IMG/VR virus record: IMGVR_UViG_3300022602_000222
Location: 1 to 38,889 of that record
Strand: one strand, 5' to 3'
Length of the DNA stretch: 38,889 bases
Origin: a virus
The notes below the pieces were generated by a model. The model was not told the origin of the DNA. It saw only the letters and a program-made list of their open reading frames with translations, and did no database searches. Shown here in pieces: positions 1-38,889 of this stretch. The first letter of the stretch is position 1, and every line of letters starts with the position of its first letter. A program made the translations under genes and the position numbers.

Positions 1-1343
1 CAAGCACAATGACAACGGATGCCTATGGGCGTGTAACCAGCGTCACAGCAGGTACTGTCACAGGTTCTGGCAACTATGTCTTGCAGACCAACCCAACCCT
101 GACCTTGCCTACTATCGGCAATGCAGTTTTTGGTCTCACCAACGTGCCTGTATCTGGCGGTACAACCAACCTATCTGCTTCAGACAACCAGCAGATCTAC
201 TTCACTGCTAACGGTTCTAATAGCAGCCATACGGTAGTCTTGCCTAACACGGCTACCCTTGCTGTCGGTGAGTATTTCGATCTTACCAACATCACTCACC
301 TTGGCACCAATGCCAACGTGACTGTCAACCTTTATGGTGGCACAAACCTTGCAACCTTGTACCCATCACAATCTGTTGTGGCTACAGTGCTTTCTACCAG
401 CTCCAATACCTCTGGTGCTTGGAACCTTTTTTATGATGGTTCTTCTACGGCTACCGGTACAAGCGCAGCGGTCTTCTCTGTTAGCCCTACCCTTGTAACC
501 CCTACCCTTGGGGCAGCATCCGGTACATCATTAGCGCTTTCTTTTAGCGGTTCATCATCTAGCCAAGGTTCATTAAGCGTAGGCGGAAGTATAACTGGCG
601 GTCCAGACACTGGATTGATTGCCACTTTTGCAGGTGCCCAACCTACTTATGCTTACACCCTTGTCCAGAACACAACCAATGGAGCATCATCGTATGCTTC
701 TATGACTGTAGCCAACAACGACTTCAGCTCTTATATTGACGTTGGTGTTAACAGTTCTACCTACAGTTACACATCTGCAGGCTATGTAAACAACTCATTT
801 ACCCAACCTAAGATGAACTTCATCGAAGCCACTGGTGGAGATCTAACCATCGGTACTTGGAGCTCAGGTACAGCGCTTCACTTTGTAGTAGGCGGAACAT
901 CTGCCACGGCAGATAGCATGTCTATCTCTTCGTCTACAGTCACAGTGCCTAGCCTGACCCTTAGCGGCTCACTTACTGCTGCTTCTACCTCTGGTACTAG
1001 CGGTCAGTTGCTCCAATCAACAGGTACTGGCGTTCAATGGACAACGTTCTCGTCTGCTCCTTGGACTACCGTTTCAACATCTGCTGCTACAACCATGGTT
1101 TCTAGGTATCAATATTTTGTGAACACTGGTTCAGCAGTGACAATGACTCTTCCTTCATCGGCAAACGCTGGAGATGAAATCCGAGTCTTTGATAGCACTA
1201 ATAATGCTGCAGCAAACAACATCACTATTGCTCCTAATGGTCTTAACATTCAAGGTTCTGTACAGAATCTTGTCATAGATGTCAGTGGTGGCGGAGCAAC
1301 ACTACTTTATACTGGCTCAACTTATGGATGGAAGGTCGCATAA
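1..1343 (+). CDS. Tail fibre protein, C-terminal part (5' end lies at the right end of the window)
   Basis: The frame is open from base 3 and the first ATG is at 9, but there is no ribosome site before it, so this is probably the 3' part of a longer gene. The product is rich in Thr, Ser, Gly and Asn and has short beta-strand-like repeats such as NPTLTLPTIG and SPTLVTPTLG, typical of trimeric phage fibres. The end (about residues 345-444) has a beta-rich block with DEIRVFDSTNNAAANNITI, resembling structural domains at fibre tips. The frame continues exactly from the gene at 37158-38889 if the ends are joined. It ends TAATG, overlapping the start of the glycine-rich protein. Role: host recognition at the virion surface (inference). 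Fibre class is fairly sure; the receptor is unknown. Confidence 0.8.
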   Translation, partial: STMTTDAYGRVTSVTAGTVTGSGNYVLQTNPTLTLPTIGNAVFGLTNVPVSGGTTNLSASDNQQIYFTANGSNSSHTVVLPNTATLAVGEYFDLTNITHLGTNANVTVNLYGGTNLATLYPSQSVVATVLSTSSNTSGAWNLFYDGSSTATGTSAAVFSVSPTLVTPTLGAASGTSLALSFSGSSSSQGSLSVGGSITGGPDTGLIATFAGAQPTYAYTLVQNTTNGASSYASMTVANNDFSSYIDVGVNSSTYSYTSAGYVNNSFTQPKMNFIEATGGDLTIGTWSSGTALHFVVGGTSATADSMSISSSTVTVPSLTLSGSLTAASTSGTSGQLLQSTGTGVQWTTFSSAPWTTVSTSAATTMVSRYQYFVNTGSAVTMTLPSSANAGDEIRVFDSTNNAAANNITIAPNGLNIQGSVQNLVIDVSGGGATLLYTGSTYGWKVA

Positions 1344-2254
1344 TGACAGTTACACTTTCGCAACTTAACGTAGCATACGCAAATTTAATTCCTAGCTTAC
1401 CACCTCCCAATGTAACTCTTCGTGCTACTTATACTTCTAGCCAAACTGGTCTTACATATCCAGCAGGAACGAAACAAGTTTTTGTTATTGCTATTGGTGG
1501 TGGCGGTGCTGGAAGTTCTGGTTATGGCCCGAATCCTTATGGTGGTGGTGGCGGTGCTGCGATAACTGGCTGGACCGCTCCTTCATCTACTTGCACTATT
1601 GGTGCAGGTGGTGCTGCTTCTGGCGGTGGTAACAGTGGTTATGGCGGTCCGGGTGGAACTACTATTTATGGAGCAGTTGTTGCTGTTGGCGGATCAGGTG
1701 TTTATTCTGGAACACAAGGCACGCCAGGTAGTGGCGGTGCAGGTGGGTCTGGGTGCACGTGGACTTCTGGAATGCTTCTAAGTGTATCTAATGGGCTTGC
1801 TGTTGGCGGTAATGGAGCAAATTATTCATTTAATTTTCCTGCGACTGGTGGCACTTCTGGAGGCGGAGGAAGTCTTGCAACTAGCATTGCAAATGCTTTG
1901 TGCGTACAAGGTGGTAGCGGAATTTTTAATGGAGGCGGAGCAGGAGTGCAAGAAAGTAATTTTGCAACTTCTTATAGCAGCGCTTACGGTGGAGGAACTG
2001 GCGGAAACTCTTTGGCTAGTGGTTACACAGGAGGCACAGGAGGCACAGGTGGCTCGTCTGCAACCGGTGGCGGTGGTGGTGGTGCTGGGTACTTAGGTAA
2101 TGGCGGTAATGGTGGCAACGCTTCTGGAACGGTATGCGGTGGTGGTGGCGCTGGTGGCGCTGGTGGTGGTGGCGGTGGTGGCAGCGGTTATGGAAATACT
2201 TTTGTTAACTATGGTGGCGCTGGTGGCGTTGGCTGCGTTCTTGTTTACTATTAA
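1343..2254 (+). CDS. Glycine-rich tail adhesin-like protein
   Basis: The 303-residue product starts MTVTLSQLNVAYANL. I chose ATG 1343, which overlaps the fibre stop (TAATG) and has GGAAGG seven bases upstream, rather than the in-frame ATG at 1328. After a short N-terminal segment and a strand with AGTKQVFVIAIGGGG, nearly everything is Gly runs separated by short Ser/Thr/Asn/Ala segments, ending GCVLVYY. This pattern of a short head followed by polyglycine stretches is known from fibre-tip adhesins such as phage S16 gp38, where the glycines form packed polyglycine II helices. Its place just after the fibre gene fits a tip adhesin or fibre-assembly role. Homology to gp38 itself is not shown; the function is inferred from composition and position. 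Confidence 0.6.
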   Translation: MTVTLSQLNVAYANLIPSLPPPNVTLRATYTSSQTGLTYPAGTKQVFVIAIGGGGAGSSGYGPNPYGGGGGAAITGWTAPSSTCTIGAGGAASGGGNSGYGGPGGTTIYGAVVAVGGSGVYSGTQGTPGSGGAGGSGCTWTSGMLLSVSNGLAVGGNGANYSFNFPATGGTSGGGGSLATSIANALCVQGGSGIFNGGGAGVQESNFATSYSSAYGGGTGGNSLASGYTGGTGGTGGSSATGGGGGGAGYLGNGGNGGNASGTVCGGGGAGGAGGGGGGGSGYGNTFVNYGGAGGVGCVLVYY

Positions 2255-2271
2255 AATCGAAAGGAAAATAA

Positions 2272-2439
2272 ATGACACTTTACAATTACAAATGTAATAT
2301 ATGTGGGCATGATTATCAAGAAGGTCGTGAAGACGATCATCCGCAATGGTTCACTAAATGTCCAGTAACAGATTGCACAGGCGATTTAATTGATGTAGCA
2401 GCACCTGCTTCAACGGAACCAGCAGCTCCAACTGCTTAA
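2272..2439 (+). CDS. Small zinc-ribbon-like protein (55 aa)
   Basis: This short gene begins MTLYNYKCNICGHDY, with AAGGAAAA about six bases before its ATG. It carries CxxC at residues 8-11 and C30/C35 in a KCPVTDC segment, so four cysteines could bind one zinc ion. The tail is Ala/Pro/Thr-rich. It lies between the adhesin and a 25-codon ORF that it overlaps by one base (TAATG). The gene is well supported by start, spacing and the cysteine pattern. The function is unknown; small zinc-ribbon proteins are unusually common in this genome. Confidence 0.7.
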   Translation: MTLYNYKCNICGHDYQEGREDDHPQWFTKCPVTDCTGDLIDVAAPASTEPAAPTA

Positions 2440-2516
2440 TGATTGACGAGATAGTCCCTTTACGCCGTACCGTTGAGGACGGCGTAGAGTTTTTTGAAAT
2501 AAACGATTGGTTGTAA
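2439..2516 (+). CDS. Possible 25-aa microprotein
   Basis: The ATG overlaps the stop of the zinc-ribbon gene (TAATG), as at many gene junctions here, and the frame runs 25 codons (MIDEIVPLRRTVEDGVEFF...). The stop lies five bases before a terminator hairpin. It has no ribosome site of its own, so it would depend on coupling. The peptide is acidic with a predicted helical character and has no recognisable motif. It may be only a chance frame filling the gap to the terminator. Confidence 0.4.
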   Translation: MIDEIVPLRRTVEDGVEFFEINDWL

Positions 2517-2520
2517 TACC

Positions 2521-2552
2521 AGCCCCGCTTAACTGGCGGGGCTTTTTCTTTT
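2521..2552 (+). terminator. Rho-independent terminator abutting the next ribosome site
   Basis: An 8-bp perfect stem (AGCCCCGC / GCGGGGCT) with a 7-base loop is followed by TTTTCTTTT. The next gene's Shine-Dalgarno AGGAGG starts directly after the T-run (2553-2558). Late genes follow in the same direction without an obvious new promoter, so partial readthrough is likely. Confidence 0.85.
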
Positions 2553-2562
2553 AGGAGGATGA

Positions 2563-4572
2563 ATGTCACAGGACGCGCCTTATCAAATTGCAGAAGGTAG
2601 AGCTAACTACTCCATCGCTGTAGATGTAGGCATTACTGCTGGTCAGATCTGGCAGAACACAGACATTGATTACGATGTAGCAATTGGTGGCATTCCGTTT
2701 ATTGTTGACCCAAGCAAAGATCATCCTTACCAACGTGAGACTACACAGTTTCGCAAGAACCAATACGATACACAGCGTGACCCGGGTGAGCAGTCACTGA
2801 CCAACTGGTGGATCCGTAGCCAATCATCTTTTGATGCTGGTAATGGAATCATCTACTACGATCCATTTGCTAATCCATTCTCTACTACACTGGCATCTAA
2901 TTCATATCGTTTTCGAGATAGCATAGGTGTAGATGTACACCAGTATGGACAGGTTACTCTTCTTAACCGACCATCGGTAATCAAAACAACAACCAATGCT
3001 CTTAAAGTAGAGCACGTTATTGTTAACGGCGAAGATTACATGATGTTGCTTGACACTAACATTTACCTTGTAACTCCTAGCGGTAGCTCAACTACATTGG
3101 TTACTGCTGCATCTACCTCTACTCCTATCCCTACCATGTGCAATGATGGTGCAAATGTTTATTACATTGATGCTGGCTATGTATGGTCTATGCCTCTTAC
3201 TGGTGGCAGCGCTACTCAATTATTCCCTACTGGTAGCTTTACTTCAGCATTACTTGCATGGTCGCACCAAAGATTAATTGGTTGCATTAACAATGCTGTC
3301 TATCAACTAACCGGTTCAGGTTCATCTTTGCCTACTGCTACCTATGTTCATCCTGATACTAAATGGAAATGGACTGGCGTTGCAGATGGCGGTCTTGCTA
3401 TTTATGCATCTGGATACTCTGGTGCTAACTCTGCTATCTACATGTTTACCTTGGACACAACAACAGGACTTATGCCTACACTTACAGCAGGCATAGTATC
3501 TGCAGAGCTACCCGATGGCGAGCAAGTCCACTCATTGTATATCCACTTAGCTACATACATTTGCATAGGAACAACACAAGGTGTACGCATTGGTACTCTT
3601 GATCCTAACACTGGCAACATTAACTACGGCCAGATACTTAACACTCAAACCAATATGACTATCACCGGATTTGCTGCCACAGATACATTCGTGTGGTGTG
3701 CTGGTTATGTATACGATGGAGTAGATACATACGGTGGTTGCCTTAAGGTAGACCTTACCAATCCTATTGACACATTGATGTTCTCTATATCGCAAGATGT
3801 TTATGGCGAAGATCTAGCTGACAACCCGCTCAATGATGTATGCATTATCAATAGCACAGGACAGGTAGCGTTTATCGGAGCCACTGCTGCTACTACATCA
3901 GTAGCACAGATTGGAAACCTAGGGCTATGGATCCAATCTCTTGATGAAGTATACCCATCTGGTTGGCTTGATACGGGATTAATCCGTTACAACATGCTTG
4001 AGCCTAAGAACTATAAGCGTGTAGCTGGACGTGCAGATGTGGGTATAACCCCATCATCTGACAACCCGTCAGGAACAACCAAAGGTTCTGTGACTATCCA
4101 GACTTATGATAACCAATACAATTACTACGATGTAATTACTTATGACAACGTAGTTGGAACTCCTGAAGCTTCTATTACACAACCTAACGTAGCTCAAAAC
4201 GAATTAGGTTTACGGTTTATTTTAAGCCGCGATACTACTAACATTGGTCTATCACCAGTGTTTCATGGCTATCAACTTAAAGCCGTACCTGCTACACCAC
4301 GTACCCGTACTATCAAAGTACCCGTGCTGAACTATGACATTGAAGAAGATAAGTACTCCGTATCTGTGGGCTACTTAGGTAGAGCATGGACACGGTTGGC
4401 TGCATTAGAAAGCATTGAAAGCGCTGGAGATGTTATTACTTTTCAAGACTTTCGTAATGGAGAAGTAGTGCAATGTCTTATCGAAAACATCACATTCATT
4501 AACAGCATGGCACCAGATCGTCGTCTATCTAACTATGAAGGCATCTTGATTGTTACTATTAGAACGGTATAA
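2563..4572 (+). CDS. Large virion tail protein, unknown subtype (669 aa)
   Basis: The 669-residue product starts MSQDAPYQIAEGRANYS, with AGGAGG five bases upstream. It has no signal peptide or membrane segment. The middle (about residues 130-440) is made of repeated beta-strand-like segments such as NVYYIDAGYVWSMPLTGG and LLAWSHQRLIGCINNAVYQLTG, which look like blades of a beta-propeller. The N-terminal portion resembles a virion-binding domain and the C-terminal third (about 460-669) is again beta-rich. It sits between fibre/adhesin genes and lysis genes, so a tail hub, tip or nozzle protein is likely. No family was recognised with certainty; the propeller is read by eye from repeat spacing. 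Confidence 0.6.
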   Translation: MSQDAPYQIAEGRANYSIAVDVGITAGQIWQNTDIDYDVAIGGIPFIVDPSKDHPYQRETTQFRKNQYDTQRDPGEQSLTNWWIRSQSSFDAGNGIIYYDPFANPFSTTLASNSYRFRDSIGVDVHQYGQVTLLNRPSVIKTTTNALKVEHVIVNGEDYMMLLDTNIYLVTPSGSSTTLVTAASTSTPIPTMCNDGANVYYIDAGYVWSMPLTGGSATQLFPTGSFTSALLAWSHQRLIGCINNAVYQLTGSGSSLPTATYVHPDTKWKWTGVADGGLAIYASGYSGANSAIYMFTLDTTTGLMPTLTAGIVSAELPDGEQVHSLYIHLATYICIGTTQGVRIGTLDPNTGNINYGQILNTQTNMTITGFAATDTFVWCAGYVYDGVDTYGGCLKVDLTNPIDTLMFSISQDVYGEDLADNPLNDVCIINSTGQVAFIGATAATTSVAQIGNLGLWIQSLDEVYPSGWLDTGLIRYNMLEPKNYKRVAGRADVGITPSSDNPSGTTKGSVTIQTYDNQYNYYDVITYDNVVGTPEASITQPNVAQNELGLRFILSRDTTNIGLSPVFHGYQLKAVPATPRTRTIKVPVLNYDIEEDKYSVSVGYLGRAWTRLAALESIESAGDVITFQDFRNGEVVQCLIENITFINSMAPDRRLSNYEGILIVTIRTV

Positions 4573-4574
4573 CA

Positions 4575-4892
4575 ATGCTCAAGCAGGTAAGCGACACACT
4601 TACTAACCAAGCTAACATCTCTAGCATCTTCTACTATTACTCAGCAGTAATGGCGGTAATACTTACAGGTGCAGCGGTTATGCTTCGTCATTACATTGTT
4701 AAAACAGTTAAAGAAGAAAACGAAAAAGTTCTTGACTGTGTTAACAACATGGACAAACGAACCACCCGTATTGAGTATGCATTGTATAACGATGGACAAA
4801 CAGGTTTGATTAATAAAGTAGATGCGCTTATCCAAAACCAACAGGTAATCAAAACTGATGTCGAAGTAATGAAAGCAAGGCAAAATGATTAA
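4575..4892 (+). CDS. Single-pass membrane protein with coiled coil (lysis cassette)
   Basis: The 105-residue product has one hydrophobic segment at about residues 20-38 (FYYYSAVMAVILTGAAVML), followed by a charged, probably helical tail with VKEENEKVLDCVNNMDKRTTRIEYAL. This layout, a short outside part, one transmembrane helix and a cytoplasmic or periplasmic coiled coil, is common among small actinophage proteins next to endolysin genes. It overlaps the following membrane protein gene by 8 bases. A holin accessory or spanin-like role is possible; position is the main support. Confidence 0.55.
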   Translation: MLKQVSDTLTNQANISSIFYYYSAVMAVILTGAAVMLRHYIVKTVKEENEKVLDCVNNMDKRTTRIEYALYNDGQTGLINKVDALIQNQQVIKTDVEVMKARQND

Positions 4893-5268
4893 AGCTTTCA
4901 AACGTAAATACATTCATGAAGCTACTGGAGATGTGCTTACCTTTAGTGAGCAGATCTCATGGAAAGTCCAAGGCATTATCCGCAACTGGTATTTTGTTAT
5001 TGTCTGGTCGACTGTAACGTTTATCTGGTGGATCCAACCTACATGGTTTACTGATACCCATGCTTATATCAAGTGGATGAACGTAGCATCATGGCTAGCA
5101 GTAACAGTTGAATTAGTTATTGGTATTGCCATGATTGGTCAGACCAAACGTGATGCTCAAATCATCCGCGCCATTTACAAGATATTACCTGAGATCCAGC
5201 AAGCCCTTGAATACATCCGCAAGCTCGAAGAGCGAGAAATCAAAATGATTGAGGAACTCAATGATTAA
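4885..5268 (+). CDS. Two-pass membrane protein, candidate holin
   Basis: The 127-residue product carries two hydrophobic segments: about residues 36-50 (WYFVIVWSTVTFIWW) and 68-86 (VASWLAVTVELVIGIAMIG). A charged, helical C-terminal tail follows (residues 98-127, rich in Glu, Lys and Ile). It overlaps genes on both sides and is followed at once by two peptidoglycan- or amide-cleaving enzymes. Two-helix holins are common in phages, so this is the best holin candidate in the window, but the similarity is one of topology only. Confidence 0.5.
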   Translation: MIKAFKRKYIHEATGDVLTFSEQISWKVQGIIRNWYFVIVWSTVTFIWWIQPTWFTDTHAYIKWMNVASWLAVTVELVIGIAMIGQTKRDAQIIRAIYKILPEIQQALEYIRKLEEREIKMIEELND

Positions 5269-5749
5269 CTATGAACCAAGGATCGGGGACTTCGGTGTTG
5301 TTAGAAGCAATGGCATCTTTGCTCGCCTCATTCAGCTTGGAACCCTATCGCGTTGGAACCATGCGTTCGTCTATATTGGCGATGGCTACATTGTTGAAGC
5401 CACACCCAAAGGTGTAATCAAAAGCAAAGTATCTAAGTACACCAACGTTGCGTGGAACAAACATGAAAGCCTTAACCATGAAGAGCGTCAGCAGATTGTT
5501 ATGTTTGCTCTCAAAGCAGTAGGACAACCTTATAACTTTATTGTTATAGGAAACATTGCCCTTCGCATCTTAGGTCTTAAGCTTCTTGCTAAGACCAAAT
5601 TGATGTACCACTGGGCTCAGGCTACCAAGGGATACATCTGCTCTGAGTTAGTAGCAGAAGCATACGAATCCATTGGCGAGAACCTATGTAATAAAGATCC
5701 AGACCTAGTAACCCCCGGCGATCTAGCAGAAAGGCTGGTTTATCTATGA
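5261..5749 (+). CDS. YiiX-like permuted papain-fold hydrolase
   Basis: The 162-residue product starts MINYEPRIGDFGVVRS. I chose ATG 5261, with GAGG six bases before it, over an in-frame TTG at 5249. Motifs fit the permuted NlpC/P60-like group (YiiX/DUF830): GDFGVV near the start, the His of WNHAFVYIGDGYIVEA (H34), and a late ICSELVAEAY with the likely nucleophile C127. Such enzymes cleave amide or ester bonds, in phages often in peptidoglycan stem peptides. It overlaps the membrane protein before it and the amidase after it (ATGA), so it belongs to the lysis cassette. The fold call is fairly confident; the substrate is inferred. Confidence 0.75.
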   Translation: MINYEPRIGDFGVVRSNGIFARLIQLGTLSRWNHAFVYIGDGYIVEATPKGVIKSKVSKYTNVAWNKHESLNHEERQQIVMFALKAVGQPYNFIVIGNIALRILGLKLLAKTKLMYHWAQATKGYICSELVAEAYESIGENLCNKDPDLVTPGDLAERLVYL

Positions 5750-6288
5750 CCTATCCATTTATTGGAGCCAAACATTTTACCCCCGGACGTGGCAACAACA
5801 AGATTCGTCTTATCGTAGTACATACAATGGAGACACCAGAAAATCGTGGTCGTGCCTATCAGGTAGCCCAATGGTTTGCTAGTCCGTCCAGCCCACAAGC
5901 ATCAGCCCATTACATGGTAGATAATGCAGAGGTATACCAGTCTGTCAAAGATACTGATACTGCATGGGCAGTAGACGACTTTGAACTTAACCAACAATCA
6001 ATCTCTATCGAGCATGCTGGTGAGGCATCACAAACTCCTGCCGATTGGCAAGACACATACTCACAAGCTGAGCTTAATCTGAGCGCTACCTTAGCAGCGC
6101 AACTTGCTAAAGAATACAACATTCCTATTGTCAAGCTATCACCAGCAGATATTCTTGCTGGTAAGGCTGGCTTCTGTGGACACGTTGATATTACTGAGGC
6201 TAAGAAAATTGCTGGCGGTCACACAGATCCGGGTACCAACTTTCCTTGGACTAAGTATCTTGCCAAGGTACAATCCCAATCCCACTAA
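5746..6288 (+). CDS. N-acetylmuramoyl-L-alanine amidase endolysin
   Basis: The 180-residue product is an amidase_2 (T7 lysozyme/PGRP) domain. It shows the RLIVVHTME strand with zinc ligand H26, SAHYMVD (H55), the SISIEHAG strand, and the C-terminal GHVDIT (H146) and GGHTDPG (H159, D161) segments. It would cut the bond between MurNAc and L-Ala of host peptidoglycan at the end of infection. There is no signal peptide and no separate wall-binding domain, so export would rely on the holin candidate. The start overlaps the previous stop (ATGA). Length is normal for a single-domain amidase. Confidence 0.93.
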   Translation: MTYPFIGAKHFTPGRGNNKIRLIVVHTMETPENRGRAYQVAQWFASPSSPQASAHYMVDNAEVYQSVKDTDTAWAVDDFELNQQSISIEHAGEASQTPADWQDTYSQAELNLSATLAAQLAKEYNIPIVKLSPADILAGKAGFCGHVDITEAKKIAGGHTDPGTNFPWTKYLAKVQSQSH

Positions 6289-6436
6289 GGTACTACGACA
6301 CGCACATTGTTTTGCTTGTGGCAAAGCAGGTGCTGTACAGTTAAGACTCTGGATGGTTTACTGTCCAGATTGTTACCCTATAGCGCTAGAAAAGGATAAG
6401 CAAAAATGGCAGCAACAAAAATCTCAATCAATGTAG
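6260..6436 (+). CDS. Possible small zinc-ribbon protein
   Basis: In a frame that overlaps the ends of both neighbours, the sequence encodes HCFACGKAG and, 17 residues on, VYCPDCYP. This is a good two-knuckle zinc-ribbon pattern that is unlikely to arise by chance. The start is unclear: there is no ATG close by, so I used TTG 6260, although the frame is open back to an ATG at 6104 deep inside the amidase gene. It ends inside the next gene (6406). It could also be a decayed gene. The cysteine pattern is directly seen; expression is doubtful. Confidence 0.4.
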   Translation: MPRYNPNPTKVLRHAHCFACGKAGAVQLRLWMVYCPDCYPIALEKDKQKWQQQKSQSM

Positions 6437-6783
6437 TGGAGCATTTTGTTAAGCACTACATCGAAGCATTGATCCCAGCAGAAACAATCGCATTAACAGA
6501 AGCACACGGCACGGATGTAAAGCATGCAGTTATCGGTGCAGCATGGGCAGTACTAGCCCCAGTCATTGAGGCAGGCTACATCTTTGTCAAGAAGGCAATC
6601 CAGAAGTCAGCAGTTGAAAAAGATTTATTTGATCTACTTCAACGCTTGGCTGATGAGCACAAGTCAACAGCCAAAGATGTGGCTGAGGTCAAGGCTGTAG
6701 TCCAAGAAATTGCACCAGCAACAGATCCTGCCCCAGTAATCCCTCCAGCTACACCAGAGGCACCAGCTACACCTGCCTCATAA
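6406..6783 (+). CDS. Ala/Pro-tailed late protein of unknown function
   Basis: The 125-residue product has AAAAGGAT before its ATG. Residues 1-45 look amphipathic and helical. Residues about 46-66 (HAVIGAAWAVLAPVIEAGYIF) are moderately hydrophobic and could cross a membrane. A charged helix follows, then an Ala/Pro/Thr-rich tail from about 102 that ends APATPAS. It is the last gene before the two-way terminator and follows the endolysin. A second holin or lysis regulator is possible. No family was recognised. Confidence 0.55.
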   Translation: MAATKISINVVEHFVKHYIEALIPAETIALTEAHGTDVKHAVIGAAWAVLAPVIEAGYIFVKKAIQKSAVEKDLFDLLQRLADEHKSTAKDVAEVKAVVQEIAPATDPAPVIPPATPEAPATPAS

Positions 6784-6810
6784 CGGTTCGAGGATCGTTT
6801 CTAAGACAAG

Positions 6811-6856
6811 AAAACCCCCGCTCTAGTATCTTTACTAGGGACGGGGGTTCTTTTTT
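6811..6856. terminator. Two-way terminator between convergent arms
   Basis: The stem AACCCCCG / CGGGGGTT (6813-6820 with 6842-6849) has an inner pairing CTAGTA / TACTAG. It is followed on the plus strand by CTTTTTTGTTTT and on the minus strand by TTTTCTTG. It lies exactly between the last rightward gene (ends 6783) and the last leftward gene (ends 6862). Confidence 0.92.
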
Positions 6857-6861
6857 GTTTT

Positions 6862-7545
6862 CTAAGCGCGGTCTACTGCACCCTGAACCAATGGAATGTC
6901 CTGCCCATTGGCTGTGGTGTAGTACCCATAGGCACCTTTAGGTAGGGTGAACGGGGCAGTCGGTACATTCATCTGGCTATATGGACCCTTGGCACCGATC
7001 TGGTAGAACGCAGGCCATGTGAAGTCAGGGGCAATCACGTTGGTTCCTAGCGGTGTAGTAATAAGGTAGTTGCCCACGGTGTGATCGCAGATCTCCTGCA
7101 ACCATGACCGACCTGATGGATCCTTGGCAGTCTTATTGATTTGAGGATCGACCAACATCTCTGCTACTTCATGCATAGCTACTGCTGTGATTCCGGGGGT
7201 ACAGATTGGCTTAGTGATTTGTTTACCCAAGATTGAAAGTCCTTTGACATACGTTCCAAAAGGGCTTCTCTTTCCGTAAGCATCGACTCGAATGTACGCG
7301 ATTGGTATTCCGTTAACGGTTTCGTGGTATCCGTAAGCGGTAGATTCCATTGCGATGTTGGGAAACTCGTTGACAAAACAGACGTTCCAGTCCGCTTGGT
7401 TCGTTGTAAGTTCCTGCATAACCGTAAAGCCAGTAAGGTTCCAAGCCTTACAGACCTGTTGCGTGAAGGATGCAATGGCATTGGTAATGGGTCCGATCTG
7501 TGTACCTAAAGTTCCTGATTGATCTACTATGTTGATTGTTGTCAT
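6862..7545 (-). CDS. Putative HExxE zinc metalloprotease-like protein
   Basis: The 227-residue product has GGAGAAAC directly before its ATG. Its core is ITAVAMHEVAEMLVDP (H125, E126, E129, D133), followed about 20 residues later by WLQEICDHTVGNYLI (E151, D154). I recall similar HEvxEMlvDP segments in uncharacterised actinobacterial and phage proteins. The arrangement resembles zincins, in which HE is followed by a third ligand, but the usual second His is Glu here. There is no signal peptide. It is the last gene of the leftward arm, set apart from whiB by 58 bases with a hairpin and a repeated box, so it may have its own promoter. Protease activity is inferred. Confidence 0.5.
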   Translation of the reverse strand: MTTINIVDQSGTLGTQIGPITNAIASFTQQVCKAWNLTGFTVMQELTTNQADWNVCFVNEFPNIAMESTAYGYHETVNGIPIAYIRVDAYGKRSPFGTYVKGLSILGKQITKPICTPGITAVAMHEVAEMLVDPQINKTAKDPSGRSWLQEICDHTVGNYLITTPLGTNVIAPDFTWPAFYQIGAKGPYSQMNVPTAPFTLPKGAYGYYTTANGQDIPLVQGAVDRA

Positions 7546-7579
7546 GTTTCTCCGCGTGTCGATTTGACAGATAATTTGA

Positions 7580-7600
7580 TTTGAACGGAACAGTACAGTA
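7580..7600. promoter_or_regulatory. Composite box shared with the control region
   Basis: TTTGAACGGA (7580-7589), four bases, then TACAGTA (7594-7600). The same order and spacing occur at 19301-19321 (TTTGAACGGA, four bases, TACTGTA). Here it sits between the whiB stop and the start of the metalloprotease-like gene. Promoter or operator function is inferred from the repetition and its position. Confidence 0.45.
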
Positions 7601-7627
7601 AGATCACCTCTGTGGAGAGGTGATCTT
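7600..7627. other. Perfect 12-bp hairpin at the whiB stop
   Basis: AAGATCACCTCT, loop GTGG, AGAGGTGATCTT. The hairpin covers the last codons and stop of whiB. There is no T-run on either side, so an mRNA 3'-end stabiliser, processing site or operator is more likely than a classic terminator. Confidence 0.6.
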
Positions 7628-7885
7628 CTGCTCTGACATTCTTTCCCGTTCAGCTACAGTAGTGTTAGCCCACCAGCCGTCCATCTGATACTTGATGGCA
7701 TAGGCAAGACAGTCTTCAATTACAGTACAGCTATCACATATCTTCTTAATGTAACTGAAGTCGTAGTTACCTGAACCTTCAGTAAAGAAAGACTCGGGAT
7801 CTGTGTTAGCACAGGCAGCATTTAACTTCCATAGTTCTTCCTCATAGGGAATAAACAAGTACTTGTCATCCTGTCTAATGTCCAT
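7604..7885 (-). CDS. whiB: WhiB-family transcription factor
   Basis: The 93-residue product has the Wbl signature: WKLNAACANTDPESFF with C25, then ICDSCTVIEDCLAYAI with C50, C53 and C59, and the turn GWWANTTVAERERM. The four cysteines hold a [4Fe-4S] cluster, and such proteins bind the host primary sigma factor to redirect transcription. The usual G[VI]WGG turn is altered to GWWAN. The ATG has GGAGGAT seven bases upstream and follows the FmdB-like gene with no gap. Phage WhiBs (for example in mycobacteriophage TM4) can repress host whiB2 and cause superinfection exclusion. Here it may switch host or phage transcription (inference). Confidence 0.93.
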   Translation of the reverse strand: MDIRQDDKYLFIPYEEELWKLNAACANTDPESFFTEGSGNYDFSYIKKICDSCTVIEDCLAYAIKYQMDGWWANTTVAERERMSEQKITSPQR

Positions 7886-8053
7886 CTATCCTCCAGTGCT
7901 ATAGAAGCCACCAGTATTAAACTTGATTGGCACTGCATAGAATACTTTATCCATAGATAGATCACAACAGACAGGCAGGCTGTCATCACCAAAGGAACGA
8001 TAGACTTCCTGCACCCCACCGCATTTGCTGCATTTAAAATCGTAGTTAGGCAC
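7886..8053 (-). CDS. FmdB-type zinc-ribbon protein (55 aa)
   Basis: Read from a GTG at 8053 the product begins MPNYDFKCSKCGGVQEVYRSF, matching the usual MPxYDYxCxxCG opening of FmdB-like zinc ribbons. The second knuckle is PVCCD and the end FNTGGFYSTGG is also typical. In-frame ATGs at 8065 and 8068 would add four or five residues, but they do not fit the family. The GTG start overlaps the upstream stop by 8 bases. FmdB-like proteins are common small phage proteins of unknown role, sometimes presumed DNA-binding regulators. Confidence 0.75.
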   Translation of the reverse strand: MPNYDFKCSKCGGVQEVYRSFGDDSLPVCCDLSMDKVFYAVPIKFNTGGFYSTGG

Positions 8054-8237
8054 AGTCCATCCCATCATCAATAGGTGTGGGTGCAGTCAGCAGGGCACCG
8101 CATTCAAAGCACTCCTGCTCTAGGTCATACCAGCCCGGTAGCCTAGTCTCTTCGTCCCACTGCACCCGAAGATTAAATACTTTGCAGCCACAGATGCAAG
8201 CAAATGTAGGCGTACCTTTAAGATCAAGCTTTGTCAT
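8046..8237 (-). CDS. Small two-knuckle zinc-finger protein
   Basis: The 63-residue product starts MTKLDLKGTPTFACICGC; I chose ATG 8237 with GGAAG upstream rather than an ATG at 8273 far inside the glycosyltransferase gene. ACICGC and, further on, QECFECGALL provide two cysteine pairs about 30 residues apart, a likely zinc site. It overlaps the glycosyltransferase stop upstream and the FmdB-like start downstream, so it is translated within a coupled run. Function unknown. Confidence 0.65.
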   Translation of the reverse strand: MTKLDLKGTPTFACICGCKVFNLRVQWDEETRLPGWYDLEQECFECGALLTAPTPIDDGMDCA

Positions 8238-8961
8238 CTTGCTTCCAGAACATATCGTAAAATCCTTTATCAAAGGAGAAACGTTTCATATGCTGAACTG
8301 TTGCACCAGTGTGTGCATATAGTGGCACACCTGCTTCATGCATCAAGCGGAAGAACCTAATGTCTTCGGATACAAACTGCTCACCTTTGCCAGTCTCTAC
8401 AAAGAATGGGATGTCACCATGGAACTCACGCATCTTCTTCACTGCGTTCCGGTGCATGAATACAAACCCAAAGCCAGCAGCACCAACACGAATGAGTTGG
8501 TTCTCTGGTAGCGGGTGGGCATAGACAATCTTGTATGGGTCGTCAGTCCAAGAGAACAGGGCAGGGAACGGAGTCATCAGTGACTGCTCGTTCTCCTTTG
8601 AGATGAAGTACGTACCTGTTACCACTGGTTTATCAATGGCATTGCAGTAGTACCACACGGCTTCAAGTGCTTGCTTAGTAAGTACAATGTCAGAGTCAAC
8701 CCATAGAATCCATGGGAAATCTGTGTGTTCGTACCAATAAGTTAAAGCTTGCTCACGCTGTCTGCCAATCTGATTGCCTTGCACACGCATGGCAGATGCA
8801 ATAGGTACGTTGCTGTTGAGAATGCCATAGACCAGACCTTCGGTAAACTTGCCGTCGGTATTGCCATTATCACACCAACATACTATGACATCTTCATTCC
8901 GAATAAAGGTCGGCTTGTCCTGTACTTTCTGTGCTTGGTTCTTCTTGGGTGTCTTGGTCAT
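8224..8961 (-). CDS. GT-A fold glycosyltransferase
   Basis: The 245-residue product contains the DxD metal- and nucleotide-sugar-binding motif in PWILWVDSDIVLT (D89, D91). Later it has GAAGFGFVFMHRNAVKKM and SEDIRFFRLMHEAGVPLYAHTGATVQHM, typical of family 2-like phage glycosyltransferases. It would move a sugar from a nucleotide donor to an acceptor, possibly DNA bases, a host wall polymer or a virion protein. The acceptor cannot be read from sequence. The start lies inside the sigma-like gene (68-base overlap). No membrane segment, so it is cytoplasmic. Confidence 0.85.
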   Translation of the reverse strand: MTKTPKKNQAQKVQDKPTFIRNEDVIVCWCDNGNTDGKFTEGLVYGILNSNVPIASAMRVQGNQIGRQREQALTYWYEHTDFPWILWVDSDIVLTKQALEAVWYYCNAIDKPVVTGTYFISKENEQSLMTPFPALFSWTDDPYKIVYAHPLPENQLIRVGAAGFGFVFMHRNAVKKMREFHGDIPFFVETGKGEQFVSEDIRFFRLMHEAGVPLYAHTGATVQHMKRFSFDKGFYDMFWKQDDKA

Positions 8962-9571
8962 GGTATGGTCGCCATCCTCCTAGTGATTGTACGATAGATG
9001 CCAGCGCTCGCTGGACTTTCATGCGAGCAGCATCAGGTGAAGTACCTAGCTCCCCGGCTAACTTAGCCCACTCCATATCAGGGTCACTGAATCGTAGGCG
9101 TAGAATATTTTGCTTGGCTTCGCTCAAGCGATAGTAAGCTTGTGCGATGTCAGCGCGTAGGGCTAGCCAGTTCATGCCATCGCTAATCTCGGATGACTTG
9201 ACTGAGTTACCTAGGTCTTTGATCTTGGCTGGCATTTCATATGACTCTGCGATAATGCTAGGCAAGAATGTTTCAATGACGGATACGTCGTAGTAATATA
9301 GATCGGCTAAGTCGTATCCGACTTTACGAGACTTCTCCTTCTCGCAATACTTTAAGCATTGATTCCTCAACGACTTAGCGATCAACTTGTCTTTATCCTT
9401 TTCCCCAAAGGACTGCCACTCTTTATACTTCTTAGGGTGGCTGACAAACCAAAGGTACATCTGTTGTTGTAGGTCGTCAACTTCTACCATGGGATACTTG
9501 CGAACATACTCACTGGCAATCTGTATCATCATGTCTTTGTAGTCTAGCCATTCATTGATATCAAACTTCAT
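8894..9571 (-). CDS. Sigma-70-like RNA polymerase factor
   Basis: The 225-residue product has a region-2-like part (VEVDDLQQQMYLWFV, then a helical block to about residue 90) and a clear region-4-like helix-turn-helix at about 147-190: YYRLSEAKQNILRLRFSD, then WAKLAGELGTSPDAARMKVQRAL. The last 30 residues are acidic and probably disordered. It is shorter than primary sigma factors and longer than most ECF factors. It could direct host RNA polymerase to phage late promoters or be a sigma-derived DNA-binding protein. The start overlaps the phosphoesterase stop (ATGA). Confidence 0.75.
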   Translation of the reverse strand: MKFDINEWLDYKDMMIQIASEYVRKYPMVEVDDLQQQMYLWFVSHPKKYKEWQSFGEKDKDKLIAKSLRNQCLKYCEKEKSRKVGYDLADLYYYDVSVIETFLPSIIAESYEMPAKIKDLGNSVKSSEISDGMNWLALRADIAQAYYRLSEAKQNILRLRFSDPDMEWAKLAGELGTSPDAARMKVQRALASIVQSLGGWRPYHDQDTQEEPSTESTGQADLYSE

Positions 9572-10308
9572 GGTAGGACTATCTCTCCATTAACAATAGG
9601 CACAGTGTATGGAGTAACCTTGCGGTTCTTTTCTACCAAAATACCAAAGCCTTGTTGCCAGTTAGCAATACCAGTGTTGAGGTATGAGGCTTGCTTAATG
9701 TCCATGAGATGACCTACCTCTAAGCCGAACAATGTATTGGTGTTACCATTGAGGCCGGTAGTTTCATGCTGTAGTCCTAGCTTATGTGTATGCCCACAGA
9801 CTACAGACTTGCCTAGCTTCTTGGCTAGGCTCATAGCAGTAGAACCCGGTACTTGCACAGAGCGTCCCTCATCGCCGTGAGCCATTACCCAACCGGGTAG
9901 CAACTCTTTGAACTGGTGCAAGTACTGGATTCCTAAAGAGTTATACCCCAGCAATTCTTCGATCTTGAGTGAATCAAGAGACGAGAATGCCGGGGCATAC
10001 TTGGAGATGTATGTCTGGATCCGATCGGTATGATTGGATCGTTGGATAATAAACGGCTTCTTCCAACCGAGAGCTTCTCGGAAGTCAGCCATGATGTTAT
10101 AGGTTAAATCAATTGAGTCCTGCAGTGTTGGCGCATACTCGCCAGCCATGCCTTTGTTCCATCGACTAGGCTCAGGAGCATCAAGCTCATCACCTACACA
10201 CCATAGTTCATCAGGCTTGTAATCCTTTATGAAAGATAGCACGGTTTTCACGGCCTTTGGATCGTGATATGGAATCTGCAGGTCGCTTAGTACTACTACT
10301 CTTCGCAC
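9568..10308 (-). CDS. Calcineurin-like metallophosphoesterase
   Basis: The product shows the five motifs of the family in order: VVVLSDLQIPYHD, WCVGDELD, an altered GNHD motif reading RSNHTDR, VMAHGDEG and CGHTHK. These bind two metal ions and hydrolyse phosphomonoesters or diesters. I chose GTG 10308 (MRRVVVLSDLQ...) because GGGAAGG lies eight bases upstream; an ATG at 10332 adds eight residues but has no ribosome site. Even so, it overlaps the upstream DUF1599-like gene by about 98 bases. Phage enzymes of this type act in nucleic-acid processing or nucleotide metabolism; the substrate here is unknown. Confidence 0.87.
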   Translation of the reverse strand: MRRVVVLSDLQIPYHDPKAVKTVLSFIKDYKPDELWCVGDELDAPEPSRWNKGMAGEYAPTLQDSIDLTYNIMADFREALGWKKPFIIQRSNHTDRIQTYISKYAPAFSSLDSLKIEELLGYNSLGIQYLHQFKELLPGWVMAHGDEGRSVQVPGSTAMSLAKKLGKSVVCGHTHKLGLQHETTGLNGNTNTLFGLEVGHLMDIKQASYLNTGIANWQQGFGILVEKNRKVTPYTVPIVNGEIVLP

Positions 10309-10588
10309 TAGGTACACCTTCCCACTGTCCATTTTGGACTAGTATGCCTATTATGGCATAGTTAGCAAGGTCGATGAACGTATCTCTGAGACTTTCATAG
10401 TTCGGCGTGTCGTTGTTTGTCTCGACCAGATGACTGAACCGCTGGAGTTTGTCAAACATTCGTACACGAAGTCCATTGTATGGACCTCCCGGGGCAAGTG
10501 ATATGTTAAGTGGACCGTAGTCTTGCTGCTTTTTAAGGAGGATTGACTTAAGTTCTCCAAGGATAATGTCGACATCACTTTCCTTCAT
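10211..10588 (-). CDS. DUF1599-like protein (nucleotide-modification-associated)
   Basis: The 125-residue product carries LLKKQQDYGPLNISLAPGGPYNGLRVRMFDKLQRFSHLV and then YESLRDTFIDLANYAIIGILV, the charged helical pattern of the DUF1599 family. That family is named for its occurrence near base-modification genes in phages and may be a nucleotide-pyrophosphatase-like all-alpha fold (established association; mechanism inferred). The recognisable domain ends at about residue 89. The remaining Ser/Arg/Lys-rich tail overlaps the phosphoesterase gene in another frame and may be non-essential read-through. Confidence 0.7.
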   Translation of the reverse strand: MKESDVDIILGELKSILLKKQQDYGPLNISLAPGGPYNGLRVRMFDKLQRFSHLVETNNDTPNYESLRDTFIDLANYAIIGILVQNGQWEGVPSAKSSSTKRPADSISRSKGRENRAIFHKGLQA

Positions 10589-10883
10589 CTAAGAATTCCT
10601 TTACGTGCATCTCAAAGTTCTTCATACCCTCACGGACTTGAAGCTCACGCCATACTGTATCTGCTTGCCCATAAGGTGCAGCTACTAGTAAGGCAGCCAG
10701 TCCAATGAGTAGCTCTAGCCCTTCTTGAGGATCCTCTTTAGTGACCCAATAGCAATCGTATAGAGCACCGAGAAGATCAAGAGTCTTAGTCTCTGAGACA
10801 GGGACGCCGATGCTACCTTCCATGTGTTCGATATGATCCCAGATACTTTCATCAAGAGGCAATACAATCTCTGACTCGCTCAT
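10575..10883 (-). CDS. Hypothetical protein (102 aa)
   Basis: The product starts MSESEIVLPLDESIW, with GGATGG before its ATG. It is acidic and probably all-helical. A central hydrophobic stretch (residues about 57-72, LELLIGLAALLVAAPY) could be a buried helix or a weak membrane segment. The start overlaps the TOPRIM gene and the end overlaps the DUF1599-like gene. No family was recognised. Its place between primase and nucleotide-modification genes suggests a DNA-metabolism accessory role. Confidence 0.5.
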   Translation of the reverse strand: MSESEIVLPLDESIWDHIEHMEGSIGVPVSETKTLDLLGALYDCYWVTKEDPQEGLELLIGLAALLVAAPYGQADTVWRELQVREGMKNFEMHVKEFLDEGK

Positions 10884-11481
10884 CTATCCATCCCTTTCCT
10901 AATTCAATCATTACTTCGTTAACATCTTTACCCTCTGGCATTGGCACTAAATTAGCATTGGGTAGTTCCCTAACTACTTGCTTACCAAAGTCTAGCCCTG
11001 CTTTGTCACCATCAGCAAGGATGATTACCATGTCGTAGTCATCCAAGATTCTAGAGTAGTGACTCTTCCAGTTGTTCGCACCGGGTATACCGATAGTCGG
11101 ATGCTCAGTCTTAACTGCCATCATGATGCAGTCAAACTCTCCTTCGGTAACACAGATATATTTCTGTGCTACAAAGCATGACCCAACATTAAACATTGTA
11201 GTCTGAGCACCCGGCATACCCATGTACTTCGGTTCTTCGCCGTGCATTGCGCGGAACCGAATGTCTACTACACCACTAGGTGTGATGTAAGGTATAGCTA
11301 ATCTGCCTACAAACTTCTCATGCCCCGGCAGTGGATCGGCGACCACTCCCAGATGAAAGGTGCGAGCCTCGTCTACCGAGAGCATCCTTGTTGATAGATA
11401 TGCTTCGGCTTGGTCTATGGATTGGGCGTACTGTTGGGTCGCCCGTAGTAGAAATTGACGATGCGAACTCGATAGCCTCAC
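10852..11481 (-). CDS. Primase, TOPRIM (catalytic) part
   Basis: The 209-residue product has an N-terminal helical linker (about 24-46, AEAYLSTRMLSVDEARTFHLG, as in DnaG-like primases), a GRLAIPYI strand, and TOPRIM motifs VTEGEFDC (E113, E115, D117) and ILADGDKAG (D157, D159). The zinc-binding domain usually fused to it lies in the next gene upstream (11318-11695), in a different frame, with 164 bases of overlap. The GTG at 11481 has AAGGAGG eight bases upstream, a strong ribosome site. So this may be a true second polypeptide that pairs with the zinc-finger protein, rather than a sequencing frameshift. Confidence 0.85.
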   Translation of the reverse strand: MRLSSSHRQFLLRATQQYAQSIDQAEAYLSTRMLSVDEARTFHLGVVADPLPGHEKFVGRLAIPYITPSGVVDIRFRAMHGEEPKYMGMPGAQTTMFNVGSCFVAQKYICVTEGEFDCIMMAVKTEHPTIGIPGANNWKSHYSRILDDYDMVIILADGDKAGLDFGKQVVRELPNANLVPMPEGKDVNEVMIELGKGWIDERVRDCIAS

Positions 11482-11695
11482 TGAGTGTGCCTCCTTTTTC
11501 TTTCATTATTAAATCATACGTATCACCAGAGACACCACAACCGTGACACTTGAATCTATTGATATCAAAGTTCACGGCTGAGCTTGCGTTACTGTCATCA
11601 TGGAATGGGCAGCGCATCTTACGCCACCCATGTCCACGTGCAGGTACCTTAGCACCGATGTGGTTTAGGTAATCTTCTATACTGTGCTTCTCCAT
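11318..11695 (-). CDS. Primase, zinc-finger (CHC2-type) part
   Basis: The product opens with a helical N-terminus, then RCPFHDDSNAS (C29, H32) and RFKCHGCGVSGDTYDLI (C50, C53), a CHC2 zinc ribbon that reads single-stranded template in DnaG-like primases. After residue about 80 (SEAIEFASS) the frame loses primase character and becomes Arg/Ser-rich, while the other frame takes up the primase linker and TOPRIM domain (10852-11481). Only the first 80 or so residues look selected. Together the two genes cover one complete small primase. Confidence 0.82.
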   Translation of the reverse strand: MEKHSIEDYLNHIGAKVPARGHGWRKMRCPFHDDSNASSAVNFDINRFKCHGCGVSGDTYDLIMKEKGGTLSEAIEFASSISTTGDPTVRPIHRPSRSISINKDALGRRGSHLSSGSGRRSTAGA

Positions 11696-11697
11696 TG

Positions 11698-12033
11698 TTA
11701 ACCAATCGCTTTAAGTAACAGGTCAACCCACACTTGTGCTGGCATCGTTGCATACCATTCGCCTACGTTACCTTTGCCTTTGCGTTTGTGTATGACGACA
11801 CCAGTCCATGCATTGTCGTTGCCCATCTCGACTCGAAGTTCTTCAAGCCACCCCGCCAACTTCATTTCGGCGTGGTTTTTAATCTCTATAGTTACTCCCG
11901 GTATACCTGAGATGTCACCCTTATCTAGGGTGGCACCTGCAAGTCTACGGTCTACATATGGAAACCACTGCTTCAGCCAAGCGACTACATCACGTTCGGC
12001 TTGGGCGCCCTTGACCTTAGCAGCACTACTCAA
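11698..12033 (-). CDS. PD-(D/E)XK nuclease, Holliday-junction-resolvase-like
   Basis: The 111-residue product has the core of the resolvase/PD-(D/E)XK fold: KGAQAERDVVAWL with E13, then KGDISGIPGVTIEIKNH with D40 and E50-x-K52. Length matches archaeal Hjc-type and phage resolvase-like enzymes. It would cut branched DNA or resolve replication and packaging intermediates. It starts with TTG (GGAG eight bases upstream) overlapping the helicase stop (TTGA). The fold is well supported; which DNA structure it cuts is not. Confidence 0.75.
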   Translation of the reverse strand: MSSAAKVKGAQAERDVVAWLKQWFPYVDRRLAGATLDKGDISGIPGVTIEIKNHAEMKLAGWLEELRVEMGNDNAWTGVVIHKRKGKGNVGEWYATMPAQVWVDLLLKAIG

Positions 12034-12863
12034 AGTACCATCTCCATATCAATCTCTTGATCTCGGTAGTCAGTCAACACATCAGCAAGATGCATTGATG
12101 CAGGATCAAATGATAGCTCAACATATGTGCCACCTGTTTGATCTGCTCGACCATATCTATTCTTGACTGGTGCTACACACAAGTAGCTATCCAATCCATT
12201 GGGTAACATCTTCTGCCCTACTGTTAATACCATTGCAGGTACCTGAGCTACCTTACCTTGCAACGCAGAGCGTGGCTGGCATGGTGAACCTGGTGTACCT
12301 TCTTGTGTGTGATGCAGTACAAGTACTGCAGCATTGGTATCTCTAGCCAAGTACTTTAGTTCCTTCATGATCTGTCTCATAGCAGCAAACTCTTCATGTC
12401 CATCCATTGCTACGTCCATCAAGTTATCTACAACTATAAGGGTAGGAGATCTACCCCACATAGTTTCGAATGCAGTAACTTCTTCATCAAGATCTTTAAG
12501 TGTAGGGCTAGGTTCGAATGACCAGTAAAGATGGTTGTTCTCTGACAAGATAGACTCCGCAGTATCAGGGTTGTTCTTCATAAGTGTCTCTGCTTTTTGC
12601 TGCGTCATCTTACCTGTCATAGCCAACAGTCTCATAGCCATGGTGTGTGCATTCGTATCTGCCGAGAAGTAAAGCGTAGGTTGCTTAAGCCTTGCCGCTA
12701 TATGCAAAGCCACCGATGACTTACCGGCACCGGGGGTGCCAGCAATCACCGTAACCTCAGCACGACGTAGCACAATACCTGCTCGCTCAAAGGATTGGAA
12801 GGGAGACTGTAACGGTTCCCCACCTACCTCAGCTTTGCGTATGCTTCGTCGTAATGTTTTCAT
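12030..12863 (-). CDS. DnaB/RecA-type replicative helicase or loader ATPase
   Basis: The 277-residue product has Walker A GTPGAGKS (42-49) after VTVIA, Walker B TLIVVDN (141-147) and the VLVLHHTQ motif (181-187), a DnaB-like sensor segment. It lacks the N-terminal domain of full DnaB, so it is a compact core ATPase as in many phages (RepA- or gp4-helicase-like). With the split primase, SSB-like protein and nucleases it makes the replication and recombination cluster. The start overlaps the upstream stop (TAATG). Confidence 0.85.
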   Translation of the reverse strand: MKTLRRSIRKAEVGGEPLQSPFQSFERAGIVLRRAEVTVIAGTPGAGKSSVALHIAARLKQPTLYFSADTNAHTMAMRLLAMTGKMTQQKAETLMKNNPDTAESILSENNHLYWSFEPSPTLKDLDEEVTAFETMWGRSPTLIVVDNLMDVAMDGHEEFAAMRQIMKELKYLARDTNAAVLVLHHTQEGTPGSPCQPRSALQGKVAQVPAMVLTVGQKMLPNGLDSYLCVAPVKNRYGRADQTGGTYVELSFDPASMHLADVLTDYRDQEIDMEMVL

Positions 12864-13312
12864 TACTTAATACGATCAGGTACGAATGTGTTCCACTCTG
12901 GACTATTCTTATCTACATAGACAGTCTTGCACTTGGATGGATCTCCTTGTGCTGAAGGACAGAAGTAACCTTTGTATACTCCGCCTTGCTTAGACTGACC
13001 TTGGATACCTGTCATCTTGCCATGAGGACAAGAGCGTCCGCCCCCAATAGGGGCTGCACTAAAAGGTGGTGTATCAACTACCTGTCCACCTAGTCCTGAT
13101 GCAACCAAGCCAATTGCTTGATTGATGCTAGATGCTGGTGATGCTGACGCACCACGTACTGCTGACTCTAGTTCTGTTACTGCTGAAGTGATAGCTGCTA
13201 GTCCAAGTGATACTAGGTTATCAAGTTCATCTGCGAACTCAGCTCGTACAGTTACAAGACTACCTGCTGGAGTCTTGACTGTGATACTGATAGGTGCTTC
13301 GGTGCTACTCAT
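12863..13312 (-). CDS. Zinc-ribbon protein of the recombination cluster
   Basis: I chose ATG 13312 (MSSTEAPISITVKTPAGSL), four bases after GGAG, giving 149 residues. An in-frame upstream start at 13417 would lie deep inside the nuclease gene. The N-terminus looks beta-rich, residues about 25-75 are helical and Ala/Ser-rich, and the C-terminal 50 residues form a ribbon: RSCPHGKMTGIQG, GYFCPSAQGDPSKC. Similar CPHG...YKGYFCP tails occur in phage proteins next to Cas4/RecB-like nucleases and ATPases, probably binding DNA. The function is inferred from context. Confidence 0.6.
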   Translation of the reverse strand: MSSTEAPISITVKTPAGSLVTVRAEFADELDNLVSLGLAAITSAVTELESAVRGASASPASSINQAIGLVASGLGGQVVDTPPFSAAPIGGGRSCPHGKMTGIQGQSKQGGVYKGYFCPSAQGDPSKCKTVYVDKNSPEWNTFVPDRIK

Positions 13313-13931
13313 CATTCTCCTTTGGTTGTACATACCAATCGCATACGTCTTTAAGTCCACACATCTTACAGTGGTTGAAGTTAGGTACAAAGATATGTGC
13401 CTTCCTTGCCGTGTCAAACATGGTGACTAACGTTTCGATCTTGCTGTCGGTATAGTCAGCGAGATCGAACGGTTCAGATAGTTCACCCTTACGTGCCATC
13501 CAGTAGTAACCCTTGGTTACTTCTAGACCATAGACTTTACGTAGCCCGTATGAGTAGAACGCTAGTTGTAAGGCAGACGTTGGTGTTGTCTTGCCTGTTT
13601 TAAGATCTACGATAGCGTACTCTTCACGCTCTGTGTCGTAGAACACACGGTCGATAAACATTTTTACTTCTACCTCACCTACATATGGTGAAGCCTCCAT
13701 TTCTACAGCTAGTGTGCCATCACTAAGCTCAGCAATCTTCATGTGTGGGTTAGCTTTACGCCAGTCAACCCATCGTTCATAGAACTTGTAGCCATTGGTA
13801 AACCACCAGTCACCGTCTTCTGGATTGCGACGAGGTGATGCTACTCTCCAGTTACTCTTGTCACCTTGGTATTCAGCCCGCTCATTGGCAGTCTCTGTCC
13901 ACCATAGTTTCCAGTCATCAAGTAATGTCAT
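13305..13931 (-). CDS. Cas4/RecB-like Fe-S nuclease, catalytic part
   Basis: The 208-residue product contains the PD-(D/E)XK core: MFIDRVFYD (D94), AIVDLKTGK (D109, K111), and the QLAFYSYGL helix (Q122, Y126). It closes with three cysteines (C188, C191, C197) in HCKMCGLKDVCDWY. In Cas4/AddB-type exonucleases these join one cysteine near the N-terminus to hold a [4Fe-4S] cluster. That fourth cysteine is absent here but present in the small gene just upstream (13928-14116), joined by ATGA. AAGAGG precedes the ATG. Likely a 5'-3' exonuclease for end processing or recombination. Confidence 0.85.
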   Translation of the reverse strand: MTLLDDWKLWWTETANERAEYQGDKSNWRVASPRRNPEDGDWWFTNGYKFYERWVDWRKANPHMKIAELSDGTLAVEMEASPYVGEVEVKMFIDRVFYDTEREEYAIVDLKTGKTTPTSALQLAFYSYGLRKVYGLEVTKGYYWMARKGELSEPFDLADYTDSKIETLVTMFDTARKAHIFVPNFNHCKMCGLKDVCDWYVQPKENDE

Positions 13932-14116
13932 GGGTTCCTCTTATCGTATTCTTCAGTGGCACGGTGTACTGCACTGCCACCATAGAACCACCATGCCGGT
14001 TGCTCTTGATGTTTCTTTACACGGTTAAGATAGTACAGCCAACCACAATCAATCCATGTGGTTAAGCTTGAGTACGAGATATGTTCTGGCAGTTCATTGC
14101 CATCAATAGTAATCAT
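13928..14116 (-). CDS. Cas4/RecB-like nuclease, N-terminal part
   Basis: The 62-residue product, from ATG 14116 with AAGGAG upstream, reads SYSSLTTWIDCGWLYYLNRV (C24) and then YGGSAVHRATEEYDKR (H51, E56). These are the normal N-terminal features of Cas4/RecB-type nucleases: a SYS start, the first Fe-S cysteine, and the GxxxH helix. The frame stops at TGA overlapping the ATG of the catalytic part (ATGA). The two proteins together hold every expected residue, so they may assemble as a two-chain enzyme, or the stop may be bypassed by frameshift. Confidence 0.8.
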   Translation of the reverse strand: MITIDGNELPEHISYSSLTTWIDCGWLYYLNRVKKHQEQPAWWFYGGSAVHRATEEYDKRNP

Positions 14117-14139
14117 TGTTCTCCTTAGTAGAGACATGA

Positions 14140-14174
14140 CAGGGTAGGGAAACAAAGGAAGAAAACCTACCCTG
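14140..14174. other. 9-bp hairpin in the nuclease leader
   Basis: CAGGGTAGG and CCTACCCTG are separated by a 17-base purine-rich loop. No T-run follows on either strand. It lies just upstream of the nuclease N-terminal gene, in its leader. Confidence 0.5.
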
Positions 14175-14194
14175 CTAGTCTAGCTAGTGTACTC

Positions 14195-14234
14195 CAGTAA
14201 GTTGCGCTAATCAAGGAGGACACACAACTTACTG
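14195..14234. promoter_or_regulatory. 10-bp hairpin showing an anti-Shine-Dalgarno-like loop
   Basis: CAGTAAGTTG and CAACTTACTG pair perfectly around a 20-base loop. On the leftward transcript the loop contains TCCTCCTTGAT, like the 3' end of 16S rRNA (CCUCCUU). It lies between 14248 and the nuclease leader. A control role is inferred. Confidence 0.45.
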
Positions 14235-14247
14235 CGTGGTGTGTACT

Positions 14248-14394
14248 CTAGTCCACAGAATGAGGATGGATTAACACATCCAATACCCCATCAATGTTAT
14301 TCTCTTGCGCCCACACTCGAGCAATCTCTGGTGAATGGAATGGTCCATATACTGAGATGCCATTGTTATTGTTCTCAATGATAATGTATCTCAC
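14248..14394 (-). CDS. Small protein (48 aa)
   Basis: The GTG at 14394 overlaps the stop of the upstream gene (GTGA). The product starts MRYIIIENNNNGISVYGPF and continues with HSPEIARVWAQEN, looking like a compact alpha/beta fold of the kind found in many phage 'xYxIIE..' small proteins. Codon use and the coupled start support a real gene. Function unknown. Confidence 0.65.
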   Translation of the reverse strand: MRYIIIENNNNGISVYGPFHSPEIARVWAQENNIDGVLDVLIHPHSVD

Positions 14395-14498
14395 TCTTCA
14401 CCTCGCTCATCGTGTAGCTTATCTGGATCTTCAATGGTATCATCAGCATAGTCTTCTGATGCTGAGCCATGCCCTGACATCCACATTGGTTCACTCAT
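14391..14498 (-). CDS. Acidic small protein (35 aa)
   Basis: The ATG overlaps the amidotransferase stop by one base (TAATG). The product (MSEPMWMSGHGSASEDYADD...) is strongly acidic and probably disordered. It is coupled to genes on both sides, which supports translation, but it has no recognisable motif. Confidence 0.5.
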   Translation of the reverse strand: MSEPMWMSGHGSASEDYADDTIEDPDKLHDERGEE

Positions 14499-15358
14499 TA
14501 GTAATCCCAATCTTTACTAGCCCAACCATTGGCTGCGTAATCTTTGTAATCACTCTGACCTACACTTACTTTGCCACTGCTAGTGTATTTGCATAGGCAT
14601 TCATTGAATGATGATAAGCAATCAAAGCACCAGCCACAACTAGGACATGTGTAATCAGAAGAAACAATAATGTCATACTCATGCATGCTGTCACAGCTTG
14701 GGCATTCATACACATCATCAAGATCATCGGCATCATCTAGCCACGTGGATACACCTTTGGTTTTCTTACGTGGATCTGCATAGCCATAGTCTAGGTAACA
14801 TGAATCATTAGACCACCACACACCAGTCTCATCTTCTTTACCTGCATTAGCATTAAGCAGATACATCTGATACTTGGCTGCTGGATCAACAGTAAGCACA
14901 GCTACCTTAGAACCAACACAGTAATCTTCTAGCATCTCAAAGATGTAGTCGTTGTCAAGACTAGACACACCACCAATAGCAGGTAGCATCTCTTCAGCAA
15001 AGACACGGGTATCACTGCGGTCATCTTGCTTAGCAATGGTAACAGGTAACACACCATTGTGTGCTAGGTATGTACGCTGATCATTGCCTACAATAAATGG
15101 ATGACAGTTATCTACAGTACGTGAACCATGAGTAGCATAGCGAGCATGCCACATAGCATAGCCATTAGGATAATAACTACGTAGTTCTAAGAACCGATTG
15201 ATAGATTCATCTGCGCTCATTGTACGCTCACGCAAGATACGGTTCTCTTCTGGTATGACAATGGCAAAGCCATAGCCATGCGGGTTGTTAAGTGCTGAGT
15301 TCTCTAGCTTCTCACGACTAGGCATTACTCCGGGCGGTACTACACATAGCATACACAT
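14498..15358 (-). CDS. Class II (Ntn) glutamine amidotransferase with zinc ribbon
   Basis: The 286-residue product starts MCMLC, so C2 becomes the N-terminal nucleophile once Met is removed. Family motifs follow: AMWHARYATHG (R73), CHPF (H86), and LAHNG (H100-G102). These define the GAT-II fold (GlmS/PurF type), which frees ammonia from glutamine for a partner enzyme. From residue about 213 there is a zinc-ribbon region with CPSCDS, CPSCGWCFDC and CLC. The start overlaps the amidoligase stop (TAATG), so the pair is made together. The ammonia acceptor is probably the amidoligase substrate (inference). Confidence 0.87.
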   Translation of the reverse strand: MCMLCVVPPGVMPSREKLENSALNNPHGYGFAIVIPEENRILRERTMSADESINRFLELRSYYPNGYAMWHARYATHGSRTVDNCHPFIVGNDQRTYLAHNGVLPVTIAKQDDRSDTRVFAEEMLPAIGGVSSLDNDYIFEMLEDYCVGSKVAVLTVDPAAKYQMYLLNANAGKEDETGVWWSNDSCYLDYGYADPRKKTKGVSTWLDDADDLDDVYECPSCDSMHEYDIIVSSDYTCPSCGWCFDCLSSFNECLCKYTSSGKVSVGQSDYKDYAANGWASKDWDY

Positions 15359-16686
15359 TAGTTCTGATCTCCTTCGTTAGATGTTTCTTTCTCATATAGT
15401 TCATTCATAATCAAGAACAGATTAGGATATGTTTCACTGTTCTCTGATACATAAGATGCAAACCTTAGCCACGATAAAGGTTTGTTCTTAGGTACAATCA
15501 TCATGTCACGGGTATACTCAACAGCTGCAGTTACAAACTCAAGAGCAGATAGAACACGCTCTTTACGTAGTGAGCCACGGAACACACGGACTTCTAATGT
15601 AGAATCATTCTCAGTATTAACTGCTGAGTAACGACCAGCAGTTTGATTACCTAGTTTTACTTTAGGTACGATCTTACCTTTGTCATCGAACTTGGCATAG
15701 CTAGATGAACGACCAGCTAACCGTTCAACCATACGTTGATTGTCATAGATTAGTTTCATGAATCTAATCTGATGAGCTTCAGTTCTGGATAGATTCTGAG
15801 CAACTTTAAATGCAGTACGAGATACATGAACATGAATACCGCAAGTGCTAGTGTTCCACGAACGGAAGTTATAATCTTTAAGTTGCTTTAATGCATTCCA
15901 AGGGAAGTTGTCTTGCATTTCTTTAAGTGTATGTGGATGAGTAACAATCTCAAACCCATATCGTAATGATCCATCATGCTTAAGATAACCACGATTACCT
16001 AATGCATTGTATATTAACTCAGCACCTTGTTCGTAATCATCTTCATCTCCATGACGTTGCTCTACTTCTAACTCAAGACCAAGATAATACTTGTGTTCTA
16101 GATTAGGCCAGAAGACAGGGCGTGGTTTGAAACCATAGCTGTGAATGTATTGTGCGCCTGGTTCTTCGCTGTTGTTATCGCAATCATGATCTGGCATGTT
16201 GACAAGATAATCTTCATAGCCACAATCATTGCAATCAAAGTATCTACTTTCATTGCAGTAACTACATACATCATCATCTAGCCAATCACTATATACACTA
16301 TCGTTAGTAGCAACAGTTGTGCCACAACCTGTGCAATCTACATGGTCATCACCAATATATTCAAACCATACATCACTACATTCTTTGCAATATAATTCAC
16401 GATTGATATCGCAAGCGTAACGTCTAGTCTTTCTTTCTTCACATTGATAACAAACAACAGTACATGCTTCATGATACATTTGTGGTTCATCATCAACTAT
16501 GATTGTTGTTGGCAACCATATTCCATTTGAACGTATGTGATGAGTAAGATAATATTCACGATAGTCTAGCCAGTTAATATCAGCAGGCCATATTTTATTG
16601 TCACATCCTTGACATGTGCCTAACTCTATTGGCACGGGTGAAGCATTGGTAGGTTCTGTTAACGCTACCTCTTGTACATCTGGCAT
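15358..16686 (-). CDS. Amidoligase (GCS/glutamine-synthetase-like) with zinc ribbons
   Basis: The 442-residue product has a cysteine-rich N-terminal third with repeated CxxC knuckles (25-28, 79-82, 118-121, 141-144 and more), then an amidoligase_2 domain. Its motifs are YYLGLELEVE (201-209), HDGSLRYGFEIVTHP (237-251), CGIHVHVSR (282-290), GRYSAVN (351-357) and TLEVRVFRGSL (363-373). The family joins carboxyl and amino groups using ATP and is often paired with a class II amidotransferase, which lies directly downstream here. It could amidate or cross-link a peptide, protein or wall component; the zinc ribbons suggest protein or nucleic-acid binding. AGGAGG precedes the ATG. Confidence 0.85.
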   Translation of the reverse strand: MPDVQEVALTEPTNASPVPIELGTCQGCDNKIWPADINWLDYREYYLTHHIRSNGIWLPTTIIVDDEPQMYHEACTVVCYQCEERKTRRYACDINRELYCKECSDVWFEYIGDDHVDCTGCGTTVATNDSVYSDWLDDDVCSYCNESRYFDCNDCGYEDYLVNMPDHDCDNNSEEPGAQYIHSYGFKPRPVFWPNLEHKYYLGLELEVEQRHGDEDDYEQGAELIYNALGNRGYLKHDGSLRYGFEIVTHPHTLKEMQDNFPWNALKQLKDYNFRSWNTSTCGIHVHVSRTAFKVAQNLSRTEAHQIRFMKLIYDNQRMVERLAGRSSSYAKFDDKGKIVPKVKLGNQTAGRYSAVNTENDSTLEVRVFRGSLRKERVLSALEFVTAAVEYTRDMMIVPKNKPLSWLRFASYVSENSETYPNLFLIMNELYEKETSNEGDQN

Positions 16687-16701
16687 AACTTCCTCCTAAA
16701 G

Positions 16702-17139
16702 TTAGTACCAGCCATGAGTTCTCTCATGACTCCAAGCGATTGATGGTTTGCCATAGCGTTCTGCTATGTAAGCCAGCCCCCGCTCAACTTGTTGCGGGGC
16801 TGGCGTTCGTGGATCCAGTGCTAAGATCTGTGGAATACCACCGGCATGGCTATCATCAGTCGGGTCGCCGACTGCATCATTGTAGGCTCGAGCATTCCAA
16901 TGTGATTCTGCTGTCCATAATTTGTTAAGAGCTTTGTATTCCGTACGTCCCCAACCATACTGCTCAAGCATTGTGTCACGGGCGAAAGCTTTAATACGTG
17001 TGATACTCCAGTACTTGTATGGAATATTGCACTTACTAAACGTATGACTAATAAATGCTTGCGCTTTAGTAGGCATAACGACTGACCACAATGTCAGGTA
17101 TGCAGTACTAAGAAAGGTTAACGACTTACGATACTTCAT
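16702..17139 (-). CDS. Secreted lytic-transglycosylase-like protein
   Basis: The product, from ATG 17139 (GGAG upstream), is 145 residues. It begins MKYRKSLTFL with a signal-like hydrophobic stretch to AQA (about residues 7-28). The SLT-like domain has LNKLWTAESHWNARAYN with the likely catalytic Glu at about 78, then AGGIPQIL and QVERGLAYIAERYGKPSIAW ending HGWY, which matches the short soluble transglycosylases of actinobacteria and their phages. Being in the early arm, away from the lysis genes, it could act on the wall in early infection or superinfection control (inference). Confidence 0.78.
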   Translation of the reverse strand: MKYRKSLTFLSTAYLTLWSVVMPTKAQAFISHTFSKCNIPYKYWSITRIKAFARDTMLEQYGWGRTEYKALNKLWTAESHWNARAYNDAVGDPTDDSHAGGIPQILALDPRTPAPQQVERGLAYIAERYGKPSIAWSHERTHGWY

Positions 17140-17369
17140 TTCATTACTCTCCATGTCTGTTTATGCATAGGCTTTCCAGTTTGTACGTTACTAAGTAGTA
17201 TAGTATTAGTATAGAACGCATCAGTCTCTTGACCAATGTGTTGTGTGTAATACTTGTACGCAGATTCATAACTTTGAAAGTATCGAACCTGCCTTGGATC
17301 GAGGAAGTGATCCAAGTACATAGTCACTTTGAATTGACTGGTCTTTTCTAGGTGATCAGTTAGGTACAT
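17136..17369 (-). CDS. Hypothetical early protein
   Basis: I used ATG 17369 (MYLTDHLEKTSQFKVTMYL), which overlaps the upstream stop, rather than ATG 17420 further inside the neighbour. The product is about 77 residues, with a central strand-helix pattern (PRQVRYFQSYESAYKYYTQH). It ends inside the transglycosylase start. No family was recognised; similar small early proteins often interact with host functions. Confidence 0.5.
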   Translation of the reverse strand: MYLTDHLEKTSQFKVTMYLDHFLDPRQVRYFQSYESAYKYYTQHIGQETDAFYTNTILLSNVQTGKPMHKQTWRVMK

Positions 17370-17592
17370 AAACTTGCTTTTCGTCCCACGTCGGCCACGT
17401 TCCATCATCAATGGATACATGTTCTTGGAACTTGTGATCAGCTAGCGCACCGTTAGTACGCAGCCAGTATTCTTGCTGCGCTGTACTGTATGTGTGCCAG
17501 TCATCAGGCAACGGATCAACTACAATGTACTTGTAATCTACTGTCCACGTACGATACAATGTAATCTTACGTGGCGTAAGATCATTACCCAT
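17356..17592 (-). CDS. Hypothetical early protein
   Basis: The 78-residue product starts MGNDLTPRKITLYRTWTV, overlapping the AT-hook gene stop, with AAGG before the ATG. It is aromatic- and Asp-rich in the second half (WPTWDEKQVYVPN) and has no membrane segment. No family was recognised. Confidence 0.55.
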   Translation of the reverse strand: MGNDLTPRKITLYRTWTVDYKYIVVDPLPDDWHTYSTAQQEYWLRTNGALADHKFQEHVSIDDGTWPTWDEKQVYVPN

Positions 17593-17770
17593 TGCTGACT
17601 GCCTTACGTGGTCGTCCGACTGGACGCTTAACGATAGTTGCTTTAGCTACCTTTGTATACTTACCTGACTTAACGTACTTACGCTTAGCTTTTGGTTTAG
17701 CTTTAAGTTGCTCGGCTAGTAGTTCTTTAAGAACTTCGCGGGTCAACTGCTCGATTGATTTATTTGCCAT
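17585..17770 (-). CDS. AT-hook-like DNA-binding protein
   Basis: The 61-residue product has a helical, acidic start (SIEQLTREVLKELLAEQLKA) followed by a very basic tail with KRKYVKSGKYTKVAKATIV and the core KRPVGRPRKA, a canonical AT-hook (GRP flanked by basic residues). AT-hooks bind the minor groove of AT-rich DNA. AAGGAG lies nine bases before the ATG. It may coat or bend phage or host DNA, or act as a transcription cofactor. Confidence 0.65.
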   Translation of the reverse strand: MANKSIEQLTREVLKELLAEQLKAKPKAKRKYVKSGKYTKVAKATIVKRPVGRPRKAVSNG

Positions 17771-17909
17771 TTGTTTTCTCCTTATTGTTGTTGGTTGTAT
17801 CTTCTATACCTGCATGATATCCATCCCACCATGAGACACGACGGGTAAAGAACCATACTGTAAATCCTAGTATTGTATCTATTAACAGATTGAATCCATT
17901 GTAAAACAT
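17760..17909 (-). CDS. Small membrane protein (49 aa)
   Basis: The product starts MFYNGFNLLIDTILGFTVWFF, with GAGGAA before the ATG. Residues about 6-21 form one hydrophobic helix, followed by RRVSWWDGYHAGIED and a Asn/Lys tail. It overlaps the AT-hook gene by 11 bases. A single-pass early membrane protein could act in host takeover or superinfection exclusion. Too short for family assignment. Confidence 0.6.
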   Translation of the reverse strand: MFYNGFNLLIDTILGFTVWFFTRRVSWWDGYHAGIEDTTNNNKEKTNGK

Positions 17910-17970
17910 TGTTCCTCGTTTCTGGTTTTGGTTGCGTCGTTAAGCCATCGGTACTGAATCTGGGGTTGGC

Positions 17971-18008
17971 AAAAAAAGAGAGGCGAGTGAGCCGAAGCCC
18001 ACCCGCCT
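17971..18008 (-). terminator. Strong intrinsic terminator with UUCG tetraloop (leftward)
   Basis: On the minus strand, AGGCGGGTGGGC, TTCG, GCTCACTCGCCT pair over 12 positions with two GU pairs, followed by CTCTTTTTTT. It sits right after the SSB-like gene, so it separates the first two early genes from the rest of the leftward arm, either as a regulated or leaky terminator. Confidence 0.9.
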
Positions 18009-18016
18009 GTCTGTAC

Positions 18017-18316
18017 TTACTTAACGATTACTTCCTTGACTTCGATCTGTGTGAACGGCTTGGCACGCAGAGAGTTATCGATACCCGGACGACGATCGAA
18101 CCGAGTTACTAAACGACCGATGATCTCGACGTTAGTTTCAGGCTCAAGACCTAGTACTGAGTCACCATTGCCAACCCATACGAGCGGCATAGTTGTGATG
18201 CACTTACCATCCTCACCACGTTGAGTTAGGTTAGCAGTTACGATTGAGCCAGTGTTACCGCGTGCTGTGATGTTCTTGACTGTACCGCTGAGTGTTACTG
18301 TGTTGTTTTGTGACAT
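18017..18316 (-). CDS. OB-fold single-stranded DNA-binding-like protein
   Basis: I chose ATG 18316 with AAGGAG before it, giving 99 residues (an upstream frame extends to 18424 without a ribosome site). The pattern VTLSGTVKNITARGN, ITTMPLVWVG, VEIIGRLVTRFDRR and FTQIEVKEVIV is an alternating beta-barrel that fits an OB-fold like SSB. It would protect single-stranded DNA for the helicase and primase. The acidic C-terminal tip usual in bacterial SSB is missing. Followed at once by a strong terminator. Confidence 0.6.
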   Translation of the reverse strand: MSQNNTVTLSGTVKNITARGNTGSIVTANLTQRGEDGKCITTMPLVWVGNGDSVLGLEPETNVEIIGRLVTRFDRRPGIDNSLRAKPFTQIEVKEVIVK

Positions 18317-18345
18317 GATTTTCTCCTTGATTAGTTGGTTGGTTA

Positions 18346-18382
18346 GGCGTGCTGCCCTGCCGTAAGGCACAGGGCAGTCGCC
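18346..18382 (-). other. Long imperfect leader hairpin before the SSB-like gene
   Basis: On the leftward transcript GGCG-A-CTGCCCT, two-base bulge, GCC-TTAC-GGC, AGGGCAG, CGCC pairs over most of 37 bases. No T-run follows; AATCAAGGAG and the SSB-like ATG come about 30 bases later. It is likely an mRNA-processing or translation-control element. Confidence 0.6.
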
Positions 18383-18395
18383 TGTTACATGATTG

Positions 18396-18785
18396 TTATG
18401 CATCTGCCTGTTCGCAGTTGACACAGACAGGAGCCTTGATACTGAAGGCTAGGTTGCACCAGTTACATACCTTTTCGTTAGTTTGTAATTCCAGTTCACG
18501 ATTATCCATACGATCTGTGAGGTCGGTCACAGGTTCGAGGTATTCACGACGGATGGCGAAGTCTGGACGGCGAGTTTCAGATGCAACCCATTCGTGGGCA
18601 GAGATCTGGTCGTTATCCTTGAGCCACTGTTTGAAGTACTGCATGTTACCTTCGTCAATTAGTTCGTGAGCTTTGATGGTTTGGTTAGTATCGAAAGCTT
18701 CTTGGCAATCAGGGCAACGTTCCTCAAGAATGATACATGTGTTGCATTGGGTAACGATGTTGATACCGATTGATGCTTCGTTCAT
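18396..18785 (-). CDS. Double zinc-ribbon early protein (first leftward gene)
   Basis: The 129-residue product starts MNEASIGINIVTQCNTC, with AAGGAG nine bases upstream. Cysteine pairs lie at both ends: CNTC and CPDC at about residues 14-27, and CNWC and CVNC at about 107-124. A helical, charged middle part separates them. It is the first gene of the leftward arm, the usual place for host-takeover proteins. Two ribbons joined by a helix suggest a nucleic-acid or RNA-polymerase binder. No family was recognised. Confidence 0.65.
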   Translation of the reverse strand: MNEASIGINIVTQCNTCIILEERCPDCQEAFDTNQTIKAHELIDEGNMQYFKQWLKDNDQISAHEWVASETRRPDFAIRREYLEPVTDLTDRMDNRELELQTNEKVCNWCNLAFSIKAPVCVNCEQADA

Positions 18786-18859
18786 TTTCTTCTCCTTGAT
18801 TAATGACTGACTGACTGTCAGTTCCCGAGACGAGAAGCATGGGATGTCAACGACCGAGC

Positions 18860-18932
18860 CCAGCGCTTGCGCTGGCTGCGTGTGAGGCTGCTTGCAGCCG
18901 AGCGAGGGAGCTTGGCCTGAGGCGCTTGCGCC
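18860..18932. repeat. Three short hairpins sharing a GCTTGC centre
   Basis: CCAGCGC-TT-GCGCTGG (18860-18875), GGCTGC-TT-GCAGCC (18886-18899) and GGCGC-TT-GCGCC (18921-18932). The last two lie in a longer imperfect direct repeat (TGAGGC ... GCCGA). They are inside the early leader on the leftward strand. Confidence 0.65.
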
Positions 18933-19000
18933 GACGGCTTGACGCCCGTGCTACGATGACGAGGACTGACAGAGATAGATAGGAACTGTCCCGCGTCAGC

Positions 19001-19026
19001 CTTTGCCAAGGGCAAAGAATATTTTT
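19001..19026 (+). terminator. Possible weak terminator
   Basis: CTTTGCC, AAG, GGCAAAG followed by AATATTTTTTAATT. A three-base loop and an offset T-run make it weaker than the other terminators; it would stop rightward transcripts entering the early leader. Confidence 0.4.
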
Positions 19027-19184
19027 TAATTAGGGACACGTGCTATACAGGGTCACTGTGGCCCTGCTGTGAGGACTGTTGCTTCAGGGACACACTGCTT
19101 CATACAGCCCTCAGTCCTGACTGTCTGGACTGTTTGACCCAGTGGTTATTAAATAACCCTGTATGTCTAATCTGAATCTCTACC

Positions 19185-19213
19185 TATAATTTTCTGGTGT
19201 CATAGTGACACCC
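19185..19213 (+). promoter_or_regulatory. Candidate -10 box with operator-like palindrome
   Basis: TATAAT at 19185-19190 is followed by GGTGTCA-TAG-TGACACC at 19197-19213, a perfect 7-bp inverted repeat that would cover the start site. I see no good -35 hexamer at 16 to 18 bases upstream, so an activator or unusual promoter would be needed. Confidence 0.4.
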
Positions 19214-19258
19214 CAGTTTGTCCGTATTTGTGCTGATTCTGAAAGACACAGTAGCAAA

Positions 19259-19297
19259 GGAAACTAAAAAATGTTTCCTCTGAAACGTTCGTTTCAG
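19259..19297. promoter_or_regulatory. Alternating GAAAC palindromes
   Basis: GGAAAC-8-GTTTCC (19259-19278) is joined to CTGAAACG-TT-CGTTTCAG (19280-19297), so four GAAAC half-sites lie in 39 bases in alternating orientation. They end three bases before TTTGAACGGA. This fits a dimer-binding operator. Confidence 0.5.
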
Positions 19298-19300
19298 CTG

Positions 19301-19325
19301 TTTGAACGGATTAATACTGTATAGA
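19301..19325 (+). promoter_or_regulatory. Composite box before the terminase arm
   Basis: TTTGAACGGA, four bases, TACTGTA (19315-19321) leading into TAGA. It matches the box at 7580-7600 in order and spacing. A second TACAGTATAGA lies at 19379-19389, about 45 bases before the terminase start and followed by a small hairpin (AGACG, GGAAA, CGTCT at 19402-19416). Confidence 0.45.
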
Positions 19326-19433
19326 GCAGTAAGTTATTCGCAGGCTTTTATATAGCCTGCTCATACTGTTACAGACAGTACAGTATAGACAGACAGTTTG
19401 TAGACGGGAAACGTCTGTCAAGGGGGCGGCGAC

Positions 19434-21332
19434 ATGGCAGGTAAAGGATTTGGTACGGGTGAGGAACACTTCAAGGTCAAGGCGCTAGCCGAGGCAAAGG
19501 CAAAGGTTCTCGAACTCGTCAAGAACGGAGCGACCACCCATCAAGCGATGGTGGCGGTCAACAAGAAGCCGGATACAATCAGGCAGTGGTTACTGCGTGA
19601 CTCGGACTTTGCGACAGCGTTAGCGGAAGCAAAGGAGCGAGGCGAGGCAAGCTCATTGTCGAGCATAGGTAAAGACAAGCAAGATCTTTCTTTCTCAGAA
19701 TTTTCTAAGATATTTCTAGACCAGCACGTCTTTCCTCACCATCAGGATTGGATCGACTTGCTTGAAGGCAACGAACCTTCTTGGCTACATCCATCGATAA
19801 TCTACGAGCCGGGGGAGCGTTCACGTCTTCTCCTTAACGTTCCACCTGAGCATGCTAAGTCCACCGTCATTACGGTGAACTATTCGACGTACCGCATCGC
19901 TCTAGACCCTAACGTTCGAATCATCGTTGTTTCGAAGACCCTCGTCAAAGCACGTGAATTCGTGTACGCAATCAAGCAGCGCTTGTCGCACCCTAGATGG
20001 TTAAAGCTCCAGAATGCATATGGACCTGAAGGTGGCTGGAAACAAGACGCGGATACTTGGCGAACTGACACGGTATACCTTGGGGGCGATGCGCGTAACT
20101 CAAGCGAAAAGGATCCTACGATCCAAGCGCTAGGTATGGGCGGACAGATCTACGGCGCCCGTGCCGACCTCATCATTCTTGACGACGTGATTACCACTGC
20201 CAATGCCCATGAATGGGAAAAGCAGATCAACTGGCTACAGAAGGAAGTTATCACCCGTCTGGGTAAGAACGGTAAACTTTTAGTAGTCGGGACTCGAATT
20301 GCTGCGAACGATCTTTATAAAGAGCTTAGAAATCCTAAACATTGGTCTGGCGGCCATTCTCCTTTTAGCTATATGGGTATGCCAGCTGTTCTGGAATTTG
20401 ATCAGGATCCTTCTAACTGGGCTACTCTGTGGCCTGTATCTGATACTCCTTGGGATGGGGATGAAGACATTCCGCCTAACGCGGACGGCTTCTACCCGAA
20501 GTGGGACGGCAAAGCGCTCGCTAAGCGTAGGGCAGAAGTCACACCTAGCACATGGGCTCTCGTCTATCAACAAGAAGACATCCAAGAAGATTCAGTCTTC
20601 CCGCCAGCCCTTGTACAAGGATCTGTTAACGGGGCTCGGAGAGTGGGACCACTTAGACCCGGAGCTGTAGGACATCCACGCAGCGTTGAGGGTTACACCA
20701 TTGTAGGTATGGACCCAGCTATTGCTGGTAAGTCTGCACTCGTTGCACTGACTTACAACAAAGCCGATGGCAAGATTTATATCCTTGACTGCCTCAACAT
20801 GGCAGAAGGTAACTACCAAAAGATTAGAGCGGCGATTGAAGCCTATGTCGAGAAGTACAAACCACAAGAAGTCCGAATCGAAATCAACGCTTTCCAAAAA
20901 GCCTACGAAATGGACGACGACCTTCGCAACTGGCTCGCAGGCCGTGGAGTCAGACTCAACTCGCATTTCACCGGTAAGAATAAATGGGATACGTCATTCG
21001 GCGTTGCCAGCATGTCATCCCTCTTTGGTAGCTTGCGCGATGGCACGCACCAAGATAATAACCTCATTGAGCTCCCATCATCCGATGGATCAGAGGGAAT
21101 CAAAGCATTAGTACAACAGTTGATCACATGGAAGCCGGACACTAAAGGTCCTACCGACTGTGTGATGGCTATGTGGTTCGCTGTAATCCGTGCGCGAGAA
21201 CTGATTCAGAAGAACACAAACGTTTCTCCATATCTCACCAATCGTTGGGCAACCAAAGCACAGATGGAGCAGCGTCACGCGATTAACCTTGATGATGCAT
21301 TCGCATCTCAATGGCAAGACAACTTCGGATAG
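19434..21332 (+). CDS. terL: Terminase large subunit
   Basis: The 632-residue product starts MAGKGFGTGEEHFKVKALAE, with AAGGGGGCGG before the ATG. Residues about 20-60 form a helix-turn-helix-like part (ATTHQAMVAVNKKPDTIRQW) that may do the DNA-recognition job of a small subunit, since no separate terS is visible. The ATPase has a Walker A-like VPPEHAKST (136-144) and Walker B DLIILDD (245-251). The RNase-H-like nuclease has TIVGMDPAIAGKSAL (D427) and the late GPTDCVMAMW (D575). It cuts and pumps genome concatemers into proheads. Start of the late arm. Confidence 0.95.
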   Translation: MAGKGFGTGEEHFKVKALAEAKAKVLELVKNGATTHQAMVAVNKKPDTIRQWLLRDSDFATALAEAKERGEASSLSSIGKDKQDLSFSEFSKIFLDQHVFPHHQDWIDLLEGNEPSWLHPSIIYEPGERSRLLLNVPPEHAKSTVITVNYSTYRIALDPNVRIIVVSKTLVKAREFVYAIKQRLSHPRWLKLQNAYGPEGGWKQDADTWRTDTVYLGGDARNSSEKDPTIQALGMGGQIYGARADLIILDDVITTANAHEWEKQINWLQKEVITRLGKNGKLLVVGTRIAANDLYKELRNPKHWSGGHSPFSYMGMPAVLEFDQDPSNWATLWPVSDTPWDGDEDIPPNADGFYPKWDGKALAKRRAEVTPSTWALVYQQEDIQEDSVFPPALVQGSVNGARRVGPLRPGAVGHPRSVEGYTIVGMDPAIAGKSALVALTYNKADGKIYILDCLNMAEGNYQKIRAAIEAYVEKYKPQEVRIEINAFQKAYEMDDDLRNWLAGRGVRLNSHFTGKNKWDTSFGVASMSSLFGSLRDGTHQDNNLIELPSSDGSEGIKALVQQLITWKPDTKGPTDCVMAMWFAVIRARELIQKNTNVSPYLTNRWATKAQMEQRHAINLDDAFASQWQDNFG

Positions 21333-21340
21333 GAACTAAC

Positions 21341-21646
21341 ATGGCAGGCGTACCAACACCTAACGTTCGTCAGAGCGCACCACTCAGCCAAGCAGGACAC
21401 CTCGGTGGTCAGCATGCTGGGTCTCATTCAGATAACGGCGCAAACATTGCTAAGAAGCCAACAGATGGCAAGTGGGGCCAACGCTCTGCTATGAAACAAA
21501 AAGGTTTGACAGATATGCAGCGCTCAGCAGAAGCTGACAAGATGTTTGAACAAGAGATGAATGCGGGCAAGATCAAGAATCTTAATGCTACGCAGGAAGC
21601 TATTGCTAAGAAAACAGGCGCATGGCCTAACGGTTACACTAACTAA
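21341..21646 (+). CDS. Hypothetical protein between terminase and portal
   Basis: I chose ATG 21341 (MAGVPTPNVRQSAPLSQ), with AGGAAC upstream, giving 101 residues. The first 45 residues are Gly/Ser/His-rich and probably disordered; the rest is basic and helical (WGQRSAMKQKGLTDMQRSAEADKMF). Its position and basic helical part suggest a DNA-packaging or head-assembly helper. No family was recognised. Confidence 0.55.
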   Translation: MAGVPTPNVRQSAPLSQAGHLGGQHAGSHSDNGANIAKKPTDGKWGQRSAMKQKGLTDMQRSAEADKMFEQEMNAGKIKNLNATQEAIAKKTGAWPNGYTN

Positions 21647-21661
21647 TTTTAAGGACTTAAT

Positions 21662-23500
21662 GTGCTAACACTACCTCAAGTATTTTCGCGTGTGCAGGCG
21701 CTGCGTTATCGCAGCACCTCCCGTGATATGCGTAATGGTGACGTCCAGATGGTACGTCAGGGAAAGATCTCACAGGTCTACCCTAACTTCTTTCCAGATG
21801 GAATTGACCAAAACGTAGTAGCGAACTTCATTGACGTAGTTGCACGTGATTTTGCAGAACTGATGGCACCACTGCCAGCAATCAATTGCTCAGCAGTTAA
21901 CCAAACATCAGACCGTGCTCGTACGTTTGCAGACAAGCGTACCCGTATTGCTGCTAACTACTTCCGTCATTCAGAGATGGAAGTACAGATGTACAACGGT
22001 GCAGATATGTACATCACCTATGGATTCCTGCCATTCATTATAGAATTGGACGAGGAAGCAAAGCTGCCACGCATCCGCCTAGAAAATCCTATCGGAGCTT
22101 ATCCAGAGTTTGACCGCTACGGACGATGCATAGCCTTTGTCAAGCGTTACCAGTTAACGCTAGGAGAACTGATTGCTCAGTTCCCAGAACAAGAACGCGC
22201 CATCCTTGGACCGGAAGGTTACAAGCAAGATCTCAACGGTATGATCGAATTGATTCGATACTACGACAAAGATCAAAGCGTTCTTTATTTGCCATCACGC
22301 TCTAACTATCTTCTCTCACAGGTTCCAAACCCTATGGGCAAGATGATGGTTATCATCGCTAAGCGACCAAGCGTTGACGGTGAACTTCGTGGACAGTTCG
22401 ACGACGTGCTCGGCATTCAATTGCTACGCAACCGATTCGCTCTCATGGCTATGGAAGCTGCAGAGAAATCCGTTCAAGCACCAATCGTTCTACCTAACGA
22501 TGTTCAGGAACTACAACTTGGTGGAGATGCTGTTATTCGTACAGCTAACCCACAAGGTGTGCGCCGTGTAGGACTAGAAATCCCAGCAGGTGCATTCAAT
22601 GAGCAACAACTTCTGAATGATGAATTGCGAGTGGGCGCTCGTTACCCAGAATCTCGTACCGGAAACGTAAAGGCATCTATCGTTACAGGTGCTGGTGTTG
22701 AAGCATTGCAAGGTGCATTTGATTCACAGATCAAAGCAACCCAAGCAATCTTTACAACTGCTCTTCGTGATGTTATTTCCCTTTGCTTTGAAGTAGATGA
22801 GAAGTTATTCAATGTCGAGAAGACTATACGTGGTACCGATGCAGGTTCTCCTTATGCCATCACCTATCTCCCATCGAAAGATATTAAGGGCGATTACTCC
22901 GCTGATGTCAGATACGGCATGCTGGCTGGTCTCAACCCTGCCCAAGGATTAATCTTTATGCTACAAGCCCTTGGAGGCAAGTTAATCTCTAAGGATATGG
23001 CTATGCGTGAGCTGCCATTCAATGTAAACGTGACGTTAGAACAAGAGAAGATTGAGACTGAAGATCTACGCACCTCACTCATGGGTGCTCTTCAGGCTTA
23101 CACACAGGCTATCCCGCAGTTAGCAGCTTCTGGCGGAGATCCTACTGACATCATCCGCAAGGTAGCCACGGTTATCCGTGAGCGTCAGAAGGGTAAAGTG
23201 CTTGAGGATGTTATTGAGGAAGTCTTTGAACCTCAGAATCCTCCTGCTGGAACTCAACCACAGGTTGAGCAACCCGTCCCGTCTGCTCCCGGAGCTCCAG
23301 TAGGAGGCTCTTCACCGCAAGGTGGAATGGGCGGACCGCAAGAACAACTCGGTGGAGCACAGAACCCAGAAGAAGAACCTCTGCGTGGTTCGGGAATCTC
23401 TACCGGTCGTCCAGAATTACAGAGCATTCTTGCTAGTTTGAATGCCACAGGCAAGACAAATAGCAGCGTAAGAACAATCACTCGTCGCACAGTTCAATAG
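21662..23500 (+). CDS. Portal protein
   Basis: The 612-residue product starts at GTG 21662 (AAGGA upstream; an overlapping ATG leads to a stop at once). Typical portal features are present: a mixed alpha/beta wing up to about 330, with DRYGRCIAFVKRYQLTLGELIAQFPEQE and the YYDKDQSVLYLPS beta block, then a helical stem and crown region (EQQLLNDELRVGARYPE, QALGGKLISKDMAMRELPF). The last 110 residues are Pro/Gly/Gln-rich and disordered. It forms the ring through which DNA enters and leaves. Length and position directly after the terminase fit the family. Confidence 0.87.
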   Translation: MLTLPQVFSRVQALRYRSTSRDMRNGDVQMVRQGKISQVYPNFFPDGIDQNVVANFIDVVARDFAELMAPLPAINCSAVNQTSDRARTFADKRTRIAANYFRHSEMEVQMYNGADMYITYGFLPFIIELDEEAKLPRIRLENPIGAYPEFDRYGRCIAFVKRYQLTLGELIAQFPEQERAILGPEGYKQDLNGMIELIRYYDKDQSVLYLPSRSNYLLSQVPNPMGKMMVIIAKRPSVDGELRGQFDDVLGIQLLRNRFALMAMEAAEKSVQAPIVLPNDVQELQLGGDAVIRTANPQGVRRVGLEIPAGAFNEQQLLNDELRVGARYPESRTGNVKASIVTGAGVEALQGAFDSQIKATQAIFTTALRDVISLCFEVDEKLFNVEKTIRGTDAGSPYAITYLPSKDIKGDYSADVRYGMLAGLNPAQGLIFMLQALGGKLISKDMAMRELPFNVNVTLEQEKIETEDLRTSLMGALQAYTQAIPQLAASGGDPTDIIRKVATVIRERQKGKVLEDVIEEVFEPQNPPAGTQPQVEQPVPSAPGAPVGGSSPQGGMGGPQEQLGGAQNPEEEPLRGSGISTGRPELQSILASLNATGKTNSSVRTITRRTVQ

Positions 23501-23509
23501 GAGTAGAAC

Positions 23510-23752
23510 ATGGCAGCTCAACGCAAGCCTCGCGCTAAAAAAGTAGAGACGGTTGAAACTGCAGAATACTCCAAGCTTGAAATGTACTGCATCTGGCTTC
23601 ATGAATACTATGAAGCGTTAAAGACTGCAGGCTTTGATGATGATATTGCTATCGGTCTTATAGTAGACAAAGACTCTTATCCTGATTGGGTTATCCCAGT
23701 GAACCCAAGCATTGAAGAGATCAGAAAACATTTAGAGGAAGAGGATGAATAA
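23510..23752 (+). CDS. Small acidic head protein
   Basis: The 80-residue product has a basic start (AAQRKPRAKK), then a helix with EYSKLEMYCIWLHEYYEALKTAGF and an acidic end. It overlaps the next start by one base (TAATG). Position between portal and a Pro-rich protein suggests head morphogenesis. No family was recognised. Confidence 0.55.
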   Translation: MAAQRKPRAKKVETVETAEYSKLEMYCIWLHEYYEALKTAGFDDDIAIGLIVDKDSYPDWVIPVNPSIEEIRKHLEEEDE

Positions 23753-24168
23753 TGGCAGGACAGCAGGGCGGTTATCGTCAGCCATCTAATCCAGCACCAG
23801 TTTCAGGACCCGGTGCTCTTTCTCGCCGTACAGATGGCGGACCAGTAGACGGCGTACAGCCACAGGCACCTAAGTACATGCCCGGTTTGGGCTACGGAAA
23901 AGGTGGAGAGAACATGGCTAACCAACAAGCAGCACCGTTAGCCGGTGCTCCTGCAGTTCCACCTGCAGTTCCTTTGTCTGTTCCTACACAACGTCCTAAC
24001 GAACCTGTCACTGCTGGCATTGATCGTGGTCCCGGACCGGGGTCTGAAGCGATGCAGTTTCCAAATGCTGTTCAATCTCCTTCACATACCATTCGCACTA
24101 TTGCACAAAATGATCCAACAGGTGCAGCAGAGCTTATCTATCAATCATTTGTTAATAGAGGTTTGTAA
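23752..24168 (+). CDS. Proline/glycine-rich head protein
   Basis: The 138-residue product is Gly/Pro/Gln-rich and low in hydrophobic residues until the last 35, where HTIRTIAQNDPTGAAELIYQSF forms an amphipathic helix. Disordered proteins ending in a helix are often found next to internal virion proteins or scaffolds. It is coupled to both neighbours (TAATG). Confidence 0.5.
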   Translation: MAGQQGGYRQPSNPAPVSGPGALSRRTDGGPVDGVQPQAPKYMPGLGYGKGGENMANQQAAPLAGAPAVPPAVPLSVPTQRPNEPVTAGIDRGPGPGSEAMQFPNAVQSPSHTIRTIAQNDPTGAAELIYQSFVNRGL

Positions 24169-27100
24169 TGGCGGATACGCAAAACCCCGCCGTTAATGGA
24201 CCGCAGAACCCTGCGACCATGTTTGGTAACACACCATCGGTTAGTCCAGTACTTGCCCCTGCTGTCGGTGCTCATAACTACATTGACCCAAAGGTTGCAG
24301 ACTTAGATCCTAGCGTTTATGCAGCTGCTGCTGTGTCACCTTTGAACCAACAACAAGCAAACCAGCTAAATCAAATTGCTGGAACCATGAACATGTACAA
24401 GAAGCTTAGTGCTTTGCCTGAACAACAAGCTAAAGAACAATACAAAAAGCTTGCACCTGAAGCACAAGACATGATTAAAAGCGTTTATGGTGCTGTACCT
24501 TTTACCAATACAGATAACCTTTTTATGCAGGTTGTAAAAAATGTTGGCAAGGTAGCATTAAGCACTGCTAACCCATTGGTTGCTTTATTCAAAACTGGTA
24601 CTGTTTACAACAAAGCATTAAACTTTGCTCCCAATGTAGAACAAGATGTCCTTCTTGGTAAAGATTCTGTTTTTAATACCAACACATACAAGAAAGCATG
24701 GGACGGTACTGCGTTGTTTGACAACGCACAGTACAAAGATCTTGTAACAAAGTACGGTGCTGCTAATGCAGCCGTTGCAGTTGGTACTCTTAAAGGTGAA
24801 ACACCGGGACAGATCCTTGATTCATACGGCAAAGTTGACGACAACATCCTTGGTGCTGTTGCAAGCCTGCTAGGCAACACACCACAGTTTGATGCCATGA
24901 TAACTGAGTTCCATAATGCTCAACTTTCACCGGGACGTGATCTTGCTCGTAACGTTATGGGTAACAATCCCATGGATCAACACCTTGGTGTTGGTAATAA
25001 CAAATTTGGTATTGCTGCTAGACAGTTTGAAACACAACGAAAGGCTGAAGGAGCCCCTAGTGGTTCAGAATTTAGCGCATTTTCTGGAACAGTAGATGCT
25101 TTCTATCAACTACTTCATGATCCACTAACATATTTGTCTGGTGGTCTTGACCATATTGCACCTGCTGCCGGAGAGTTGGCAGATAAAGTTATGCCAAACG
25201 GTGCGCGTCTAGCACAAAAACTTTATGCTGATGCAGAAACCCGTAGCGGTAACGTTGATGCAATCTTTGCTCGTCCTGAAATACAAAGCACTTGGAATGA
25301 TAAATACGGTCCTTTGATCAGGAAGGTAGCGGAAGCAGACAAAGCCCGTGATCCTGAAGCAAAAGCCGCTGCTATGAAGCAGATCGAGATCAATGCTCCG
25401 GATATCAATAACCGTAGCCTTATCAAACTGCTATCACAAGCAGAAGTATTTGATGCCCCTAGTGCTGCACGTTTTACTAAGACACTTAAAGGCGCACAGG
25501 AGATGGTTTACGGTCTAGTAGACGGCTCTACATTTAGCCGTGAAGGTATTCCGCTAGCACGCAAGTCTCGTTTTGTTACAGCAGGATTAAACCGTGTGCT
25601 TGGTGATGTATTCAATGGGGATATCCCAGAAGAGATTGCAGCTCAAATTGGCGGCAAAGGTATTGGCAAAGCTGGTATTGATGCACTAGAAGCTATTGGT
25701 CGCAACGCAGACCCAGTTGAAGGACAGATCCCTAAATCTGAATTGCTAGATGAACTGCGCGGACACATGGCATTGCGTAATCGTATTGCACGATTGGCAC
25801 AAACACATCCGGGTTATGACGTTATCAACGTAATGGACGACAACGTTGATAAGACTATCCCTGTATTAAAGCGTAACCTACGACTTATCTACCCACGTTG
25901 GGCAGCAGAACCTATTGCTGAAGCATTTACATACGCTACCCCTGCAGATAGAATCAACATCTTGCGTGGTTTGTATACACAAATCATGCAGTCTATGAAC
26001 GTACCAGAAGATACTATCCGTGCAGTACTAGAAGATAAGTTTGCTGATACTACTAAGTTTTCTGTAGGCAAAGACATTATGATCCCGCCTCAGCACCTAG
26101 GCAATACGGTGCCTTTGGATATCCTTGAACATCAGTCTGAGGAAGAAAAAGGTGGGCTATTTAAGACTGTTATTAACGGTCCTATCCACCCATTTCAAAG
26201 CAAACCTTTCATTGGTTCTATCCCTTGGAATGATCCAACCCTTATTAGCAAAGGTCTTAAAGGCCAAGAGAAAGTTGGGCTTGCCCGTTCTATCCATGAT
26301 GGAGTAGGCGGAATAAGCAGGTCTTTTGCAGTACGCAGAATGACTAACGTATGGGCTACAGGTTCCATCTTCCCACGTATGGGTATGCGCGGTACCATTG
26401 AGCAGGCTACATTTCACATACTTACAGCACCATTAGACAACATTATCTACTGGTCTAAGGGGCGTAAGCTTAACAAACTAACCATTGCTTTTACAGGTGC
26501 AGAAGAAAACATTCCTTTCTTCCAGCGTCAATTAAGAAATGTCTTTGATATTAATCCTGCTAAATGGATCCCAGAGAAAAGCGTATACGACCAAGGCGGA
26601 GAACTTGTAAAGCAAGGACGCTTTAACAAGACTGGTATTGTTAATGGTCAAGAGATCTGGCAAGCGGCACAACCATTAGACGTTATCTATGCCCTTGACA
26701 AAAAGATCAAAGCATTATTCCCTGATGAAGTTGACCAAGAGATTGCTAAGAGCGCTTTGCGCCATCCATCTGGGCAGCTTTATGCAGAGCATAACTCTGT
26801 TATTGCACGTTCTGCCATGGCACAGGGCATCAAAGGTGGAGTACTAGACGAGCAGATCCTTAGCAAACAAGGTGTAGCACGTATGCTTAAAGCCTTGGAT
26901 TACAAGGCAACAGGTGCTATGCGTCTAGTAAAGCCAGATGATTTGCTTTCTCTTTATGGAGAGCAAGCATTATCTGCAGCACACTACCGTTTCTGGTTCC
27001 CACGTTTCCGTGCTAACTACCTAGCAGATGGAACTAACGTAGGTGCAGTCTTTATTCGCAACAATGCACTGCGTACAGGTGAAGATTTTGCCAATGCTCG

Positions 27101-29546
27101 GGACACTATTCTCTCTCATATTGGTGTAGATCCAGAGACTAAGAAGGTAACTGACGCTGCAAAGCTCAAGCAATACCTAGATGATTCTATGCAATCTGCT
27201 GTAGATACTAAGGTTAAAGGCTGGTCTGAAGTAGACAGCGCTATCAACCGTATCCAACATAGCCTTTGGGATATGTATGAATCTTTTCATGGTGCACCTC
27301 TAGCGTTTAACGATACCCTTTACAACCACATCCGTGATGTTGCTATGCAATACAAAGATGTCAGCAAAATGGGTACCAATAAAGCTATTGGTAAAGCACT
27401 TGACACTATCGAATACGATAACTTTGAGGAACTTACACGTCAGTTCCGCCCTACCCGTGAGTTCAAAACAGATTTAGATCTTGACAATCCAAACATTAAA
27501 TCTGTTACACAAGCTTTAACTAGCGGTGATGTTGCTCCGTTTCTGGCAGCAATGAAACGTTTTGGTGAAGGTGGAATCCAGAACAAGATGTTGCACTGGA
27601 TGGATACCCAGATCAACCAGATGTTTAACCAACCAGCATTCCGTGTTGCCTATGTAACAATACGTAAACAAGTAATGCCATGGCAACGTGAGATGGCAGA
27701 AAGACTTATCAATTCAGGTTGGAATAAAGATACTGCTGAAGCTGTAGCAGACCGTCATTTCCATGAGTATGCAGAGAAGCAAGCGTCTGAATCTGTTGTT
27801 AAGTTCATTGACTCAGCTACTAAACAGTCTAATCTTGCATGGTCTTTGCGTACAGCAGGACGTTTCTTCCGTGCTCAAGAGCAGTTCTTACGCCGTGTAT
27901 GGCGCTTGAAGGACTATATGCCACGTGCTTTGTACCGTGCTCGTTTGGTTAACCTAGGTTTAGATAACCTTGGTTTTATTCATAAAGATGCACAAGGCAA
28001 TGCGTACTTTACTATGCCGGGTGACAGCATCCTATACCATGCAATCAATGGCACATTGAACAAACTGCTTGGTCGTAATGATATTGTTACCGAACCAATG
28101 TTCTCTGACTTCAACATGAACATCATTCAGTCTAGCCCATCGCTAGGACCTGATGCTGGTGTACCAAGTTTATCTGGTCCGTTCTTGTCTATCCCTATCT
28201 TGGGATTAAAACAACTGTTTAAGAACCTACCATGGGCATGGAGTCAAGAAGCTTCTACCAAAATTGATACGATGATGTTGGGTAACAACAGTGCTAACCT
28301 AACACCAAGTAAGCTATTGCCTACAGTAGTACAGCGTGCATTAGATGCACTCCCTAAGTCAGAACAAGATCATCAGCTTGCCTCTGCTGCTATGATGGCA
28401 ATCTCTTATAATGCTGCTAACAATGCAGGCTTAACTCCAGAAGAAGCAAAGATTCTTAATGCTGGATCTCCGGCAACTGGTATGTCTGTTGCATATCTTG
28501 CAGCTGCTGATAAATACATAAAGAACATTAAGGTTACTGCAAACAATGTGCTTTTCTTGCGAGCACTTATAGGCATGGTAAGCCCTATCTCACCTACTAT
28601 GGTGGAAGATAAAGGCGTATCTGACTTCCTTAAGAACGAGGGAATCAGCAGCCTTAGCCAAGAGTTTGCAGATCTTTTAGGTGGAGTACTGCGTAACGAT
28701 CAAGGAGTACAAGATCCTTACGAGGTAGCGCTTGCTGCATTTACCCGTGACTATCCCGGACGTTCAGTCTTTGCTGTAAGCCGTAACGATAAGAGCACTC
28801 AGCTTCTTGCTAGTTATACAGATCAAACACAACAGTGGATGCTTGCTAATAACAAATGGTTGAACAGCAGTACCCCGGGTGTTGGTACAGCGGCTATGGT
28901 ATTTGCTCCTAACGTAGGACAGTACGATCCTAACGTTTATGTATGGATGCAATCGCAAGGGTTGATAAAGCAAAAGCAACTAGGACAGTATTTACAAGAT
29001 GTAGTAACAGCACAAGATGTGCAGTATTACCATTCACAAAAGGCACTGCAAACCTATGCAGTTACTCACCCTAATGAAATGATTGGCAACCTTACACCAC
29101 AACAGGTTATCCAAAATTCAACAGCAAACATGGCAGCTATTAAGTTGTCTAACCCAATGGTTACACTTGAACTAGAAGATAGTTCTACTGCTATCCAAAA
29201 TCAAAAGACAGCACTTGCCGGTCTTGGATATTTGGTAAACAACAAAGACTTCCCTATGTCTGCTGGTGTTAGAGACAAGATGTCTGTTGCTTATAACTTA
29301 GTAAACAATGCAGTTAACGCTATGAGTGCAGATACTGCTGCTAATGGACAGATCAATTCAGGTCTTAACAAAGCAAACCTTAAGCAACAGGTTTTGGATG
29401 CGCTTGAAGAATTAGGTGGAGGAACAGGGGAAGGCAATACTGCAGCAGATGCTCAGATTGCAGAAGCTACTCGCTCTATCTTTGCACCATTGCTAGATAA
29501 CCTTTCAAATACAACTGTTAAACCGGGGAGTGTGATTACTAAATAA
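24168..29546 (+). CDS. Giant internal virion / DNA-ejection-type protein (1792 aa)
   Basis: The 1792-residue product is overwhelmingly helical, with no signal peptide, and starts MADTQNPAVNGPQNP. Its place after the portal and Pro-rich protein, before the scaffold and capsid, and the lack of any tape-measure-like or tail-tube gene point to a large internal core protein delivered into the cell with the DNA, as in podoviruses. Hydrophobic stretches (for example around 116-145, VVKNVGKVALSTANPLVALF) may contact membranes. I see no lysozyme or polymerase motif. It could also be a tape measure of a long-tailed phage, but neighbouring tail genes for that are absent. Confidence 0.65.
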   Translation: MADTQNPAVNGPQNPATMFGNTPSVSPVLAPAVGAHNYIDPKVADLDPSVYAAAAVSPLNQQQANQLNQIAGTMNMYKKLSALPEQQAKEQYKKLAPEAQDMIKSVYGAVPFTNTDNLFMQVVKNVGKVALSTANPLVALFKTGTVYNKALNFAPNVEQDVLLGKDSVFNTNTYKKAWDGTALFDNAQYKDLVTKYGAANAAVAVGTLKGETPGQILDSYGKVDDNILGAVASLLGNTPQFDAMITEFHNAQLSPGRDLARNVMGNNPMDQHLGVGNNKFGIAARQFETQRKAEGAPSGSEFSAFSGTVDAFYQLLHDPLTYLSGGLDHIAPAAGELADKVMPNGARLAQKLYADAETRSGNVDAIFARPEIQSTWNDKYGPLIRKVAEADKARDPEAKAAAMKQIEINAPDINNRSLIKLLSQAEVFDAPSAARFTKTLKGAQEMVYGLVDGSTFSREGIPLARKSRFVTAGLNRVLGDVFNGDIPEEIAAQIGGKGIGKAGIDALEAIGRNADPVEGQIPKSELLDELRGHMALRNRIARLAQTHPGYDVINVMDDNVDKTIPVLKRNLRLIYPRWAAEPIAEAFTYATPADRINILRGLYTQIMQSMNVPEDTIRAVLEDKFADTTKFSVGKDIMIPPQHLGNTVPLDILEHQSEEEKGGLFKTVINGPIHPFQSKPFIGSIPWNDPTLISKGLKGQEKVGLARSIHDGVGGISRSFAVRRMTNVWATGSIFPRMGMRGTIEQATFHILTAPLDNIIYWSKGRKLNKLTIAFTGAEENIPFFQRQLRNVFDINPAKWIPEKSVYDQGGELVKQGRFNKTGIVNGQEIWQAAQPLDVIYALDKKIKALFPDEVDQEIAKSALRHPSGQLYAEHNSVIARSAMAQGIKGGVLDEQILSKQGVARMLKALDYKATGAMRLVKPDDLLSLYGEQALSAAHYRFWFPRFRANYLADGTNVGAVFIRNNALRTGEDFANARDTILSHIGVDPETKKVTDAAKLKQYLDDSMQSAVDTKVKGWSEVDSAINRIQHSLWDMYESFHGAPLAFNDTLYNHIRDVAMQYKDVSKMGTNKAIGKALDTIEYDNFEELTRQFRPTREFKTDLDLDNPNIKSVTQALTSGDVAPFLAAMKRFGEGGIQNKMLHWMDTQINQMFNQPAFRVAYVTIRKQVMPWQREMAERLINSGWNKDTAEAVADRHFHEYAEKQASESVVKFIDSATKQSNLAWSLRTAGRFFRAQEQFLRRVWRLKDYMPRALYRARLVNLGLDNLGFIHKDAQGNAYFTMPGDSILYHAINGTLNKLLGRNDIVTEPMFSDFNMNIIQSSPSLGPDAGVPSLSGPFLSIPILGLKQLFKNLPWAWSQEASTKIDTMMLGNNSANLTPSKLLPTVVQRALDALPKSEQDHQLASAAMMAISYNAANNAGLTPEEAKILNAGSPATGMSVAYLAAADKYIKNIKVTANNVLFLRALIGMVSPISPTMVEDKGVSDFLKNEGISSLSQEFADLLGGVLRNDQGVQDPYEVALAAFTRDYPGRSVFAVSRNDKSTQLLASYTDQTQQWMLANNKWLNSSTPGVGTAAMVFAPNVGQYDPNVYVWMQSQGLIKQKQLGQYLQDVVTAQDVQYYHSQKALQTYAVTHPNEMIGNLTPQQVIQNSTANMAAIKLSNPMVTLELEDSSTAIQNQKTALAGLGYLVNNKDFPMSAGVRDKMSVAYNLVNNAVNAMSADTAANGQINSGLNKANLKQQVLDALEELGGGTGEGNTAADAQIAEATRSIFAPLLDNLSNTTVKPGSVITK

Positions 29547-30991
29547 TGCCTCTAGTTAGCCCTCTTCCTGAAGATCCAACAGCAGGACTTGGTTCAGTCC
29601 AACCTGCTGGAGGTGGACTGGTATCCAACCCAACTGGTACTACTGGTGGTTCGCAATCATCTGTAATTGTAGGTGGACGTATTAATGCAGTTAATACTGG
29701 TGGAGCAAAATCCACTACCAGTACAGGTACTGCAACTACTACAACTACCACTGCTCCCGCATTAGCACCGGGTGCTACTATCAACCCAGTAACAGGACAG
29801 CCTTATACTTATGCAGATGTATCATCTCAATATGATGCTACAACTAAAACAACTACTACTGTAGTTAATGGTCCTACTGGTGCAGTTCAAGCATGGTTAC
29901 TACCTACAACCGGTGGTCAGTATCAAGTCTATACAGACGAAACCAAAGCTTATGAATCACAAGTACAGTCACTTGTTTCCCGTTATGGAAGTATCACCAA
30001 TGTAAAGAAATTCTTATGGCAAACTAAACAATACGGATCAACAAGTACCAAGACTCAGGCATCTATTGCTGCTCGTAATGCACAGGATCCTACCTTCCAA
30101 GCTGCAGTTCAAAGACTTATGTCTGCTGCTTCTTTGGAAAACTTAGCTAACAATGGTACAGATCTTAATGACGTAGGCGCATACATCAATGGTCGCCCTA
30201 ACTACGCTGGTACCAAGAACACAGTTACGATCGATAAGACTAACTTTGTTACTGCTGCTAACTTAATGAGCCAAGTAACAGAAGAGTATCTTAACGAACC
30301 TGCTACTGCTGATCAGATCAAGCAATTTCAAACTGCACTTAATACCCTTGAAGAAGAGAACCCAACAAAAGCAACAGTAACTTTGGATGAGTTGGGTATC
30401 GAGAAGAACCGTAACCAAACCGAAGGTATTACTACCCAAGACCAACAAGTTCTTGCTATCTCTATTATTACTAATCAGCTTATGGCAAAGGGTGTTGACC
30501 CTGCTACATCTTCAGATCCAATCATGAAACGTGGCGGTGAGCTTGCTAGAAACCTTAGCCAAGTAAATACTTGGGCTACTCAGTACGGCGTAACAGATAC
30601 ATTTAGTCCTTCTCTTGCTATTAAAAGCGCATTGAATGCTATGCAGCCCGGCAACACTATTGATAACCAGAAGCCAACCATTATCAACATGGCGCAAAAC
30701 CAATACAAAACTCTTTCTCCTTTGATTAATGACAGCGTTACTACACAAGACGTTACATCTCAATACACAAGTTTGCTTAACAGCGTACTAGAACGTGCTA
30801 CACCTAGCACTGTTAACGATCCTTTGGTGCAGAAAATGTTAAGCGGTGGTGACGGTGGCAAACCTATGAGCACTGATGAAGCAACACGATTCTTGCAATC
30901 ACAACCAGAGTGGCAAACAACGGAGAATGCTAAAGGTAAGGCAGCAGATCTTCTTGTGAACCTTGGACAACGGATGGGATTCCTTGCATAA
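29546..30991 (+). CDS. Internal-protein companion 1 (481 aa)
   Basis: The 481-residue product has a low-complexity Gly/Thr/Ser-rich N-terminus (residues 1-80, with GTATTTTTTAPALAPG), a short beta part (VSSQYDATTKTTTTVVNGPTG) and a long helical C-terminal part with many Asn and Gln. The start overlaps the giant gene stop (TAATG). Probably a second virion internal or head-tail connector protein. No family was recognised. Confidence 0.55.
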   Translation: MPLVSPLPEDPTAGLGSVQPAGGGLVSNPTGTTGGSQSSVIVGGRINAVNTGGAKSTTSTGTATTTTTTAPALAPGATINPVTGQPYTYADVSSQYDATTKTTTTVVNGPTGAVQAWLLPTTGGQYQVYTDETKAYESQVQSLVSRYGSITNVKKFLWQTKQYGSTSTKTQASIAARNAQDPTFQAAVQRLMSAASLENLANNGTDLNDVGAYINGRPNYAGTKNTVTIDKTNFVTAANLMSQVTEEYLNEPATADQIKQFQTALNTLEEENPTKATVTLDELGIEKNRNQTEGITTQDQQVLAISIITNQLMAKGVDPATSSDPIMKRGGELARNLSQVNTWATQYGVTDTFSPSLAIKSALNAMQPGNTIDNQKPTIINMAQNQYKTLSPLINDSVTTQDVTSQYTSLLNSVLERATPSTVNDPLVQKMLSGGDGGKPMSTDEATRFLQSQPEWQTTENAKGKAADLLVNLGQRMGFLA

Positions 30992-32259
30992 TGGCAACAG
31001 GAAAAGACACAGTAGTATTAGACTACACACCTGGTTCTTTTATGGATACTGCTGGTTACAATGCAGGTCAAGCACCTGTAGCAAAAAGCAGTCCTGTAGC
31101 AACAAACAGTGTTAACTCTGCACAAAGTAGTATTACTTCTGCTCAAAATGCATTAAGCAACTTAGCACCGATCCCATCGGCAGCTGACATCAATGCAGCA
31201 GTTAATGCTGCCAATGATACAAGTTCTTCTACTGGTTACATGGGTTTGTCTTTTTCTGCAAACAATGCAGAGCTTGTAGCATCTGGTGGAGTTCCATTAA
31301 GCATTGATCAGTTTAATCAAATGACTGGCAGTAGCTTAACTTCAGGTACTTATCTTGGTTTTGGTACGCCAGTTGCAACAACCACTTCAAACACTTCACA
31401 AGATGCTAGTGCAATGATTAGGGCTGAACTGCAAAATTGGTTTGGTGGAAACCAAACATGGATTGCTGAAGCAACTCAATGGCTAACTCAAGAGTTGACA
31501 ACAACTAGCAACACTTCACAGATTTATCTTGACATGACGCAACAACCTTTTTACCAATCTCGTTTTGCTGGTAACTATACACGTCAAGCCAATGGTCTTA
31601 ACATGTTGTCAGAAGCAGATTATATTTCCCTTGAAAATCAGTATGCTAATACATTTACACAGTATGGTGTAAGCAATCTTTCTACTCAGTCAGAGTTTGC
31701 AAATCTTATTGGCAATGATATCTCTGCTACTGAGTTGAACAGCCGTGTTCAGTTAGCGGTACAGAACGTACAGTATGCAGACCCTACGGTTCTTGCTACA
31801 TTGCAGACTTACTACCCGGGTGTTAGCCAAGCTAACCTAGTCAGTTACTTCCTGAACCCAGCAGCAACACTACCTAAACTCACACAACAGGTAGCCAATG
31901 CTGACATAGGTGCTGCTGCTACACAACAAGGATTGACAGCCAGCCTTACAGGTAATGCCAACACCCTTGGCTCACAGGCACTTGGACTATACGGTGTTAC
32001 TTATTCACAGGCTCAACAAGGATACGGCAAAGTTGCCCAAGTTCTTCCACAGGCTGAGCGTCTATCTGCTATCTATGGTGGACAGACTGGCATCAACTAC
32101 AACCAGATCACTGGTGAACAACAGTACCTAGAGAACAGTGGCGCAGCCACACTCCAGCAACAGAAGCTGACCCAATACGAAGAGGCTCAATTCGCTGGTA
32201 AGTCTGGTATCAACCAAGCAGATACTGTCTTGCGGAAATCAATGCAAGGCAAGTTCTAA
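30991..32259 (+). CDS. Internal-protein companion 2 (422 aa)
   Basis: The 422-residue product is Ala/Gln/Asn/Thr-rich and mainly helical. Residues 100-160 have short beta-turns (SSLTSGTYLGFGTPV). The C-terminal 130 residues carry repeated AxxQQG helices (GAAATQQGLTASLTG, YSQAQQGYGKVAQVLPQAER). Composition is like that of small internal core proteins that assemble with giant ejection proteins. Coupled to the previous gene (TAATG). Confidence 0.55.
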   Translation: MATGKDTVVLDYTPGSFMDTAGYNAGQAPVAKSSPVATNSVNSAQSSITSAQNALSNLAPIPSAADINAAVNAANDTSSSTGYMGLSFSANNAELVASGGVPLSIDQFNQMTGSSLTSGTYLGFGTPVATTTSNTSQDASAMIRAELQNWFGGNQTWIAEATQWLTQELTTTSNTSQIYLDMTQQPFYQSRFAGNYTRQANGLNMLSEADYISLENQYANTFTQYGVSNLSTQSEFANLIGNDISATELNSRVQLAVQNVQYADPTVLATLQTYYPGVSQANLVSYFLNPAATLPKLTQQVANADIGAAATQQGLTASLTGNANTLGSQALGLYGVTYSQAQQGYGKVAQVLPQAERLSAIYGGQTGINYNQITGEQQYLENSGAATLQQQKLTQYEEAQFAGKSGINQADTVLRKSMQGKF

Positions 32260-32385
32260 ACAGAATCCCAACCGAACAGACCAGCGTCGGATTGGCGTAA
32301 CAAGACTGGTAGTGAGAACCGTTTACCTTTCCCCAGAGGTTGACGCGGCTTGCGATACACATAACAGAATGGGAGAACGGTTGCT

Positions 32386-32871
32386 ATGGCAACAAACGAT
32401 TGGGACGATGACGACTTCGACGATAACGATGACGTCCAAACACAGGCACCTGCTACAGATAGCGAACTTGTAAAGCGACTACGCAAGCAATTGCGTCAGC
32501 GTGAAAAGGAACACAAAGAGCTAGCTGAGAAGTATGAGTCTGTATCAAAGGCAGAACGCGAACGTACAGTCAAGGAAGTCCTAAATCAAAAGGGTGTCAA
32601 TCCTAAAGCTGCTCGTCTGATCCTGAAAGACCTTGAGACTGTCAATGAAGAGTCAGTGTCACACTGGCTTGATGACAACGGAGATCTATTTGGATTTGAG
32701 AAGCAAGTGGAACAAGACCCTCAACAACAAATTGATCGTGCTGCTTTGCGTCAGCAGGACATTGTTTCGCAGGGTGCTATTTCACCCGACCGTAACGGAG
32801 ACATCATGACCCGCATTAACAACGCAAGTGAAGCGGAGCTCATTGAGATGATCCAAAGCGGAAACTTCTAA
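32386..32871 (+). CDS. Capsid scaffolding protein
   Basis: The 161-residue product begins with a very acidic segment (MATNDWDDDDFDDNDD), continues with a highly charged coiled coil (residues 26-60, LVKRLRKQLRQREKEHKELAEKY split over several turns) and ends with a short helix (ASEAELIEMIQSGNF). This is the usual layout of phage scaffolds, placed directly before the capsid gene. The 127-base gap upstream holds TTGACG (32340) but no clear -10, so a promoter there is doubtful; GGGAGAACGG precedes the ATG. Confidence 0.78.
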   Translation: MATNDWDDDDFDDNDDVQTQAPATDSELVKRLRKQLRQREKEHKELAEKYESVSKAERERTVKEVLNQKGVNPKAARLILKDLETVNEESVSHWLDDNGDLFGFEKQVEQDPQQQIDRAALRQQDIVSQGAISPDRNGDIMTRINNASEAELIEMIQSGNF

Positions 32872-32903
32872 CAACCAAACTCTAACCTTATAGGAGGTGC
32901 AAC

Positions 32904-34094
32904 ATGGCCAACGCGTATACCTCGACTGGAACCTCCAGTCTCGGCGGTACCGTAGGTGGTGCTGGTCTCGTACAAAAGGCGTATGACCGCCTTATCGAAT
33001 TCCAGCTTCGTGCTCAACCTCTTATCCGCATGATTGCAGATAAGACACCAGCACGTCAAAGCATCCCGGGTTCATCTGTTGTATTGCAACGTTACGTTGA
33101 CTTGACACAGCAGACCAACTCTCTCACAGAGACAGTTGATCCGGATGCAGTAGCTCTTGCTACACCAACATACACAACCATTACCCTTGCTGAATACGGC
33201 AACGCAGTGCTTGTCACTCGCGCATTGGAACTCTACTCACTTGCTGACGTAGATCCAGCAGTCGCTAACATCATCGCATGGAACATGGCTGACTCAATCG
33301 ATACAGTAGCACAGAACGTTCTTGCCGCTGGTACTAACCAGCTCTACGGCGGAACAGCTACATCGCTAAGCGGTATCTCATCTAGCTCTGTATTTACCTC
33401 TGCTCTTGCACGTAAGACAACAGCTAAGCTACGCACAAACAAGGCTATCCCACGTAAGGGATCTTTGTATGCTGCATACATTCACCCTGAGGTTGCTCTT
33501 GATCTTCGCGCTGAAACAGGCGTGGGATCTTGGCGTCAGCCACACGAATACCAACAGGTTGACAACATCTGGGCTGGCGAGCTTGGTTCATACGAAGGTG
33601 CTTTCTATGTAGAGTCACCACGTATGTTCTCAAACAAGACCGGTGCAGCACAGTCAACTTGGACAACCACAACTTCAACAGCTGCTGCTTCAGGCGCAAC
33701 CACAATCTCAGTAACTGCTGCGACTTCTGGTGCTCTATCTTTGAACATCGGCGATCAAGTTTCTGGTACAGGTATTCCATCGAACACAACAGTTACTGCT
33801 GTTGATTCAACAGGTCTTATCTGGACACTCTCAGCTGCAGTCACATCAGCTGGTGTTACATCAGGTGCAACCATCACCGTTACCCCAATCACAAAGGTGT
33901 TCAACACCTACTTCGCTGGACAACAGGCATTGGCTGAAGCCGTGGCTGAAGAGTTCCACGTTGTGATCGGTCCGGTCGTTGATAAGTTGATGCGTCAGCG
34001 TCCACTTGGTTGGTACGGAGTTGGCGGTTGGGCTCTATACCGTCAAGAAGCTTTGTATCAAGTCAACACTTCTTCATCTATCGACTACTTCTAA
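32904..34094 (+). CDS. Major capsid protein, N4-gp56 type, with inserted beta domain
   Basis: The 396-residue product has AGGAGG eight bases before its ATG. The N-terminal block (AYDRLIEFQLRAQPLIRMIADKTP and PGSSVVLQRYVDLTQQTNSL) and the end (FHVVIGPVVDKLMRQRPLGWYGVGGWALY) match the N4-gp56 capsid family with an HK97-like fold. Residues about 250-330 are a Thr/Ala/Ser/Gly-rich insert (TISVTAATSG, GDQVSGTGIPSNTTVTAV, TITVTP) that looks like an Ig-like or similar beta-sandwich exposed on the capsid surface. Good family match; the insert's role, perhaps binding surfaces or decoration, is inferred. Confidence 0.88.
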   Translation: MANAYTSTGTSSLGGTVGGAGLVQKAYDRLIEFQLRAQPLIRMIADKTPARQSIPGSSVVLQRYVDLTQQTNSLTETVDPDAVALATPTYTTITLAEYGNAVLVTRALELYSLADVDPAVANIIAWNMADSIDTVAQNVLAAGTNQLYGGTATSLSGISSSSVFTSALARKTTAKLRTNKAIPRKGSLYAAYIHPEVALDLRAETGVGSWRQPHEYQQVDNIWAGELGSYEGAFYVESPRMFSNKTGAAQSTWTTTTSTAAASGATTISVTAATSGALSLNIGDQVSGTGIPSNTTVTAVDSTGLIWTLSAAVTSAGVTSGATITVTPITKVFNTYFAGQQALAEAVAEEFHVVIGPVVDKLMRQRPLGWYGVGGWALYRQEALYQVNTSSSIDYF

Positions 34095-34111
34095 CCAATA
34101 GTTGGCAGACG

Positions 34112-34141
34112 GCAGCGCAGGGGTTTATGCCCCTGCTCTGC
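34112..34141 (+). other. Stem-loop after the capsid gene
   Basis: GCAGGGG, loop TTTATG, CCCCTGC, extended by an outer GCAG/CTGC with one mismatch. No T-run, so more likely an mRNA stabiliser or a partial terminator that lowers expression downstream of the capsid gene. Confidence 0.6.
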
Positions 34142-34166
34142 AGTAAGTCAACTGTTAAGGAGCAAC

Positions 34167-34448
34167 ATGGCTAACTACTACTTCACAGGACCCACGACCT
34201 CTGAAGGTCCTGCTGGTGGTGGACGTTTGTTTATCCGCTTCCGTTTGGATCGCGGTATCACGTTGCTACGACAGAACAATGTCTGGACTGAAATTCGTTA
34301 TCCAACTGAAGATCAGACCGGTGCTGCTGACTACGTTCTATGGGGCGGATACAAGAACGTTATTAACCAAGAGATTGCAGATCAGTTAACGGAGGCAGGC
34401 TATGGCGCCTATATCATCCCAGAGGATGAGTGGCCGTACAGAACATGA
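34167..34448 (+). CDS. Small head protein (93 aa)
   Basis: The 93-residue product has AAGGAG before its ATG. Residues 20-60 look beta-rich (RLFIRFRLDRGITLLRQNNVWTEI) and the end is acidic and aromatic (IIPEDEWPYRT). The first gene after the capsid gene often encodes a head-completion or decoration protein. No family was recognised. Confidence 0.6.
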   Translation: MANYYFTGPTTSEGPAGGGRLFIRFRLDRGITLLRQNNVWTEIRYPTEDQTGAADYVLWGGYKNVINQEIADQLTEAGYGAYIIPEDEWPYRT

Positions 34449-34854
34449 TTGTGTTCCCAAGATATTAACTTGGAAGTACGAGCTAGTAAACGGAAACGTT
34501 AAAGAAACACCAGACCTTTACGGTTGTACCAAATGCGATGCAACTTTTACAGAGTTACCTAAAGAAGAAGAGATCCCTTCAGAGCACAGTAGTCATACAG
34601 AATATGTTAAAGATTGTTTTGGATGCAAAGTAGAAACACTGCAGCTTAACGCAGGGGATGCAAAAAGTTCCATCATTGAAAGTGGAACTACCCAGAAAAA
34701 ATGGGATAAAGAATTGGATGCCTACCGATCTGCTAGGAAGCAAGGTATCCAACCTAAGTCAACCAAGATGAAAGATATTAAAGAAGCGGTTGACGTTAGC
34801 AACAAAGTAGGCAAAGCATACGACGCAAGCTCGCCCACCGGTGGGCTTCTTTGA
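34426..34854 (+). CDS. Zinc-ribbon head-region protein
   Basis: I chose ATG 34426 (MSGRTEHDCVPKILTWKYEL), with AGAGG upstream, overlapping the previous gene by 23 bases. The product has YGCTKCDATF and KDCFGCKVE, a pair of cysteine knuckles about 40 residues apart, then a basic helical C-terminus. Similar zinc-binding proteins occur beside actinophage capsid genes. Function unknown. Confidence 0.6.
   Translation: MSGRTEHDCVPKILTWKYELVNGNVKETPDLYGCTKCDATFTELPKEEEIPSEHSSHTEYVKDCFGCKVETLQLNAGDAKSSIIESGTTQKKWDKELDAYRSARKQGIQPKSTKMKDIKEAVDVSNKVGKAYDASSPTGGLL
34833..34850 (+). terminator. Terminator-like palindrome inside the last codons
   Basis: GCCCACCGGTGGGC followed by TTCTTT covers the codons for SPTGGLL before the stop at 34854. 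The stem is short after loop closure and the T-run is broken, so it is weak; it may regulate the next small gene. Confidence 0.35.
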
Positions 34855-34867
34855 AAGGTAAATAACT

Positions 34868-35032
34868 ATGTGCATGACATGCGGATGTGGGAACCCTATG
34901 GGTGGCCCAATGATTAACCCAAATGTACCGCCAGTAATCAAGGCACCAGTAAGAGTTGCCCCCGGCCAAGATGCTTCAATCATCGCTGGCTTTGATCAAC
35001 CAACACCATATGGAAAAGGAACACAACAATGA
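34868..35032 (+). CDS. Cys/Pro-rich microprotein (54 aa)
   Basis: The product starts MCMTCGCGNPMGGP, so three cysteines lie in the first seven residues, and then becomes Pro/Val-rich and ends YGKGTQQ. GAAAGG lies 11 bases before the ATG. It overlaps the next gene (ATGA). Too small for homology by eye; the coupling supports translation. Confidence 0.6.
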   Translation: MCMTCGCGNPMGGPMINPNVPPVIKAPVRVAPGQDASIIAGFDQPTPYGKGTQQ

Positions 35033-35229
35033 CATCAGACATGATGAACCCATCTCAGCGCAGCGCAGCGACTGACATGTCTCACGTTAATCCAATTAAC
35101 AAAGACAAGCCAGCACCAGCTGAAGTCCACTACACAGCACCACGTGACGGTTCAGGTATGACACCTAACGGACCATCACAGGTTGTTGAAGGCATCTACG
35201 TACAACCTGAAGCAGGTCGTGCTCACTAA
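35029..35229 (+). CDS. Small disordered protein (66 aa)
   Basis: The product is Pro/Asn/Ala-rich (MTSDMMNPSQRSAATD...) with GSGMTPNGPSQVVEG near the end. It is coupled on both sides (ATGA, TAATG). No motif was recognised. Confidence 0.5.
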   Translation: MTSDMMNPSQRSAATDMSHVNPINKDKPAPAEVHYTAPRDGSGMTPNGPSQVVEGIYVQPEAGRAH

Positions 35230-35384
35230 TGGCTAACGTCGAGACAGCGGAAATGATGGCTGCTCGTACACAAGCTGGAGACAACTCCAACGTTAACAGT
35301 AACTACGGTTCTGTAGGTACAGGTAACGCCAAACTACGAGCACCTAAACCAGTGCGACAGACAAGAGGAAAACTAAATGGCTAA
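35229..35384 (+). CDS. Small Asn/Gly/Arg-rich protein (51 aa)
   Basis: The ATG overlaps the previous stop (TAATG). The product reads MANVETAEMMAARTQAGDN, then NYGSVGTGNAKL and a basic end KPVRQTRGKLNG. It overlaps the next gene by eight bases. No motif was recognised. Confidence 0.5.
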   Translation: MANVETAEMMAARTQAGDNSNVNSNYGSVGTGNAKLRAPKPVRQTRGKLNG

Positions 35385-35556
35385 AGGAATGGGCTTCTCG
35401 AAAGCACAAGCATCAATCGCCAAGAAGCAAGGCATCTCTTCTGACAAGGCAGGAGCAATCCTAGCAGGAGCTACCCGTAATGCTAGCCCAGCTGCTAAGG
35501 CTGCTAACCCTAACCTCAAGAAAGTGCTAATGCCAAAGAAGCGCGGCGGTAAGTAA
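35377..35556 (+). CDS. Small basic conserved phage protein (59 aa)
   Basis: The product is strongly basic and helical: FSKAQASIAKKQGISSDKAG, AGAILAGATRNASPAAK, ending LMPKKRGGK. This IAKKQGIS...AGAILAxATRNAS pattern is familiar from many phage proteins of about this size near head genes, probably nucleic-acid-binding or structural (recognition from memory). AGAGGAAAA precedes the ATG. Confidence 0.65.
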   Translation: MAKGMGFSKAQASIAKKQGISSDKAGAILAGATRNASPAAKAANPNLKKVLMPKKRGGK

Positions 35557-35558
35557 TT

Positions 35559-35819
35559 ATGGAACCTGATCCACGCCTCAAGCGAGCCGGAGTATCTGGC
35601 TTTAATAAACCTAAGCGTACACCTAATCACCCTACCAAGTCCCACATCGTCGTGGCCAAAGAGGGAGACAAGATCAAGACTATTAGGTTTGGTCAACAAG
35701 GCGTGGTCGGGGACCACGAACCAACAGCAAGACAGAAAGCATTCAAAGCTCGACATGCAGCGAACATTGCCAAAGGCAAGATGAGCGCTGCTTACTGGGC
35801 AGATAAGGTGAAGTGGTAA
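35559..35819 (+). CDS. DUF5872-like conserved phage protein
   Basis: The 86-residue product has RLKRAGVSGFNKPKRTPNHP, SHIVVAKEGDKIKTIRFGQQG and a final AKGKMSAAYWADKVKW. These match a conserved phage protein family that I recall as DUF5872, found across unrelated phages with a very stable sequence. Its role is unknown; the basic patches suggest contact with DNA or RNA. Two bases separate it from the previous stop; the next ATG overlaps its stop. Confidence 0.75.
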   Translation: MEPDPRLKRAGVSGFNKPKRTPNHPTKSHIVVAKEGDKIKTIRFGQQGVVGDHEPTARQKAFKARHAANIAKGKMSAAYWADKVKW

Positions 35820-35881
35820 TGGCAACAATTAAGATCCAAGGTCAAGTACACAATGTAACAAAACAAGAAGAATCCTGTTAA
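35819..35881 (+). CDS. 20-aa microORF, possible +1-frameshifted small gene
   Basis: The frame MATIKIQGQVHNVTKQEESC stops at 35881. In the +1 frame the same DNA reads KKNPVKKGK and stops at 35894 with TAATG overlapping the next start, the coupling used at nearly all junctions here. A one-base slip after ACA AAA would give a basic protein of about 24 residues (MATIKIQGQVHNVTK + KKNPVKKGK). Either a frameshifted gene, a small indel, or chance. Confidence 0.45.
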   Translation: MATIKIQGQVHNVTKQEESC

Positions 35882-35893
35882 GAAAGGTAAGTA

Positions 35894-36226
35894 ATGTCTT
35901 ACGGTACCACCGTCCTCAACGGAACAACTTATACACTTTATGGATTCCCCGGTTCTACTGCGATTGATGAATTCAATCGTCTTGCTAACGGTGGTGGATC
36001 TTATCCAAGCAAGGCTGCTTATCTTGATGAGCAGGGTGCATGTAACAAATGGACTGGTGCTGCATATGGCACAGGTATCCAAGCATCACTCAACCACAAA
36101 GTAAATTCCTCTACTCCACCCGTCAAATATCTAGGCATCAACGCAGCAGCCAATGCTATTGCTGGTATCACAGACCCGCATAAGTATGTTGAACTCGTTA
36201 CTGCATTAAGGATCATTGCTTCCTGA
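35894..36226 (+). CDS. Small structural protein (110 aa)
   Basis: The 110-residue product starts MSYGTTVLNGTTYTLYGF and has alternating strands and turns (GGSYPSKAAYLDEQ, PPVKYLGINAAANAIAGI). It lies before the neck/tail gene and is coupled to it (start at 36226 overlaps the stop). Probably a head-completion or neck component. No family was recognised. Confidence 0.55.
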   Translation: MSYGTTVLNGTTYTLYGFPGSTAIDEFNRLANGGGSYPSKAAYLDEQGACNKWTGAAYGTGIQASLNHKVNSSTPPVKYLGINAAANAIAGITDPHKYVELVTALRIIAS

Positions 36227-37149
36227 TGACAACACTAGGCAACTTAATCGACGAGACACAACTTAAACTTCAAGGTTTTACCTATCGTCAAGACCGGGCT
36301 ACTTGGTTAACCCAAGCTTGCACCTCTGGCGATCTACTTCTTTATGTAGCTGACACTAACAACATTGGTCAAGGTATCATTGAAATTGAAGACGAGATTA
36401 TGTGGGTAGATTCCTACGACCGTCAAGCAAACACAATTACCATTGCTCCATATGGACGTGGCTACAACAGTACAACAGCGAGCGCACACGCCGTCAATAC
36501 AAAGGTGACTATCACTCCTACATACCCACGGTATGCAGTCGAACAGTCAATCAACGATACAGTCAATGCTGTATACCCAAAGGTATTTGGTGTTGGTTAC
36601 TATGACTTTAGTTTCCTAGCATCACGTACCACATACCAGCTTCCATCAGAAGCACTACAAATTTTACACATGGCATGGCAGACAGTCGGACCAACCCATG
36701 AATGGCTACCACTTCGTCAATGGCGTTGGGATCCAGTTGCAGACAATGCATACTGGGGTGTCGAAGCACCCGATGGTATTGTCCCGGGTTACTCAAAGAC
36801 AGTCTCTGTTTATGACAACGTACTACCCGGTCGTACTATCCACGTTGTTTATGCCAAGCAACCAACCATGATGGTCAACGAGTCTGATGACTTTGTTGCT
36901 ACAACTGGACTACCTATTACTATGAAAGATGTCATCATCCTTGGTGCATCATTCCGTTTGTCATCGTTCCAAGATCCAGCACGTATCTCTCTTACCTCTG
37001 CATCAGCAGATGAGTATGACTCTAAGAAGCCATACGGCACAGGTGCTAACGTAACGAAGACACTTCAATCACTTTACTCTCAACGCCTCGAAGAAGAGTC
37101 GTTGAAGCAGAAGCTTCAGTTCCCAACCCGCGTACACTACTCACGATAA
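36226..37149 (+). CDS. Neck/tail adaptor-like protein (307 aa)
   Basis: The 307-residue product has a beta block (TSGDLLLYVADTNNIGQGIIEIEDEIMWV, then ANTITIAPYGRGYNSTT), a helix around VEQSINDTVNAVYPKVFG, and a long helical C-terminus (ASADEYDSKKPYGTG, LYSQRLEEESLKQK). The pattern of a beta domain then helices, and its place before the fibre gene, fit a portal-adaptor or tail-nozzle protein. Family not certain. Confidence 0.6.
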   Translation: MTTLGNLIDETQLKLQGFTYRQDRATWLTQACTSGDLLLYVADTNNIGQGIIEIEDEIMWVDSYDRQANTITIAPYGRGYNSTTASAHAVNTKVTITPTYPRYAVEQSINDTVNAVYPKVFGVGYYDFSFLASRTTYQLPSEALQILHMAWQTVGPTHEWLPLRQWRWDPVADNAYWGVEAPDGIVPGYSKTVSVYDNVLPGRTIHVVYAKQPTMMVNESDDFVATTGLPITMKDVIILGASFRLSSFQDPARISLTSASADEYDSKKPYGTGANVTKTLQSLYSQRLEEESLKQKLQFPTRVHYSR

Positions 37150-37157
37150 GGTAGCAG

Positions 37158-38889
37158 ATGACAACTCAAGTAACCCGTAAGTATTCATCACGGTCGCAAC
37201 AGACTACCCTGACTGCAGCCTGTACCTCTGGTGACAGCACTTTCTCTGTTGTTGCTGCTACTACTTTGCTTGGTGGTATCACCATCGGGTCAGGTCAGAC
37301 ATTTACAGTTGTCATTGATCCAGATACAGCACTTGAAGAAATTGTAGATGTAACCTCGGTTAGCTCTAACATACTTACTGTAACCCGTGGAGTAGATAGC
37401 TCAACCGCACAAGATCATAGTGCCGGTGCTGTAATCCGCCACATGGTTATTGGTCGTGACCTCCGTGAAGCTAACACCCATGAGGTGGCTACATCAGGAG
37501 TGCATGGGCTTACGGGTAACGTAGTTGGCGATAGCGACACACAGGTGCTTACCAATAAAAATCTGTCCAGCTCTACCAACACATTGTCGACATCTGTGGT
37601 TACCCTTACAGGTACCCAGACTCTTAGCAATAAAACCCTTACCAATCCTACAATTACAAACGCTTCTGAGACAACGCCTACAATCAATGGCGCTACGATC
37701 TCTGGCACATGGACTTCTACAGCTACCCTTACAGGTGGAACTCTTAACCCAACCACACTTCAACAAAATAGCGTAGGTGTAGCAACTTTGTCTGATACTC
37801 AGACATTGACAAACAAAACTCTAACCAGCCCTACAATCAATGGCGGTACCCGCACTGGCGGTACAGTTTCTAGCGCTACCCTTACATCTAATACTCTTGG
37901 CTCCAATCTTGCAGCCGGTGGTTATGTAGTTACAGGGCTTGGTGCTCCGGTTAATAACGCTGATTCTGCTACCAAGAATTACGTAGATACATCTATCGCC
38001 AATCTTATTGGTTCTGCTCCATCTACTCTTAATACTTTGCAGAAAATCGATGCTGCCATTAACAACGATGCCAGTGTTTACACAACCTTGGTTACCCAGA
38101 TCGGCACAAAACTTAACCTTACGGGTGGAAACCTAACAGGAGCTTTGGATCTAGGAAGCAATAAGATTACAAGCCTTGCTACTCCTACCGTGTCTACTGA
38201 TGCGGCTAACAAAGGCTACATTGATACCATTTTTGGAAGCACAGCATCTGCCGCTGCTTCAGCCACTGCTGCTGCCACTTCAGCTACTTCAGCTGCAGCT
38301 AGTGCTACGGCTGCTGCAACCTCAGCGGCTTCTTCCTTAATTTCTCAAACTGCTGCTGCTACCAGTGCAACTTCAGCTGCTATATCTGCAACTGCAGCGG
38401 CTACCTCCGCTACATCTGCTGCAGCATCTGCAACAGCTGCTGCTAATTCTGCTGCTACTGCCAGCACTCAAGCTACAAACGCTTCTGGAAGCGCCACTGC
38501 TGCTGCCACAAGCGCTTCTAGCGCTGCTGTGTCTGCTACTAATGCTGCTACTTCTGCTAGCTCTGCTGCTACTTCAGCATCATCTGCTGCTACTAGTGCC
38601 ACCAGTTCTGCTGCTTCAGCTGCTGCTGCTTTGACATCTGCTAACTCAGCTTCATTGTCTCAGACTGTTGCTGCTACATCAGCGACTAGCGCTGCTGCAT
38701 CTGCTACGGCTGCTGCAACATCGGCTACTTCAGCTGCTGCTTCGGCTACCGCTGCTTCTAATTCAGCCACAAACGCTGCTACTTCGGCTTCTAGTTCCCT
38801 TGCTACTTACAACACGTACAAGACCTATTACCTAGGATCGTTTGCTTCAGCGCCTACCTTGGATGACCAAGGCAACGCTCTTATCAACG
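37158..38889 (+). CDS. Tail fibre protein, N-terminal part (continues at base 1 if ends join)
   Basis: The frame is open to the last base, giving 577 codons here. The N-terminus (MTTQVTRKYSSRSQQTTLTAAC, TSGDSTFSVVAATTL) looks like a virion-attachment domain. Then come repeats of the LTNKTLTNPTI type (37552-37850), common in phage fibre shafts, and a GAPVNNADSATKNYVDT segment. A perfect heptad array follows at 38238-38804, then YNTYKTYYLGSFASAP, a short segment often followed by a tip domain. It is the obvious partner of the C-terminal fibre half at 1-1343: joined they give 1025 codons with stop. Confidence 0.87.
   Translation, partial: MTTQVTRKYSSRSQQTTLTAACTSGDSTFSVVAATTLLGGITIGSGQTFTVVIDPDTALEEIVDVTSVSSNILTVTRGVDSSTAQDHSAGAVIRHMVIGRDLREANTHEVATSGVHGLTGNVVGDSDTQVLTNKNLSSSTNTLSTSVVTLTGTQTLSNKTLTNPTITNASETTPTINGATISGTWTSTATLTGGTLNPTTLQQNSVGVATLSDTQTLTNKTLTSPTINGGTRTGGTVSSATLTSNTLGSNLAAGGYVVTGLGAPVNNADSATKNYVDTSIANLIGSAPSTLNTLQKIDAAINNDASVYTTLVTQIGTKLNLTGGNLTGALDLGSNKITSLATPTVSTDAANKGYIDTIFGSTASAAASATAAATSATSAAASATAAATSAASSLISQTAAATSATSAAISATAAATSATSAAASATAAANSAATASTQATNASGSATAAATSASSAAVSATNAATSASSAATSASSAATSATSSAASAAAALTSANSASLSQTVAATSATSAAASATAAATSATSAAASATAASNSATNAATSASSSLATYNTYKTYYLGSFASAPTLDDQGNALIN
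38238..38804 (+). repeat. 27 tandem Ala/Ser/Thr heptads in the fibre shaft
   Basis: Starting at STASAAA, every seventh residue is Ser or (once) Gln, with the consensus SATxAAT/A repeated without a phase break through SASSSLA. At DNA level this is a 21-base imperfect repeat of GCT/TCA/ACT codons, so it could recombine or slip. Confidence 0.85.

What the first reader, a model, noticed from the sequence alone, without database searches (positions are those of the whole stretch)
14498..16686. Coupled amidoligase and class II glutamine amidotransferase, both with zinc ribbons
An amidoligase_2 protein (GLELEVE, CGIHVHVSR, RYSAVN, TLEVRVFRGSL) is translated in overlap (TAATG) with a GAT-II enzyme whose C2, R73, H86 and HNG are all present. 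Such pairs are known from comparative genomics (Iyer and colleagues described amidoligase systems with peptide-modification roles) but are poorly tested. Here both partners carry extra zinc ribbons, and a secreted transglycosylase lies just upstream. They could amidate or cross-link a host wall peptide, a protein or a tailed substrate, perhaps to shield the host or exclude other phages. This is the strongest candidate for an unexplored system.
Basis: partly seen in the sequence, partly recalled or inferred. Interest (0 to 1): 0.75.

Follow-up and report, generated by a model that had tools for sequence, protein, structure and literature searches.

The report
Phage amidoligase–amidotransferase pair with zinc fingers
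A phage of actinobacteria carries two neighbouring, well-conserved enzyme genes that probably work together to put an amide group on some host molecule; such pairs are already known in phages, but what they modify has never been shown, and a relative in the laboratory phage Marvin makes it testable.

Summary
At 14498-16686 (minus strand) an Amidoligase_2 protein (442 aa) overlaps a class II glutamine amidotransferase (GAT-II, 286 aa) by one base (TAATG). The GlmS catalytic and glutamine-binding residues tested are kept in at least 64 of 65 relatives, except GlmS W74; the amidoligase model resembles YbdK, GmaS and glutamine synthetase. Cysteine-rich zinc-type modules on both proteins are near-invariant. 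GAT-II lies directly downstream in 62 of 63 amidoligase loci (the other is cut at its contig end), and 81 of 82 unique GATs have the amidoligase upstream.

Three corrections. (1) The pair is not new: Marvin-type mycobacteriophages (gp105/gp106), Methylophilales phages, mycobacterial plasmids and, within a larger cassette, LUZ24-type phages carry it. (2) The transglycosylase is not a fixed partner. (3) No small substrate gene is conserved beside the pair.

New here: a stand-alone two-gene branch in phages of actinobacteria (WhiB in 18 of 19 relatives), lacking three enzymes of the 'peptidoglycan modification cassette', with zinc modules on both partners.

Most likely it is a glutamine-dependent amide synthetase acting on a host carboxylate, perhaps a wall peptide; the substrate is inferred. 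Verdict: known kind, well-supported module, unknown substrate.

The parts
15358..16686 (-). Amidoligase_2 (glutamine-synthetase-fold carboxylate-amine ligase), 442 aa, with N-terminal zinc modules
   Evidence: ORF; Pfam PF12224 E 4.2e-6; AF2 model pLDDT 82.5 with Foldseek best hits YbdK, GmaS, GS, Dop
16378..16614 (-). LIM-like double zinc finger of the amidoligase, residues 25-103 (CxxC...HxxC-x3-CxxC...CxxC)
   Evidence: C25, C28, H72, C75, C82, C100, C103 invariant and C79 at least 90% in 46 relatives; weak LIM matches (Pfam E 0.044; PDB CRP2 E 0.038)
16180..16335 (-). Second zinc module of the amidoligase, residues 118-169 (CxxC-x19-CxxC, CxxC-x11-HxC)
   Evidence: C118, C141, C144, C152, C155, C169 invariant; C121, H167 at least 90%
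15508..16086 (-). Amidoligase catalytic core, residues 201-393 (GxELEVE, EIVTHP, CGxHVHVSR, TLEVRVF)
   Evidence: Invariant motifs that align in order with E. coli YbdK (alignment probability itself low, 5.6%)
14498..15358 (-). Class II glutamine amidotransferase (Ntn fold), 286 aa; start codon overlaps the amidoligase stop (TAATG)
   Evidence: ORF; GATase_4 E 1.3e-6; AF2 model and Foldseek GlmS E 3.8e-7; GlmS C1, R73, T76, G78, N98, G99, D123 equivalents 65/65
14591..14704 (-). C-terminal zinc module of the GAT, residues 219-256 (CxxC-x15-CxxC-x2-CxxC-x6-CxC)
   Evidence: C219, C222, C238, C241, C244, C247, C256 invariant; also in Marvin gp106 and the plasmid copies
16702..17154 (-). Secreted transglycosylase-like protein, 150 aa; neighbour, not a conserved partner of the pair
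   Evidence: PHROG transglycosylase E 5e-13; adjacent to the amidoligase in 23 loci, on the opposite strand elsewhere in 35
7604..7885 (-). WhiB-like protein, used here as the marker of an actinobacterial host
   Evidence: PF02467 E 1.1e-13; in 18 of 19 near-full-length relatives, control rings only in Corynebacterium

Best explanation
The two genes encode a two-component, glutamine-dependent amide synthetase. The GAT-II hydrolyses glutamine to ammonia. The glutamine-synthetase-fold amidoligase activates a carboxylate with ATP as an acyl phosphate and ligates the ammonia (or another small amine) to it. The zinc modules are binding modules, for the partner or the substrate, not part of the chemistry. 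The substrate is host-derived, since no phage-encoded substrate gene travels with the pair; a peptide carboxylate of the actinobacterial cell wall is the leading guess. Shown: enzyme families, conserved active sites, strict gene coupling, marker of actinobacterial hosts. Inferred: ammonia transfer between the two, metal binding, substrate, and benefit to the phage.
For: GlmS residues that bind glutamine's free alpha-amino and alpha-carboxyl groups are kept in 65/65 sequences (R73, T76, G78, N98, G99, D123) with the nucleophile C1; a sequence-profile search finds PurF and GlmS, not EgtC, at E<1. The amidoligase model hits YbdK, GmaS, glutamine synthetase, bifunctional glutathione synthetase and Dop and nothing else in its top 31, and the four motifs align in order with YbdK. 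Adjacency in 62/63 and 81/82 loci, with short overlaps in part of the loci and 31-35 base gaps in others. The pair recurs together in otherwise different phages and elements: Marvin, MEP402, ctgrD200, mycobacterial plasmids. Purifying selection on both genes.
Against: No complex, channel or activity was shown. Fold-search TM-scores are low (0.31 and 0.45 by query), partly because the models carry extra domains. The amidoligase also exists without an adjacent GAT-II in Clostridioides phage AR1086-1, where the next gene is another kind of protein. The closest structural relatives YbdK and GmaS ligate glutamate to amines, so free ammonia need not be the nucleophile. A paper on the larger cassette reads the GAT as a degradative enzyme.
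Confidence: 0.5

Rival explanations
1. Gamma-glutamyl relay as in ergothioneine synthesis (EgtA/EgtC): the amidoligase attaches glutamate through its gamma-carboxyl to an amine, and the GAT-II Ntn-hydrolase removes gamma-glutamyl groups instead of donating ammonia.
For: Best fold match of the amidoligase is YbdK, a glutamate-cysteine ligase; EgtC structures are among the GAT fold hits, E 8e-5; the same residues would recognise a gamma-glutamyl group.
Against: At sequence level the GAT resembles PurF and GlmS, with the RYATHG loop, and no EgtC appears at E<1.
Confidence: 0.2
2. Reduced form of the phiEco32/LUZ24 'peptidoglycan modification cassette': the amidoligase makes an unusual bond in wall stem peptides and the GAT cuts or recycles it, so wall peptides are remodelled and superinfection blocked.
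For: LUZ24 has amidoligase gp18 and GAT gp19 side by side in the cassette, and its GAT also has C-terminal CxxC pairs; the idea is published for related podoviruses (PMC5498523; PMC10580990).
Against: The other cassette enzymes were not found in the window and 18 relatives: COOH-NH2 ligase PF14395 (LUZ24 rings), gamma-glutamyl cyclotransferase, ATP-grasp (query rings in LUZ24 and a Rhizobium phage). The GAT keeps the residue for a free alpha-amino group, which wall gamma-D-glutamyl bonds lack.
Confidence: 0.15
3. Part of a DNA hypermodification pathway: the pair amidates or aminates a carboxyl-bearing base or nucleotide.
For: The pair lies among replication genes; a DUF1599 'nucleotide modification associated' protein is in 19/19 relatives, and a glycosyltransferase gene is in the same operon direction.
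Against: No thymidylate-synthase-like enzyme in any of 26 records; DUF1599 is absent from Marvin, MEP402, ctgrD200, two plasmids and LUZ24, which have the pair.
Confidence: 0.08
4. Protein modification: the zinc modules recruit a host protein, one of whose carboxylates is amidated or linked.
For: Zinc-type cysteines are the most rigidly conserved feature outside the catalytic cores; Dop, which acts on the protein Pup, is among the fold hits.
Against: No direct evidence; no conserved substrate gene beside the pair.
Confidence: 0.07

Closest known systems
Mycobacteriophage Marvin gp105/gp106 (and the other Marvin-type records in the collection)
   Same: Same gene order, about 30% and 34% identity, catalytic motifs, GAT zinc module and second amidoligase zinc module
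   Different: Lacks the first LIM-like zinc finger; pair lies at the right end of the genome, not in the replication operon; both annotated only as amidotransferase domain proteins
Mycobacterial plasmid pairs (pGD21-2 of M. abscessus, plasmid 2 of M. intracellulare subsp. chimaera, a plasmid of M. paragordonae)
   Same: Amidoligase followed by GAT; zinc-type cysteines in both where read
   Different: Carried on ~150 kb plasmids; shorter amidoligase zinc region
Methylophilales (OM43) phages MEP401/402
   Same: Amidoligase directly followed by GAT; reported in PMC10580990
   Different: Gram-negative host; GAT has no zinc module; amidoligase zinc region differs
LUZ24/phiEco32 'peptidoglycan modification cassette'
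   Same: Amidoligase_2 next to GAT-II; GAT with C-terminal cysteine pairs
   Different: Cassette adds PF14395 COOH-NH2 ligase, ATP-grasp and gamma-glutamyl cyclotransferase, not found here; LUZ24 amidoligase has no CxxC
MurT/GatD peptidoglycan amidating complex
   Same: Would work alike if the main model holds: glutaminase plus ATP-dependent ligase amidating a carboxylate
   Different: By established knowledge MurT is a Mur ligase and GatD a class I GAT; not homologous
EgtA/EgtC of ergothioneine synthesis
   Same: GS-fold glutamate ligase plus class II GAT-type Ntn-hydrolase; EgtC among fold hits
   Different: No EgtC match by sequence profile at E<1; no other egt genes seen

Membership tests
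Amidoligase_2 (PF12224) | Score above Pfam gathering threshold | tested here: met
   27.2 bits against 22; 45 of 46 relatives match
Amidoligase_2 (PF12224) | GS-fold catalytic motifs GxExE, HxH, ExR | tested here: met
   G203, E205, E207, H285, H287, E365, R367 invariant; aligned with YbdK; fold hits YbdK, GmaS, GS
Amidoligase_2 (PF12224) | ATP-dependent carboxylate-amine ligase activity | not testable with these tools
   needs an enzyme assay
Class II glutamine amidotransferase | N-terminal nucleophile Cys after Met, and glutamine-binding residues | tested here: met
   C2, R73, T76, H77, G78, H86, N101, G102, D116 aligned to GlmS C1, R73, T76, H77, G78, H86, N98, G99, D123
Class II glutamine amidotransferase | Ntn-hydrolase fold | tested here: met
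   AF2 model hits GlmS 1xff E 3.8e-7, PurF, EgtC
LUZ24/phiEco32 peptidoglycan modification cassette | Amidoligase_2 adjacent to GAT-II | tested here: met
LUZ24/phiEco32 peptidoglycan modification cassette | Additional PF14395 ligase, ATP-grasp and gamma-glutamyl cyclotransferase | tested here: not met
   not found in 19 records with LUZ24 as positive control; records may be incomplete; PF08443 was not a valid probe (missed LUZ24)
Marvin-type two-gene pair | Stand-alone amidoligase then GAT, GAT with C-terminal zinc module | tested here: met
EgtA/EgtC | EgtC-like sequence and linked egt genes | tested here: not met
   no EgtC at E<1 in the profile search; no other egt gene among the ORFs scanned

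The most novel reading that the evidence does not exclude
A distinct branch of amidoligase/GAT pairs on mobile elements of actinobacteria, with zinc modules on both enzymes, that forms a stable complex and amidates a so far unknown host molecule (wall peptide or protein) during infection.
Probability: 0.3. Interest if true: 0.65.

Novelty: new member of a known kind. Interest (0 to 1): 0.42.

Why it matters
Phage amidoligase/GAT pairs have been predicted since 2009 to modify peptides or walls, and none of the papers I could read reports a test. The stand-alone two-gene form found here, conserved in about 80 distinct phage loci, strips the question to two proteins. Its homologue gp105/gp106 is in Marvin, which grows on M. 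smegmatis mc2 155, so deletion, tagging and mass spectrometry are feasible in a standard laboratory system.

Tried and rejected
(a) L055 2446-4026 looked like a natural amidoligase-GAT fusion, but the join removes about a dozen GAT residues including the catalytic Cys and the zinc region is out of frame; treated as a deletion or assembly artefact. (b) PF08443 (RimK) as ATP-grasp probe: it missed LUZ24's own ATP-grasp, so its negatives were discarded and the LUZ24 gp21 protein used instead. (c) Cellular homologues: none by amidoligase seed in genome contigs (a strict pattern search); by GAT seed a single 3.3 kb contig in a Rhodobacteraceae MAG holding the pair, probably a binned phage fragment. 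(d) A conserved adjacent substrate gene: small families 13, 18, 19 and 35 are not shared by both lineages next to the pair. (e) Transglycosylase as operon partner: rejected. (f) Thymidylate-synthase-type DNA modification: none in 26 records. (g) GAT zinc module required for pairing: MEP402, ctgrD200 and gut contig MT839723 have a GAT without it. (h) Iyer 2009 and the Marvin genome paper are not held, so I could not check whether they mention the zinc modules.

Full report
Observation. Pfam gives Amidoligase_2 and GATase_4 above their cut-offs. PHROGs places them in families of unknown function, phrog_16683/22302 and phrog_25883. The window is an IMG/VR virus record of 38,889 bases, with terminase, portal, major head, primase, DnaB helicase, exonuclease, RusA-like resolvase and an Amidase_2 endolysin.

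Conservation and coupling. An amidoligase-seeded scan of viral contigs gave 63 loci. In 62 the GAT follows at once; the 63rd contig ends inside the amidoligase. A GAT-seeded scan gave the reverse: of 82 unique GATs with at least 500 bases upstream (both scans and the phage records pooled), 81 have the amidoligase directly upstream. The exception is a Rhizobium phage with a larger cassette. Gaps fall mainly in two groups, about -1 to 11 bases and 31-35 bases, so coupling of translation by overlap is not universal. dN/dS medians are 0.13 (GAT) and 0.19 (amidoligase).

Active sites. Aligned with E. coli GlmS, the GAT family keeps C1, R73, T76, G78, N98, G99 and D123 in 65 of 65 sequences and H77 and H86 in 64; W74 varies. 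The amidoligase family keeps GxELE, DGS, GFE-V, P251, CGxHVHxSR and the TLEVRVF core. AlphaFold2 models (mean pLDDT 82.5 and 77.2) match YbdK (E 4.8e-6), GmaS, glutamine synthetase and Dop for the amidoligase, and GlmS (3.8e-7), PurF and EgtC for the GAT. TM-scores are modest, so I rely on the agreement of family among the top hits. Sequence alignment to YbdK is weak in score (5.6% probability) but places the four motifs in order.

Zinc modules. The amidoligase has sixteen conserved Cys/His in two sets of eight, enough for four zinc ions: 25, 28, 72, 75, 79, 82, 100, 103 and 118, 121, 141, 144, 152, 155, 167, 169. The first set has LIM order with a long first loop; LIM similarity is only marginal. 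The GAT has 219, 222, 238, 241, 244, 247, 254 (sometimes Asp), 256. Metal binding is inferred. The GAT module is shared with Marvin gp106 and mycobacterial plasmid copies, and C-terminal CxxC pairs are present in LUZ24 gp19, but MEP402, ctgrD200 and MT839723 lack it although their amidoligases have cysteine clusters. So the module on one partner does not require that on the other.

Host. A WhiB-like protein occurs in the window (7604-7885) and in 18 of 19 near-full-length records including the window; among 14 control genomes WhiB rings only in Corynebacterium. WhiB proteins are known from actinobacteria and their phages (established knowledge). With Marvin and the mycobacterial plasmids this makes actinobacteria the main hosts.

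Surroundings. Two arrangements occur among the related phages. In the window's lineage the pair sits between an SSB-like gene and the transglycosylase-like gene upstream and the replication genes downstream. In the other it lies in a separate operon with WhiB and small proteins, the replication genes being on the other strand. The transglycosylase is next to the amidoligase in 23 loci and elsewhere on the opposite strand in 35, so it is not part of the system. No small gene next to the pair is common to both lineages.

Relation to known systems. Larger phage cassettes (LUZ24, tf, phiEco32, PSA-HP1) combine amidoligase and GAT with a second COOH-NH2 ligase, an ATP-grasp enzyme and gamma-glutamyl cyclotransferase, proposed to alter peptidoglycan and block superinfection (PMC5498523; PMC3890496; LUZ24 map). 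These three were not found in the window and 18 relatives, nor in Marvin, MEP402, ctgrD200 and two plasmids, with LUZ24 as positive control. The two-gene pair itself is reported in OM43 phages, where the authors also refer to Marvin (PMC10580990). Hence: new members of a known kind, in a well-defined stand-alone branch.

Mechanism. GAT glutamine recognition as in GlmS uses a free alpha-amino and alpha-carboxyl group, which free glutamine has and internal wall gamma-D-glutamyl bonds do not; this favours a glutaminase feeding ammonia to the ligase over a wall-bond hydrolase. This is an inference from residue conservation. The EgtA/EgtC-like alternative, adding and removing gamma-glutamyl groups, fits the same residues and is the main rival. 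Substrate identity cannot be settled from sequence. DNA modification is disfavoured: no thymidylate-synthase-like enzyme in 26 records, and the DUF1599 protein of this phage group is absent from the other pair carriers.

Verdict. Real, conserved and intact; known kind; unknown substrate; testable in Marvin.

Noticed in passing
window 10211-10588 (-): DUF1599 ('nucleotide modification associated domain 1') protein, present in all 19 near-full-length records examined; may point to modified nucleotides in this phage group.
   Followed up: partly
window 8224-8961 (-): Glycosyltransferase-like protein (phrog_34859, E 7.6e-89) between the replication genes and the WhiB gene.
   Followed up: no
window 13305-14155 (-): The PDDEXK exonuclease is split over two ORFs (13928-14155 and 13305-13931) that match successive parts of one PHROG family; several relatives show two family members in a row at the same place, so perhaps a two-piece form or a frameshift.
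   Followed up: no
window 5249-5749 and 5746-6288 (+): A peptidase C92/NlpC-P60-like protein directly before an Amidase_2 endolysin; wall-degrading enzymes besides the transglycosylase.
   Followed up: no
window 19314-19387 (+): A single tRNA-Ile with anticodon TAT just before the terminase gene.
   Followed up: no
L055 2446-4026: Single ORF joining amidoligase and GAT but lacking the GAT's catalytic Cys; probably a deletion or assembly chimera.
   Followed up: partly
L139 7959-9657 and L140 7084-8756: Amidoligase/GAT pairs on ~150 kb mycobacterial plasmids typed non-mobilizable; these may be phage-plasmids.
   Followed up: no
L135 5743-6855: Clostridioides phage AR1086-1 has an amidoligase relative without an adjacent GAT; the next gene looks like a nucleotidyltransferase.
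   Followed up: partly
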